Assembly: GCA_010356995.1 (NCBI GenBank)
Contig: ML996696.1
Coordinates: 2,364 to 66,363 of the forward strand
Length of the DNA stretch: 64,000 bases
Direction: 5' to 3'
DNA from: Trichodelitschia bisporula
Taxonomy: Eukaryota > Ascomycota > Dothideomycetes > Phaeotrichales > Phaeotrichaceae
Shown here: in pieces, positions 1-64,000 of the stretch
How positions within the stretch are numbered: the first letter of the stretch is position 1
Layout: each line of letters starts with the position of its first letter
Made by a program: the position numbers and the translations under genes
Notes under the pieces: model-generated
What the model saw: the letters and a program-made list of their open reading frames with translations, nothing else
What the model was told of the DNA's origin: nothing
Database searches by the model: none

Positions 1-590
1 TGGCAAAAGGGAACAGGCTGGAAGATTCCAAAGGACAATCACTTGGATATACAATCACAGTCTCTCTCGTAGATAGAAAATCAATCAAGTCAATCCTTTC
101 TCATACAAGTCTCTTGGATACCTTCCGCCAACAACAATATCAGAAGGCTGTAACAAATGGGAATCCGTCTAACACACACCCCCAGCCTGAAAGTATTGAG
201 CTTCAATGTCAACAAGGCCAATTCGCTGGACAAATGTCTCATGGCGTTGACGGGGAAGAACTTTGGTCAATCCGTCTGCCTCCATCTCCTTGGTGGGTGT
301 CCATTTCAGTCGGATCCTTCCGGCTTGAACTTCCTGGCGCAACCAGTGGTTGTGGATGCTGACATGCTTGAGCTTGGTGTTGAGCAAAGGTGCCTCCTTT
401 GTCAAGAGCCCAAGCGTCTGTCTGTTGTCGTTTGCAATTTCGATATCATGGCCTAAACTGAGACCGATGTTTGCAAAGAGTCGTTTCCACCAGAGAACTT
501 CCTTCGATGCATGCGTGAGAGCAAGAAGTTCTGCTTCGGTGCTTGAGGTTGTGACGGTTTTCTGCTTGGTAGTGTTAAAAGGTGATGTGT
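1..590 (-). mobile_element. Ty1/copia LTR retrotransposon, 3' part (RNase H end plus probable LTR)
   Basis: Read on the minus strand, about 590 to 169 encodes the C-terminal end of a copia-type RNase H. Recognisable blocks are TSSTEAELLAL, ASKEVLWWKRL, KHVSIHNHWLR and EMEADGLTKVLP. A purine-rich run follows the stop, and a TGTTA-type start near position 171 suggests the 3' LTR, which runs off the left edge of the window. Only the terminal part of the element is present here, so it is an incomplete copy. Its RNase H stretch is still easy to read, which suggests a moderately young insertion. On the other side it abuts a decayed host hydrolase gene. Confidence 0.8.
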
Positions 591-599
591 GATAAATGG

Positions 600-1291
600 A
601 AACATCACAGCATCATAAGTTGGACCGAAGGTCTGTACATGAACAAGTTGGAGCAATGCGGCCGAGTCAGAACCAGTATGAGGGGTTGACAGAAATATCA
701 TGGACTTGACGGCGGTGCCTATTTGCTTGTAGTTGGGATCCCATTGGGCATCGAGGAATGCTCTCTTCACGACCAATCCTCCCATTGAGTGAGCGACGAA
801 TATGATGGGCACGGTTCCAATTTTGAGGCTATCGCCTGTTTCATCATCGTAGAGATCCATTTCGCACAATAGGTCCGTAGCAAAATTGCCAATGGTCATG
901 ACGCTGGATTGGGTCGACGACCAATTCGCGTTGTATCCACAACGGGAGAACCGTTCGGCGCCGCGACGCGGGTTAAGGTGCGCAAATTCGGTAGCGATGT
1001 GGGGACAACCGTCTCGCGACCTGTGGGACCGGGACTCGATGATGATGGTGGCACGCGCTGCTCGCTAGGCTCGGTGGAGGGTTGGCCGACGGAGGGACGG
1101 AGTGCAGCATGATTATCAGCTGCGCCAGACTCGGTCCCGTCACCGGCTTCATCGCGTTTCTTGCCAGGTTTAGGCCTTAGTATGTTCCGAAATTTTCTCT
1201 TGAGCAGAGTTAGTAAGGACCAGAAGCAATGGTGGAAAGAGCTCTGATAGAATAAATACAACTTCACCACAAATGGGAGTGAAAACGGCAT
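600..1291 (-). pseudogene. relic of an alpha/beta-hydrolase (PGAP1/DUF676-like lipase) gene
   Basis: On the minus strand, one frame reads GYNANWSS, then TIGNFATDLL, then VPIIFVAHSMGGLVVKRAF and FLSTPHTGS. This is the nucleophile-elbow region (GxSxG as HSMGG) of the fungal lipase domain often found at the N terminus of NACHT or ankyrin proteins. A second frame at 896-1291 reads like the usual N-terminal leader of such proteins: a hydrophobic start, basic KRKFRNILRPKPGKKRDE, then a Ser/Pro-rich linker. The two frames do not join by an obvious intron, and the early lipase motifs (for example a VHGLGG block) are absent. The 3' side stops where the copia element begins. I read it as a truncated, decayed host gene; an unusual splice form is less likely. 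Confidence 0.6.
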
Positions 1292-2340
1292 ACATCGGCC
1301 TTAAGGAGGAAGGGCAGTTGTAGCGAAGGAGAATACGTGCCATGATGGTTCAGAGCTGTCAAGACGCTTCTTTGCTCAGTTTTGAGATGCTGGAGAGGCG
1401 AAAAGCAGACGGGAAGTGAACCAGGGCCGCGAGCGACTCGCCCTCAGCTGTGGGATTACTCAGTGCGGGGGGGCTCGGCACTCCCAGTCCCGTGTACTAC
1501 GTGGAGGCTGTGACAAGTGCGCAAAGGCATTCTCGGACTGTCCTGGCCGTCCAGTATCAGCTGCAGCTGGTCCCGGCACCGGGGGGCGCAGCCTGACCAC
1601 CGACAGCCTATCTCGAGGGTCCCCAAACCCAGAAGGAGGACCAGTGGGAACTCGCCGGACGAGAATCAGAGGGTGGGCGGCAGCATGGCAAGCCAAAATG
1701 AGTGCAAACGTGGAGCATCATATCGCTCTGAAAACTGAGGTTAACAGTTGACGGCTGATGTCAAAACTGAGTAGGATGGGATCGGCATGCAGGGATCTGA
1801 CGGGTCGCGCTTGCGCTTACACTTGCTCGAGCCCCACTTTCATCTGCACCGCCACTCCAGACTGAACACCACCGTGACCACGAGCGATCAGCATTGTTAG
1901 ACGACGCTGAGTAGATCTAAACACCTACGAACCCACCCAGTGCTTTCCTTCTTTGAGGCTGGCTGTACATAGTTTGAATGTCTCGGCATTGGGAGGATGG
2001 TGCCCGATCCGCTGGAGTTCAGGACCTGATGCTGGAATCTGCACCTGTAGATGGCGGCCTGAGTGGGCGAAAGCATGATAGATGGTAGGTGATGTAGGCA
2101 AGGCCTAGTCGCAGGCAAAGTGCAAATAAGCCTTTGAAAAGGTTGGGAAAAGACAAAGAAGACAACAGGGTCGCGCGGCCTTCAGCAGTATATTCAAACA
2201 GCAGTCCCATATCACCTTCCATACTCATGAGTGCCTTGAGAGTACTTGCTGGTGTCTTTATGCCTCACGTCCCGTCTTTACATCAGCCAGTCTACCATGA
2301 ATTAGTCGCGATTCTAAAGCACATTGAGTTCTCATCCTAC
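1292..2340. other. gene-poor stretch
   Basis: About 1 kb next to the hydrolase relic. Open frames exist on both strands but none shows a family motif or a believable start context. Nothing further can be supported. Confidence 0.5.
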
Positions 2341-2547
2341 CTATCCCCTTGTCCAAAGGTAGTCGAGGATTTCCTCCTGCTCCTTCAGCCGTTCAGCGCG
2401 AAGCTCGTCGCTGTCGACTGCTTTTGGGGTCAGGCGCAATTGGGTCAGGCGCGATTGCCTCTCTTTCGAGGACGTGAGATATTTGATGATCGTGTCTAAG
2501 GCCACCATGGACCACTTGGAGGCGGAATCAGCCATGTCCTTTGACAT
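2341..2547 (-). CDS. small hypothetical protein (68 aa), weak call
   Basis: A short frame starts at 2547 with MSKDMADSASKWS and ends in an acidic-basic, helix-prone stretch (SDELRAERLKEQEEILDYL). A clean minus-strand TATA box (TATATAAA, plus-strand 2625-2632) lies about 80 bp upstream of the ATG, which is the main reason to list it. It has no recognisable domain, signal peptide or membrane segment. It could be a remnant of the neighbouring accessory gene or an untranslated transcript. Confidence 0.3.
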   Translation of the reverse strand: MSKDMADSASKWSMVALDTIIKYLTSSKERQSRLTQLRLTPKAVDSDELRAERLKEQEEILDYLWTRG

Positions 2548-2755
2548 TTTTTCGAGGTGTGATTATTCGAATTGAGGTTAATGGATTGTGATGAATGACT
2601 GTTAACTTTGACTGGGGCGTAGCATTTATATACCTGTGGTCTCAGGGACAGTTTGGTTCAAGAGTCCCAAAGCGGAAAGAGGGCACTCCAGAAGCCACAT
2701 GCGTTGCGTACGTCAGTATGGTGTGTAGTACTCCGGTACCAGGCCGAATATATGT

Positions 2756-2873
2756 TAGGGGTCCAAAGCCCACCCAGAAAAGTAATGATTCATCTCCTGG
2801 TTCACTGGCCATGCCTCACAAAACGCCGCCAGGGCGGTGTCGTTACTTTTCCGGGTGGGTCCTTAGACACCTA
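2756..2873. mobile_element. MITE-like element with about 30-bp terminal inverted repeats
   Basis: The left end at 2756-2785 (TAGGGGTCCAAAGCCCACCC, then GAAAAGTAA after one base) is an imperfect reverse complement of the right end at 2843-2873. About 26 of 30 positions match with one single-base gap. TA lies at both outer edges, which fits a Tc1/mariner-type TA target duplication. The interior of about 57 bp is non-coding. Several left/right differences are C-to-T or G-to-A transitions, and weaker similarity continues outward. A simple transcriptional hairpin is possible but would not explain the flanking TA. Confidence 0.6.
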
Positions 2874-3050
2874 ACGTACGTAGTACATTAGTGGCGGCTG
2901 TAAAAACTTATGGAACCTTGGAAGGGATGGTAGTTGGATGCTGCCTACGTATTAACCAGTCGTGCCAGCTTGGCACAGCGCCAAGCCCCACCTAAACCCG
3001 GTGATGGTGTGAGCCCATGGAGCTGCAGAACCAGGTGTCATACCGTGACA

Positions 3051-3150
3051 AGTACCGGGGACTAACTACGAGTACCGGGCAACGGTTTCGAGTGCCGGGT
3101 AACAATAACGGGTGCCGGGTAATCACGACGAGTGCCGGGTAACAATAACG
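3051..3150. repeat. 20-bp minisatellite, five units
   Basis: Five head-to-tail 20-bp units (consensus AGTGCCGGGTAACAATAACG) start at 3051, 3071, 3091, 3111 and 3131. Units 3 and 5 are identical and the others differ at several positions. The array is followed at once by an inverted half unit (TTTACCCGGTA). It ends about 80 bp beyond the COG3 stop codon. Confidence 0.85.
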
Positions 3151-3227
3151 ATTTACCCGGTATCTAACTATCTGGAGCCGACAGTTCCCATACATCAACG
3201 GCGCTGACAACGTCAACCCTTCTCCGC

Positions 3228-5654
3228 CTATTCACTCCCGCTCCCACTCCCCTCATCCAAAAACCCAATACGGCCAACATTGAATACACCTGCAGCCCAC
3301 TCCGAGAACATGTTCGCCTCCCAAACCTGATCTTCACGGCCCTTCCCCTTGGCCCCGCGCCGACCACCAGCCGCCTCACACGCATCCTCGTACGCCTGGG
3401 TCACCTGGTCTAGCACGGCAGCGACGAGCGTCTCGCGTGTCCGCGCATCTTCAAGGTACTCGTCCAGCTTGCGGCGCAGGAAAAGGACGTCGCGCTCGAC
3501 GGCATCGCGCACAGCTTGCGCGGCCTTGGCGTCGAGGGTCTTTGCTAGCGGCGCAGTCATGCGCTTTGCGAAGCTGCTCACGAAATCGTTGATAACTGTC
3601 CGCAGGCGCCCATCAAGCTCGGATTTAGCGTCGAGCATGTTGGTTACCACCTTGGGGACGAGCCCGCCGCCGAGCAGGCGCACCAGATTCGCTGGGTTGA
3701 ACAGGCCGCCCCGAGCGCGCAGTTCGTAGAACGTCGAGGTCATGCCAAAGTCGAAGCTCACGTCCGGTGTCACGAACTCAATGTCGAAGGCGACAATTTG
3801 CTGCTTCAGGACGAGTAGGTGTTTGATCAGAAACAGCTGCGAGTCCGTCGGCGACACCTTAGTTGCGATCTGGGCAGCGGCCGAGTGCAGCGAGAGCGTC
3901 GTTTGGTGCACAATCTGATGTGCGAGATCATCGAAGATAGCGGACTACCAGTGTCAGTATAGCCAAAACATGAGGGAACTACCCACATGCACCAGCCGGT
4001 AGATCCGGCTCAGCAACCAGACTGCCTTCCGCAGCGTCGGATAGCACTCGCCCAGCGCCGGCTCAAAAATTTGTTCGCCGTCTTCCTCGACAATGACTGG
4101 CGTTCGCGGCGTTGGCCCACGCCGACCGGAGAGTGCGGGCTGCGGGGACTTGGCCGGGCGGTGCGGCTCCAGGTCCTCCGGCCGCGGCTTGTAGTTCTCA
4201 ATGTCGTTGCGCAGCGCCGACAAAGCCAGGAAGACGAGGCGCGTCTGGGCGTCCTGCAGGCACGGGTGCACCAACACCGAGAAGTCGAGCCCCTCCTCCG
4301 CCTCGTCGTCGCTCTCTTCGTGCATGTAATGCGTCTGGATCAGCGTGCACAGCTCGCACAGCTTCAGCAGCTGAGTCTCATGAATGGTGCGGGGACGGAT
4401 GTAATCGTAAAACGCCTCGCACAGGCCTTCTAAGAAACCGTACAGCCCCTCGTCGCTCGCAAACCACTGGCCCCAGAGAGTGTACTCGTCGGCGCACACT
4501 CCACGCATGAAGGCGATGCTGCTGCGCGCAAAGGCAACGAGGTCCTTGGCCGTGCTCGGCGCGCCGGCGATATCTGCCATCTTCTTCGCAATGATTGGCC
4601 GTAGCAGCTTGCCGCGCGTCGCCGCGTAGCTATCGTATAGCTCGTTCACCAAGCTCTGGTACTCGCCCTCTCCGCCGTCAGCACGCCGCTGTATCTCGAG
4701 GCCAATTTGCTTCAGCTCCGGTGCCGGAACGCGAAACTTGGCGTACAACAGGGCTGACATGGTGGTGTCGTTCAGCTGGCGGTCGGCAATCCGCTTCGTG
4801 ACGTCCGCAGCCACATCACGCAACGCGGCTGCAAAATGGTTGCGAATCAGTGTGAGAGCGCGCGTCAGCAGCAGACGGTAACGAGATCGGTACGACGCGG
4901 CCTCGCGGTGACCGGCATGCGCCTGCATGTACTCGAGGCAGGCGTCGAGGTTCGCCAACATCTCTGCAAACTCCTTACGGCGTACGAGATTGCCGGCGCC
5001 AGGGGCATTGAGGCGCTTCGTCGTCGGCTCGAGGTAGGCGTAGTACTGGAGGTTCTCCGCAATGTCGTCCGCCAGCTTCGTCGTCCGGTTCTGGTCAGCG
5101 ACGATGCCCTCACACTGCGCCTGAAAGGCCGTTGTCTGCGCCTCGACAGCCTTGAACGAGGCAGAAAGCTCCGCGAGAAGCTTGAGCGCAGCGTCAGCGC
5201 TAGACAGTAGCGACTGCAAATGTGACTCGGCGAGCTGAAGCTGGTCGCGATGGAGCCTAGCCGTCAGTCGCGTCCGTGTCCCCGTCGAGGCGTGATACGT
5301 ACTGATACTGCCCGTGGCTCGCATCCAGCAGCGCGTTCTTCACTCCCCCGTACCACTCCCCAAACTCGGCATCGTTTCCCAGCCGCCGCTTCTTCTTGTT
5401 CTCGCGTCGGACGTGGGCGCGGACGATGTCGTAAAAGTCGCTGTAGGATTTCGCTCGGCGGGCGAGGGTGGCAGGCGGTGGTCCTCTGTGCTCCGGGGCC
5501 GAGGCTTCTAGCGGGGCGACGTCAGTCTGGCGGACTTCCTGCTGCGATCAGAGCGGTCCACAGATGGCGATGCGCTTACGATGGTGTCGCGACGCTCCGG
5601 CTTGTCTGGCTGCTGGCGGCGCACGAACGACGAGTACCAGCCGTCTTCGTACAT
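3228..5654 (-). CDS. COG3: conserved oligomeric Golgi complex subunit 3 (COG3/Sec34)
   Basis: Subunit of the COG tethering complex, which captures retrograde vesicles at the Golgi and so supports glycosylation. Four exons join in frame: 5580-5654, 5303-5541, 3987-5256 and 3228-3944, with introns of 38, 46 and 42 nt, giving 766 aa. Exon 1 starts MYEDGWYSSFVRRQQPDKPERR. The Sec34 region reads through SYSDFYDIVRAH, NDAEFGEWYGGVKNALLDAS and DQLQLAESHLQSLLSSADAAL, followed by ENLQYYAYLEPTTKRLNAPG, a strongly conserved block of the family. The last exon begins SAIFDDLAHQIVHQTTLSL and ends in a Gly/Ser/Glu tail. Length fits fungal COG3. The start is the first ATG that gives the conserved N terminus. 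It has its own promoter side facing 5.7 kb. Confidence 0.93.
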
Positions 5655-6734
5655 TGTGGTATTTTGGCGGCGGAGTTAGGATTCCGTTCAACCCATTTCA
5701 CTCACTCCAGAGCGAAGGAAAGGTGAGTAAGTACAGCAAGTGTCGAACCGTCGAGTGTCAACATCGCCGGAAGCTCCCCGCAAAAAGCGGCGGATCAATG
5801 TTATTCCGGGATATTGGACCGTGTTTGCTAAGGAATTGTCGGCGAAATCCAGTGCTTTTCAACCCGTACCACTCGGCCGTGATAATGTACGGAGGTCGTT
5901 ACTGGCCATCTGCTTTGTAGTTTCACTATGCTTCACAATTTTTTGCTCGGTCCAGGTACTGGGGTTAGGATTACGGCTAGAAGGATAAGGAAAGAGAGTG
6001 ATGGGTCATGAACGGTGATATGTACGGAACCGGAACTCTCAGCAACTCCATATGATATTCACGGCAAGGTGTTTACTTCTCTTTTTCTGTTCATTAATCT
6101 GCAAGTATCGGCCTTAGGAAATGGCATCACATATCTCAGCTTCAACACCGGCACCCACCCTCACCAGATCCCGTGAGTATTCGCAATGACACCGCCATAA
6201 CCCTAACCCTAGACTACCACATGTCAATTGTTAGCTGTATGACATATCAAGATTTGAGGCGCTTGCGTATGATTCTGATAGTGACGCTCCAGACGCGCCT
6301 GAGGGACTCGCTGGAAGACCCCTCGACTTTACCATCATCGAATCCTGAAAAGAAATCCAGCTCAGTCAGGGAGCATAAAGCACTCTAGCGATTCCAGGTT
6401 GCTGTGAAATAACCGCTGCAATTGGATGATCTAAGGTGCAGTAGATTATCACCATCTATTTGTCTCATTAGACAATGAATCGAGCAGACTGACATCAGAC
6501 ACATTTCCGAAGGTCACCCTGACCAGCACACGAGCGTAAACCGAAGTATTTTAGTCCTACCCTTCTGATTCCAATACGATGCCCACGTCACGACTTTTCC
6601 AAAAAAATGCCCCATGGACCTCAACTGGCATGAGCGGGGCACGCGGGGCAACATTCTGGCCGCGGATCTTGGCGGCTCAACAACCCCTCCACTTCACGAC
6701 ACCATCAACATCAACGACACCCCAAATCTCCAGC
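5655..6734. other. intergenic region between COG3 and the RCC1-like gene
   Basis: Divergent promoter region of about 1.1 kb. It includes a short telomere-like CCCTAACCCTA stretch near 6197-6210, too short to mean much. Short frames here have no recognisable content. The frame of the downstream gene is open from an ATG at 6579, but the better start is at 6735. Confidence 0.5.
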
Positions 6735-8270
6735 ATGTTCACCCGCCCGCGCCTCCGGCCAGTTCACGGCGCTCGTCGAGCTTCAACCCTCGCCAGGCCT
6801 CACGCCGCCCGGCCACGACATGTCCTCGCCCTCGCCGCCGTCGCTGGCACCGTCGTCTTCCTCTCGACGCGTCCCACCCTCCACGCCGAAGGCACCCCTC
6901 CATCCATCAGTAATACTATCGAGCCAAAACCTCTCCCGACACCAGCGCCCTCCCCACCCGGCCTTTACGCATGGGGCCTGAACGCCGGCCGGGTCGCCGA
7001 CCCGACCTCAGACGAAAAATACATCCGCACGCCGCGACGCATCGCCGCCTTCGACGGTGCCGTGCTCCGCGACGTAAAGCTCGACAAGCGCGTCGGTGCT
7101 GCGGTTGACGACGCAGGCGATCTGCTCCTTTGGGGTACGGGGTTCGATCCCGCGTGTCGCGCCCCGACGAAGACGCTTACAGGGCGCGATTTGTGCGCCG
7201 TGGCGCTGTCGCGCGGCCGCGTGCTTGCGCTAGGACGGGACGGCGCGGTATACTCCCTGCCCGTGTCGCGTGCGGAGCAGGAGGCCGGACCGAAGGTGTC
7301 GGGCTCGTTTTGGAGCTCCGGGCTCCTTGTTTCTTGCACGCTTATCAAGCCGCAGAATCTCAGCTGGGGCGAGAGGGTGACGTCTATCGCTAGTGGCCTC
7401 GATCACGCCCTGCTGCTTACCTCCAAAGGGCGCGTCTTCTCCGCTGCAACGAGCGCCGCTTCGCCGCCGCGTCATGGCCAACTCGGCATCCCAGGCATGG
7501 CTCACGCGATGCAGACGGGCTGCTTCGAGCTCACAACAGTCAAGACGCCAATCGCTCAGATCGCAGCCGGCGACTACCACAGCGTACTGCTATCACGATC
7601 CGGCGCAGTCTTCACGTTTGGGGATAACAGCCTCGGCCAGCTAGGACACGACTTCGCACCCGAGTCCCCAACTCTCGACATCCCGACCCCGCTCCCTTTC
7701 TCAGCGCTCTACCCCCTCACTGTCCGCCCCCAAGTCACCTCCATCGCTGCCGGCGGCTCAACGAGCTACTTCACCGTCGCCGCAACCCCCCTCCCTCCCA
7801 CAGGGTGCTCTCCCCGCGCCGCCCCCACCCCCAGCCTCGAAACCTGGGCCTCAGGACATGGTCTCTGGGGTGCGCTGGGAAACGGGCGGTTCACCCACGC
7901 ACAGACGCCGCCTGTGCGCATCCCCGCTCTTAGCGGCCTAAGCGCATGGGACGAAGGCGCGTCTCACCCCACGCCGATCGGCGCGCAGGTATGCGCGGGC
8001 GCCACACACACGGCTGCCGTGCTCGAGACCGCGCAAGGAGGGGACTTCGGCCGGGATGTGCTGTTCTTCGGTGGGAATGAGTTCTGGCAGCTGGGCACGG
8101 GGCGGCGTGCGAATGCGCCGGTGCCGGTGGCTATACGGCCGTTTGAGGGCGAGGGCGAAAGGCTGCAAATTGCGGGGGCGAGGCGGGTTAGGGTTGGTAA
8201 TGGCATGGCGATGGTGGAGGGGAGAGTAGAGTGCGGGCGCGGGGTGACGGCGGTTTATTCGGGTGTTTAG
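6735..8270 (+). CDS. Fmp25/RCC1L-like mitochondrial RCC1-repeat protein
   Basis: An RCC1-type beta-propeller protein of 511 aa without introns. The N terminus (MFTRPRLRPVHGARRAST) is Arg-rich and acid-free, a typical mitochondrial presequence, followed by one hydrophobic segment (VLALAAVAGTVVFL). RCC1 repeat signatures appear as GLYAWGLNAG, DLLLWGTGF, VFTFGDNSLGQLGHD, TWASGHGLWGALGNG and VLFFGGNEFWQLGTG. This architecture matches yeast Fmp25, an inner-membrane protein needed for respiratory complex III assembly, and human RCC1L. The frame continues 156 nt further upstream to an ATG at 6579; I prefer 6735 because the presequence begins there. Function is inferred from family. Confidence 0.8.
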   Translation: MFTRPRLRPVHGARRASTLARPHAARPRHVLALAAVAGTVVFLSTRPTLHAEGTPPSISNTIEPKPLPTPAPSPPGLYAWGLNAGRVADPTSDEKYIRTPRRIAAFDGAVLRDVKLDKRVGAAVDDAGDLLLWGTGFDPACRAPTKTLTGRDLCAVALSRGRVLALGRDGAVYSLPVSRAEQEAGPKVSGSFWSSGLLVSCTLIKPQNLSWGERVTSIASGLDHALLLTSKGRVFSAATSAASPPRHGQLGIPGMAHAMQTGCFELTTVKTPIAQIAAGDYHSVLLSRSGAVFTFGDNSLGQLGHDFAPESPTLDIPTPLPFSALYPLTVRPQVTSIAAGGSTSYFTVAATPLPPTGCSPRAAPTPSLETWASGHGLWGALGNGRFTHAQTPPVRIPALSGLSAWDEGASHPTPIGAQVCAGATHTAAVLETAQGGDFGRDVLFFGGNEFWQLGTGRRANAPVPVAIRPFEGEGERLQIAGARRVRVGNGMAMVEGRVECGRGVTAVYSGV

Positions 8271-9523
8271 GCCTGAAGGGGGAATTCTGGTCGTGATGCG
8301 TACGACGTGGAATGCGGAGGTGGAGCTGCTGTGCGCATTGTGGTTGTCTCGTGCCTCCTGCAGGCCCAATTGCGCGGCCGCGCGGGCGCAAAGTTGGCAG
8401 CGCGCAACGTATTGCGTTGCGAGTGGCTATGGACGAAAGTCAATATCGTGGTGCATGTCATCGACGGGAGGTTGTTCGTCGCACACGGCGCGCCTGGATC
8501 CGCACGGTTCAGCTTCTTGTTTGCGGGGGCGCTGGGCGCGCGGGTTGGGGATGGGTGATTGGTTGGGGCGGGGGTTGTCACCGCCTGTTGGATGCAGATG
8601 GGATGGATACGATGCACGCTCTGGGTTCAGGTTCTGACGCCTGGCTTCCGATCGATGGGGGTTGAGGATTCACTGTTCACGATGACGTTGGCGGAGTCGT
8701 GCTCTGGCGCCAGCATTGCGCATTTCTTGTTTTGTAATGCGCGCGGCGAGGAATACTCGAAGCGGACATGGCACAGTAATCACTCCGCCGGAGCCCAATG
8801 CTTGATTCAACGTCGCGACCCCGGGCCAGCCCCGGAGCAGCCTCTGTTACGGCGGTCCGGAGCGTGGGGGAACGCGTGGGGGAAGCCGATTCGAACGGAG
8901 TTTGCATCTCGGATATCACGTGTGCGGGGCCAGATCGGGTGGGGATAGGCGGGGTTAGCGAGGCTGTTCCGCGCTTAGGCAGCGGGGCGTCGGGGATTGG
9001 AGCGGAGAGGTGGGTTGCTCCGCTCACTGGTAGGTCGCTCCGACGCACTGTAGAGAAGACCGGGGTTTGCTTTGCGCTTTGTCCGATGGAGGTGGGATGG
9101 AGATGAGGTCGGGGTTACGAGAGTGCAGAAACGACGTCTGCGGCTGCTCGGGGTGGGGGAGTATATAATATGTGAGGTGCGGCGGTTGGCTGGAGAATCA
9201 ACGGACAAGTGCAACATTTCCTTTTCGACTCTTCCAGATTCTTGCTTCTTGTGGTCTGAGTTTGACTCCGGAAAGAGACTGGAAAGCCTTGCCAACGGTC
9301 CACCTTACTACATATTATCCGCTTATCCGCCACTCGACTGAGCACGCGAGCATTTAACCTTTGGAGACCCACTGCCTTCAGCCTCGATCTTGCCTTGTCT
9401 AGTTGCATCAGCTTGATCTCCGCCATCAAAAGAACTTCCCTCCGCCTCTCTTCAAAGAAACTTTCCAAGAAACCTTCTTCCAACTTCACCCGCACGCGAC
9501 ACCACCCCCCTCCCACCACCACA
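8271..9523. other. intergenic region with TATA box
   Basis: Between the RCC1-like gene and a small gene. Open frames on both strands are GC-driven. A TATATAATA element lies at 9162-9170 on the plus strand and probably serves the gene starting at 9524, implying a long leader of about 330 nt rich in CT. Confidence 0.45.
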
Positions 9524-9784
9524 ATGACATCCACGCAACAACCCCGCGTCTTCATCCCCAACCTAGTCGGGCGACAAATGCTTTCCTTCCCCCTCGACCC
9601 TCCCTCCCCCACCATCACCTCGCTCACCTCGCTCACCAAGCTCACCGAATCCGAAAGCGCAACCTCCTCCCCCGCCATGTCCCGCCGCACCTCAGCCGCC
9701 AGCACCGCCTCCTCCGCCTCCAGCATCAGCACCAGCAGCGACACGCGGCGCAAGTACGATTTCATCCCCGACGATGCGTTCTAG
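9524..9784 (+). CDS. small Ser/Thr-rich hypothetical protein (86 aa)
   Basis: The ATG at 9524 follows a CA/CT-rich leader with a good context (CCACAATGAC). The product begins MTSTQQPRVFIPNLVGRQML, continues with a Thr/Ser-rich middle (ITSLTSLTKLTES) and a Ser/Ala tract, and ends RRKYDFIPDDAF. There is no signal peptide or membrane segment. The composition, leader and TATA box suggest a real, probably disordered small protein. I do not recognise the family. A longer in-frame start at 9395 lies inside the likely leader and is less probable. Confidence 0.5.
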   Translation: MTSTQQPRVFIPNLVGRQMLSFPLDPPSPTITSLTSLTKLTESESATSSPAMSRRTSAASTASSASSISTSSDTRRKYDFIPDDAF

Positions 9785-11601
9785 GCGGTTTCGCGGGCGA
9801 GCCGCAAGGCGAGCCCTGAGGGTTTGATGGAAATCGGGCGCGCGACGAGTTGCCTGAGGCCGATATCGGCTCCGACATATGCTTGCTTCGGCATGCAGTC
9901 GGGTGCGCACTATGCGCGGGCGACGAAAACGCAGCGCGCGAGGCGGAAGTGAGGCGGAGTTGGACTGGGGAGGAACGGGGATTGGTTGTTGAGGGACCTG
10001 CAGGTCAAGGATGATTTTTGCGTTGAGGGCCGAGACCGGGTGAAGATGCAGGAGTGCCGATTGTTTCCTGTTGTGCTGTGTATCAGAACTAGATAGGAGA
10101 TGTCGTTGGTCAATTCAGTGCTATTTGTGTTTACATGGTTGACAAATCGGGAAGGATGAGTGAAAGTGCATATGATTGTGATAGGGACCTAGAGTCACAC
10201 CAAAACTCGTGGCTGTCTTGTCAGCACGTTCTGCGGACGCCGGCGGCCATGAGTTTTTCAAGAAGCCCTTGGATGGCTGTTCGCCGTTGCTGGTGATTGT
10301 TTCGACATGGTTTGGCGCGTCTAATCTTCTAGGTCCGTTCTAGAACTTCGCTATCATCGGCTCATCCAGAATTCCTTCGGTATCAGTTCATGCACCCTAC
10401 GATACCGTGGTATGATCGATGCAGCACATCCCACGAATGGAGCGGCGAAAGGCGAATCTTGAATGCAGAGGGAAGGATAACGCAACGCCGGTCGTACGAT
10501 TGCGAAAATTCTTCAATCTGCGCGCTGCAATCGCCAGGCATTAGCAGACTTTCCGGGAAGAGGAAGGAAGAACACGAAGCGAAAGCCAACGCCCGAGATC
10601 TGAAGCGCGAGCTGAACACTGATGTCGCTGGCTGAAGTCGCGTAGCGGGAATGACCATCACCATCCGCCTCCCAACGCACCCCTTATTCTCTCACCGAAT
10701 ACCGACCGCATCTTAAAGATACTGAAGCTAGCCAGCGCACGTCGCGCAACGGCAAGTCACCCGAAATGAAACGGGGCTCACGCTTCTTTTACAGCCCCGC
10801 AGCGGAGGCTGGGAGCCGCGCCAGGGAACGTCACGGGCCGGGGCCGAAGCGCAGCGCAAATCCAAGGGCAAATCAATCAGCAATCCCTTCATGATTATGC
10901 AACGTGTTCGCCGGGGCAGCTATACCTTGCAGGCGTCAAGCGCTGAGTGCAAACACATCACCGCTTGTCAATCCACGCATCCGGTGCCTCGGAAGGTTGT
11001 AAGGAAAACGAGTTGTCTCGACCTCCAGTTGCGCAAAAATGTCTGCACGCGCCACACGTCGGCAGTTGCGCCACGCGCTACGGTGGCTGGGGCGACGGCG
11101 CGCTAACCCCATACCGCTAGATACCGTGTGTTCCTGCGTCCGCGACCCCGTTGCCAGGGGCCCGAGCTCGGGCCCTCCGGTAAACAATGACGCTGGGGCG
11201 GGCTGGGCCCAGCCACTTGGTTTGTATATTCATGAGAGAGGCTGGCAACCACCAACCTCCAACATTCTCCACAGCCTCTTTACAATCACGCTCGCCGGAA
11301 AGACTGGAGGAACTTACTCTTGGAAAGTGTCACTGCTAAGACTCCCATCTCCCTCACTTTGCACTGCTGCTTGACTGTCAACTACTGAGATCACTGCAAT
11401 CTGACTTCCTCATTCTCGTAGTTCTGAGCAAAAAGGCTTCATTCTTCAACGCATTGCGTCGCTTTTTCACCATAGCGACATTCCGCACCACCTCGCTCCG
11501 CTCGCTGCGACAGCATTCTTGACTGATCTTCCTTCTCCACCTCTTCTCCCGGCCCTTCGGGAGCCGCTGGAGTATCGCATTCCAATCCTTCACACGCCGA
11601 A
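9785..11601. other. gene-poor region of about 1.8 kb
   Basis: No open frame here shows protein-family content on either strand. The right third (about 11200-11600), rich in C and T before the next ATG, is the likely promoter and leader of the Fig1-family gene. No RNA gene was recognised. Confidence 0.5.
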
Positions 11602-12511
11602 ATGGCAAACACACGATTTGCTGTCGGCCTGCAACGTACGTATCCCACAGCGCCGCGACAGCGACAGCTCAACTGACATTCTCAGGGTTAATACCATGGC
11701 TCGGTTACCACCACGTGCTCATGGTCTTCATCGCCGTCGCAATTATCCTCCTCTGTAAGTTTTCCGGCCTCGCTTCACTCCTGCACAGAAACTAACATTC
11801 CCAGCCCTCCTCCTCGCCGGATGCTCCTCCACCTCCCCCCTCATCCCCGGGATCTTCCTCATCTCAATGTACTACACGCACTACACAGCGACCTACGACC
11901 CATCACAAGTAGACCCAGGCGTCAACTCTGCCATCAGCAACATAGTCGGACACGCGCAACTCGAAGTCCGAGTCGGATACTTCGGCATCTGCGTAACACA
12001 AGATGGGTCCGGCTACCTGTGCAGCAACAACGCGACGGCGCTGGCACAAAACGTCAACATCGACCAAGATCCGCTGAACCTGATCTGGGTGGCGCAGACC
12101 TTCAAGGAAGCAGTCGTGTTCCCGTACCTGCTCATCGTGGCCATCATCCTCGCGTTCGTCTGCTTCATCCTGCTCGCCACGTTTCCGGGCTGGCACTATG
12201 AGCGCGACGACATCACCGGGTCGGACATCGACGTTAAGCCCTTCCCCAGCCGACCAGTCTGTCAAGTTGCCTTAGCACTCATTTTCATCGCCAGCGTCTT
12301 CGTCCTCGTCTCCGTTCTCTGGCAACACACAGCCTCCGTCGCCGCCTCAACAGTCGCGCAAGACTTCGGCAACGGCAGCGTGAAGAGCGGCGTCGGAACC
12401 TCGGCAATGGTGCTTGGCTGGTTCGGATTCGTGCTGCTCATCATCGTGACGATCGGTCTGCTGGTCATGCTGCTCAGCATGAGCGTGCTGGACAAGCTTA
12501 CTGGCGACTAA
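11602..12511 (+). CDS. Fig1-family membrane protein (Ca2+ regulator / membrane fusion)
   Basis: Three exons (11602-11635, 11686-11754, 11805-12511; introns 51 and 50 nt) give 269 aa. Fig1 proteins sit in the plasma membrane and support low-affinity Ca2+ uptake and cell fusion during mating in yeast. Four hydrophobic segments are visible: the N-terminal YHHVLMVFIAVAIILL; FPYLLIVAIILAFVCFILL; CQVALALIFIASVFVLVSVL; and VLGWFGFVLLIIVTIGLLVML. The loop after the first contains GCSSTSPLIPGIFLISMYY and a VGYFGICV block with Cys residues, as in the family. Both introns fall in the first 120 nt of coding sequence. Family assignment rests on topology and the loop motifs; a Sur7/PalI-like relative is the alternative. 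Confidence 0.75.
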
Positions 12512-13177
12512 GGCGCCACGCCACTCAACGAAACTGAGTTTGCATTTCTTCGGCCTGGGTGTTTAATGCAATGCGTGCGATGGGCTGATAGCGGTGTTCA
12601 TTCCGACTCTGCTGCAAGAGGAGGACGGGCTTGTGTGCTCTTTTTATTGCATGGCGGGCGTATGGGCTGGGTGGACCTGGGACTGACATTAATTTGCTTT
12701 TGCGTGCTGCACGCGTTGCACGCGTTGGGGGACTGAAGAGACTGAAGGCACAGAAGGGACTGTTGTACAAGCAGTGGACGAGAGACGAGATGTGACATTG
12801 TACGCGACTGTTTATATGCACCACGGCTGACGACAAGCTATGTGAATTTGGGGGGCGGGACGGAAAACGTAGATAGATTCGACCAAATGTCATCAAGTGC
12901 TGTCATCAATGAAGCACACCATTCTTACAGCATCGCATTTTCAAGTGAGGGTTGTTGCGAGTTCATGAAATGGGCAAGCTTTCGGACAACAGCAATGAGA
13001 ATTTCACATGGCAACGAGGCAGCAGCATCCAGTCACAGGCACAGCAAGTAAACGTCAGACCACTAATACATTGGCCACAACTCTCTGAACGATCTAGAAG
13101 CACCATGGTCCATTGATGCCCGTAAGTGTGCACCCATAGACACAGCGCGGCGACGCAAGAGGTCGGCACGTTCAACC
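12512..13177. other. tail-to-tail intergenic region
   Basis: Convergent 3' ends of the Fig1-family gene and the Cys-rich secreted protein gene. No gene, repeat or RNA was recognised in these 0.67 kb. Confidence 0.5.
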
Positions 13178-15669
13178 TTAGATTTCGGGCAGGTTGGACA
13201 CACATATGTTGTTCTTAATACAGACCTTTGACTTTGGAGTGCAACCCTTCATGGTGACCGGCTTGCACTCAAACCCCTCAGAGCACCACCCCTCCTCGCC
13301 GCAGGCCACACTGTGCGGAGGTTGGCGCGGTTGGCGCGGCTGAATCGACGCATCCTTCGACGTGGGCGGAGGGTCATTGGGGTCCGCAAGGCAGAAGCCC
13401 TTGGTAAACTTACAAAAAACAGGATTCTTGCAAGCTGGCGGGTGGATCAAGGTGCAGCGGTAGTGCGCGGGGCATTTGTCGACGTCGTCAAACGGGTTGC
13501 AAGACATCGGGGACGGATCGGCACGCTTGGACAACTCATCGGCTTCGCTGTCACGAACATCGCTCATTTCCTCTGCGCCAGATGACAAGACGGTGTCGTC
13601 AAAGCAGAAGCCTTGGGCCCCACAAACTTTCGAGTCCGGATCCGAGCACCCCTCTGGGAGGATGACGGTGCAGTGCTTGCCGTTGGGACATCGATGTTTC
13701 TTGTCGCATTTGGCGGGAAATACAACCGTCCGCTTCATCAAGTTTTCGGCCTCCCACCCTTGCACCTCAGCGACGTTCGGGAAAGCAGGTGGCGGGGGCG
13801 TAGGCGAACCGGGCGGCGGAGGACTGTCGATGTCTATCATACGGTGGCCTTGGCCTCTGCCGCACCGATCAATATCCGGATCCGGATTCAGGCATCCTGA
13901 AGGGAAGAAGAGGTCTAAGACGTAGTAGTCGGGGCATTGAAGGAATTGGTTAAGGGGGCGGCAATCGGAAATCCATCCGTCAGAAGGGTTCAGGTCCCTG
14001 GACGCCAGGGCGCGGTGAAAATCTGCGACATCTGGAGGAGACACGTCAGTATCAATTACCACCAGACATAAGCACTATAAACATTGAATGTAGACTCACT
14101 GTAGCCAACAGGACCCATAGCGGCCTCGTGGACGTCCCCTGTCGGAGGCCAAATTCGACTCGGATTTGTGTGAGTTGGACGCGGCTTAGGGCGATGGTGC
14201 AGAGGACCTTCATCAGAACGCTTTTCTCCCACAACAGGAATATCTTCGCTCTCAGAATGCTGGTTCGGGGGCACCGTCGGCCAGAACTGAGTGACGGTTA
14301 CCGCAGCGACAGTGACAGTCACAACGGCCTGCGGAACATGAGTCGTCGAGCGGAGCGGAGGCTGTAGATTGATGTCGAAGTCGTTTACAGCTCGCCGATT
14401 CGGAGGAGGGAGAACAGCAGGGGTCGTACCATGGATCGGCGAACGAGTCGTGACGCTGAACGGAGGCTGCGGCTTCTGCTTCGTTACCGGCTGGGTGTGA
14501 GGATTCGGCTTGGTGTAGGGATTCTCGTCGAAGTCTTCAACGGCCCGCCGACGGGGGGGATGCGAAGGCGCGGGCTTTCCCTTCGCAGGTGTAAGCGGCG
14601 GCTTCTTGGGGGGGTCCAAAGCGGAAGACTTTCCCTTCGCGGGCGCATGATGCGTTGTGGTATACCGAGGATGGCGCCAAGGCTCCGCGGCCGGTTCAAC
14701 AACGCCAATGTCGACGGAGCGGCGAGTCGGAGGATGATTCGGCTTGGGATGATGCGACCTTGGATGATGAGGGCGACGGTGCGGATGCACATTATCCGCA
14801 TCATCGTCCACGTCGACAGAGCGGCGAATTGGGGGATGCGGTTCCCAGGGCACTCCCTTCGCCGCTGTATGCTGCAGCTTGGGAGGATGCGGCTCAGGAT
14901 GGTGAGGACGGCGGCGCATATCCTCTTCGTCCGCACCATCGTCCACGTCGACAGAACGGCGAGCTAGAGGGTGATGCGGCTTGGGATGGTGCGGCTTGGG
15001 AAGATTGGGGCGGCGGTGCCGGTCCTCCTCGTCCGCACCATCGTCCACGTCGACAGAGCGGCGAATCGGAGGCAAGGTCGAATTCGAGCTACCATAAACA
15101 GTGCGGCCTGTCTCGATGCAGGCACCCTCCTGGCACATACATCCAGCGATGGGAAGATACCCACAGAGCCACGTCTTGTTCACACAATGCGACGGGGTCA
15201 AAGGAGGGAACTCGGCAGCCTTGTTGGCGCAGATGGGAACAGGGCCGCAGCACGTGTGAATGTTGACCTGACCACAATCTGCATCCGAAGCGCACTTGAA
15301 CTTGGCGTCGACGTTCCGGTTGATTGGGCTCGCCTTGTGGGGAGGAGGCTGAGCCTTGGCGGGCTTCCCGATCGGAGGTGGACCGTCGGGAAACTCGGGC
15401 ATGTCAAAGCGAGGAGAGCAGACGCCGAACTCATCTTCGCAATGGCCGAGTGCCCAGTACCCACAGCCACGGTTCTCGGCGTCGCCGGGCCTACACTCGT
15501 ACCCCTCGGGGCACAAGCCAGTCTTCACCAAACAGTACGTGGCATCGAGGGGAAGCTGGGGAGGGTCGACGGAAGTGACGTTTCCAGCAGCAAGAGGCTT
15601 GCCGACTGCCGGCACAGCGCCAGTCGCTGCGAAGAAGGCAGCGAACGCTGTCAGTAAAGACAGCTTCAT
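13178..15669 (-). CDS. secreted Cys-rich protein with repeated Kex2-type sites (807 aa)
   Basis: Two exons (14100-15669 and 13178-14031, intron 68 nt) give 807 aa. A clear signal peptide starts it (MKLSLLTAFAAFFAATGAVP). Four similar six-Cys modules lie at residues about 46-84, 632-666, 701-737 and 767-800, spaced C-x5-8-C-x5-C-x7-9-C-x5-7-C-x5-6-C. A ten-Cys segment lies at 126-184 and a four-Cys segment at 547-580. Between the Cys blocks, dibasic sites recur after residues 204, 238, 283, 317, 375, 426, 484, 624 and 693. Four are followed by SVD and two by the identical acidic string SVDVDDGADEED, each heading a His/Pro-rich spacer. I infer a secretory precursor that Kex2-type protease could cut into several peptides. 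Part of 450-462 (VVTVTVAAVTVT) is Val/Thr-rich. I know no named family that matches; a wall-associated Pro-rich protein is the alternative. Confidence 0.8.
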
Positions 15670-15760
15670 GGTGACTGGTAACACAGTCTCAACAAAGGGA
15701 GTGGAACTAAAGATTGTGTTGGGTGGGGGGAAGATGAGGGGGTTGAGGGAACGGAGGGTG

Positions 15761-15904
15761 GAGGATGTAGAGGGTTGGAGAGAGGAGGATGTAGAGGGTT
15801 GGAGAGAGGAGGATGTAGAGGGTTGGAGAGAGGAGGATGTAGAGGGTTGGAGAGAGGAGGATGTAGAGGGTTGGAGAGAGGAGGATGTAGAGGGTTGGAG
15901 AGAG
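15761..15904. repeat. 24-bp GA-rich minisatellite, six units
   Basis: Six near-perfect 24-bp units (GAGGATGTAGAGGGTTGGAG then AGAG) start at 15761, 15785, 15809, 15833, 15857 and 15881, with a degenerate seventh after them. The array starts about 90 bp upstream of the ATG of the Cys-rich secreted protein, so it lies in that gene's leader or core promoter. One strand is almost pure purine. Because the unit is a multiple of three, open frames on both strands run through it, but they show no other protein signal. Confidence 0.9.
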
Positions 15905-17221
15905 GAGGAGGTGGAGAGAAAGAAGAAGAGGAGTACTGAAGGCGGCCATTAAATACTCGCCACCTCTTACCTGCTGGCCCGCGCCTTCCGTTGCTGGATA
16001 GTTCCTGCTCAGTGCGGTGCCAGTGACGACACCGCAACTGCTGGAGGAAGGCGCGACATGGCATCGAGAGGAAAGCACTGTCCACCCCTTCCCCTTCCAC
16101 CAGCGTTACCACAACTGTGCCCGTTCGTGCTTGCTCATTTGACTGGTGCAAGCAATGGACAGTCGGCCGCGCCTGCCATGGAGCTCAGTAGGGTCCGCGA
16201 CGAGGCAGCGACGAGGCAGCATCAACGTTGCGTCTCGAGGCATCCCTGAGATTGTCAGATGTGATATCATGACTGAAGGACCCATCTGACTAACCTCTGT
16301 TGAGCACTGCCTGTCGCCGCCTTACGATACTTACGTTAACGTCTCCCTAAAGAAGGACATCTTCCACTTCGTAATATTCATGCCAGTGGAGGTGAGAGCT
16401 GTGACAGCTTCGAGATAATGTAAGAGCAGACAAAGTTCACACCAACGCGCCGTCCTGTAGCCCCGCCCCATAGCCCTTCCAGGTATCTTCAGCACTCCGC
16501 TCTGCCTCAAAGATGGCGGTACGAGCGGGCGACATAATGACAGGAACGTGCCGTCAGACGAAAAGTCGGGGAGCAAATGCTTCAACCACAACTTTGCTAA
16601 TCTCCATGACTAGTGACAGACGTTCCGGATGCCCATCTTCATCATCTCACGCCAGTCACCTATCGTCCGTGAAGCCAGAAGTGCGATGGCGATGCGATCA
16701 AATTGATGTTGTTTCGCGAGTGAGCTCAGTTGTCGTCGGACTTCACTCCAGTTTGTGGCGCGGCCCAGCCGGCCGATCGCCGCAGATCTGGCTCCGGAAT
16801 CGCGTCACGCGCGTCTCCAACAACATCTGTGGTAAACTACAAAATGCGGTCAGCACGGCTTCTTTTTAAACACATCTTTCAATCATCACTTACTAGAGTG
16901 CACTTCGGACTTCCAGTATTCTTATGCTCGTCACGCTCGTATCCCTCCCTGAACCTGTTTCCTCGCCCACAGCCTCCCCTTCCAATGACAGCCCGAGACG
17001 GAACCTGCCTGGCCGCCGGACGCTCAAGTGTTCGGGACTTCGAGTGCATTGTGTCCCACATGCCTGGTTGCGAGACTCTCTGGACATGCACAAAGGTTGT
17101 ATCAATCAATCAATCACCACAAAGATCGTTCAGTCGATATCGCACAAGCCCAAATTGATTCAACCAAGCTACGCCCAGTACAATGCTCTCAAACAGCCCA
17201 TCATGCCATTTTATATACAGC
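15905..17221. other. intergenic region
   Basis: About 1.3 kb between the promoter of the Cys-rich protein gene and the 3' end of the propeller gene. Several open frames exist but none has recognisable content. A small unrecognised gene cannot be excluded. Confidence 0.4.
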
Positions 17222-19149
17222 CTAATCCGTCCACACCGCATTCGCACAACACCCGCGCCCAAACTTAATCGGCTTGCTCGGGTTAAACGTGTCGTCCCGA
17301 TCCCGATTCTTGTCCGCCTCCGTCCGCGGCGCCGCCGGATCTCCCGTCCCGACCACAAACCGCGGCGCCCGCCACTCCGACACGATCGCGGCGCGTACAT
17401 TGAACACCGCCGGCAGCTGCCGCTTCTCCTTCGACCCCTCCACCACCTCAGGCGCGTACTCGAGCGTGCTCACCACCCCAAAGTCGTGCACCACCGGCGC
17501 CGCCGCCTTCTCCGCCCACGTCCCGCGCCACGCCCCTCCGCTCGGCGGTGCTGCCGCCGGTTTCCATGCCGGCTGATCCGGCTCGGGCTGCACCATCGAC
17601 CAGCCCTGTCCGGGAACGGTAATCGTCGTTGTCGGCCTCGGCGCGTTCACCGGCCTTGGCACGTTCACCGGCGGAGGCGCATTCACCGGCGCAGGCGGCG
17701 CAGGCGGCGCAGGCGGTGCCTGCGGTGGCGGCCGCACGACACTCGGCTCTGTGTCCTTGGGCAGGTTGAGCAGGCCCTCAATGCGCCACACCTGCACCAT
17801 GCCCGCTTCGCTGTCCGACAGGGCCATGTACTCGTTCGACCAGTACGCGGGCATCACGGCGTTGGATTTGCCGCCGGAGGTGGATGTGCTGACCTGCATG
17901 ATCTTGGCGAGCGGGTAGCCTGCACCTTTGGGTTGGGCGTTTGCGGACCGACCAGGGACTGTGGGGACTGCGGCGGGGGCGCCGGGGTCGTTGTCCGGGT
18001 TGGAAATGAGGATTGCGGTTAGGAAGCCGGGCGGGAGTTTTACGGGTGCTGCGGCTGAGGCTGGTTTTGGTGCTGCGCCGCCTGTTGGTCGCCATCCGCC
18101 CCACTGGCGTGGGTTTAACTTTGCGAGAAGCTTGTTCACCGGGGGAGAAGCTGCGGGACGTCCGCCGCTGCCCCGAGAGGAGGTCGTCTCCTCCTCGTCA
18201 TCGTCGCCCTCGTCGCCCTCATCTCCCTCCTCTTCGTCTTCGTCGCGATCGCGGTCGGGACGGTAGCGCACCGAGGCCCAGAGGACGTTGCCGTCGGCGC
18301 TGAGGAGGATTTCGTGGCCGCGGTAGGAAGTGACGTTGACGTCTGTTGGGTTAGGTGAGTTCAATGTAGGTGAAGACTCCGAGCAGACTTACTTGGCGGG
18401 ATCAGGGTGTAATTCATGCCCGTGTAGCGCAGGCTTGGGCCCCGCGGTGTCGCCTTCACGCTGTACACGGCGACCATGTTCAGCTTCGACAGCAGGAGGT
18501 ACAAGTAGCGGCTCTTCGGATGCAGCACCACGCGTCTTGGCCTAGCATCTGCGATCGGAAACGGCGTCATGGCGCCCTGATCCAGCAGCCCCGTATTCGC
18601 ATTGATGCGGTGCGTCCACACGCCGTTGCCCTTTTGATCCGCCGTGTACAGGTACGCGTTCTCCGTGTCCATGGTCATGCCGTGCACGCGGCTATTCGTC
18701 GCATACGTGATGTTCTGGATTCCCCGCTCGAGGCTCCCGTCGTTTCGCGTGCTCATCACTAGCCCGCACGGTGACCTCCCGCTGCCATACACGTTGAACG
18801 GCGATTTCTGCTCCGCCACCACGCTCGTCGTCCCGTGTCGCTGCGCCTGCCCGTCGCACCGGCTGTTGATAGTCAGGTTGCTCTGGAACTTGAGCTCCTG
18901 CGGCGAAATGACGGTGTAACTGCTCCATCCGTCGCGCTCGGCGGCATACAGCGTGCCGCGATCGTAGCTGAAGCTGAGCCACGGGTGCCCCGCGTGGGCC
19001 GTGAAGTTCCCCACCTCAGCAATCGCATTGCGCTCCGTGTCATACTCCAGCGCCCAAATATGCGGCGTGCGAAAGCTCCCCACAAACATATGATGCAGAT
19101 CCGCCGCCGCAGGCGCCAGCAGTGCACCGGCAACAAGCCAGCGCATCAT
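17222..19149 (-). CDS. secreted carboxy-cis,cis-muconate cyclase-like beta-propeller
   Basis: Two exons (18393-19149 and 17222-18342, intron 50 nt) give 625 aa. It starts MMRWLVAGALLAPAAADLHH, a signal peptide. The propeller reads HMFVGSFRTPHIWALEYD, HPWLSFSYDRGTLYAAERDG, RVHGMTMDTENAYLYTADQKG and RRVVLHPKSRYLYLLLSKLN, as in fungal 3-carboxymuconate lactonising enzymes of aromatic catabolism. The second exon continues with SYRGHEILLSADGNVLWASVRY, STSGGKSNAVMPAYW and DSEAGMVQVWR, and ends in GCCANAVW. Between blades there is a long acidic run (RDEDEEEGDEGDEGDDDEEE) plus a Ser/Gly/Pro/Ala linker, and before the C terminus a Pro/Ala tract. A secreted location and these inserts are unusual for the cytosolic ring-cleavage enzyme, so substrate is uncertain. 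The start at 19149 is chosen for the signal peptide. Confidence 0.75.
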
Positions 19150-21165
19150 GAAAAATCCGTCCCTTCTCACAAAGAAAAACAAAAAAAGAGCGTAAGGAGC
19201 GAAAAAAACGTAACGAGCGGCGCAGCAGCGAAACGACGATGCCTTCGCCCCCGCTCGCCTGGGGCTCACGCGCATAATATCGCAGCCTTAACGCCGCCGG
19301 GCCTTGCCGGAATTACTCCATCGGCAGGCCGGGCTCACCATACAGCTGTGCACCAGAAATAGCGGATTGGTGACGCGCAAGCGCGTGATTGGGCTCGCTG
19401 GGGCAGCGAGTCTGCGTGTCGTGAGGGCCGGGGGCGAATTTGCAGAGCAATTAAGCCGGGCTCGTATATTTGACTTCATTACTCTGGCGGTGGAGGAGAG
19501 GGTGGCGGGAGGGGATAATTTGCCGGCGCGATGCGGGCGCGATGAGGCTGGGCGAGGCTGATCGCCCCGGGTGCGGCGGCGCGACGACGGGCGGGTGTCG
19601 CAACGTCCACGTTGGACGTGGATGTTGCGCCTGGAAAGCCTCCTGCCAAAAAATTCCTACCCTTCGAGCGCGATGATGAAGGCATATCCCCTCCCTCCCG
19701 AATCGTCGGCCACCGCAGCTCTTAACCCGAAACGGGCCCCGGAGGCGCCTGGCCCGGGCAGCCGGCGGCGGGGACCATCCCTCCCGCATAGAGCGGGATA
19801 ATATGCGCGGGCCTACGGTGGTGACCGTTTGCCGGCCATATAAATGGCGTACGTACGCCGTGGCTCCGCTGTCGTGCTGCCTCACTGGGAGGAGGGAGAG
19901 GGCGATATTGCTCGCCCGCCAGCTCAAGGGTGTGTTTGCGGGGATGGCGAGGTTGGGCATGGGAGCCTTTGACCAATTTCTTCTGCTTGCGAGGGTCGTG
20001 TTTCTGGCGGGTGATGATGCGATGATAAATCCCTGGATGACAGTCCAAAAGTCGCCAGCTCATTCCCGTCGGAGTGTACCCGTACTGCGTGGATCCGCGT
20101 GGCTAGGCGCCTCGCCTCCCCTTCCCCGGATGATGCCTCCAGCCCGATCCCGCGATGGAGGCCCACATGGTCTCCATCGTCAGGTACAACCACGAGCCGA
20201 GAACGCACCTTCATCTCAAGCCGTTCGTTCTCCACTACCCAGGAATATCTCTTGTGGCATAAACGTCACTCAGCTTACCGCCCGTGCCCGTCGGAGGTTA
20301 AGCATGCACGTGACCCAGCCTCGCGCCGGCGACCGGAATGGTGCTGACGAGAAAAGGCCGGGCCAAGACGGCCCCCATCGGGATGCAATGCCGAGGCGCG
20401 GGTGAAAAATCGAGATCGGGCTTGGGCTTGATGGGATACGGGATGGTTGCTATCGGGAAAGGCTTTGCGGTGACACATGCGAAGATGGATCGAGATTTAT
20501 GCGTCATCTGCCGATGGGAAGTGTGGGTGCGATAGTGCATGTTGCCTAATTTGGGTACATACGACGGAGGGTAACAAATTTGGCATAAAAGCTTGATTCC
20601 GTGGAGAGGGCGATGAAGCTTGGAAAATCTGATAATTGAAGCATAGGCTTGACACATGCAATGGCTACAACGTGTAAGTGAGGTTCATAAAAGACGAAAG
20701 AAGTACAGAGTCAAGAGTTGCTTGAGACCAAATATACGATGCGGCAAGTCTTCGGATGTTCCTAGCCTCCGTTGTGCACACTCTACATCATGTGCGCCTT
20801 GCGCTGGCATGTCCCTTTCCAAAACTGATATTCCCCTTCCAACATCAGTATGATGGTGGCATGCATGCTTTAATGCCCTGTTCTCTCATGTTTCGCACAT
20901 CAACCGGGTGGTGGCGCGCATTGCGAAGGTGGGATGGTGATATCAAGGCCTGCTCGCTGCTCATTTTACTTTCAGAGCGTTGACTTCACAATCACGTCAC
21001 TCAACCATCGAGACGTCAAGAATGTTGGGAAGAACCCATCGCAAGCGCGTACAGCGAATCCACCGAAGGCAAGACATCCACAGGCAAGATACCCACAGAG
21101 GTGTACCAACCACAACGCCAACACCCTACTCCCACAGCACAGTAACCTAAACACCTAATCAAACA
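19150..21165. other. gene-poor region of about 2 kb
   Basis: No open frame on either strand has convincing protein content. The left part is the promoter of the propeller gene. A TATA box and palindrome at about 19837-19859 and an inverted repeat ACGTCCA/TGGACGT at 19603-19619 are the only structures noted. The right end is the 3' flank of the Mto1-like gene. Confidence 0.5.
19837..19859 (+). promoter_or_regulatory. TATA box with adjacent perfect 14-bp palindrome
   Basis: The sequence CATATAAAT is followed directly by GGCGTACGTACGCC at 19846-19859, a perfect palindrome. No recognised gene starts downstream on the plus strand; the nearest frame opens at about 19943 and lacks family content. 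The palindrome could be a dimeric transcription-factor site or belong to a non-coding transcript. Confidence 0.4.
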
Positions 21166-24100
21166 CTACTCCTCACCCCTCCCACTACTTTGCAAATCAA
21201 ACTCCAAACTCTGCCTCCTCTCCCTCTCCCTCTCAAGCTGCATCCTCAACTCCTCATTCTCCAACCTCCCCTCCTCAAGCCTCTTCCGCGCCCCACTCCG
21301 ATCCAACAACCTCGCCTCCCTCTCCGCCTTCAGTCTTCTCTCCAGCTCCTTCAGCCGATGAATCCACCGCTGCTCATTCGGCTGCATCACCCCCGTAGAA
21401 ACAGGTATCCCACTAGCAGGCCGACGCGTCGGGCTCTCCAACTCCGGCACCGGCGCCGGCGTACTCGCCGACGACGCGGGCCGCCTCCCGCCTCCCGTCT
21501 CCACCGCGCTCGTGCTATGATGCCGTAGCAGCGTCGCCGCCATGCTAGCGCGGGTCGCATCCCGATTCGTCGACGGACTGCGCTGCAAATCCGGATGCGG
21601 GGCGCGCGAGGAAGCTGTCCCAGGCCGCGTGGGGGACGTGTTGCGCGCGAACTCGAGCTCGGCCTTTAGGAGCTTGTTCTCGTTCTTCAGCTTTGAGAGC
21701 TCGGAGCTTTGGCTCCGGCTGGAGGAGCGGGAGGCAGAGCGGCGGTCGCGCTCGGCGTCTGCATTCGCTGAGGCCGCGGCGCGGGACGCGGCTTGCGTGA
21801 CCATTTTCTCGAGGTGGTCGATGCGCTTGGTGCGCACGTCGATTGCGTGCTCGAGCGTTTGGAAGTCCTTCCAGAGGGACTTTTCGACGTCGCGGATGCG
21901 CGCGCGGAAGCCCCCGACGAGCACCTCTACTGTCTTAACCGCTAGGTTGATGTTGCGGCTGAAGGCGGCGAGGTTGCGCCCGATGACGTCGACGCTGGGC
22001 AACTGGTCGCCGACCAGGCTGTTCTTCTGCATGAAGTCGGCGCCGCAGAGGGTTGATAGCCGGTTCCAGAGCGCGAGGAGCAGATTATTGCGCTCAAGCA
22101 GCTGCTCGCGGAACTGTGCCTCGAGCGCGGAGAACTTGCGCCGGTCGGCGTTGCGCGCTTGCTCCAGCTCCATGGCGCGGGTGTCGTTCTGCTGGATGGT
22201 CCGCGTCAGGCTTTGCTGGCTGCGCTGCATCTGGTCGAAGTGGTTGCGGTCCTGGCGACGCGCTTGCCGCTCCTTTTCGAGGAGCTCTGATAGCTTGCGT
22301 GACTCGAGCCCTGCGGACTCGAGGAGGGCGTCGCGGTTGCGTAGCACGCGCTCTTTTTCGGCGAGTTCGGCTCGTGCGGCGTCGAGGCTTGTGAGCGTGT
22401 GCTCGAGGTCTGACTGCAGCTTGGTGACGTCCTGCAATGTATGGTTAGACAAGGTAGATGATGAAGTAGAACAATACACACCTTCAAGATGCTTGACCGC
22501 GTGCCAGTGAGATCCCCCAGCGCCTCCAGCAAACTGCCCTCGAGCGCCTCCAAGCGCTCCTTCCACGTCGACGCCTCCGTCTCCTTCGCGGCGAGCGCGC
22601 GCTTGAGCTTGCGAACCTCGTCCTTGGACTTGTTGTTCTGCCCATTGAGATCGTCAAGCACCTTCTGAAGAGCCTCCTTCTCCTGACTGTCGAGCACATC
22701 ACGCTGGCGCCGCTCCTCGGTGATCCGCTCCTCAAGCTCGCGCATGCGCTCCTTCTCGTCCTGGATCGTCGACTGCGCGGCCGACAGCGCCGCCTCCAGC
22801 TCGCCGATCTTGATCTTGTCCGCTTCTTGCTCCTCACGCAGGAACGAGATCTCGCCCTGCCCGGACTCGAGCTGCACGTCGAGGCGCTCGTTCTTCGCCA
22901 CCGTGTCGCGCAGCTTCTTGTCCAGCTGTTCGAGCTCGCGCTCGTGTTCCTCGAGCTGTTGCTCCAGGGACTGCTCCTTGCGCCGGCTGGCGTTCAGCTC
23001 GTCCTCAAGGCGCACCACACTCTCACTGACGCGCTTCATCTCCTGCTGTAGCGCCGCGAAGTCTTGCTCACGCTGGTCAAGCTCCTTGTTCAGCTCATCA
23101 ATCTCCTTGAGCGCCTCCTCGCGCAGCTCTTCGATCTCCTCATCGCGCTCCTGCAGCGCCTCAAGCGCCTCATCACGCTCACTCTGCAAAGCCTGCAGGT
23201 CCTCCATAGCGAGTTCGCGTTCCTGCTTTAGCGCGCGGTTCTCAGTTTCGGCGTTCTGCAAGATATCGAGATGGGCGTTGAGCTCGCGCTCGAGGTCTTG
23301 GTTCGTCATCTTGATCTGCGCAAGCTCGTCCCTTAGCGCCGCCTGCTTCTTCTCGAGGTCATCGCGCTCAGCATCGCTCATCTGCGTTGCGCGCGTCCCA
23401 CCACTTGCCCGCGACTCCGCCCGATTATGCGCGCGCGAAACAGACCGCTCGAAGATGCTGTCGCCCGCGACCGAACGCACCTCATGCGCGCCATGAATAT
23501 GCGCCCGCCGCTGGTGCAGTTTGAGGTCCTCGATCTCCTGCTGCAAGCGCTCGCGCTCGCGGTTCCTAGACGTGAGCATCGACGTCTGCGCACTGAGGTC
23601 GCGGCGGAGCTCCGCATTCTCGTGCTTCAGCGCCTCGACGAGCGTGGACGTGCGCGAGTTGACGGTGTCATTGGTGCTGAAGTCTGACTCGGAGCGCGCG
23701 CCGTAGCTCATCGTGCTGCGCTTGCTCATGTAGCCGGAGCGTAATTGGCTGCCGACTGTCGACGCGGCCTCGGCCTTGAGACGACGGATCTCCTCGCGCA
23801 GCTTCTCGGCGTCTTCGTCGGCTTGCTCGCGGCGCGCGGTCTCGGCTTCCAGGAGGTCCTTCCACATCTCCATCGTCTCCTCCAGACTGGTGCTCGGCAC
23901 TGGCTTGGTCTCGCCCATTGTCTTGACGTAGTCGGCGAGGCGGCGCTTATCGACTTCCTTGGCTAGATTGTCGCTCTGCAGCTTCTCGACCTCCATCTCG
24001 TACTGCTGGACACATTCGCGCAGGAAGATAATCTCCTCCTCCATCTCGGCGCGCTCTTCGGAGTGGTCGCTGTCCTCATCGGATGTGCCCTTCGCCCCCT

Positions 24101-25814
24101 CCTGTTCCTTGAGTCGCTGCTCCAGCTCCCTGACCTTGCGCCGCAGACCCTGGTTCTCCTTGCGTTCGTTCGCCAGATCCGTCTGTAGCTGCACGCTCTT
24201 GCCAATCATCTCCTTGACGCCTTCGTCAGAACGGTTCTGGAGTGCCTGGTCAAGGAAGTGAATCTTGAGCTTGAGGTCAAAGTTCTCCTTGCTAAGCTTA
24301 TCGATCTTACTATTCTGCTCCTTCAGCGTGAGATTATTCTTCGAGCGGCTGCTAAATGACAACCCCATCGTACGCCGCGCTTCGGGTGAGTTGGGATGCT
24401 TCTCGCGGTACTCACGCGCCACCGTCTCCGGCACGCGGATGTTCTGGACGTGCTGGGCAATCACCGTGTCAGTCGGAGCTGCAGAAACGCTATCGCCGGG
24501 GCGGGGCGTCGCTGGTGGCGATACTGAACTTGCCCGTTCTTCCTCGAGTTTTCCCAGCGTGCTCTCTGTGCCGATCCCGGTCGTACTGGTCGAGCTGCGC
24601 GTACGGCCTAACTGATGTCCGGACTCGCTGTAGCTCGAGCCCAGCGACGAGGCGATGCTGCCCAGGCTCGGAAGCCGCGAAAGCGAAATGCTCGGCCGGA
24701 TGCTGTTCGATGTCGGCGCGGCGCCGCCCGATTGCAAGGCGTAGTCGGCTCCGAGGGTGATTTCACTGCCCGCGTCGGAACGATTAGTGAACGAAGACGT
24801 AGACGAGCGCTGGCTGGCTTGCCGGTGCTGTAAGAAGCTTGGCCTCTTGAGAAGACGAGAAGATGCGGATGTACGAGAGTTTTGGTCGGGCGCTGGACTG
24901 CGCGTAGGTGTTGGAGCGTCATCGTCCGGGGCCGTCAGTTTGACCGTTGATGCCTGCGAAACTGACCTGGCGTGTCCGTGGTTTGTAGTCTCTGCACTGC
25001 TTGCGCCATCTATGCTGTCCTTACTATCGTCAAGGGCACCCTGGCTAGCAAACGACTGTACGCTGCGCATTCGCGAAAGGTTGCGTCGTGCCGCGGCGGC
25101 GGCAGGTGAAGACGTGCTGATGTCCATATCCGACTCATCCGTGAGTATATGCCCGGTCGCATAGGGTGTCTTGTAAGCGCTCGATGGCGTAGGTGGGCTT
25201 TGCGTAATGTCCGTGGTGTCCAGCACCGGCGTCTCGTCGATTGTGGCTTCACCGGTGTTATCGTGATTTTCACTCTCCATGTGATCCCGCTTCTCTTCAT
25301 TCTGCTCCAAATCAACACCTCCCACATTCTCCTCTTCAATCGGTTCAGGCGCCGTCGTCCCTCCAAAAAGATATGTATCGTCGGCTCCCGTCGGCCCCGG
25401 AAGTGCCAGGGGCGTACTCTCAGGTATGAAACTCGACTCCATATCCATCAAGCGGCGCCGGGTATCGTGCTCCATCAGCGCGCTTTCTTCATCGGGCACA
25501 TCACCCAGCAGCGACAGCGAATCATCGTCCGCTGGTAGCGGCGGGAGGTCCGCATCGGGTGTCTCAAAGGCGCGAACATCGGAAGCCGGAGACGCAGGAA
25601 TCGCCGTACCGGAGTGTGGAGCGAGTGACGGGGGCGGAGAAGCCGGCTTCTGCGCGGGCTCTGGTATGGGATCTGATGCGGACTCTTCGGCGGGGTCTGA
25701 CGCGGGTTCAAACGCGGTGAACTCGGGGGGTGCGGGTCGCTCGTCGGGGGTGGGAGGAGCGCTTTTGAGGGTAAGCGCTGCGGTCGCAGCGGCAAGCGCC
25801 GCAACTTCGTCCAT
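21166..25814 (-). CDS. ApsB/Mto1-type microtubule organiser with CM1 motif
   Basis: Two exons (22482-25814 and 21166-22431, intron 50 nt) encode 1532 aa. These proteins recruit and activate gamma-tubulin complex at spindle pole bodies, septa and other cytoplasmic sites, and affect nuclear positioning in hyphae. The first 450 residues are Ser/Pro-rich and disordered. A CM1 (centrosomin N-terminal) motif follows at roughly 490-540: LKEQNSKIDKLSKENFDLKL then KIHFLDQAL. After it comes about 900 residues of nearly continuous coiled coil rich in Glu, Arg and Leu. The C terminus has the Mto2-binding type helix (RWIHRLKELERRLKAEREAR, LLDRSGARKRLEE). CM1 plus this C-terminal block identifies the family; human relatives are CDK5RAP2 and pericentrin-like proteins. 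Long open frames on the other strand are shadows of the coiled coil. Confidence 0.9.
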
Positions 25815-26349
25815 TGGGCGTGAGTTGGTCGCCTGCTGGGAGTCGGTGGTGGATGCGTGTTAGCAGAGGGGCATTCGCGATAGTTGGGTCGGTCGACGAT
25901 GGGAAAGTTGCTTGGTGTTGAGTTCGGGTGTCGCGTCTGATTGGGCCCGTGCGCGTTGACGTGCACTTGGCGCTGACGCAGGGGTTGCTGGGGCGATTCG
26001 CTTATGATGCCTGATTAGGGAAAACGACAACGGTCGTGGGCTTGTTTGGGCGGGAATCTGGTACACGTCGGAACATCGGAGCAGATATATATGATGGTCT
26101 CGCTGCTTCTGTACCACGGTCTGCAGCCACTCGGAACAAGATCTCGTGCCGGAGTGGATACCATTAAGCAAAAGTGCCTGCAAACGCAGGACAAGTCAAG
26201 GGGTATCAGTTGCTACAGCACCACTCGCACATCTGTTGCGTCAACAGGAATACAGAAGTCTATTGACACTGGATGGATCATTATGTACTGGTACCGACAA
26301 CAAACGCCCAACCAAAGCCGTCGAGCCTGCAGGTCCACGTAGCCGGCTC
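25815..26349. other. intergenic region
   Basis: Promoter of the Mto1-like gene and 3' flank of GRC3. A run of ATATATAT occurs near 26085. No gene was recognised. Confidence 0.5.
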
Positions 26350-28584
26350 TCATTGGAACCGTCTCGCTTTCCACACCTGCATCATCGGAGCCCCCTCTTC
26401 TTCGCGTGCCACCTCCACCCACGGTGCCTCTTCCATGCTTGGGGTGCCATGTCCATGGCTGCGGGCCCACTCATGGTAATGCACATCCTCGGTGTAGGCC
26501 CATCCAGGACACTCCAGGGCGCCGAACCCCAGGACAATGTGGCCCGGCGGTATATCGCGGAGCACGTGCCCTGGAATCGGGGTCACCAGGTGCAGCTGTT
26601 TGGCATGGTTATCAATACCGCGGACTAGAGCCAGACCGATGACGCGAGACATCTTCGGGTCCAGCGGCGTGGCGTAACCCTCTGAATCATCGAGAAAGTA
26701 AGGAATATCGTCGCACACGACGCGGCGACCACTAAGAGCACCATCGCAGGTGACGACTATGATGGAGACGAGGCTGCCGTTGAGCAACTTCTCCATCATC
26801 CTGTGGTGTTTCGGCGGGACTTCGCCGAAGATAAAGACACCGGCAATGTCGTGTTTTGTTAAATTCCACTGGTCACCCCACGAGACGACCAGCGGCCGCT
26901 GTCTGGTCAACGGCACGGCATCCCACTGAAGGACTTCAGCCGGTTTTGCGTGGAAGTATGAAATGAGCTGCATCTCGCGCATCTCAGCGGCGGGTCTAGG
27001 CGGGCGATGCGTCTGGAAGGGCTGTGGCGGAAGGAGCTCGACCCGCTTGTCCTTGGTCGACTTCATGATGTCCATGGCTGCCTTGGTCTGACCTTGTGCG
27101 AGGCAGACCACAACGGAGGGGTTCAGTGCTTTCGTCAGCTCTTCATTGAGCTCAGACGCAAAGCCCTGATACCACGTGGGACATCTTGCCACGAGAGGAA
27201 TGGCCTCAGAGTAGCGGGCGGCCTCCTGGCTAAGGACACTGTGGTGGTTTATGAGATCCTTCACAGCGTCCAGAAAGTGAGTCTGGCTTTCTCTGTAGCC
27301 CCTGAGGCCGATGGCGTGAGCCCGGACCACCTGCAAAGCTTTAGAACTTGTGGATGGATGGGCGAAATGTGGGCAGAGGACAGGCTCGCGTAAAAGCACA
27401 AGTGAAATCTGGCCTGGCGGTGCGAATTCTTGTTTGCTGGGATCGAGATCCAGGATGGCAATCGTCCGAGGTCCAGACTTAGTTCGTGACACTGTCAGAT
27501 AGCTGTTGGAGAGGAGACGGGTAAACGTCGATTTCCCGCAGTTTGCAGGTCCGCAGATCTGTACCACTGACTCGCTCCGCACCATCGACTCAACAAGCGT
27601 GTTGATAGGTAGCTGCCACTTAGCGGGTATCTCTAATGGAAAGAGGTTCCGTTCGAGCGGATCGTCAGCAGAATTTGCAAGCTGCGTCCGTTAGCAATGT
27701 GATGGGAGATAGTGGAGTATCTACCTTTTTGTAGCTGATGAGCGAATCGTCCTCACGAGTGGCCCATAACGGTGCGAACAAGGGTGAGACTCTCCCCAAG
27801 GTGGGTAGACTCTCCTCTATTCTCCCCGGAATTTCGATGTGGATCACCGCTCCACCGGACGATATGCACTTGATGACAGGTATCGGGCAGATTGAAGGAG
27901 CTACGACGCGCTTCCGCCCGGACTTGACGGTGAGAAGCGCTCCTTGCAGAGTGACGATACCCGACTCAACCTCCAACTCATACTGGCCAACGATTGCCAA
28001 AGTCTGGGTGCAATTAAGACGAAGTCGCTCGCATGAAGCCCCTTTCTTGAGAATAGCCCCAGGAGTTTCCTTCCACGAGCTCAAGACCAAGTTCTTCTGG
28101 ACGACAGGCTCGTCCAGTTCGGCCTCGTCAGCTGGATCATCCGTTTCCGAGACCATAGGAGAGTCGGACTGGTACTCCGCACTCGGATCCCAGAAGTCCA
28201 CCGGCTCTTGTGGCACACCGGCAGGCACAGACCCAGATACCACCGACTGCTCCATGGCAGTCCTCGCTCGCTCAAGCACCTCGCGTGCGGAGAGCTGCGG
28301 TGGTGACTGTGGACGCGGAGGAGGTTGTCGTGTCGTTTTGGACTTCTTCGGGCCGTTTTGCATCCCATTGTTCTGGATGGCGGGTGTGCTCTGGTCGGGC
28401 GAGCCTGCACTGCCGATGTTCTCGCCATCATCGCGTCGTCTACTCTTTGCAGCTGCGAACGCGCTCAGCGGTTCTACCTAGCAGCATGATTAGCTCGAGC
28501 AAACAGCAAGACAGAATCCTTACGCTCCGTCCGCGAGGGCACTTCCGCCGCCTTTCTTTTGCGTTTCATCTCCACGGCCGACAT
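26350..28584 (-). CDS. GRC3: polynucleotide 5'-hydroxyl-kinase Grc3 (NOL9 family)
   Basis: Three exons (28524-28584, 27725-28473, 26350-27681; introns 50 and 43 nt) give 713 aa. Grc3 phosphorylates 5'-OH RNA ends and, with the Las1 nuclease, processes ITS2 of pre-rRNA in the nucleolus. The N terminus is basic (MSAVEMKRKRKAAEVPSRTE) and followed by a disordered region. The Walker A loop is VQICGPANCGKSTFTRLL, followed by TIAILDLDPSKQEFAPPGQISL with the Asp-containing block typical of the Grc3/Clp1 kinase family. Downstream blocks include CPTWYQGFASELNEEL and the GLALVRGIDNHAKQLHLVTP block near the C terminus. Length fits the family. It is transcribed away from RPA34, from a promoter of about 200 bp. 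Confidence 0.93.
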
Positions 28585-28783
28585 CTTTAGAATGCTTAAG
28601 TGAGAGGGGTTGTTACATCGCCGGCCTTTGCTCCCCTAGAAAAGCTGCCCGCGCCAAGATTCAGACGGGAGCGTGGAGAGCTCCACTATTTTCTGCCACC
28701 GCCTTCGCAACAATTTCTCGCGCGTAAAGCATTGCGAGCATTTAGCGCCGTCGTTCTCTTCCAATTCACCTAAAGCTCCCACC
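28585..28783. promoter_or_regulatory. bidirectional promoter between GRC3 and RPA34
   Basis: Only 199 bp separate the two start codons, so both core promoters and leaders must lie here. No TATA box is evident on either strand, which fits housekeeping ribosome-biogenesis genes. It probably co-regulates rRNA processing and Pol I transcription; that is an inference from gene function. Confidence 0.7.
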
Positions 28784-30527
28784 ATGTCGCCCTCAAACCC
28801 CGTCGCCAGAAAGGCCGTCGCGCCAAAGAGGAAGCCTGTCAAGCGTCCGCCACCTCCACCCAAGTCAACGCTCAGCGAAGAGTTCGTCGTGGAGTCGGAC
28901 AGTGATGATTCTCCTAGCGTAGGACAGCCAGAGATAGAAGAGCTTGCGATACGGAGCGAAAAGCCAGTGCAGAAGGCGACCACGAAACCGGACGCGAAGG
29001 CCACTGCGAAGCCGCCTACGAAGCCAGCCGTAACCGCGAAGAAGAGCAAGCCACCCCCACCACCTACGAGCGAGTCCAGCGACAACGAGGAAGATGAGGA
29101 GACAGGTAGCGCAACATCAGATTCTGAGAGTGACGAGCCACCACAAAAGTCCGAGGGGAAGAGAGTAGTGGATAAGCGGAAGCAAAATGGCGCGGAGAAG
29201 CCCAAGAGCCCCGAACAACCCAAACAAAAAGTCATCGACAAAAAGCCGAAGAGTCCAGAGATTACAAAGTCCAAGGCTGCCGCACCTCCACCCACAGTCT
29301 CGTCCAGCGAAACCGAAACCGAGTCCGACTCCGAGTCTGAGGCAGAAGCGGGGGCCGATGTGGACGCCATGGACGTCGACACACCGGCGAAGAACACAAA
29401 GCCAACAAGCGAGGAGGAATCAGACAGCGCCAGCGAGGCGTCCAGCTCAGAGGTCGAAGAGGCGGTACCCCCGAAGAAGGCAACGCCCCCAAAGGCTAAG
29501 CAAAACGGAAAAAAGGCTGCGACTCCGTCGTCCAGCGACGAGGAATCCGACAGTGATGCTTCGAGCTCAGATGAGGATACGACTCCCCAGAAGAACACAG
29601 CCAAGGTCGCGCAAAATGGAGTCAGCAAGAAGCAAGCGAGCGAGTCTGAAGCAGAGTCTGAAGTGGACGAGGAGGAGTCGGGAGACGCGGAGTCTGGAAG
29701 CGAGGAGGCTGAAGACGAAGAACCCGAGGCCGAAGAAGCGCCTCAGCAGTCGACTCGACTTCCCGACGGAACGGTTCATTTCCGACCAGCCCCTCCATTT
29801 CATCCCCCGCGCGGCTTCCAACCCATCGAAGCATCATCGATCCCCACAGCACCCAAGTTCCTGAGCGCCGAACAACTCCAGGGCAAGCAGCTGTGGTACA
29901 TCACAGCCCCGGCAAATGTGCCCATCACAGAACTAAAAGAGGTGGCCCTGGAGAAGATTTCGAACAATGAGCCCGTCTTCGCCCATGACGGCATGGACTT
30001 TGCGTTTGTGCAGGATGAGGAGGCTGCGACTAGCACACGGATTGCAGTGCCTAGGAGCAAGGGGTTTGAAATACGTATGTCGGATCTCGCACCAAAAGTT
30101 CTTCGCTAACTGAACAGTGAGCATGCCAGTGAGCGAGGTGCTCCACATGCAGCAAGTCCCGCACATTCCCTCTGCTACCGATTCAGCACCCGGCCCTCGT
30201 CCGCCTAATCGGCCGCAGCCTAAGGGTCTCAAAATGCGCTTCAGGCCGGCGGCGTTTGGGAAGGAAGATCCGGGCACCATTGGCTCCTCGGACGATGAGC
30301 AGGCGCCGCGGCCGCAGTTTGTCAAGCCGCGAGATGTCCCGGTTGCAAGCGAGTCGCGAAAGCGGAAAGCGGATGACGAGGCCGAGGCGGCTCTCTCCAA
30401 GAAGAAGAAGAAAAAGCACTCTCTCGACCGCGCGGACGTGCCGACCAGTAGCCCGAAGGTTGCTGCTACACCCGATAAGGGGAAGAAAGACAAGGAGAAG
30501 AAGCGGCGTCGGAGTAGCCAGGTGTAA
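28784..30527 (+). CDS. RPA34: RNA polymerase I subunit RPA34-like protein
   Basis: Two exons (28784-30074, 30118-30527; intron 43 nt) give 566 aa. Rpa34.5 forms a TFIIF-like heterodimer with Rpa49 that stabilises Pol I and helps elongation on rDNA. The first 320 residues are a long acidic-serine and lysine tract (blocks such as SSSDEESDSDASSSDED). The conserved A34 domain follows: VHFRPAPPFHPPRGFQPIEA, GKQLWYITAPANVPITELKE and GMDFAFVQDEE. It continues across the intron (GFEI then LSMPVSEVLHMQQVPHIP). The C terminus is highly basic (SKKKKKKH, KDKEKKRRRSSQV), as in other Rpa34 proteins. The acidic N-terminal extension is much longer than in yeast. The upstream in-frame ATG at 28673 is rejected because it lies in the shared promoter. 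Confidence 0.85.
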
Positions 30528-31099
30528 TGAATGACGACGTGTCGACGGCATTCACTGAGGGCGTCTCAGGTTAATTCAAGGAAACGCGGAGCTCCGCCTC
30601 GCGATGGGGATAAAAGCGGCATTGTACTACTATCTGCATCTAGCCTCGCGCTTCGCGATGGCTCCGGTAGTTATTGGCGTCATGGTGCTAGCCATAGTGC
30701 ATACGGCACTTCGGATCTCAAAATGCATTGAATGCGATGATGCAGTCTCCAGGGTCTTCAGCCTTGTCGCTGACATTGTACAGTAGCGTTGTGGCTTCAG
30801 TTGACTTGCACAAATCCAGTCCAGATTCCATTTCCAGACAGTCCCGTTTGTCACGCAGTTAAACGTCTCCTCCTCACCACTATCATGACTTCCACGTGCC
30901 CAATTCACTCCTACCTGCTGATTCAAAGCCCTCTCATCAGGGCTCCGACACGCTTGGCGGTGCCGTGATCGGGGACAAGGGTTTGAAAAGTGGGGGAGGG
31001 GCAAAATCAATTTTCATCCAAAAGTGACTCCACGCCCGAAACTTTTTCCTCCACATCATCACCACCTTCAATCACCCACCTCAACTACCTACGATCATC
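30528..31099. other. intergenic region
   Basis: 3' flank of RPA34 and promoter of the serine hydroxymethyltransferase gene. The last 80 bp are rich in C and CA, a typical leader of a highly expressed fungal gene. No other gene was recognised. Confidence 0.5.
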
Positions 31100-32653
31100 A
31101 TGGCCACCTACGCTCTTCCTCAGTCTCACAAGGATGTAAGTGTGTTGTCTGTATAACCATAAGCACGTACTGACACCGCCAGCTCATGGAGAAGTCTCTC
31201 GTCGAGACTGACCCAGATGTCGCCGAGATCATGGTATGCTCATCGCCTACCACGGTGGTAACATCTCTAACTCCCCCAGAAAAAGGAAATTCAGCGCCAG
31301 CGCGAGTCCATCCTCCTCATCGCGTCGGAGAACGTCACCTCGCGCGCCGTCTTCGACGCTCTCGGCTCCCCTATGAGCAACAAGTACTCTGAGGGCTACC
31401 CCGGCGCTCGCTACTACGGTGGCAACCAGCACATCGACTCCATTGAGCTGCTGTGCCAGTCGCGCGCGCTGCAGACTTTCGGGCTCGACTCTGAGAAGTG
31501 GGGTGTCAACGTCCAATGCCTCAGCGGCTCGCCCGCCAACCTGCAGGTCTACCAGGCGATCATGCGCCCGCATGAGCGCCTGATGGGTCTGGACCTGCCG
31601 CACGGTGGGCATTTGAGCCACGGGTACCAGACGCCGCAGCGGAAGTGAGTGACCTAGTTCTGGCTTTTGGGATTCCGCTAACCATCCAGGATCTCCGCCG
31701 TCTCCACCTACTTCGAGACCTTCCCGTACCGTGTCAACCTCGAGACGGGCATCATCGACTATGACCGCCTGGAGGAAAACGCGTCCATGTACCGCCCCAA
31801 GGTTATCGTGGCGGGCACGTCGGCGTACTGCCGCAACTTCGACTACGCGCGCTTCCGCAAGATCTGTGATCAGATCGGCGCGTACCTCGTCGTCGACATG
31901 GCGCATATCTCCGGCCTGGTCGCAGCGGGCGTGTCGCCGTCGCCGTTCGAATTCGCCGACATCGTCACCACCACAACGCACAAGTCGCTGCGCGGGCCCC
32001 GCGGCGCCATGATCTTCTTCCGCAAGGGCGTGCGCTCCACCGATCCCAAGACTGGTAAGCAGACGCTGTACGACCTCGAGGCCCCGATCAACTTCTCTGT
32101 CTTCCCCGGCCACCAAGGTGGCCCGCACAACCACACCATCACGGCACTGGCGGTGGCGCTCAAGCAGGCCCAGACCGAGGACTTCAAGCTGTACCAGCAG
32201 CAGGTGGTAAAGAACGCCAAGGCGCTCGAGAACGCGTTCAAGGAGCTCGGCTACACGCTCGTCACCGGCGGCACGGACAACCACATGGTGCTGCTGGACC
32301 TTAAGCCGCAGGCGCTGGATGGTGCGCGTGTTGAAGCTGTCCTTGAGCAGGTCAACATTGCGTGCAACAAGAACACGACGCCTGGCGACAAGTCTGCGTT
32401 GACGCCGATGGGTATCCGCATTGGAGCGCCGGCCATGACCAGCCGTGGCCTCGGCGAGCAGGACTTCCACCGCATCGCTCAGTACATCGACACCTGCATC
32501 AAGCTCACCAAGCAGATCCAGGGGTCGCTGCCGAAGGAGGCCAACAAGCTCAAGGACTTCAAGGCTGCGGTTGCGAGCGGGCAGATTTCCGAGATCAACG
32601 AACTGAAGAAGGAGATTTCGTCGTGGGCTGTGACGTTCCCGCTGCCGGTTTAA
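31100..32653 (+). CDS. serine hydroxymethyltransferase, cytosolic
   Basis: Four exons (31100-31135, 31183-31233, 31280-31644, 31690-32653; introns 47, 46 and 45 nt) give 471 aa. The PLP enzyme converts serine and tetrahydrofolate to glycine and methylene-tetrahydrofolate, feeding one-carbon metabolism. It starts [18 protein letters not shown], with no mitochondrial presequence, so it is the cytosolic isoenzyme. Family blocks are [42 protein letters not shown], and [16 protein letters not shown], which contains the PLP-binding lysine. The C terminus reads [13 protein letters not shown] then [13 protein letters not shown]. Three introns cluster in the 5' part, usual for this gene in filamentous fungi. 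Codon use is strongly C-ending, suggesting high expression. Confidence 0.97.
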
Positions 32654-32881
32654 GCGTTTGCATGGCTTTGGAGTTGGGTGTTGCTTTTCGGCGGGGAGCT
32701 TAAAAGGTGTCTTCAACAATGACGTCTGGGGGCGGGAATATGGCGTTTGGATGATTTGGGCGGGCTTCACCAGCCGCGTCTTGCAGCATGTAGACAGACT
32801 CACAGGCCACAGATCGGAGAGCGATGATAAGCTTTTCGTAAGTTCAAAACAGGGCTCAACGCCTTTCTTTCTAATCTTCCA

Positions 32882-34125
32882 TTACGAGTGCCCCAGAATC
32901 GCCCGCGGCTTGTACGGCTCCTCGAGATACTTGATCTCCTCCTCTGTCAAGCTCTTCCCCGTGACTTCGATCGTTTCGTCCAGCCGCTTGATGCTGCTGA
33001 TGCCCACGATTGGGTTCGCTCCCTTGGCGATTGTCCATGCCAAAGCTACGGTCCCCATGCTCCACCCCCGCTTTTTGGCCACTTCTTCGACGCGCCCGAT
33101 GATTGCCTTGTCCACGTCGCTCAGAGGCGCTGTCGTCTTCCCGCGCTCCGTCTGCTCGGCGTCGAGGGGGCGCGCGAGATGGCCCCGGTACAGCGGCGCC
33201 CAGGGGATCAGCCCGACGCCAGACTCGGCGCAGAAGGGATTCATTTCGCGTTCCTCCTCGCGATACTGCGCTCGATCAGTCGTGATATCACAACGAAGGG
33301 GAAGGTAAGGCCACCCACGCAAAGCGAATACTGATTCTGCATGCTCACAAACTTCGTCCATCCGTTCTTCTCGGCTACGTATTGTAGGCGCTGGAACTGA
33401 TACGCCCACATGCTACTCGCGCCGATATACCGCACCTTCCCCGCCTGGACCAGATCGTGCAAAGCGCGCATGGTTTCCGCTTCGGGGGTGCGCTTGTCGT
33501 ACCGGTGGATCTGCAGGACGTCTATATAATCGGTTTGGAGACGGGAGAGAGAGGCGTCGACGGCGTTGAATATGGCGGCCCGGGACAGGCCGCCTTGGTT
33601 GACGTAATCCCGCGTGTCGCGCATTTGCGGGTAGCGGATGTGGACTACGTCGGGGGTTTCGCCTACCGTGCCGAAGCATTTACTCAGGATAATGACTTTG
33701 TGTCGCGGGATGGAGTATTTTTTTAAGGCTTTGCCGATGATTTCCTCAGACGTGCCGTTGGAGTACACGTTGGCTGTGTCCCAGCTATTCAGGCCGCGGT
33801 CGTAGGCCGCTTTGAGCAGCTCCATGGCCGCGGCTTCGTCGCTTTCAACCCATTTCATCCAGCTGTTCGACCCGAAGGACATGGCCCCTAGGATGGGGAC
33901 GCTGAGGCGCAGGCCGGAGGAGCCGAGGTTGGCGTAGGAGACTTTTGTTGCGTTTATGGACTCCTTTAGGGATTCGGGCATGTCGTCCTTGGTGGAGGGG
34001 GGGGGGAAGGAGACGAGGGGTTCGATGAGGGCCATGATGCTTTCAGCCGAAGATTCTTTGTTGTCAATTGGTGCTTCTGGGAATGTCTGCGGCAGAGCAA
34101 TGGGCCCAAGGGAGCTGCTCTTCAT
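32882..34125 (-). CDS. aldo/keto reductase
   Basis: Two exons (33319-34125 and 32882-33265, intron 53 nt) give 396 aa from the first ATG, or 366 aa from an in-frame ATG at 34035, which is nearer the family's usual start. NADPH-dependent oxidoreductase of the TIM-barrel AKR family, subgroup with yeast YPL088W-type and versiconal-hemiacetal-acetate-reductase-like enzymes. Seen: [20 protein letters not shown], the catalytic Asp/Tyr region [20 protein letters not shown], the Lys in [23 protein letters not shown], and [16 protein letters not shown] in the cofactor-binding part. The exons join as NQYSLC then [12 protein letters not shown], a conserved block. Substrate is not predictable from sequence. 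Confidence 0.9.
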
Positions 34126-34872
34126 ATACCCTATCTCCAGCAGCTACCCCGCACCTCCCATATCCCAGCTCCCCCCTCACTATCCTAGCTCTCGCAACAC
34201 GGAGTTAGCCGCATATAAAGCACACCCTAGCACCGGGCCCACGTTCCGTGCCCAGAACGACTTGATCCGCGAAGTGTGAGAGACTGGGCTGTGGGAACGA
34301 GGGGTGGAGAGCACGGGGAGATGGAGATACCCTTAATTCAGCCTTGTCTGCGCCGATATCCCCGCGATCGTCGCCGTGTTACCCGCCCCGCCCTACTCTA
34401 CCCGCCTCAATTCCTGCCATTCTCGAAGATAAACCAATTACCCATCCGGAATAACTATGCATTCCCAGATATAGATACACAAGCGACGTCACCGTCCAAT
34501 GCTATGAGACTAGGTAAGGCGTTATATCGCGCAAAAGCGCCACCACGCGGGACTCGGCACGGCGCGACGCGGGGCTTAGGCCGAGATCGGGTACCGGGTG
34601 GAGGGGTCGGGCCGGGGGGTAGAAGGAGAGAGAGGGGGGGGGCGCGGGCACTGAAGTAGAACTAGAACTAGTTCATACGATTGTGGAAAGCCCATTCCTC
34701 GCTCTTCCATCCCATGCTTCGTTAAATACAGCCCTATCCAAACCGTCATTACCAAGCCGTCCATGCCATGTCACCTCCCAAACCCGCACGCCAAAAAACC
34801 CAACCCAAAAGAAGTATCTACAGCTTCAGCTTCCCCCTTCCCTTTCCTCCCTCCCATTAAGAAAGATACAGC
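34126..34872. other. intergenic region
   Basis: Promoter side of the aldo/keto reductase gene and 3' flank of the carboxylesterase gene. It contains a short tandem GAACTAGAACTAG run near 34658 and G-rich runs near 34600-34650. No gene was recognised. Confidence 0.5.
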
Positions 34873-36730
34873 TTATGGTCCAAAATCCGCCGTCTGCCAC
34901 CAATCACACCGTCTATTCCGCGCATCATCCCTAACATCCTGCGTCCCATTCACACTCAAACTCTCAATATTCCCCCCATCATACTGCGGAATACTCCCCA
35001 CCCACGCCTCCCCAACCCCCGCCCACCCCGCACTCGGCTCCCCCCCCCTCGCAAAACTCGTAATCCACTCCTGCAACGCAAGCGCCGCGTCCACGCTCTC
35101 GAGCCCCGCGTCGAGGTTGACGAGGTTGGGAGGTTGCACGCCCTGGTCGTTGTAAAACGTGTATGCTACGTCCTGGCCGTGAAGGCCGGGGAGGATGTCG
35201 AAGCGGTAGCCCCAGGCGTGCGGGGCGGCGGAGTTGATGTACCGCGTGTTGCACACAAAGACTAGGTCCGCGACGGTTTGCGCGGAGCGCTGCGTCTCGT
35301 CTACGTACCCGTAGGACCCGTCGAAGACGGGCGGGTACAGGGTGGTGGCTATGTAGTCCAGCGTGGCGTTGGAAAGGAGCGGCAGGGCGGCTTTGACGCT
35401 AGCCCTGTACGTAGGATCCGAGGTCACGAACCAAGGCGTAAACAGCAAGCCTTCGTTTGCGTTGTGGCTGGCGAGGACTTTGATGCTCTTGTCGAAGTTA
35501 CCCGCTTTGATCAACCGCCCCGGCAAGTCGGGGACGAGGTCGCCGTCCACGGAGGGTCCGGGCCCGAAGGAGCCGTAGGGTTGCAGGGCGACGTAGATTG
35601 TGTTTGCGGTTATGAGGGCCGCGGAGGGGAGTTGGCGCGCCTGCTCGATGGTGGAGACGTTGAGGAGGCTGAGGTAGGTTTGGGTGTATTTTTCTTGCAG
35701 TAGGGGGGAGGGGGTGGGGAGGAAGCCGGGGGATTGCATGATGGCGCGGTGGAAGGGGTTGTCGGTTCCGCCATAGGCCTAAGGGGGTCAGCGGCGTTGC
35801 ATCCAGGAAAAGGAAAGACGTACCGTGATTTGGTGCAAGATACTCGCACCCCCCGCACTCTCCCCGATAACCGTAACCTGATCCGGATCGCCCCCAAAAT
35901 CCGCGATATGATCCTGCACCCACTGCAACGCAAACCTTTGATCATGCAACCCTGCATTCGCCGTCCCCGCCTTCTGTACACTCGGCCCCCCAAGCCACCC
36001 CAACATACCCAAGCGATAATTGATCGCCACAAACACCACACTATCATTCCCGCGATGAATCAACCCGGCCGGATTCCCCCCATTCGTCCCACTCTTATCC
36101 CCCGCCACAAACCCCCCCCCATATATCCACACAATAACCGGCGCGCCATTGCCCTTCTGGTGCTCAAACACACGCCGCGGGACCACAACATCGAGGAACA
36201 GACAATCTTCCGTGGTGCGCGGATCCGGCGCCCCGACCCCGCCGCTCGGCAGCGCCGTGCTCACGTTGATCGGCAGCCCGAGCAGGTACTCGGGGATGAA
36301 CTGCGCGGCCTGGAGTTCCCAGGCCGGGGTCGCCTGGGGACATATGCGGCCCACCTCGCCGGTTTGCACGGAGCGGTCCTTGGCCGGCGGGGCCGGGAGC
36401 GCGAAGCGTAGGTCGCCGACTGGGGGCGCGGCGTAGCGGATGTTGGAGAAGTTGTAGAAGCGGCCCGATTCCTGCTGCGATTAGTCGGGACGGAAGATTG
36501 GGGGAGGCGCATACGTTGTAGAAGGTCGCGCGCTGCAGCGTGTAGCCCAGGTCCACGACGGGCAGCTTTGGCGGACCACCAGGACCACCACCTGGAGGGC
36601 CACCGCCGGGAGGACCACCCGGCCCACCATGTCCCGGCCCACCATGCCCACCATGGCCATGCTCATCGACCTCCCCCGTCGGGCGCGCACACACCAACGC
36701 GGCAAAACCAAGAAGTACAGCAGCCTTCAT
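34873..36730 (-). CDS. secreted type-B carboxylesterase/lipase
   Basis: Three exons (36515-36730, 35824-36474, 34873-35778; introns 40 and 45 nt) give 590 aa. A signal peptide (MKAAVLLGFAALVCARP) is followed by a Gly/Pro/His-rich spacer (residues about 24-55). The catalytic domain shows YNFSNIRYAAPPVGDLRFA, TTEDCLFLDVVVP, the oxyanion region VIVWIYGGGFVAGDKS, the nucleophile elbow VTVIGESAGGASI (Ser), and LASHNANEGLLF in the acid region. This is the alpha/beta-hydrolase family of cholinesterases and Candida-type lipases. A TATAATA box on the minus strand (near 36790) lies about 60 bp upstream of the ATG. The Gly-rich spacer is not usual for the family. Substrate unknown. Confidence 0.92.
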
Positions 36731-37575
36731 TATCGTCGTCTGAAACCCCACAATTGCCTAACCCATTAACCGCGCGGGCACCCACTTCTATTATACCGCC
36801 CCGCCCCCCGCCCACACGCGCTAAAAACAAACCCGCGAGCACAGCATCATGACAGCACGCCTGGCCCCACCGACCCGCCTGCCCTTTCCACACCCCGCCC
36901 CGCGCCGCGCGATCGCCGCCATGGCGCGGGTGGAAGGTGGAATCGGGGAATGGAGGGGGGAGGCCGGCGCCTGCGGGATTGGGCGGTGGGGACGTGACAA
37001 GCGAGGGAGCCAGCCTTGGCAGCCTGGCGGGCGGCGTGAGTGTTCACCGCGGGCATCCGGCAAGGCACGAACGGGCGCGGGTGTTCAACGGCGGGGCGAT
37101 CGGGGGGGAAAGTCATGGCCGCCCCAGGTATGCATCGATACGTATCAGGGAGGTAACGACTTTCCCGGATGGCCCAGGGCCGACCGGGTCACTGGTGCGT
37201 GCCAGGCTGCCAGCCCCGGCGCGCTGGCAGCGGCTTTACGTCCGGCATCCCCTTCCCGCCAATCTGCTTTCGGGAGGTGGCTGGGGGATGTCAAAAAAAT
37301 TCAGCCGTGCCGCGGGCTGTCATGCTCGTGGCCCTGTTTCCTGTAGGGCGGACGTGGGTAGCGTGGCCGAGGGTTAGTGGCGGGGTTGCTGGGGCTGAGG
37401 AATCGCGGTGAGATGGTGGGGGGCGGGGGGGAGGGGGGATTGGGGCTGGATATTGGATATTGGATATTGGATATGGGGACGCTAGATAAGAGCGCGGATG
37501 TGTGCTTCATGTTGCTTTGAGACAGAACGACAGCGTGCGAGAGAGATCGCAAAGCATTCGCGACTCAACGACGAG

Positions 37576-37603
37576 GTTGTCCCGTCGCGTGGGACGGGAC
37601 AAC
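37576..37603. terminator. perfect hairpin, 11-bp arms
   Basis: GTTGTCCCGTC and its exact reverse complement GACGGGACAAC are separated by the 6-base loop GCGTGG. It lies far from any recognised gene. The feature class is a placeholder: it could be a transcript hairpin, a protein site or a small element end. Confidence 0.5.
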
Positions 37604-38984
37604 AATACGCTACGTCAGAGCGGAGACCCCGGCGTTGCTAGGGGCGGGGAAGCCCCCAGCACCGGAATTAATTAACTCCAAAAATATGCGCACACCTCCC
37701 GCCTTAGGACATGCCGACCGTCATGAATCGGGGGCGATCATCGCGATGGGTTTTCCTCAAGCGATGGATGCGAGATGGGCAGATCAGGAAGCTGGTGGTT
37801 TGCGTCGCGGCGATGAGTGAAAGAGTTGTTATTTGCAGAGACAACAATGATGACGGCTGGGATTGCATGCAAGCGAGGCTGGCGTGGCGGCATGAACGAG
37901 GCCCGGCGATTTGGCGAGCAACGGCTGGTGGCTGGTGACAGCGAACGTCGGCTTGCGAGCTTACAGCGCTTGCGCGGTTTAACGCGGCACATATTGCGAG
38001 GAAGCAAGCGTGCAGTGGCACAGCTGTCAAGAGCATCCATGCTCACGAAAAGGCTTGACGATATTGAATTTCCGGTTCGGGAAGCAGAATTGACCCGGAA
38101 TCCTGAATTTTAGTGCGCGGGGAGAAGACGTTACGAATCTCATTGACTGTGCTGGTGCCGTCTTCCGAGAGAGGACAGGTACTTCATCGCGGAACTGGGC
38201 CGGTGAAAGGTGCGATTCAAGCCAGGCGTTCCTATGGATCTTGCAGTCAGATCCTTTGTTGAGCTGAGATCCCTCTGTTGAGCTGAACCTCGTGCAGTGG
38301 ACATGTCGCTGACGTGCCGTCGACGTGCGCAGGATGTGCAGTTCAACGGTTGCTCCGCTAGGAAGCTGGGTGTTTAGCCGCCTTTGAAGACTGATTGAGG
38401 GCGCTTCTCTCCAAGTCAAAGAGATTGGGCCACAAATATGATCCGATGGAGAAAAGCGCTGCTGTCGAAAAACGGGATGCGGGACGCATCGCGTCAAACT
38501 CGAGATTCACCGGTGGCAACTCCGCAGCGCCTACCTTGCTCCATGCAGCTTGACGTGCCTTGCTGATCGCTGTGAGTGAGAATTCCGTCCCAGAGCATGG
38601 CCAGTTGTTGACATATCCGACATCTCCGAGGGAATCCGCCAGAAAACTCGAAGCGACGCATCCGCCGGTAACGTGACACGACGTCCATGGACCACACATT
38701 GCAAAGCGTGCAACAAAAGGCGAGCCTGGACCGATATGCAAAAGGGAAGGTGCAGTCGCTCTAATATCCATTGGTTCTGCAATTTTTGCACGTTGTGGAT
38801 ATCGTTAATATTCGGCGTGATCTCGTTCGACTTGCTGCTGATTGTGCCTGTCAATGCCGTGTTCGGGGCGATCATGCATGGCATTTCTGCGCAGAATGGC
38901 GTTTGCCATCAGATTGCTTATCGGAGAAGGCGGCTGCGACGAGGAACGTCGGCGATATGCGCAGGAGTAGGAGCAAAGGAAGAA

Positions 38985-39104
38985 GATGAAGATGAAGATG
39001 AAGATGAAGATGAAGATGAAGATGAAGATGAAGGTGAAGGTGAAGGTGAAGGTGAAGGTGAAGGTGAAGGTGAAGATGAAGATGAAGATGAAGATGAAGA
39101 TGAA
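38985..39104. repeat. hexanucleotide satellite in three homogeneous blocks
   Basis: Twenty perfect 6-bp units: eight GATGAA (38985-39032), seven GGTGAA (39033-39074) and five GATGAA (39075-39104). The variant unit forms one uninterrupted internal block. On the plus strand it would encode Glu-Asp and Glu-Gly dipeptides. Confidence 0.95.
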
Positions 39105-39414
39105 GCAGAGATGAAGCTCTGACCAGAATAAAGCTGTGAAGCGTGAAGACGGAGAGATGTCACGGCTTCAACCATCGTCGATAGCTTCCAATCACCATCA
39201 CATAGTAGCTGACTGTTCGCTGACGGCACCGGGTAGCACCTTACCCTCGTCGATAAGAAAGCGCCCCGCTCGCCGTCATAGCCCCATCATGGCAGGCAGG
39301 GCACCAGCATCATTCGATGAGCAACACCAAAAGATATAACTAAACTCCGCCCCATCCGCATATCTTCATCGCCCAAACCTACATCCACCACTCCCCTCCC
39401 CAAATTCTGCTATC

Positions 39415-41315
39415 ATGGACGTTCGTACGGCAGAGCTCAAAGAGCCAATTACTGTCGCAGAGGTACCCCACTGCCTTCCCGCCCACTCCCGCTTGCCCCG
39501 CTCATCACATGCCAGTACCTCTTCCGCCGCCTACACGAGGTCGGCGTGCGCTCCGTCCACGGCCTGCCCGGCGACTACAATCTCGTTGCGCTAGACTACC
39601 TAACAAACTCGGGCCTACGCTGGGTGGGGAACTGCAACGAGCTCAATGCAGGTAACGGCGTCCGCTCCCTCCTGAACTCAACCGCTGAACAAAGCAAGGT
39701 TATGCGGCCGACGGCTATGCGCGCGTCAAGGGCATCGCCGCCATTGTCACGACGTTCGGCGTCGGTGAGCTCTCGACCCTGAATGCTATCGCTGGCGCGT
39801 ACTCTGAGTACGTGCCTGTGGTGCACATCGTCGGCTACCCGTCGACTGTGTCGCAGCGCAATGGCATGCTGCTCCACCACACGCTGGGCAACGGCGACTA
39901 CACCGTCTTCTCCACCATGAGCCGGCCCATTTCGTGCGCCGTCAGCCTGCTCAATGATCCTATGGATGCGGCGAGCCTGATCGATCATGCTATTAGCCAG
40001 TGCTACCTCCACAGCCGGCCTGTGTACATTTCCCTGCCCACGGACATTGTGGAGAAGAAGATTGAGGGCGCGAGGCTGAAGAAGTCGCTGGATCTCGAGT
40101 ACCCTCCCAACGAGGGCGAAAAGGAGGACTACGTTGTTGCGGTGGTGCTCAAGTACCTGCGTGAGGCCACGAACCCAGTGATTCTGGTGGACGCGTGCGC
40201 CATCCGTCACCGAGTGAGCCGCCCCTTCCCTCTGTCCCAATCGTCCCTTCCCTCTGTCACGATCGTCCCTTCCCTACTAATCCGCCACCCCGCGCCAGGC
40301 CCTCAAGGAAACCCACGAGTTGATCAAAACCTCCGGCCTACCAACCTTCGTCACGCCCATGGGCAAAGGCGCCGTCGATGAAACCCTCCCCAACTACGGC
40401 GGCGTGTACGCCGGCAGCGGATCCAACGCCGGCGTGCGCAAGGCCGTCGAGTCCTCGGACTTGGTCCTGACCATCGGGTCCATCAAGAGCGACTTCAACA
40501 CCGCGGGCTTCACGTACCGCATCAGTGATCTCAACAGTGTCGACCTGCACTCCTCTTTTGTGCGTGTACGCTACAGCGAGTACCCCGGTGTGCGCATGAA
40601 CGGCGTGCTCCACAAGGTGGCCTTGCACCTCGGTCAGCTGAAGGTCAAGGCTGGCCCCGTGCCGAACAATACGATCCCGGACGCCGAGAGCAAGTCGAGC
40701 GATCCCACCATCACACAAGCCTGGTTCTGGCCCCGCCTCGGCCAGTGGCTGTGCGAGAACGATGTGGTGATTACCGAGACAGGCACCGCCAACTTTGGCA
40801 TCTGGGAGACGCGCTTTCCGAAAGGCGTCACGGCCATTAGCCAGGTGCTGTGGGGGAGTATTGGGTACGCGACGGGTGCGTGTCAGGGCGCGGCGCTGGC
40901 GGCCAAGGAGGTGGGCATCAATCGCACCATCTTGTTCACCGGCGACGGGAGCTTCCAACTCACGGCGCAAGAGGTCAGCACGATGCTGAAGCTGCGTCTC
41001 AACCCCATCATCTTCATCATCTGCAACAAGGGGTACACGATCGAGCGGTACATCCACGGCTGGGACGCGGGGTACAACGATGTGCAGGAGTGGGACTACA
41101 AGGGCATTCCGGCTGTGTTTGGCGCCGCCAAGGGCCAGGCACAGACCTATGTTGTCAAGTCGAAGGAGGACGTTGAGAAGCTGTTTACGGATAAGGATTT
41201 TAGCGCCCCGATGAGCGATAAGTTGCGCTTTGTGGAGTTGCATATCCCGCGCGACGATGCGCCGGAGGCGTTGAAGAGCACGGCTGAGGCGGCGGCGAAG
41301 CGGAATGCCGAATGA
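39415..41315 (+). CDS. pyruvate decarboxylase
   Basis: Four exons (39415-39462, 39516-39651, 39699-40213, 40299-41315; introns 53, 47 and 85 nt) give 571 aa. Thiamine-diphosphate enzyme that converts pyruvate to acetaldehyde and CO2, the entry to ethanol fermentation. Seen: [16 protein letters not shown], the cofactor glutamate in [31 protein letters not shown] with paired His of the active site, and the ThDP/Mg site [14 protein letters not shown] ending in [16 protein letters not shown]. The linker segment AGPVPNNTI differs from yeast PDC but the length is normal. Codon use is strongly biased, suggesting high expression. Intron 3 holds a twofold repeat of about 25 bp (CCCTTCCCTCTGTC...). A related ThDP decarboxylase (indolepyruvate type) is less likely. 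Confidence 0.95.
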
Positions 41316-42036
41316 GCGGACGCGGGCTGTGTTAAGTGAGGCTGCGAGAGCGAGCAGGTAGAGCTGATCGGAACGGGTAGGAATGCACCCAGATAGACAA
41401 ATGAACGAAGCTACGATGTCCTCATGCATGACGTTTTCCAACCTGCCCTTCTAATCGGGAACGCGAACATGACCCGTGTGCGTACCGCTTCTCCGGAATA
41501 TAAAGCTTCGACTTCCGGACTTCTGGAGCTGATGCGAAGCGTATTTCATCATCGTCTTTGGCGCGCCAGGCGGTGGGAAAGAATGGCCTGTTGCTTGTAA
41601 TGTGGACATGAGGAAGGAGCATTGCTAGACTGGAAGGAACAGGCCGGACATGATGTAATGGGCTCATGATAGAGGGAAGGAGAATCGGAAGATATTCGCC
41701 ACATCGTGTATATAATCTCGAGCATGTCTTTCCCTCTTCCTCTCTTCCTCTCTTCCTCTCTTCCTCTCTTCCTCTCTTCCTCTCTTCGTCTTTACTTCAA
41801 TCTTCAGTTTACAGTTGCCTCCGCACGTAACGAGCCTTTACTCCCATCATCTGCCTATTATAGCCTCTGCGATAGCGGAGGTTACATATGGTCTATCGAT
41901 GGTCGGTCGATGCAGATATGCCGGTGAGCTCAAAGATGTTCCGGCTATCCACGTTCCGATTGAGTTCTGCACGAACTGAACGGTTTTGACGCACACCCTC
42001 CTCACCATACACCCACTTCCTCACCATACACCCACT
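41316..42036. other. tail-to-tail intergenic region with CT-rich tandem repeat
   Basis: Convergent 3' flanks of pyruvate decarboxylase and the MFS gene. Around 41729-41788 the 8-bp unit CTCTTCCT repeats about seven times. A CACCCACTTCCTCACCATA run duplicates near 42000. No gene was recognised. Confidence 0.6.
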
Positions 42037-43380
42037 TCACACACCATCCCCACTTCCCTCTCTCCTAGTCTTCCTTCCCAACATCCACTTCGCACGCCCC
42101 AACATCCCCGCGCCCAAAAGCATGACCCCTCCGCAAAACCCGCCCATCCCGCCATAACCCCCCTTCCCAATTAACGCCCCACCTACCGGCCCCCCCGCCA
42201 ACCCCGCAAAACTCACCACGGCACACACAACCCCAAGCCTCGCCCCGCCCCCACCAAACGCAGTACTGCTCGCCTGAAATAGCGCCTGGCACGCACCAGC
42301 CAGAAACCCGTATACGGCGGCCCAGGCCCAAAACCCAGGCATCGAACGCACACCCGCCCACGCCGCGAACACGATCCCTGTTGCGGCGACTGTCGGGATC
42401 TGCACGCCTAATGCACTGCCCAGCCGGTCCGCGAGCAAGGCGGGTAGGATGCGGCCCGGTATCCCCGCGGCGTTGACGAGCAGGAGGATGTGGAAGGTGG
42501 ATGCCTGGCTGGCCCCGAGGGTCGAGGCGTAGGCCCTCGCGAACCAGTACCCGCTGTACAGGCCGAGAAAGGCGAGGAACGTCCCCGCACAAAAAAGGGC
42601 GAAGGCTGGGCTGCGCAGGGCGGTGATGTCGAGGAGGGGTTGTTTGGCAGCCGGGCGAGCAAGGGGTGGAGGGCGGGAGAACGGGCCGGTGAGAGCGGCA
42701 ATGAGGAGCATGACGGCGGCCATGGCACGGAGGGTCCAGGGCGCGCCGATTTGCGGGAGAAGCGACGAGGCTAGGGCGGGGAAGAGGATGCCGCCTGTGC
42801 CGCCGCCCGATGCGACTAAGGAGAGGGCGAGGGTGCGGTTCGGGGAGAAGGAGAAGTGCGATGCTACTAGGGCGACGGCGGGGCAGAAGAGGAGGCCGTT
42901 TCCCAGACCCATTAGGAGGCCTTGGGTTAGGAAGAGGGTCGGGAAGTGGGTGGTGGTGAAGGAGGCGGAGAGATGAGATACTGTTTGCAGGGTTAGGCCG
43001 AGGAGGAGGGTGGGCCTGTGATAGCCGGCGTCCAGGAGGCGGCCGGAGAGGGGGGCGAGAGCGAAGATGAGGAAGAGTTGGGTTGTGCCTATCCAGGCGA
43101 TGGTGGAGGGGGGGAGGGAGAGGGTGGACACGTAGTAGGGTTGAAAGATGCCGAAGGAGAGGGTGGTGCCGAAGGTGTTTATGTTTATTAGGTGGGAGAG
43201 GAGGACTTGGAGCCAGGCTGAGCGGGGGGTGGAAGTTACGGACGAGGCTGACATATCGGCAGTGATGAGCACTTCGGCCGCTTTGGGAGCATCTTCAAAG
43301 GCCTCGGAGCTGGACTCGATGTCGTCTTTCCGTGGGCCCGATCCAGTGAAGGGATCTTGGGGCCGCGGAGAGGATGCCAT
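42037..43380 (-). CDS. MFS transporter, monocarboxylate-transporter-like
   Basis: A single-exon gene of 447 aa. The N-terminal 70 residues are acidic and cytosolic. Twelve hydrophobic segments follow, starting WLQVLLSHLININTFGTTLSFGIFQPYY (FGIFQPYY is typical of fungal MCT-type MFS). The first half carries LSGRLLDAGYHRPTLLLGL in the loop 2-3 motif position and GLLMGLGNGLLFCPAVAL. The second half carries LRSPAFALFCAGTFLAFLGLY and NAAGIPGRILPALLADRLG, the usual motif of this subfamily. The start at 43380 (MASSPRP) gives a normal N terminus; 43410 is possible. The substrate is unknown. It is divergent from a secreted FAD oxidoreductase gene about 0.9 kb away. Confidence 0.88.
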   Translation of the reverse strand: MASSPRPQDPFTGSGPRKDDIESSSEAFEDAPKAAEVLITADMSASSVTSTPRSAWLQVLLSHLININTFGTTLSFGIFQPYYVSTLSLPPSTIAWIGTTQLFLIFALAPLSGRLLDAGYHRPTLLLGLTLQTVSHLSASFTTTHFPTLFLTQGLLMGLGNGLLFCPAVALVASHFSFSPNRTLALSLVASGGGTGGILFPALASSLLPQIGAPWTLRAMAAVMLLIAALTGPFSRPPPLARPAAKQPLLDITALRSPAFALFCAGTFLAFLGLYSGYWFARAYASTLGASQASTFHILLLVNAAGIPGRILPALLADRLGSALGVQIPTVAATGIVFAAWAGVRSMPGFWAWAAVYGFLAGACQALFQASSTAFGGGGARLGVVCAVVSFAGLAGGPVGGALIGKGGYGGMGGFCGGVMLLGAGMLGRAKWMLGRKTRREGSGDGV

Positions 43381-44303
43381 TTCCAAGAGCAGAGTGAGAG
43401 GAGTGCACACAACCTACCTCCTCAGTGCCGCCGGCAGCAGTCATCTTGAGTATGCACCGTGTTGTATCATGGTGCTGAATGCAGACACCGCCGTCCTGCA
43501 TTAGTCAGGAAAAAGACCTGCATGTAGTGAGCTGTACGCTGCTAGTCCGGTTAGCGAGATCGGATATGCACGATAGATATTACGGCCGGGTGAGCGGGAT
43601 GCAAGTTGCGGATCATGCCTTCTGTTGTGGTGATGGCGACATGGGTGGAATATCAATTGCCCGGTAGTGATGTTGGTGTTTCGGCTTCAACTTTTAACTT
43701 CAACCTCAGTGTGTTAAATGAGTAAAATTCCAGCACAGGCTGAAAGGCATCAAGAATGTGCCGAAGACTGATGAGGAGCCCAATGAAGCATATGAACCCG
43801 ATTTTTGAGGTCGATCGCTCCCGGGCCGGCTTCTGGCCCGGGCCGATGTCGGTGACCACCCGAAGTGGCATTCTCTCCGACATTAACATCTGATCGCGAA
43901 TTCTTATCTCAATATACCATTTGCCATCTTCAACAGCTCGCTAACACAAAGCCCGTCCCCGTCCTTCTAACAACCCGCAGCAATATACCACGCCCGGCCT
44001 TTCCTTCTCCCTCTATCCAAAACAGGCACGCTCCCCCAAAAGTAGCCGAAGCGCAACCGCCAGCCTCGCCTACCGAACTCGACCCTAATGAAGCACTCTA
44101 TGCCCGGCGGCTAGGCCCGCGCTTCACACCCGGTAGCATCGTCCCGGCGCACGTGCTGCCCCTGCGCCACTCTGTACGCAATCTCGCTTCCTCCCGAGCC
44201 CGCGCCATGTGCGCGGCCGAAGCGGTCGCCGGAGCGGTCTTATGCTGCCTCTCCCCACCGCCGCCGGCCCTGCCGCCCGCCCACCGTCCTTTCCGTCGGA
44301 GCC
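43381..44303. promoter_or_regulatory. divergent promoter region, MFS and FAD oxidoreductase
   Basis: About 0.9 kb between two divergent starts. It contains a GC hairpin at 43820-43842 (CCCGGGCC / GGCCCGGG, 7-base loop). A plus-strand frame from 43865 runs into the oxidoreductase in another frame and shows no family content. Confidence 0.5.
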
Positions 44304-45820
44304 ATGAAGCTCCCCACCCTCGTTTCCCTGGTGCTCCCCGCGCTCGTCGCAGCCGACACCTGCGCCACCCTCGCATCCCAAAACCCAGAAATCACACAGC
44401 TCAAACGCAGCGACAAAGCCTTCACGCCCACCCTCTCCTACTGGTCCGCCGCCTGCGCCGCGCAGCAGCCGAGCTGCATCCTGCTCCCGAAATCCTCTTC
44501 CGAAGTCAGCACCATCATCCGCGCGCTGGGCACGACCACCGAACCCTTCGCCGTGAAATCCGGCGGTCACAATCCGAACTGCGGCTTTGCCAGCGTGGCG
44601 GGGGGGCCGCTGGTTAGTTTGCAGTATCTGAATGAAGTGGCGTATGATGCGGCGGCGCGGACCGTGCGCGTCGGGCCGGGGAATAGGTGGCACAATGTCA
44701 GTGCCGCGCTGCAGGGCACCGGGATGACGGTTGTCGGGGGGAGGATGGGCGAGGTTGGTGTCGGGGGGTACATGCTCGGGGGTATGCGCGCTCTCCTTCT
44801 CTCACGAAACGGACTGACGTGTGCTCAGGGGGCCTGAGTTTCCTAAGCGGACAGTACGGGTGGGCGGCCGACAACGTCGTGGCCTACGAAGTGGTGCTCG
44901 CGGACGGGCGCATCGTCAATGCGACTGCCGGGCAGAACCGGGAATTATTCGCCGCGCTCAAGGGCGGGGGGAATAAATTCGGCGTCGTGACGGCGTTTAC
45001 CCTGCGCGCACACCCACAGGGTGAAGTCTGGGGCGGCGTCATCGCGTTCACAGGCGGAAACACGCCCGCCATGCTGCGCGCCATCCGGGACTACACGGAG
45101 TACAACACCGACGCCAAAGCCGGCATCATCGCCACCGCCGAGCTCACAGGGCTCAATCTCGTGGACATCTGGATCCTGTTCCTGTTCTACGACGCCCCTG
45201 CCCCGCCGCCGGGTGTGTTTGCGAATTTCACGCAGATACCGCATTTGTTGGATACGACGAAACGGAGGAGCTATCATGATCTACTGACGTTTAATAATGG
45301 GTTTGTGCTTAAGAATCAGATTTATACGATTGGGACGGAGACGACGCCACTACCTGCTGCGGAGGCACAGCCGGTGATGCAGGAGTTGTATTCCGCGTGG
45401 CATACTGCGGCTGCGAGTGTCGCGCGGGTGAGCGGCGTGGTCGCGAGTCTGGCGTTCCAACCGCTGCCCAAATCCATCCCCGCTATCTCCACACAGGCCG
45501 GCGGGTTAGTCACTGGGTGGGACACGGCGCAGGACCGGATCGTGCTGGAGCTGGACTACAGCTACTGGTACCCGCGGGATAACGCCGCCATCGATGGGGC
45601 TATGAACGCGACGATCGGCGGGTTGAAGGGGGTTGTGGAGCGGAATGTGGCGGCGAAGGTGTTGCCGGAGGTGAAGCTGCCGCTGTTTATGAATGATGGG
45701 TATTTTAGGCAGGATTATTGGGGGAGGATTGGGGGGGGGAGTAGGGAGAAGTGGGGGAGGATACGGAGGAAGTTTGATGCGCAAGGGCTATGGAGTAGGA
45801 CTGGTGGGTTTGCGCTATAG
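44304..45820 (+). CDS. secreted FAD-linked oxidoreductase (PCMH/VAO type)
   Basis: Two exons (44304-44781, 44829-45820; intron 47 nt) give 489 aa. A signal peptide (MKLPTLVSLVLPALVAADTC) begins it. The FAD-binding PCMH domain reads PSCILLPKSSSEVSTIIRAL, FAVKSGGHNPNCGFA (the His is the usual covalent FAD site), VRVGPGNRWHNV and VGVGGYMLGGGLSFLSGQYG. The second FAD-linking Cys of the berberine-bridge subgroup is not seen in the GGRMGEVGVGGY stretch, where it has Met/Glu, so FAD is probably linked once. The C-terminal half has DYSYWYPRDNAAIDGAM and ends without a clear berberine-bridge (BBE) motif. Such enzymes oxidise alcohols, sugars or secondary metabolites; substrate unknown. Confidence 0.9.
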
Positions 45821-46084
45821 GCTTGGTGGGGGGGTGGGGGTGGTTTATAGGGGGCCGGCGATAGGCGCACGCTTCAGGCGCTGGGTTTAGAACGGGCAGT
45901 CCATTCTTTTCCATCGTCTCGGCGTGCTGAAAATCATGATGAAACATATGGGCAGATCCTGCATCTCCAGTCAGCAGTTGGCTTCTCCGCATCAACGGCA
46001 CATACCACGCTCATCCCATCTACAAAACGCACCCCATCCGCGGCTTCCTATCCATCCTTGCCCCCGTAAAATCACCCTTCAAAA
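45821..46084. other. tail-to-tail gap
   Basis: Short convergent 3' region between the oxidoreductase and MED9 genes; nothing recognised. Confidence 0.5.
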
Positions 46085-46510
46085 TTACCCATCAACATCC
46101 ATCCGCCCCCCCCCCTCCTTCCCCATCCTCCTAAGCACCCCCCTCAACCCCTCACACCTCCCCTCAAGTCCCTTCAATTCCCCCTCCTGCTCGGTACAAC
46201 TCCTCCCCACATCCCCCCCCCCCTCCACCGCCTGCCGCGCCTTCTGAATCCTGACCCTAATTCGTCCCACCTGGGCGCCCAACTCATGTATATCCAGTCT
46301 TGCGCCTTCTTCTCCGGGCGCAGCGTCGGCGGTTTGGGGGGCTTCCGGCGTGTTAATTTGGAGGCCGGGGGAGGGTAGGAGCAGGCGGGAGAGCAGCGCG
46401 GAGAGCGGGGGGAGGATGTCGAATGTATGCGGCGCTGGGAGGGGGGGGCATTCGTCTGGCCCGGTGGGGGCGGGGGTCGGGGGGATGGAGGGGGTTGTTG
46501 GTGTTGTCAT
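46085..46510 (-). CDS. MED9: Mediator complex subunit 9
   Basis: A single-exon gene of 141 aa. Med9 (yeast Cse2) is part of the Mediator middle module that links transcription factors to RNA polymerase II. After a Pro-rich N terminus the family block reads PHTFDILPPLSALLSRLL, then a linker, then a helical part LDIHELGAQVGRIRVRIQKA with RQAVEGGGDVGRS and EGELKGLEGRCEGLRGVLRR. This order and the length fit fungal Med9. The C-terminal tail is Gly-rich. No other plausible family was found. Confidence 0.85.
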   Translation of the reverse strand: MTTPTTPSIPPTPAPTGPDECPPLPAPHTFDILPPLSALLSRLLLPSPGLQINTPEAPQTADAAPGEEGARLDIHELGAQVGRIRVRIQKARQAVEGGGDVGRSCTEQEGELKGLEGRCEGLRGVLRRMGKEGGGRMDVDG

Positions 46511-47107
46511 CGTGTGTGTTTTGTTGAGTGAGAAGTAAGTGTCGTTTGTAATGAAGAAGGTGGAGTTACCGTACTATCGTGTATGGAGAGGCGGAGGTGG
46601 GGTGGTGGAGTTGTAGTAGTAATGTAGAGAGGCGGAGATGGAGTTGCGCGTCTCGCCTCGCGTCAAGTGGGCCTGGCCCGTGCACACTTGCCAAGTATCT
46701 CGATCCCCGATATGGCAATTCGTCATGGCTTCATGTTTCTGGATTGCAGATACTCAATCTTCGGCTTTAAAGTTTAGAAAAATGTCAGCCGGCGCCTTTA
46801 GCAGCAGTTCAAAAATCCTCCACAAAGCCGACATAACGAAGTTGCAAAAACCCCTAAGGCCCTAACGACAGGAAGGTTAACCTTAAAGGGGTGAGTTCGA
46901 CGCATACGGTTCTCGATGCAGGACGCCTGTATTGATTCTTCTACCATGTGTATCTTCAGCAAGTCTAAGCTTTTCAACAAGCAACGCTCGAGACGAATCG
47001 AACCTCATCTATACAATTTCCACACGCCCGCGTCCACAACAAGCAGCAAAGCGTCCACCCTACACGCCCTCCATCGCCATACGTCCCATCACCACCCCAC
47101 CCTCTCA
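46511..47107. other. intergenic region
   Basis: MED9 promoter and 3' flank of the next minus-strand gene. No gene was recognised. Confidence 0.5.
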
Positions 47108-48294
47108 CTAAATCGCCATCCCCCTCCCCTCCCTCCTCCCGTACCCCTCATCCCCCTCCCCCGAACTCCCCGCCGAAAGCGCACTCCTCCGCCCCCCCTC
47201 ATCCCCACCAAGCCCACTCAACAACGTCCCCGCACTCCCCCTCTCCCCAACCCCAAGCCGACTCGGCGCCCCCCTCTCATACTCATTATGCCCCATCCAC
47301 CCCCCCCACTGCCCCAGCAACCCCTCCCTCTGCGCCTGCTGCGCCCCAAGGGGCACATCCACCAGCCCCGTCCTAGTGTACGCGCCATGTATATTAACGT
47401 ACGGATCGCCGGCCAGAGGTGCCACGTGCGGGGGGTGGATCGGGATCGGCGCGCGGGGGGTGCTGGGGCGGCGGCGGCGGGAGCGGCGGAAGCAGCCGCG
47501 GAACCAGAGGATGGCGAGGAGGATGAGGGCGGCGAGGAGGATGAACCCGACGGAGAGGCCGGCTGTGCTGCCTTTTGAGAGCGCGGATTTTTTGTGTGCC
47601 GTCGGTGTGGGCGAGGGTATGGCCGAGGTTTGCCGCGCCGCGGACGTGCTGCTGGAAGATGTGGAGAGCGTGCTCGATGTCCGGGTACTAACGGTCGGCG
47701 TAGCAGTCTGCCATGGCGGATCGAGTCTTAGAACCGTCTGCACCACGCCATCCGCAATATGTAACGTTCCGCGGCCGGAGGCACAATCGCACTCCGGGTC
47801 GCCGGTGCAGCAATAGGAACTCGCGCCGCAGGGCGTGAGGTCGCCGTTCGTGGTGAAATTGCCCTGTTTCCACAGTCAGCCCCCCATCTCAGCCCTCCAT
47901 TCCCTTCCCTCCCCCATGACCCCAGGCCACTCACCAAACAAAAATCCCCACAATTCGCATTCGCCCAAAGCCCATTCGTACACGCCCCTCTTCGCTTCGT
48001 CCCCAACGGCACCCCCCTATCCATCGCCACACCCCGCGGATCCGTCAACGCACACATCGCATTGCTGTAACACACCCAGCCCGCGAGACAACACGCCGTG
48101 ATATACGCGCTCGGATCGCAGGGGAAATACCCCGGCGCCAGCGCGCCGGCGGGGTCATAGCACGGCGCGTTGGGGTCAGCGGTAGCTCGCAACGCAAGCC
48201 CGAGAAATAGCGCAAGCCAGACGAGGCGGAAGCCCGGGCCGAGACCGAGGGAACGGCTGAAGCCGCGCGGGCCGAAAACGTGGGCCGATCGCAT
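47108..48294 (-). CDS. Cys-rich single-pass membrane protein (371 aa)
   Basis: Two exons (47935-48294 and 47108-47863, intron 71 nt). A signal peptide (GFRLVWLALFLGLALRATA) after a basic start gives a secreted N terminus. The ectodomain is Cys-rich: PCYDPAGALAPGYFPCDPSA, TACCLAGWVCYSNAMC, NANCGDFCL, then LTPCGASSYCCTGDPECDC. It is followed by a Ser/Thr-rich stalk (TRTSSTLSTSSSSTS), one membrane helix (AGLSVGFILLAALILLAILWF), a basic stop-transfer RRSRRRR and a cytosolic Gly/Ser tail. This plan matches the common fungal surface proteins of the WSC/Mid2-like type without a WSC domain. Role unknown; a wall sensor or adhesin is conceivable. ATG at 48294 chosen for the signal peptide. Confidence 0.8.
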
Positions 48295-48923
48295 GTCGCT
48301 CAATCGTGACGCCGCCGCGAAAATTTTGCGGCGAAGATGGGCCTCCGCGCTATTTATCACACCCGCGCAATCGCCGCTCTCCCCTTGGGCCTTCCCAGCG
48401 CGCGAGCGGCACTGGCAATTCGACGAGGCTGCGATGCGGGCGGGGGAACGGTGGCCTATCAGGGTGCGGGGAGGCGCGGGGCTAGCGTGTTTGGGGGTGT
48501 GCACGGTACGGGGCTGTCTGCGAGGCAGAGAGCGAGGCACGGGTGCAGGAGGGGGAGTGAGGCTGTGTTGGGGTTTGGGTTTGGGTTTGGTGGTTGGGTG
48601 GGGATGGGGGGTGGAAATAGAATGTGATGATGGGGTGTTGGCGGAGGCTGTTAGACCGCTGGAGAGGCCGTGCTTTTTGGGTTTGTCGTGGCCTGGCGAG
48701 AGGAGGCCGCGGTATGCAGCTGCGAAAGCCTGGTCTGCTAGCGTAGCCTTACTGCAAGTGAATGATCGGACCTGGGAGTGGGGGGGCAGGGTGGGTTGGG
48801 GGGGGCTTGATATCCCCAGGATCCCCTCGTGAACTCTTTCGCCCCATAGCCTGATTCCCATCTCCTAGACCTCGTATTTCCAACTCCAAGTCCGCTGCTC
48901 ATCATCGAACCCCGTCCTTAATA
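48295..48923. promoter_or_regulatory. divergent promoter region
   Basis: About 0.63 kb between the Cys-rich membrane protein gene (minus) and the large conserved gene (plus). It is GC-rich with several TTTGGG repeats near 48570-48595. Open frames here have no family content. Confidence 0.5.
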
Positions 48924-51900
48924 ATGGCATTTCTCCCCCATTCCCCATCGTACCCATCTAACCCCCATCAGCACTCCGTATCCCCCCACCGCGCGGCCGC
49001 CCTCAACCACACCCGCACCCGCGACCGCCCCCCCGTGCCACCACCCTACCACGAAACTCCCTTTCGTGACCCCGAAGTCCGCATACCCGTACACCCCCAG
49101 CTCTCTCAGAACGCGCCGCTCCCAGGTACGACGAGGAGCAACCTCGACCGCTACGCCAGCCCCAGCAGCAACGCCAACCACAACCCAGCGGCCTACACCA
49201 CGAGCTACGCCCCCAGCACCACCACCGACTACACGCCCGGCTTCGTGCCCGGTGGAGCGGCGGACCCGCCTGCCCCGAGCGCGAACAGGGCCGCTCACAG
49301 CGGGTTCAGCCAGGGCATGGCGCCCGCGCTGCCGCATTTCGGCGTGCCACCCGTCCTGAGCGTGCCTACAAGCCCGCCTCATATTCCTAACGGTCCTGGG
49401 GGACCGAATGGGCCTACCGGGTCCGGCGGGCCGGGCGGCCTGGTTGTCCCGGGTAGGGACCGGCGGAGCACATACGCCGCTTCGTCGGCGGAGGGGAGCG
49501 TAGGCACGCCGCTGAGTATCGGAGGTCTGGAGATTGTGGGTCCGCCGGCGGCGGCGAGCGAGGCGGGCAGCGCCGAGAGCGCGGGGGAGCTGAGTCTGGG
49601 GCGGGAGAGCACGAGCACGCGGGAAGGGAGTGACGTAAGCAAAGAGGCATACCACAAAAGCTTGCAGATCATACAGAGCATCAAGGACCGGAGCACGGCG
49701 GTGGAGGACGTGGCGCTGATAATCCGGCGGATGGAGATTACGGCCGATCGCAGCCAGCGGCGCACGTATGTGCGCGGCGCACCAGCGCGCGAGGTGTACG
49801 AGAATGCGCCGGTGATTCGCGTGGGGATTGTGTTTCTGCCGGGGGCGAATCGGCCGACAGTTACGCAGCTGGAGCAGGATATGCTTATGGCGGGGTATCA
49901 GCCGGACCAGCAGAGTGCTATGTGGCGGGTGAACACGGCGGGCCATTTGCTTATGGACTTTGAGGTCACGAAGGATCTTAACGTCATTGCTAGCGATCTC
50001 ACGGCCGACTTCATCAGCCGCGCGCGCGAGCGGCATGAGCGCCCGATGAGTATGCTTCTGCCGCATGGGGCGAGCGGCGATCCTTTCATGCTACGCGAGC
50101 AGAAGCACCCGGCGGTCAACATCGACAGCAGGCATGTGACGATTGTGCACGATCTGCGGTATCATTACAACGAGTTTGACCTCGAGTCGACGCTCATCGA
50201 GGTGGATGCCGCATCGATGATGAAGCTGATTGTTGGGTTTCGCCTCATAGTGCAGTACAAGGCGCCGAGCGACAATCTGGACGAGACGCGGAAACTGCTC
50301 GAGGTTATGATGGAGGATGTACGGCGGTTGTGTCAGCGCAGTGCGATTCTCTTCCGCATGTCGACGCGGGTCAAGATCATGAATTCGAAGAATACGCGCT
50401 ATGGCGTTAATAACGGGTACGTCTGTTGCTCCGTTAGCTCCACGTCTAACCGTCAACCCGCAGGCGCCAATTCACAACGCTCACAACGAGCAAAGGCATC
50501 CGCGAGATCATCAAGCTGTCCGCCTCGTACTTTACGGCGCTGGACACGATGGAAAAGGCGCAGCAGCTGATCCGGCCGCGCTTCCTGCAGATGCTGGTGC
50601 TGCTGCTCTCGTTTCTCAACAACAGCGACCTTGACAAGATCCGCTATTTCGTCGAGCAGACATTTCACTTCAAGGCCGACCGCTCGAACCTCGAACTGCT
50701 CTTCCTCAAGGTCATCCCCTTTTACTCCATCAACCCGCGCGTCTTCCTGACGTCCGTCGTCGCGGCCTTCGAGAGTGACCCGCCCAAGGAGCCTGAGACC
50801 TGCGACTACGCGTGGTACTGGGATACCTTTCTGAAGCGCCTCACCCAGCACGGCTACCTGCTCCCGGGCAGCGTGGACCAGTTGGGGCGACGGCCCCACT
50901 CGTGGCTGGTCAAGTGGCCCAAGAACGGGTTCAAGAACTCGCAAGTCTTTCGCAATTTGCAATACGGGGCCAACGACGGCATGAAGACGTTCAACGAGGT
51001 GCCACCTATCGAGGAGGAGCTCGACCGGCGCGACGAGAGCATGCTGCTGACTGCCGTCATGACCAACGACGAAAAGTATCTCATCCGCGTCGCCGACTAC
51101 GAGGCAATCCTGTGCCTGACGCGGGGCGTGTACGCAGTCCAAGAGGCCGGCCTGACCGGGCGCCGCACCGACCTCGTCATCGAAGAGAGCGTACTCAATG
51201 AAGCCACGTACAACGCTGTCGAGCGCATCAACCCCGTCATCCGTCAGATCAACCAGTGGCTTACAGGATCGCAGCAGTCGCGAGGGAACTTGCGGCTCGC
51301 GCGGCAGAGGACGAACGTAGGACGCCTCTTTGGCGCGCGGAGACCTGAGATCGCCATGTTCGATGAGTGCCGGGTGACGGGCAAGCTGACTCGGCACCGA
51401 GCGGTGCTCGCAAGTCAAGTATCCGCCATCGCTTACAAGCTCGACGGGCGCAAGATCACGCTGAACGACGCCATCGGCAACATGGCGTCGGACAACCAGC
51501 AGGTACAGGGTGTGGTCGAGTACTACCAGTTGCGACTCCCAAGATACGCCGACACGATGGACGAGCTGACCTTCCGGCGCATCAGCAAGGCGCTGGACGA
51601 GGTGTTGAAGCAGGTGAACCATGCGGAGAGCGTGCGGCACCAAGTTAGCAGTGATCCGATGATCTCGGACGAGCCTATTGTGACGCTACTCCAGCAGATT
51701 GGCGGCACGTATATTGGCGTGGAAGCGTGGAGCCCGTACAGCATGCACCTTAAGCAGACAGGCGAGCTGGAGATGGAAGCGAAGAAGTCGTATGTCCGCA
51801 GCGTCTTGTGGCGGAACAGCGGCGAGGGCGAGGTCATACTGCAGGGTGACTCGAGCGTGTATGTGGTGGCGCCGCTGGAATGGGTGGAGGACGAGGACCG

Positions 51901-52151
51901 CGATGACTACGTGAAGGTTGAGGACATTGTACTGCTCGCGGGACAGTATATGGTGGTCGCGGAGCCGGATGAGGACGACCACAGCAACGCACTGCTGGCG
52001 GCAAATTTTCTGAGGGTGAGTGAGTTTGGTAAGGAGTGAGTGATGCTGACTTGATTAGATTCTGCGCATTGAACAGGCGGCTAAGAAGACGAAAAGAGGC
52101 CAGCATCGCCAGAAGAATGAGGGGGTGCAGATGGTGAGCGTGCTTGTATGA
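48924..52151 (+). CDS. large conserved-type protein of unknown function (1045 aa)
   Basis: Three exons join in frame: 48924-50416, 50464-52015 and 52059-52151 (introns 47 and 43 nt), giving 1045 aa. The first 230 residues are Pro/Ser/Asn-rich and disordered. From there the protein is compactly folded in appearance: SKEAYHKSLQIIQSIKDRST, VIRVGIVFLPGANRPTVTQL, FDLESTLIEVDAASMMKLIV, the exon junction NNGRQFTTLTTSKGIREIIK, FLQMLVLLLSFLNNSDLDKI and GGTYIGVEAWSPYSM. The short last exon adds a basic tail (ILRIEQAAKKTKRGQHRQKN). No signal peptide or membrane segment is seen. I do not recognise the family. The codon bias, clean introns and absence of repeats in the folded part argue for a real, conserved gene. 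Confidence 0.8.
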
Positions 52152-52676
52152 TGGAGGTGAGGCAGAGATGATGGCGAGAAGTAGATACTACAAGGAAATG
52201 GTTTGCGAGATACGCATGGTGTGGAGTACGGTAAATGTCGTCCATAACGGCCATTCTACAATTCCCCCCCATGCCGTGGTTATGGGGTTTATACAGAGAT
52301 GATAGATGATCAGGCAGTCGCACGTGTTGATGCTAGTACTTCCGAGGCTGAGTGTGAAGAGGCAGGAAAAGCGCATTGCGTGAAGGTGAAGTTGGTGATA
52401 CACAATCGCAGCGTCTGTCATTGGCCCGTTTCGGCCCCCGCCGCGATGCCTAGCATCAGCCCCTCCCCCTCCCCCGCCATCTCACCAGCTGAAGTACGAC
52501 AACGACACCATCCATTACCTAGCCTATCTGTCCTTCTCCGCTCACCTCTTCTCCACTCTTATAACCATCCCTCTCCACCACAACACCATCTCCACTCTAA
52601 GCGCGCCGTTTTCGACTGAAGTAACCTTATCTGCCTCCCCACCGCGCTTCCCCTCCCCGCACCCCGTCCGCACACA
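52152..52676. other. intergenic region
   Basis: Promoter of the kinase gene. The last 200 bp are CT/CA-rich, a typical leader. Nothing else recognised. Confidence 0.5.
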
Positions 52677-53976
52677 ATGGCCGCCCGACCTCCCGCCCAA
52701 GTGCAGCCCTGCCGCTACAAAACTGGCAAGACGCTGGGCGCCGGCTCATACTCCGTAGTCAAGGAATGCGTGCACATCGACACGGGCCGCTACTATGCCG
52801 CGAAGGTGATCAACAAGCGCCTGATGGCGGGTCGCGAGCACATGGTGCGCAACGAGATCGCCGTGCTAAAGCGCGTGTCCATGGGACACCAGAATATCCT
52901 GACGCTGGTCGACTACTTCGAGACTATGAATAATTGTACGGCGAGATCTGCGTGAGGGGTTAGGCTAATGGTGCAAAGTGTACCTCGTTACCGATCTCGC
53001 GCTCGGCGGCGAGCTGTTCGACCGTATTTGCCGCAAGGGCTCGTATTACGAGTCCGATGCTGCGGATCTGATGCGCGCGACCTTGTCGGCTGTCGCTTAC
53101 CTGCATGATCATGGCATTGTGCATCGTGACCTCAAGCCGGAGAACTTGCTCTTTCGCACACCTGAAGATAATGCCGACCTGCTGATCGCCGACTTCGGGC
53201 TCAGCCGCATCATGGATGAGGAGCAGTTTCACGTGCTGACCACGACGTGCGGCACACCGGGCTACATGGCGCCGGAGATCTTCAAAAAGACCGGGCACGG
53301 CAAGCCAGTGTACGTATCCACCCCCTCTTCCCCACGCCTGGCTGACTCGCGCAGCGACATCTGGGCCATTGGCGTAATAACCTACTTCCTCCTCTGCGGC
53401 TACACCCCCTTCGACCGGGACTCCAACCTCGAAGAAATGCAAGCCATCCTCATCGCCGACTACTCCTTCACCCCCACCGAATACTGGCGCAACGTATCCG
53501 ACACAGCCCGGGACTTCATCAAGCGCTGCCTAACTGTCGACCCGCACGCGCGCCTCACCGCCCACGCCGCTTTGCAACACCCCTGGATCCGGGAAGACGA
53601 AGTCAAGACCAGCAAGGACGGCGTCGATCTCCTCCCGACGGTGCGCAAGAACTTCAATGCCCGCACTAAGCTCCACGCTGCGATTGATACTATCCGCGCG
53701 ATTAACCAGCTGCGTGCCGGACAGGGCGCGGCAATGATGAATGGCGCGTTGAGTCGGCAGCCTGAGCGGGGGGTGCCACCGCCAGCGCCGGAGCCGAGCG
53801 ATGTGGAGATGGAGGGGGTGGAGGGGACGGGGGTGCTGGGGCAGGATGCGGGGAGCGATGGCGATGTGGCCATGATTGATAGTAGGGGGAATGCGAGGGG
53901 GCAGACGGAGGAGCAGATTCGGGAGCAGGAGAGGCGGATTCGCGAGACGCAGGCGGGGCTGTGGAGACAGCGGTGA
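52677..53976 (+). CDS. Ca2+/calmodulin-dependent protein kinase
   Basis: Three exons (52677-52935, 52979-53309, 53355-53976; introns 43 and 45 nt) give 403 aa. A serine/threonine kinase of the CaMK1 type. Seen in order: glycine loop KTLGAGSYSVVKE, the catalytic lysine in YYAAKVINKR, HGIVHRDLKPENLLF, DFGLSRIM, TTCGTPGYMAPEIF, the DIWAIGVITYFLLCGYTPFD block, and HPWIREDE at the domain end. The region after it (ARTKLHAAIDTIRAINQLR) looks like the autoinhibitory and calmodulin-binding helix. The remaining 70 residues are acidic and then Gln/Arg-rich. Both introns split conserved kinase blocks in frame. It probably acts in Ca2+ signalling in hyphal growth, by family. Confidence 0.95.
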
Positions 53977-54329
53977 GGGGGTTGATTGATACCAGGCTTG
54001 CACGGGTGGTTTGGGTGGGTTTGGGATTTGATGGTGGTTTCCGGGTAGCAATGGTTCTTTCGAGTCGGTTCTGATGGGGATCTAGGGCTGGTAGTGAGTT
54101 CGGCTTAGCATCTTTTAGGGTTAAAGGCTGGGGGTAGTTGAGAATATGTGTCTCGAGCAAGAAGCCGTGACAAGTTGCCGTATCGGGACGAGATGCTTGG
54201 CGTGCTGTTGTTCGAGAAAACGAAGCCTTTTCGAAGACAGCAACCCCGAAACCAAAAAAAAAATGCCCGGTCCGACTCGGCTTCTCTTCCCAATGCCTTC
54301 TCATCCTGAAGCAAAAAGGAAAAAAGAAT
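53977..54329. other. intergenic region
   Basis: 3' flank of the kinase gene and 3' side of the tRNA gene. No gene recognised. Confidence 0.5.
54320..54325 (-). terminator. Pol III T6 terminator of tRNA-Ser
   Basis: Six consecutive T residues on the minus strand a few nucleotides downstream of the tRNA 3' end. Confidence 0.8.
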
Positions 54330-54410
54330 CGACAGTGACAGGATTCGAACCTGTGAGGCCGAAGCCATATGATTTCTAGTCATACCCATTAACCACTCTG
54401 GCACACTGCC
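54330..54410 (-). tRNA. tRNA-Ser (anticodon AGA), intronless
   Basis: On the minus strand the acceptor stem pairs GGCAGTG with CACTGTC (one G-T pair). The anticodon arm is TATGA-CTAGAAA-TCATA, giving anticodon AGA (serine). A long variable arm (CTTCGGCC region) fits a class II tRNA, and the T arm carries ACAGGTTCGAATCCTGT with the standard GGTTCGAATCC core. No intron is present. A run of six T follows on the minus strand about 5 nt past the 3' end and is a good Pol III terminator. Confidence 0.95.
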
Positions 54411-54509
54411 TGTAGCTTGTGAAAGCGAACGGCAAAATGCAGTTTTGACTAGCCACATACTCTGATCTTTTCTAGAACTATTGCTCAGCCAACCCCATCT
54501 CCAACCTCC

Positions 54510-55729
54510 TCAGCTCTTCCTTGTCGTCGCAAAATTAATAAAGAACACACCCATCTCATCCGCCTCCCCTCCATGCCCCCCGGCAACCTCCCTGGGCGGA
54601 TGCCTCTCATTATCATACAACGCCGTCATCTGTAGCACGTCCCCCTTCTTCACCTCCACCGGCTTCGTGCACTGTTCCATCTCCGTAATAACCTCCCACG
54701 GCCTCCCCCCCGGCGCAACTTGGCCCGTCTGTCGCACATCCAGTCCATATGTCGCCTTCGAATCACACACCACCTTGTCATTCAGTCTGAGCTCCACGTT
54801 GACGCCCCCGTCGTGTAAGTGGCCTTTCGCATTAATGATATACCCGTCTTGCGGAATCGGGACCCGCGCGCTGCTGACGTTGTACTTAGGTTGGTCTTTC
54901 GGCGCGTGGTAATCCGGCATGTCGCACCCAGTCACACTGAACAGGCTGACGCTCGCGTCCCGCGCTGCCGTCGTCCCGGGGAGCCACTCGTACTCCATCG
55001 CGATGTAGATGCGCTGCTCGACGGGGAGGTAATTCACCAGCTCCGCCTGCATCATCAACTGCGCCCTCGCACCCAGCACATACCCGGAATCAAACGCCCC
55101 GTCCGGCGTCGTGTACCAATTTGCCGCCTCGTCGTTGCCGCTCACGATGAACCCGACCGCGGGGAAGGAGCCTAGAAAGCCGCCCTGCCCAGAGCACAGG
55201 TAGAATGGCATCCCCCGTTTCGCAACGTCGACGACGACGATGTGGTGCTGGTATACGCCCTGCAGGACGCCGGCTTTTGTCCCGTTTTCGTAGAAGATGG
55301 CGGCTTTGCCGTAGAGCACGGTGCAGTTGGTGCAGAAGCCGGTGAGGGCTTTGTTAAGCTGTTGGCTGCTTGGGTCCATCTGGAGCGGCATGCGCGGGCT
55401 TGTTGGGGCCGAACCCTTCTCTGTCAGCGCCATCATGTCGGTGTGGATTGTCTTACGTTCTGGCCGGGCAGCGTGTACGGCCCGTACCACAGCCTCGTCC
55501 GGTTCGCTTCCTTCCGCAGGAGAGGTTGCAGCGTCTCGGTCCGCACGGGAGCAGCGCGCATGCTTCGCCCGCCGCCGGGGCCGACGATGCCGCCTAGGTT
55601 GCCGAATTGGCGCGGGACTGTGGGTGTCAGTTTCTGGAGGGCCCGGGGTGCGGGTCACGGACCTAGCCTAGCCTCGGCGGCGGCAGCGAGGCTGAGCAGC
55701 GCGCTCAGAAGGGCGGGGAGGAGGCGCAT
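54510..55729 (-). CDS. secreted protein with paired-His motifs (SURNod19/PHM-like), copy A
   Basis: Three exons (55663-55729, 55457-55617, 54510-55418; introns 45 and 38 nt) give 378 aa. The exact third-exon acceptor is a choice between two nearby AGs. A signal peptide (MRLLPALLSALLSLAAAAEA) starts it. The core reads GFCTNCTVLYGKAAIF, GVYQHHIVVVDVAKR, a Cys at FYLCSGQGG, MAMEYEWLPG-type strand (IAMEYEWLPG), VTGCDMPDYHAPKD and KGHLHDGGVNVELRLND, ending KKGDVLQMTALYDNERHPP. Paired His (HH) and the HLHDGG motif recall copper sites in PHM/DBH-type enzymes and the plant/fungal SURNod19 family; I lean to the latter. It shares order, motifs and length with its divergent neighbour at 56273. Confidence 0.75.
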
Positions 55730-56272
55730 CGTGAAGTTGAGGTTATGTTGTTAGTAGGGTTCGGCATGTAGCGATTGGCATGTAGGAGACATCTTATCAC
55801 AGCGTGCCTGGTGGTGGACGGGCGATGGAGGGCGCGCAATAAGGCTCTGTGTCGCATATACAGCCTCGTGGCGGCGGGGGGGCCGTGCGCCATCTATGGC
55901 TATCTCGTGCCGGGAACGACGTAGATGTGAATTGGGGCTCGCTAAGAGCCGTCTATAGGACCCGTCTATACGGTAGAAAATCAGATACTTTGGACCGGTG
56001 GCCATATGGGGCGAAAGGGGTAGTGGAAGCGAACGAGCCGGCGGGGAGCCAAGCTTACTCTATATTGATTCCCCCACAACGATCGCAGCTGATAATCGTT
56101 CAGGGCATCGAATGACGGTACAGAATCTTGGCAATATAGTTCAGGGCAGAAGTATCATGTATCATAGAGAGCAACCTCGGGCCTTCGAACATGTAGCGGC
56201 GGGCGTGCAGCTCGCAGCTACATACCATAGCTCCAGCCCGCATCCAACCCATCCACCACCTCCGTAACCAAA
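55730..56272. promoter_or_regulatory. divergent promoter of the paralogue pair
   Basis: About 540 bp between the two start codons, transcribed away from each other. It contains no recognised gene. It probably serves both paralogues. Confidence 0.6.
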
Positions 56273-57504
56273 ATGCGTCCTCAAACCCTCGCCCTCCTCG
56301 CGGCCCTCGCATCCGCGACACCCATCACAAATGAAAAGCGCCAAATCGGCGGCCTCGGAGCCCTCTCCGCCGGCCTCATGGACCCGAAGACAATAGGGCA
56401 GTTGGCGAACCTAGTGCAGCCGACGAAGGTTGAAGCGCTACCGGCGAAGGTGCGCAAGGGCGCGAAGAGGCAAAGGTTGATTTGGGGGCCTTTTGATTTT
56501 GTTGCTGGGAATGTGAGTGTGTGAGTTGGGGATGGGTGGAGAGGAAGTTGACAAAGGCAGGCGACGGTACCAGGCATGCCGGGCATACAAATGGATCCCC
56601 ACGGCCAAGTCACCATGCGCCGCCTAGGCGGTTTCTGCACCGACTGCACGGTCATCCACGGCGCGGCGTACGTAGCCAACGCAGATGGTGGGCGCGTGGA
56701 CGTCAAGGAAGGCGCATACCTGCACCACCTCCTCATCCTCAACCCCACAAAACGTGTTCCCAGCTATTATACCTGCTCCGCAAACGGCGGAGCCCCGGTC
56801 AGCCAAACAGTGCCATCGAGCTACTTCCTCGGGAGCGGGGTAGACGAAAGCGAGTACTTCTTCACAACGCCGGATGGGACGTATAACAGCGGGTATTACG
56901 TGGGATCCCGCGATGGGTTCATGATGCAGAGCGAGATTGTGAATTATAACCCCGAGGCGCGGAGGTGGTATATTGCGGCAGAGTATGAGTATGAGCTGGG
57001 GAAACCGGCGGGGGCGGAGGATGTGAGTGTGACGGACTTCAATGTTAACAATTGCCTGGGGTTTTTGGAGGCGGGATACCAGCCCCCGCAGGGCGAGGCA
57101 CGGTTTAACAAGACGAGTCCTGAGTTTGTGATTGCGAGGGATGGGACGATATTGCATGCTATGGGGCATTTGCATGATGGGGGGACGAACATCGAGTTGT
57201 TGGTTAATGGGCGGTTAGTGTGTGATTCAAGGGCGACGTATGGGGGGAGTCAGGGGACGTTTGTGAACGCCGATGGCAGCAAGTGGGAGACGATTTCGTC
57301 GATGTCGAATTGTCGGGATCCGATTCGCGTCAAGAAGGGGGATGTTATGTCGATGATTTCGAGATATGATACGAAGTTGCATCCGCTGTAAGTGCTTACC
57401 TGGGTCTTTATAAGCTTGCTAACAAGTCGTGTAGACGCGAGACTGTGGACGGACATATGATGGAGGAGATGGGTATCTATACGCTCTTCTTCGCGACGAA
57501 ATGA
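56273..57504 (+). CDS. secreted protein with paired-His motifs (SURNod19/PHM-like), copy B
   Basis: Three exons (56273-56512, 56561-57387, 57435-57504; introns 48 and 47 nt) give 378 aa. A signal peptide (MRPQTLALLAALASATPITN) is followed by EKR, a Kex2-type propeptide cut. The core reads GFCTDCTVIHGAAYV, GAYLHHLLILNPTKR, SYYTCSANGG, YIAAEYEYELG, VNNCLGFLEAGYQ and MGHLHDGGTNIELLVNGRL, ending KKGDVMSMISRYDTKLHPL and EEMGIYTLFFATK. The motifs parallel copy A position by position, and both have a first intron just before the conserved core. A long Cys residue pair (CTDC) is shared. Enzymatic role is not known; copper binding by the His motifs is an inference. Confidence 0.78.
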
Positions 57505-58072
57505 TAGTCCGGCAATACAAGAGATGGTTGAAGCGGGAGCCAAGAGCGAACTGAAGCTCGACGTGATGGGGATGCGTGATATCATATCTTATCTTGTCGC
57601 CTTGTCGCCTTGCCGCCTCGTCGTCTGGCGATGCTCGATAGGGAAAGGACGACGGAGGGACGGCCGTCGCTCCTTCCCCCGGAGTACCCTTTTGCCGGTA
57701 TGAAGCTGGCCACCGCTCCCAGGCAGACATCGACGTCCTGGGTTGCCCCGCGGGGATTCTTCGGTGTTAGCGCGTCGCTGGAGCAAACGAGCTCGCCGTG
57801 GAGTATAAAGGTGTCCATTGTGCTCCTTCCATCTTCTTCTCCGCACCAACAGCAGTCCCCCCTCACCAGCAGCCCGCAGCCCCCCGCTGCAAGGCCATCG
57901 TCATCTTGTTCCGCGCGAGCATCTGCCTGTAATTGCCGCATCGCATCGTCTTCGTTCCGAAACATTCGTGGCCTTTTACCTGCACGTTCAAGTTCGCGTC
58001 AGGTTCGTACCACCCAATATCAGAACATCCCGCGCCAATTCTAACGAACAGAAGGAACAAGCAACCGCCATC
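57505..58072. promoter_or_regulatory. promoter region with TATA box
   Basis: 3' flank of copy B and promoter of the next gene. A TATAAA lies at 57804-57809, about 265 bp upstream of the ATG at 58073, implying a long leader. The leader is open in several frames without family content. Confidence 0.5.
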
Positions 58073-59470
58073 ATGGCTACGCCTATCGACATCAGCAAGC
58101 CGATTCGGACGACGGGGAAGATTTCGAGCCTTCAAGTCACAGATGTCACTCCAATCACGCTGGAGATGCGCAGCAAGGCCATCGGTGCCAGCTTCGTGAA
58201 GGCGAACCTCGCTCGTCGTGCCGATGACCTCAACCGCGCGATCCCGCTGGTGAAGGCGAATCTGGTCCTCAACAGCTTGGGAAACGAGGACGACATGTTC
58301 CGTCTCGATGGAGTTGACATGTTGTGGGACACCGGCTCCCAGTACACAATGATCGCTCGTGAGGCGCTTCCCCTGGAGTTCCTCGACTACCTGGACGGTG
58401 AAGTCAACGCTCCATACCGCGATGGGACTGCTGTCCAGGTGAAGGCGGAGATGATGATAGAAATGACAAACACTCCCTGTCACTTCTCGGCTCTCATCTG
58501 GGTCGTCCCAAAGTCGGAGATCCCGTGCGGCCGCGTCAATTCAATCTTTGGCCAGCGGGAGTGCATGGATCGCATGCATTACGAGAGCGTTCCGGCGAGC
58601 ATTTTGGCCGCGCAAGGGTTTGACATCGAGACTGACTGCTGGGGCGACCTGAACCTCAAGGCCATTCTCACTAGCGATGGTGAGGTCGTGGCTGTTGGGG
58701 GTAGCACGGTCGAAGGTGTCCACAAGCCCTGGGACTACGCCGGCACCAAGACCTATCCGAATTGGGATGCGCTTCAAGCACCGCCATATGCGCCTCCAGC
58801 TCGTGCGTTGTCCCAGCATGACGCAATGCCAGCCCACCGCGGCGAGCACCGGTCGCGCAACTCGGTCGACGGTTCAGGCTATGGGCACGGTATGATGCAT
58901 CCGAATCCCGGCCAGCAGTACCGCATCCCGCCCGAGCCCGTCCGTGGCCCATTCGGCGGTCCGGCGATCCTTCCTTGGGCTGGTGCCACTCCGGGTCCTC
59001 CTGCGCTCCCCAACATCCCGGCGCCTCCGGGTGGTTGGCGCGTGGGGATGCCGCCGCTGCCGACGGCACCTCCCTTCCTGCAGCAGGATCCTCCGCAGGC
59101 TCCTCCGTCTCGTCCTTCATCTGGTGCTCCGCAGATGCCGACTGGGCCTCCGGGTCCGGGTTCTCGGTCATCAACGCCGCATCAGATCGGCTCCGAGCCG
59201 CGTCACTCGCAACGCGGCAGGTCGGCGGAGACTGGCGAGAACAGGAGCAGCAACGGATTCTCCTTCACCAATGCTCCCAGCCAGACCAAGGCTTCTGTCA
59301 ACCGTGGCTGGGGGGCCCATTCGAATCCGTTTGGACCTTTCCAGCCTCGCCCGGTTGCCCCTAGAGCTGGTGGTCAGACTGAGGGTAACAACAACCACGC
59401 GGCCAGCAACCACACTGGGACGGCGGGCATGAACGGTGACAGCCCTTCTGGCGGTGTTTTCCTCGGTTAA
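58073..59470 (+). CDS. retropepsin-like DTG-motif protein with long Pro-rich tail (465 aa)
   Basis: A single-exon gene with start context CATCATGGCT at 58073. The folded part (residues about 20-230) reads VKANLVLNSLG, then VDMLWDTGSQYTMIAREALP with the aspartic-protease type DTGS (Asp86), EMMIEMTNTPCHFSALIWVV and VNSIFGQRECMDR, whose hydrophobic-Gly pair (IFG, 158-160) matches the second retropepsin signature. Then comes a Pro/Gly/Ser/Gln-rich, low-complexity tail of about 230 residues. No integrase, reverse transcriptase or LTR is visible nearby, so this reads as a host gene of retroviral-protease fold (compare Ddi1/eukaryotic retropepsins). It may cleave or bind peptides. It could also be a non-catalytic scaffold; only one DTG is encoded, as in retropepsins that dimerise. 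Confidence 0.75.
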   Translation: MATPIDISKPIRTTGKISSLQVTDVTPITLEMRSKAIGASFVKANLARRADDLNRAIPLVKANLVLNSLGNEDDMFRLDGVDMLWDTGSQYTMIAREALPLEFLDYLDGEVNAPYRDGTAVQVKAEMMIEMTNTPCHFSALIWVVPKSEIPCGRVNSIFGQRECMDRMHYESVPASILAAQGFDIETDCWGDLNLKAILTSDGEVVAVGGSTVEGVHKPWDYAGTKTYPNWDALQAPPYAPPARALSQHDAMPAHRGEHRSRNSVDGSGYGHGMMHPNPGQQYRIPPEPVRGPFGGPAILPWAGATPGPPALPNIPAPPGGWRVGMPPLPTAPPFLQQDPPQAPPSRPSSGAPQMPTGPPGPGSRSSTPHQIGSEPRHSQRGRSAETGENRSSNGFSFTNAPSQTKASVNRGWGAHSNPFGPFQPRPVAPRAGGQTEGNNNHAASNHTGTAGMNGDSPSGGVFLG

Positions 59471-59911
59471 TGTCAACAACACTGAGCGCTCCACAAGATC
59501 CAAGGTACGACGAATGCCGTCCGGTGGAACCTCCGATCAACCAGAAGGAATTTACGCGACATCTTAAAAGAAGGAGCTGGCTGGGTTGCGTGTTTGATCC
59601 AGCGTCACGGTGTGCACTTCTAGCACGTATTTAGTGAATTGAGGATAGACATAATGCTTAATGGTCAGCTTTACGATGCGAGTTGTATGCCGTGATTGTT
59701 TGCCTGTTATCGCCCAGCACTGATGCCGAGCCGCACCCCTGCTCCGTTCCTTGCTCCCACCCGGTCCGAGCTTCGGGTCCCCATGCTCAGCCCCGCGTCC
59801 TGTGCGACGACAACAGGAGCGGTGATGGGGGTGTTTCGTTTCAGCTTCGCTGGCGGTTGAAGTTCAACCTCCTTCCTTTCCATCTTCATTTCACTCAGTC
59901 TCATCATCATC
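59471..59911. other. intergenic region
   Basis: 3' flank of the DTG gene and promoter of the next. The 3' half is CT-rich leader. Nothing else recognised. Confidence 0.5.
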
Positions 59912-60807
59912 ATGGCAGCCATTCTCGACCCTATTCTCGCCCGGCCTGTCGTAACGGGCTTGAGCGCAGCCGTCGGTCTCGGAGTTCTCTGGTGAGTCTT
60001 CCAGAGCCGTCTCTTCCTTCCTCAGGCCGCCTCGCGGAGACGAGAACGATTCTTCCGCTGAGAACCGAAGCTGACCACCGCAGGACCCTCCGCGACTACC
60101 AGCAATGGAAAGCCTTCGGCACCGGCGGCTTCAAGCCAGACCCGTCGTCCGTGCCCCCATCCCCATCCTCCTCCCCCCTCACCATGCCCTTCCGTCCACC
60201 GCTTAACCTAACACCTCCCAGCGGCTACTGGCGCATGACCAAACTCCGCCTGCACGCCCTCCTCCACCGGCCCGACCCATATGATGTCTCGGCACTCCCC
60301 ACCACGGGGCCCACGTATATCACCGCGCTCCCCGAGCGCACTGGTCCCCGGCCCACGCTCGTGAGCCGCCCCATGCCGCAGCGCCAGGTGCCTGCGCCGC
60401 TGGACGACAAGACGAAGGAGACGCTGCATGGACTCGTGTACGAGTTTGCTGCCAAGTACCCAGACATGCTGGAGGTGAGACCGAGCGGGTCGGAGGGGGG
60501 GACGGCGGAGGGCTTGTACGTGCGGTCGGATTGGAGGGGTGTGAATCCTGTTACGAAGCATCCGATCTTGAAGACGGAGGTTGCGCATGTGCACCCCAGT
60601 GATGATAGTCTGCATGTCTGGCTCAGCGAGCGGGATGCGAAGGAGGTTATTGAGTTGGGGTGGGGGGAGAAGTTCCCGTTGGGTATAGTGCCGGGGGGGT
60701 GGATCATGGTGTATGCGCCGCGGAACTGGATGGAGATGGATGTTGTGCGGTGGATTGTGGAGGCGGGAGTGGGGTGGCTGACGGGGGTGGATTTGAATAG
60801 GAAATAG
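59912..60807 (+). CDS. luciferase-domain (DUF5519-like) protein
   Basis: Two exons (59912-59991, 60084-60807; intron 92 nt) give 267 aa. The N-terminal 27 residues (MAAILDPILARPVVTGLSAAVG) are hydrophobic and could be a membrane anchor or mitochondrial lead. The C-terminal domain reads VAHVHPSDDSLHVWLSERDA, KEVIELGWGEKFPLGIVPGG then WIMVYAPRNWMEMDVVRWIV, the pattern of the fungal luciferase-domain family (His-x-Ser-Asp, GWGE-x-x-PL, MVYAPR). Members are common in Pezizomycotina and their reaction is unknown. Family placement rests on this C-terminal block. Confidence 0.75.
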
Positions 60808-61260
60808 GCCGCGGTTTTGGGGGGTTTGTGGGGGTTTGTGGGGGTTTTGACAATGATATTGTGAGACTTGGGAACAGCCTTGCCTGTGCCGCGCGTCTAG
60901 ACATCCGTGAACGAGACCCGCACCCCTAACGCTCCACGTCACGACGCAGCGATATGCCCGGAATCTGTACTCCAAGCCGCTGACTAGAAAGTACCCAAGC
61001 TTTGTACACCAGGGTCCACTCCGAAAGACAACCCCTCCCGCGATAGCGCGGCGCGGCGCGGCTTACGGTACCCCTCACCTCACCCCTCACCCCGCACCCG
61101 CACCCGCACCCGCACCCGCACCCGCACCCGCACCCCTCATCCCAGCTCACATTAGCTTCCGACCCCGACAACTAGTTCCACCCTAGAAGCGACATAAAAC
61201 CAACGACATCCCGAACAATCCAGCTAACACCTCAATCTGTCCCTGCATACCGTCAAAGAC
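60808..61260. other. intergenic region with a 6-bp satellite
   Basis: 3' flank of the luciferase-domain gene and promoter of the next. It contains a GCACCC tandem run (about 61093-61136, seven to eight units) and a GTACCCAAGCTTT string at 60991-61003 that reappears near 63582. Confidence 0.6.
61093..61136. repeat. GCACCC hexanucleotide satellite, about seven units
   Basis: Tandem, near-perfect GCACCC units in the promoter of the downstream monooxygenase gene, about 125-170 bp before its start codon. Confidence 0.85.
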
Positions 61261-62584
61261 ATGGCTGAGAACCAGGACCAGGAACAGGAACAGGAACAGG
61301 AGAAGCGCGTCATCATCGTCGGGGCGGGGTTGGCGGGGCTGGCTATTGCGCATGGGTTGAAGAAGGTATCACTCGTATCCAACTTCAACTAAACGCCAGC
61401 TAACCTAAGGGGGTAGAATAACATCCCCCACCTAATCCTCGACCGCGAGAGTACGCCTAGGGGCCGGAACTGGGGGATTACGCTATCCTGGGCCCTCCCC
61501 CTCTTCACCGACATTCTCCCGGAACGCTTAGCGAGCAATCTGCGGCAATGCCAACCTGATTTATCACTGCCTTCTGCCGTGGCTGGCAAAAAGGGCGTTT
61601 TGATCCGGGATGGGAGTACGGGGAAGACACTTGCTGAAGCGCATTTCCCCGTAATCCGGCGGATGCAGATACAGAAGACCAAGCGCGCGTTGGCGGAGGG
61701 GTTGGATGTGAAGGCGGGGAAGAAGTTGATTGACATCAGAGTACTGGATGGGGGGGGCGTGGAAGCTATATTCGAAGACGGGAGTGTAGAACGTGGTGGG
61801 GTGGTAGTGGGGTGTGACGGCGGGGCCAGCGCGGTGCGCCGCTGGCTCCTGGGCGAGAAGCAGGCGGCGCAGGAAGTCCTCCCGTTCGCATTCATGAACT
61901 TCGCATTCTCTTTGCCCGCCGACAAGGCACGGTGGTTGGACGCGGAGATGAACCCGAGTGTAGATGTGGCTGCGCATCCGAAGGGTATGTACCTAGGCCT
62001 CTTCATCCTGGATAAACCAGACTTGGAAAAGCCGGAGGGGTGGGTGTTTTACATCCTGGCCACGTGGCCGATTCAGGGGGAGGAGGATGAGACAAATGCG
62101 GAGAATAGGCTCGAGAGACTGAGGGCGAAGATGGGCGGGTGGGCGGATCCGTATAAGAGTGTTGTGGAGTGGTTGGATGATGGGGTGCAAATTGGGAGGG
62201 ATGCGTTGCGGATTTGGCATCCGGTTCCGTGGGAGAATTTTGGGGGCAGGGTGAGTTTGGCGGGGGATGCGGCGCATAGGTACGTGCTTCCCTTTTCTTC
62301 CCCCTCTCTTGGTCTTGGAGTAGACACTGATTTGATGCCGCAGTATGACGTTCCACCGCGGCCAAGGCGGGAATCTAGCCATCAAGGACGCACATGAGTT
62401 TGTGGCTACGATGGTGAAGGTGCGCGATGGCATGCCGCTGGCAGATGCGATGCGCGTATATGACGAGGGGGTGAGGGAGAGGGGTGAGGAGGTGGAGATT
62501 AGCAAGCAGCAGGCGATTGCGTTTCATGATTTTGAAAGGTTTTTGGAGAGTCCGGTTGTTCAGATGGGGATTAAGCCGAAGTAG
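61261..62584 (+). CDS. FAD-dependent monooxygenase (salicylate-hydroxylase-like)
   Basis: Three exons (61261-61365, 61417-62279, 62344-62584; introns 51 and 64 nt) give 402 aa. The N terminus is a Glu/Gln run (MAENQDQEQEQEQEKR) followed by the Rossmann motif VIIVGAGLAGLAIAHGLKK. Later come GVVVGCDGGASAVRRWLLG (second FAD motif) and SLAGDAAHS across the last junction, then MTFHRGQGGNLAIKDAHEF (third motif, normally GDAAHPMLP-x-GQG). PHBH-fold enzymes of this group hydroxylate aromatic substrates or oxidise polyketides. The substrate is unknown. The intron inside GDAAHS is characteristic of the fungal family. Confidence 0.9.
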
Positions 62585-64000
62585 GTGATGGGGGGGGGGG
62601 GTAGGTTGGGGAGGGGTATTGGGGAAGGAGAGGGAGTAAAGGCATTTTTCGGTTTGTATGTTGTGTTAGAAGCATCGTGTGTTGGGAATTGGGCGAGACG
62701 TAATGGGGCACTTTCGGTGTTTTTAATGCAATGGGCTTTCGTCAACTTCGAGAGTGTGCCGCTTGCACAAGATCCGAGGCCGCCTCGAAGAGGCCAATGC
62801 TATTCCCTTCAAGTCACTCACACACATCACCACACAACACACCCAAGTTCAAAATCAATAAGCCTCAGAATTGCTACCAACCCCTCTCCCCCATTATCCA
62901 CCCCCAACCAGGCTAGACCTAGCCCTAGTTGTAGCACCAGTTCGGGCGCCTATCACGCGGAATATCACGGCACTCGCCGCGGCGATCGCCCCGGTCGCGG
63001 TCGTGCTCGCACTCGCGGTAGCGGTGACGCTCGTCATCTGCCCCCTCAGTCAGCTCATTCACTTCCCCCTTCAGCCTACGTACAGGGAATCCGATCGCAC
63101 GCATCAGCCGTGAGTTCCGCAGCCGCGGCGCTGGCTTCGGCGGGCGCGGGGGCAGCGAAGGCGGTTGCGCTGCGCGGGTTAGCAGGTGAAGGGATTGTGG
63201 TGAGGGGGGAAGTACCCGAGGCCCAGGAGGGCGAGAAGGAGGGTCTTGGTGAGCTGCATTTTGTACAGTGGAGTGCAAAGTCAAGGAAGGAATGTGTTTG
63301 CTGTGCTGTTGATGCTGTTAGGGACGAGAGACTGCGGTTTATATACCCGCGCCCGCGAGGCTGCGTCGCCACCAGTGGTGGTAGCCGGAGATCATGATGA
63401 TATTGCGTGTTGCGCGGCCTTGGACCTGGGAGGTGGATGAGGGGCAATATGGGAAGGGGGGATTGACGTAACCCGCTCTCTGGGGGGGGGGGAGTGGAAG
63501 GGACTAATTTTGGGGATAGAGATTTTTAGAGGAAACAGTGATTGCGTGTGAGGGCGCTGGTTTCCAGGGATTCAAACAAGCGTACCCAAGCTTTTGACGA
63601 GAAAGCTTGGGTGAGGTTAATTAAGGCTTCTCTGGGCGTGGAGGTTCTGTGCCGTTAGCGTAGGGCTGATCCGAGGACACTGGGAATGTCGTGGGAAAGA
63701 GGCTGGGTGTATCTCCGTTGCGAAATATCTCCACTTCAATCAGATATTCGGAGGCTGGCAGCTCCGCAGAAGACGGCGGGCCGTTCTTTGTCGCTCTTCG
63801 CTGCTTTGTGCCATTTCATCTCCCCCGGCCCGGTTGCTTGTCGCGAGAATCCGGGGTAGCAGGGGCCTCATAAAGGTTCAATATCACAGCCAAGAATCGG
63901 ACACTTAGAGCAACTTGCGCTGCCGTCGCGCGTGTCCAGAGCACACAAAAGCCCGGAATTTCAGGACCTATTTCCAGCGCCTGGCTCCCGTACCCAGGCC
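62585..64000. other. gene-poor right end
   Basis: Overlapping frames on both strands (for example 62585-63397 and 62925-63284) contain low-complexity Arg/Gly or Pro/Ser text and no family motif. One short plus-strand frame (62871-63113) has a hydrophobic stretch but no other support. A perfect hairpin lies at 63584-63612. Confidence 0.5.
63584..63612. other. perfect hairpin with 11-bp arms
   Basis: ACCCAAGCTTT and its exact reverse complement AAAGCTTGGGT flank the 7-base loop TGACGAG. The same GTACCCAAGCTTT string occurs once more at 60991-61003. Confidence 0.7.

Follow-up and report, generated by a model that had tools for sequence, protein, structure and literature searches.

A predicted mosaic precursor with six-cysteine modules and Kex2-type repeat units in Trichodelitschia bisporula

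The gene and its surroundings

The gene described here lies on the minus strand of a 64,000-nucleotide stretch of Trichodelitschia bisporula DNA, the whole of which is called the window in the following, and its features are collected in Table 1. An earlier reading made from the letters only, referred to as the sequence-only reading, had placed the gene at exactly these coordinates. Exon 1 extends from 15669 to 14100 and exon 2 from 14031 to 13178 including the stop codon, and translation after splicing yields 807 codons plus stop with no internal stop; unspliced, the frame of exon 1 would end at a stop codon at 14056-14058. The splice call for the 68-base intron is a prediction from the sequence alone. 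The protein starts with MKLSLLTAFAAFFAATGA, which by inspection looks like a signal peptide and agrees in this respect with the earlier claim. A 24-base unit repeated 6.8 times with 97% matches (15753-15916) lies some 83 bases upstream of the ATG; this tract is CT-rich on the coding strand and may be promoter or 5' leader.

Table 1. Features of the precursor gene, with positions in the window
Feature	Residues	Position	Strand	Basis
Whole gene, ATG to stop, one intron	807 aa	13178..15669	-	spliced translation
Signal peptide (putative)	1 to ~23	15601..15669	-	by inspection only
Module M1, six Cys	46-84	15418..15534	-	Cys positions
Ten-Cys block	126-184	15118..15294	-	Cys positions; weak NCBIfam TIGR04289 match
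Unit 1, after RR204, SVDVDDGADEED head, His/Pro tail	205-238	14956..15057	-	sequence comparison
Unit 2, after RR238, SVDVDDGADEED head as in unit 1	239-283	14821..14955	-	sequence comparison
Unit 3, after RR283	284-317	14719..14820	-	sequence comparison
Unit 4, diverged, after RR317	318-375	14545..14718	-	sequence comparison
Unit 5, diverged, after RRR375	376-426	14392..14544	-	sequence comparison
Unit 6, diverged, after RR426, KR at its end	427-484	14218..14391	-	sequence comparison
Intron, 68 bases, GT-AG, TACTGAC (resembling a fungal branch site) 13 bases before its end		14032..14099	-	sequence; branch-site consensus
Module M2, degenerate, without Cys 3 and Cys 6 (four Cys in aa 547-580)	547-587	13841..13963	-	Cys spacing, core comparison
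LMKR site before M3	KR, 623-624	13730..13735	-	motif and coordinates
Module M3, six Cys	632-666	13604..13708	-	Cys positions, spacing, structure model
LSKR site before M4	KR, 692-693	13523..13528	-	motif and coordinates
Module M4, six Cys	701-737	13391..13501	-	Cys positions, spacing
Module M5, six Cys; M4-M5 interval without dibasic site	767-800	13202..13303	-	Cys positions, spacing

Of the stop-to-stop ORFs in the window, 78 are 180 aa or longer, and a Pfam scan took in 40 of them; two of the 78 are the gene itself and 36 lay outside the scan. The matches among these 40 ORFs comprise COG3, RCC1, Fig1, a lactonase-type propeller, Cnn_1N/Mto2_bdg, CLP1_P, RNA_polI_A34, SHMT, an aldo-keto reductase, a carboxylesterase, a TPP enzyme, MFS, a protein kinase, SURNod19 and a Luciferase domain. 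The Fig1 gene (11759-12511, plus strand, E 3.8e-60), which presumably has a role in mating, is convergent with the precursor gene. Two ORFs with a SURNod19 domain lie on opposite strands (54513-55667, minus; 56552-57388, plus), and a tRNA is located near them (54330-54410, minus). Furthermore, a GAAGAT hexamer is repeated about 22.7 times at 38982-39116, at the end of the ORF 38580-39119 on the plus strand, and the weak Pfam matches of this ORF (PARP, DNA_pol_phi) fall in the hexamer tract. A Cys-containing ORF on the minus strand (47111-47875) carries CGASSYCCTGDPECDC near its start and has no Pfam match.

Cysteine modules and the ten-Cys block

By Cys count, the four full six-Cys modules and the ten-Cys block named in the sequence-only reading are all present. 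The spacings between consecutive cysteines are 6-5-9-7-6 in M1, 5-5-7-7-5 in M3, 8-5-7-5-6 in M4 and 5-5-7-6-5 in M5, and the profile of the six-Cys module reads C-x(5,8)-C-x5-C-x(7,9)-C-x(5,9)-C-x(5,6)-C. In addition we found a fifth module, M2, which the earlier reading had left unnamed. It has 13 residues between Cys 2 and Cys 4, as in M3-M5, with Leu at position 3, a longer loop of 9 residues between Cys 4 and Cys 5, and His 586 or Arg 587 instead of a Cys at position 6. A comparison of the non-Cys columns in the ungapped Cys 2-Cys 4 core of M2-M5, in which the register of M2 was chosen by hand after viewing its sequence and from which M1, a module with a longer core, was excluded because MAFFT had misplaced it, gave a score of 41; the 20000 shuffles average -73 (sd 20), and none of them reaches this score. 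When M2 is taken out, 41 of 20000 shuffles reach the score of the M3-M5 core, and pairwise the core of M2 is reached by 10 of 20000 shuffles against M4, by 51 of 20000 against M3 and by 2666 of 20000 against M5, the last of which is not significant. We count five modules that appear to be related, one of them degenerate.

As M2 lacks both Cys 3 and Cys 6, we propose a Cys 3-Cys 6 bond in the other modules, and the joint loss of the two, although a single case, suggests this pairing. In knottins the disulphides are C1-C4, C2-C5 and C3-C6. The joint absence in M2 fits the C3-C6 bond of such a cystine knot. The structure model of M3 contains two strands (pLDDT 77.6, pTM 0.45). A Foldseek search with the M3 model, which was built from a four-row alignment, returned three matches with E values of 7.7-9.3, which are meaningless. 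A profile of four modules retrieved a single match from the PDB sequences, Ecp6 with an E value of 0.077 over 17 positions, which we take as chance. The N-terminal 202 aa matched only two PDB chains (E 1.9), and the single-sequence structure model of the ten-Cys block, with a mean pLDDT of 40.2, is useless.

In Pfam, the whole protein matched no family at E 10, neither hydrophobin nor any other Cys-rich family, and the matches of its pieces are all below the cut-off, with Lustrin_cystein at 0.032 for M1, Dickkopf_N at 0.082 for M5, Herpes_UL92 at 0.23 for M3, Ldl_recept_a at 0.54 for the ten-Cys block and none for M4 (M2 was left out as a separate query). The modules are matched above cut-off by neither Pfam nor NCBIfam, nor convincingly by the PDB. 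Membership of the ten-Cys block in TIGR04289, an eight-cysteine-cluster domain whose model comes from the NCBI bacterial/archaeal library, was considered and rejected: the match is near full length, but with E 0.062 and 13.9 bits it falls far short of the curated cut-off of 50 bits. As none of ten Cys-fixed shuffles of the block matched NCBIfam, this hint does not come from the Cys spacing alone, at least in this small control. Relatives were sought in collections of prokaryotes, plasmids and viruses, which says little about fungi, and none turned up for the full protein or its N-terminal part (M1 and the ten-Cys block) in viral contigs, for the ten-Cys block or the C-terminal part in genome contigs, or for the ten-Cys block in plasmids. 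The titles and opening lines of abstracts in the literature searched name neither this protein nor the module.

Dibasic sites and the repeat units of the linker

The motif [KR]R occurs at 14 positions, of which nine are usable (P1 at 204, 238, 283, 317, 375, 426, 484, 624 and 693) and five were set aside, namely 220, 254 and 299 with Pro as the next residue and 253 and 374 with Arg as the next residue inside RRR. Pro at P1' is disfavoured by Kex2. Its occurrence at none of the nine usable sites follows from this selection, just as K/R at P2 and Arg at P1 are the search rule itself. The count of nine dibasic sites in the sequence-only reading is reproduced in this way, and so are SVD after four of them and SVDVDDGADEED after two. 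Kex2 prefers at P4 Leu or another aliphatic residue including Pro and Ala (PMC8528282, excerpt); eight of the nine usable sites carry Pro or Leu there, the exception being GEKR at 484 with Gly, and P4 alone does not discriminate, as two of the dropped sites (299 and 374) have Pro and one (254) has Met at this position. Over aa 24-807, sites with P4 in LIVAP and a next residue other than P, K or R number eight against a mean of 1.46, a count reached by none of 20000 composition shuffles; with the P4 condition dropped there are nine against 3.97 (193 of 20000). Within the Cys-free linker (aa 186-545) the corresponding values are six against 1.17 (9 of 20000) and seven against 2.98 (296 of 20000), with the reservation that duplication of a single unit accounts for part of the linker sites, which are therefore not independent events. 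Six linker sites share the context [PL]-x-R-R-[SA]-V-[DEN].

The six Cys segments account for 245 of the 784 mature residues and contain none of the nine sites; under random placement this has p = 0.034, a weak test. Since no site falls in a Cys segment, every predicted fragment holds an even number of cysteines (16, 0, 0, 0, 0, 0, 0, 4, 6 and 12 in order).

Units 1-3 (34, 45 and 34 aa) have in common an SVDVDD head, an internal RR-P and a tail rich in HH and HP, and their identities over 36 aa, counted from two residues before RR, are 0.67, 0.67 and 0.56. Over 14 codons, units 1 and 2 encode the identical protein with three synonymous changes, and unit 3 shows one synonymous and four non-synonymous changes relative to unit 1, and two and four relative to unit 2. 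Units 4-6 are alike in little besides the start of the shared context, with DFD in units 5 and 6 and 36-aa identities of 0.28-0.33 for the pairs computed. The GRAVY values of units 1-3 (-1.93, -1.57 and -2.13) are very hydrophilic, and that of unit 6 is -0.16; HH is present in units 1-4, and Tyr is missing from units 1-3 and occurs once each in units 4 and 5. The first 12 residues after the nine sites contain, in order, 7, 7, 5, 3, 4, 2, 2, 1 and 2 acidic residues, and a pronounced acidic head is confined to units 1-3. It is possible that this head serves as a propeptide. A self-search of the window for paralogues gave, among the matches listed, Pro/His-rich low-complexity matches besides the gene.

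Alternatively, the gene may encode an extracellular or cell-wall protein that is uncut or barely cut, in which a long, disordered stalk rich in Pro and His connects disulphide modules at the two ends and the RR pairs are compositional. We regard this as rather unlikely, but several features speak for it: the linker is Pro- and Arg-rich, its first three units are hydrophilic down to a GRAVY of -2.13, some of its dibasic pairs stand before Pro and would be poor Kex2 sites, and the excess of sites is modest once the P4 condition is dropped. Against a stalk speak the common context of the usable sites and their excess over the composition shuffles under the P4 condition, as well as KR623-624 and KR692-693, which lie between modules and have Leu at P4.

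Predicted processing and comparison with known precursors

The open spliced frame, the dibasic sites and the modules with their spacing can be read directly from the DNA, and we consider it somewhat more probable than an even chance that they encode a secreted mosaic precursor which is cut by the Golgi protease Kex2. The anatomy, i.e. the site context, the position of the sites outside the Cys segments and the even Cys number per fragment, supports the cleavage predicted here and in the sequence-only reading. Kex2 would cut at up to nine sites. At the N-terminus, M1 and the ten-Cys block would come off as one fragment with 16 Cys, and the linker would give as many as six peptides that lack Cys and are 34-58 residues long. 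In the C-terminal part, M2 would lie in a fragment with 4 Cys, M3 would form a mini-protein with 6 Cys, and M4 and M5 would remain together as a double module with 12 Cys. Trimming of the Kex1 type would then take off the basic tails, and the modules might fold as independent disulphide units with the Cys 3-Cys 6 bond. A consistent release of single modules is contradicted by the lack of a separating site between M4 and M5. With low confidence, and from composition only, we suppose that the very hydrophilic His/Pro-rich peptides and the modules could have an extracellular role, either in the wall or in the medium, such as metal binding or wall association. A more far-reaching version, in which an undescribed six-Cys family, possibly cystine knots, is released by Kex2 together with His/Pro-rich linear peptides as a fungal counterpart of progranulin, is put forward only tentatively.

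Kex2 might instead remove a pro-region, as in the K2PP pattern; cleavage would then be limited to one site or a few, and the mature product would consist of the C-terminal modules. The KR sites ahead of M3 and M4 (LMKR and LSKR) are the most canonical ones, and fungal effectors are known to lose pro-domains via Kex2 (PMC8528282, excerpt). We nevertheless consider this improbable, as the pro-region would comprise about 600 residues and itself contain 20 Cys and repeated sites, while pro-domains are described as typically N-terminal and often without secondary structure (PMC8528282, excerpt).

The suggestion of the sequence-only reading that the repeat units are RiPP cores, which would make the gene a precursor of a cyclic RiPP of the dikaritin type, found no support among the ORFs scanned and seems very improbable to us. 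Its putative signal peptide and Kex2-spaced repeats would be in line with such a precursor, and the HH-containing types G-3 and G-8 of the Kex2-processed repeat proteins (KEPs), which units 1-4 resemble in carrying HH, are reported to neighbour DUF3328 genes (PMC7329392, excerpt). Against it, neither DUF3328 nor tyrosinase was matched in the 40 of 78 ORFs (at least 180 aa) scanned, many of the ORFs with matches look like ordinary cellular genes, and as far as scanned the window contains no RiPP cluster. DUF3328 genes neighbour only 22% of the surveyed KEP genes (PMC7329392, excerpt), and therefore their absence says nothing against a KEP with linear peptides. A six-frame scan of the window for UstYa-type motifs turned up no HCxxx[LIV]R-type string; the five HxxHC strings that it did find are implausible, lying in sequence that is low-complexity, off-frame or interrupted by stops, and none is in a credible ORF. 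The absence of Tyr from units 1-3, with one each in units 4 and 5, also speaks against RiPP cores. Kex2-spaced repeats beside a convergent, presumably mating-related Fig1 gene might also bring to mind an alpha-type pheromone precursor. This is barely conceivable, as XA/XP dipeptides, the STE13 signature (PMC6339444, excerpt), follow none of the nine sites, and units as long as 34-58 aa alongside large Cys modules are at odds with such a precursor.

As to the predicted Kex2-cut mosaic precursor, it stays under the 15% repeat limit of one KEP definition and is a borderline case by another. Le Marquer 2019 (PMC6339444, excerpt) asks for a signal peptide, at least four fragments at KR/RR, at least three similar fragments and repeats of at least 15% of the protein. 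Cutting at every KR/RR yields 13 fragments, among them three SVDVDD fragments of 13-14 aa that are alike by eye, and the repeats then cover 4.8% of the 807 aa with these three, 6.4% with the four SVD fragments and 8.1% with five [SA]V[DEN] fragments. Cutting at the nine usable sites only, with 34 aa per unit, gives 12.6% for three units and 25.3% for six; therefore, the shortfall from 15% depends on the cutting rule. Umemura 2020 (PMC7329392, excerpt) asks for at least three tandem repeats of at least 8 aa between Kex2 sites with a score above 0.6 and 40-aa seeds, and by our own calculation the 40-aa identities are 0.60 for units 1 and 2, 0.70 for units 1 and 3 and 0.50 for units 2 and 3, which makes the fit borderline. 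The precursor shares with KEPs an apparent signal peptide (by inspection), the repeats between KR/RR sites and the HH motifs, the latter known from two KEP types (PMC7329392, excerpt), and differs from them in that non-repeat, Cys-rich sequence fills most of its length. The word cysteine does not occur in the searched text of PMC9769878 and PMC7329392 (both in part).

The modules of the precursor are unmatched above cut-off in Pfam and NCBIfam. The view of the sequence-only reading that the combination is unrecognised is nevertheless too strong, because there are precedents in Ustilago maydis, where Hum3 appears to be the nearest architecture found and Rep1 the nearest in fragment size. In Hum3 (828 aa), a hydrophobin domain follows 17 imperfect repeats, each 31-36 aa long, and putative Kex2 motifs separate 14 of them (PMC4617103, excerpt). 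Hydrophobins are Cys-rich, and the precursor likewise joins repeats with Kex2-type sites to Cys-rich parts in one chain. Unlike in Hum3, Cys-rich sequence, in the form of five modules of the six-Cys type and the ten-Cys block, borders the repeats at both ends, Pfam gave no hydrophobin match, and units 1-3 are His/Pro-rich and hydrophilic, whereas the Hum3 repeats are amphipathic (PMC4617103, excerpt). In Rep1, whose repeats measure 34-55 aa, Kex2 cleavage yields 10 peptides of 35-53 aa along with a longer one of 228 aa (PMC4617103, excerpt), and the predicted peptides of 34-58 aa come close to this size, but units 1-3 are strongly hydrophilic in contrast to the amphipathic, fibril-forming Rep1 peptides (PMC4617103, excerpt). 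Furthermore, in animal progranulin, too, Cys-rich modules are strung together in one chain and may be set free by proteolysis (PMC4527844, excerpt); the likeness is one of described architecture, and Pfam gave no granulin match.

If the co-release holds true, one gene would give rise to two chemically different sets of extracellular peptides. Mosaic precursors of such a design would drop out of a survey that keeps only proteins whose Kex2-cut repeats amount to 15% or more of the chain (PMC6339444, excerpt). The modules, if released, would constitute a small disulphide-rich family that is unmatched above cut-off by Pfam and NCBIfam and has in the Cys 3-Cys 6 bond a testable feature.
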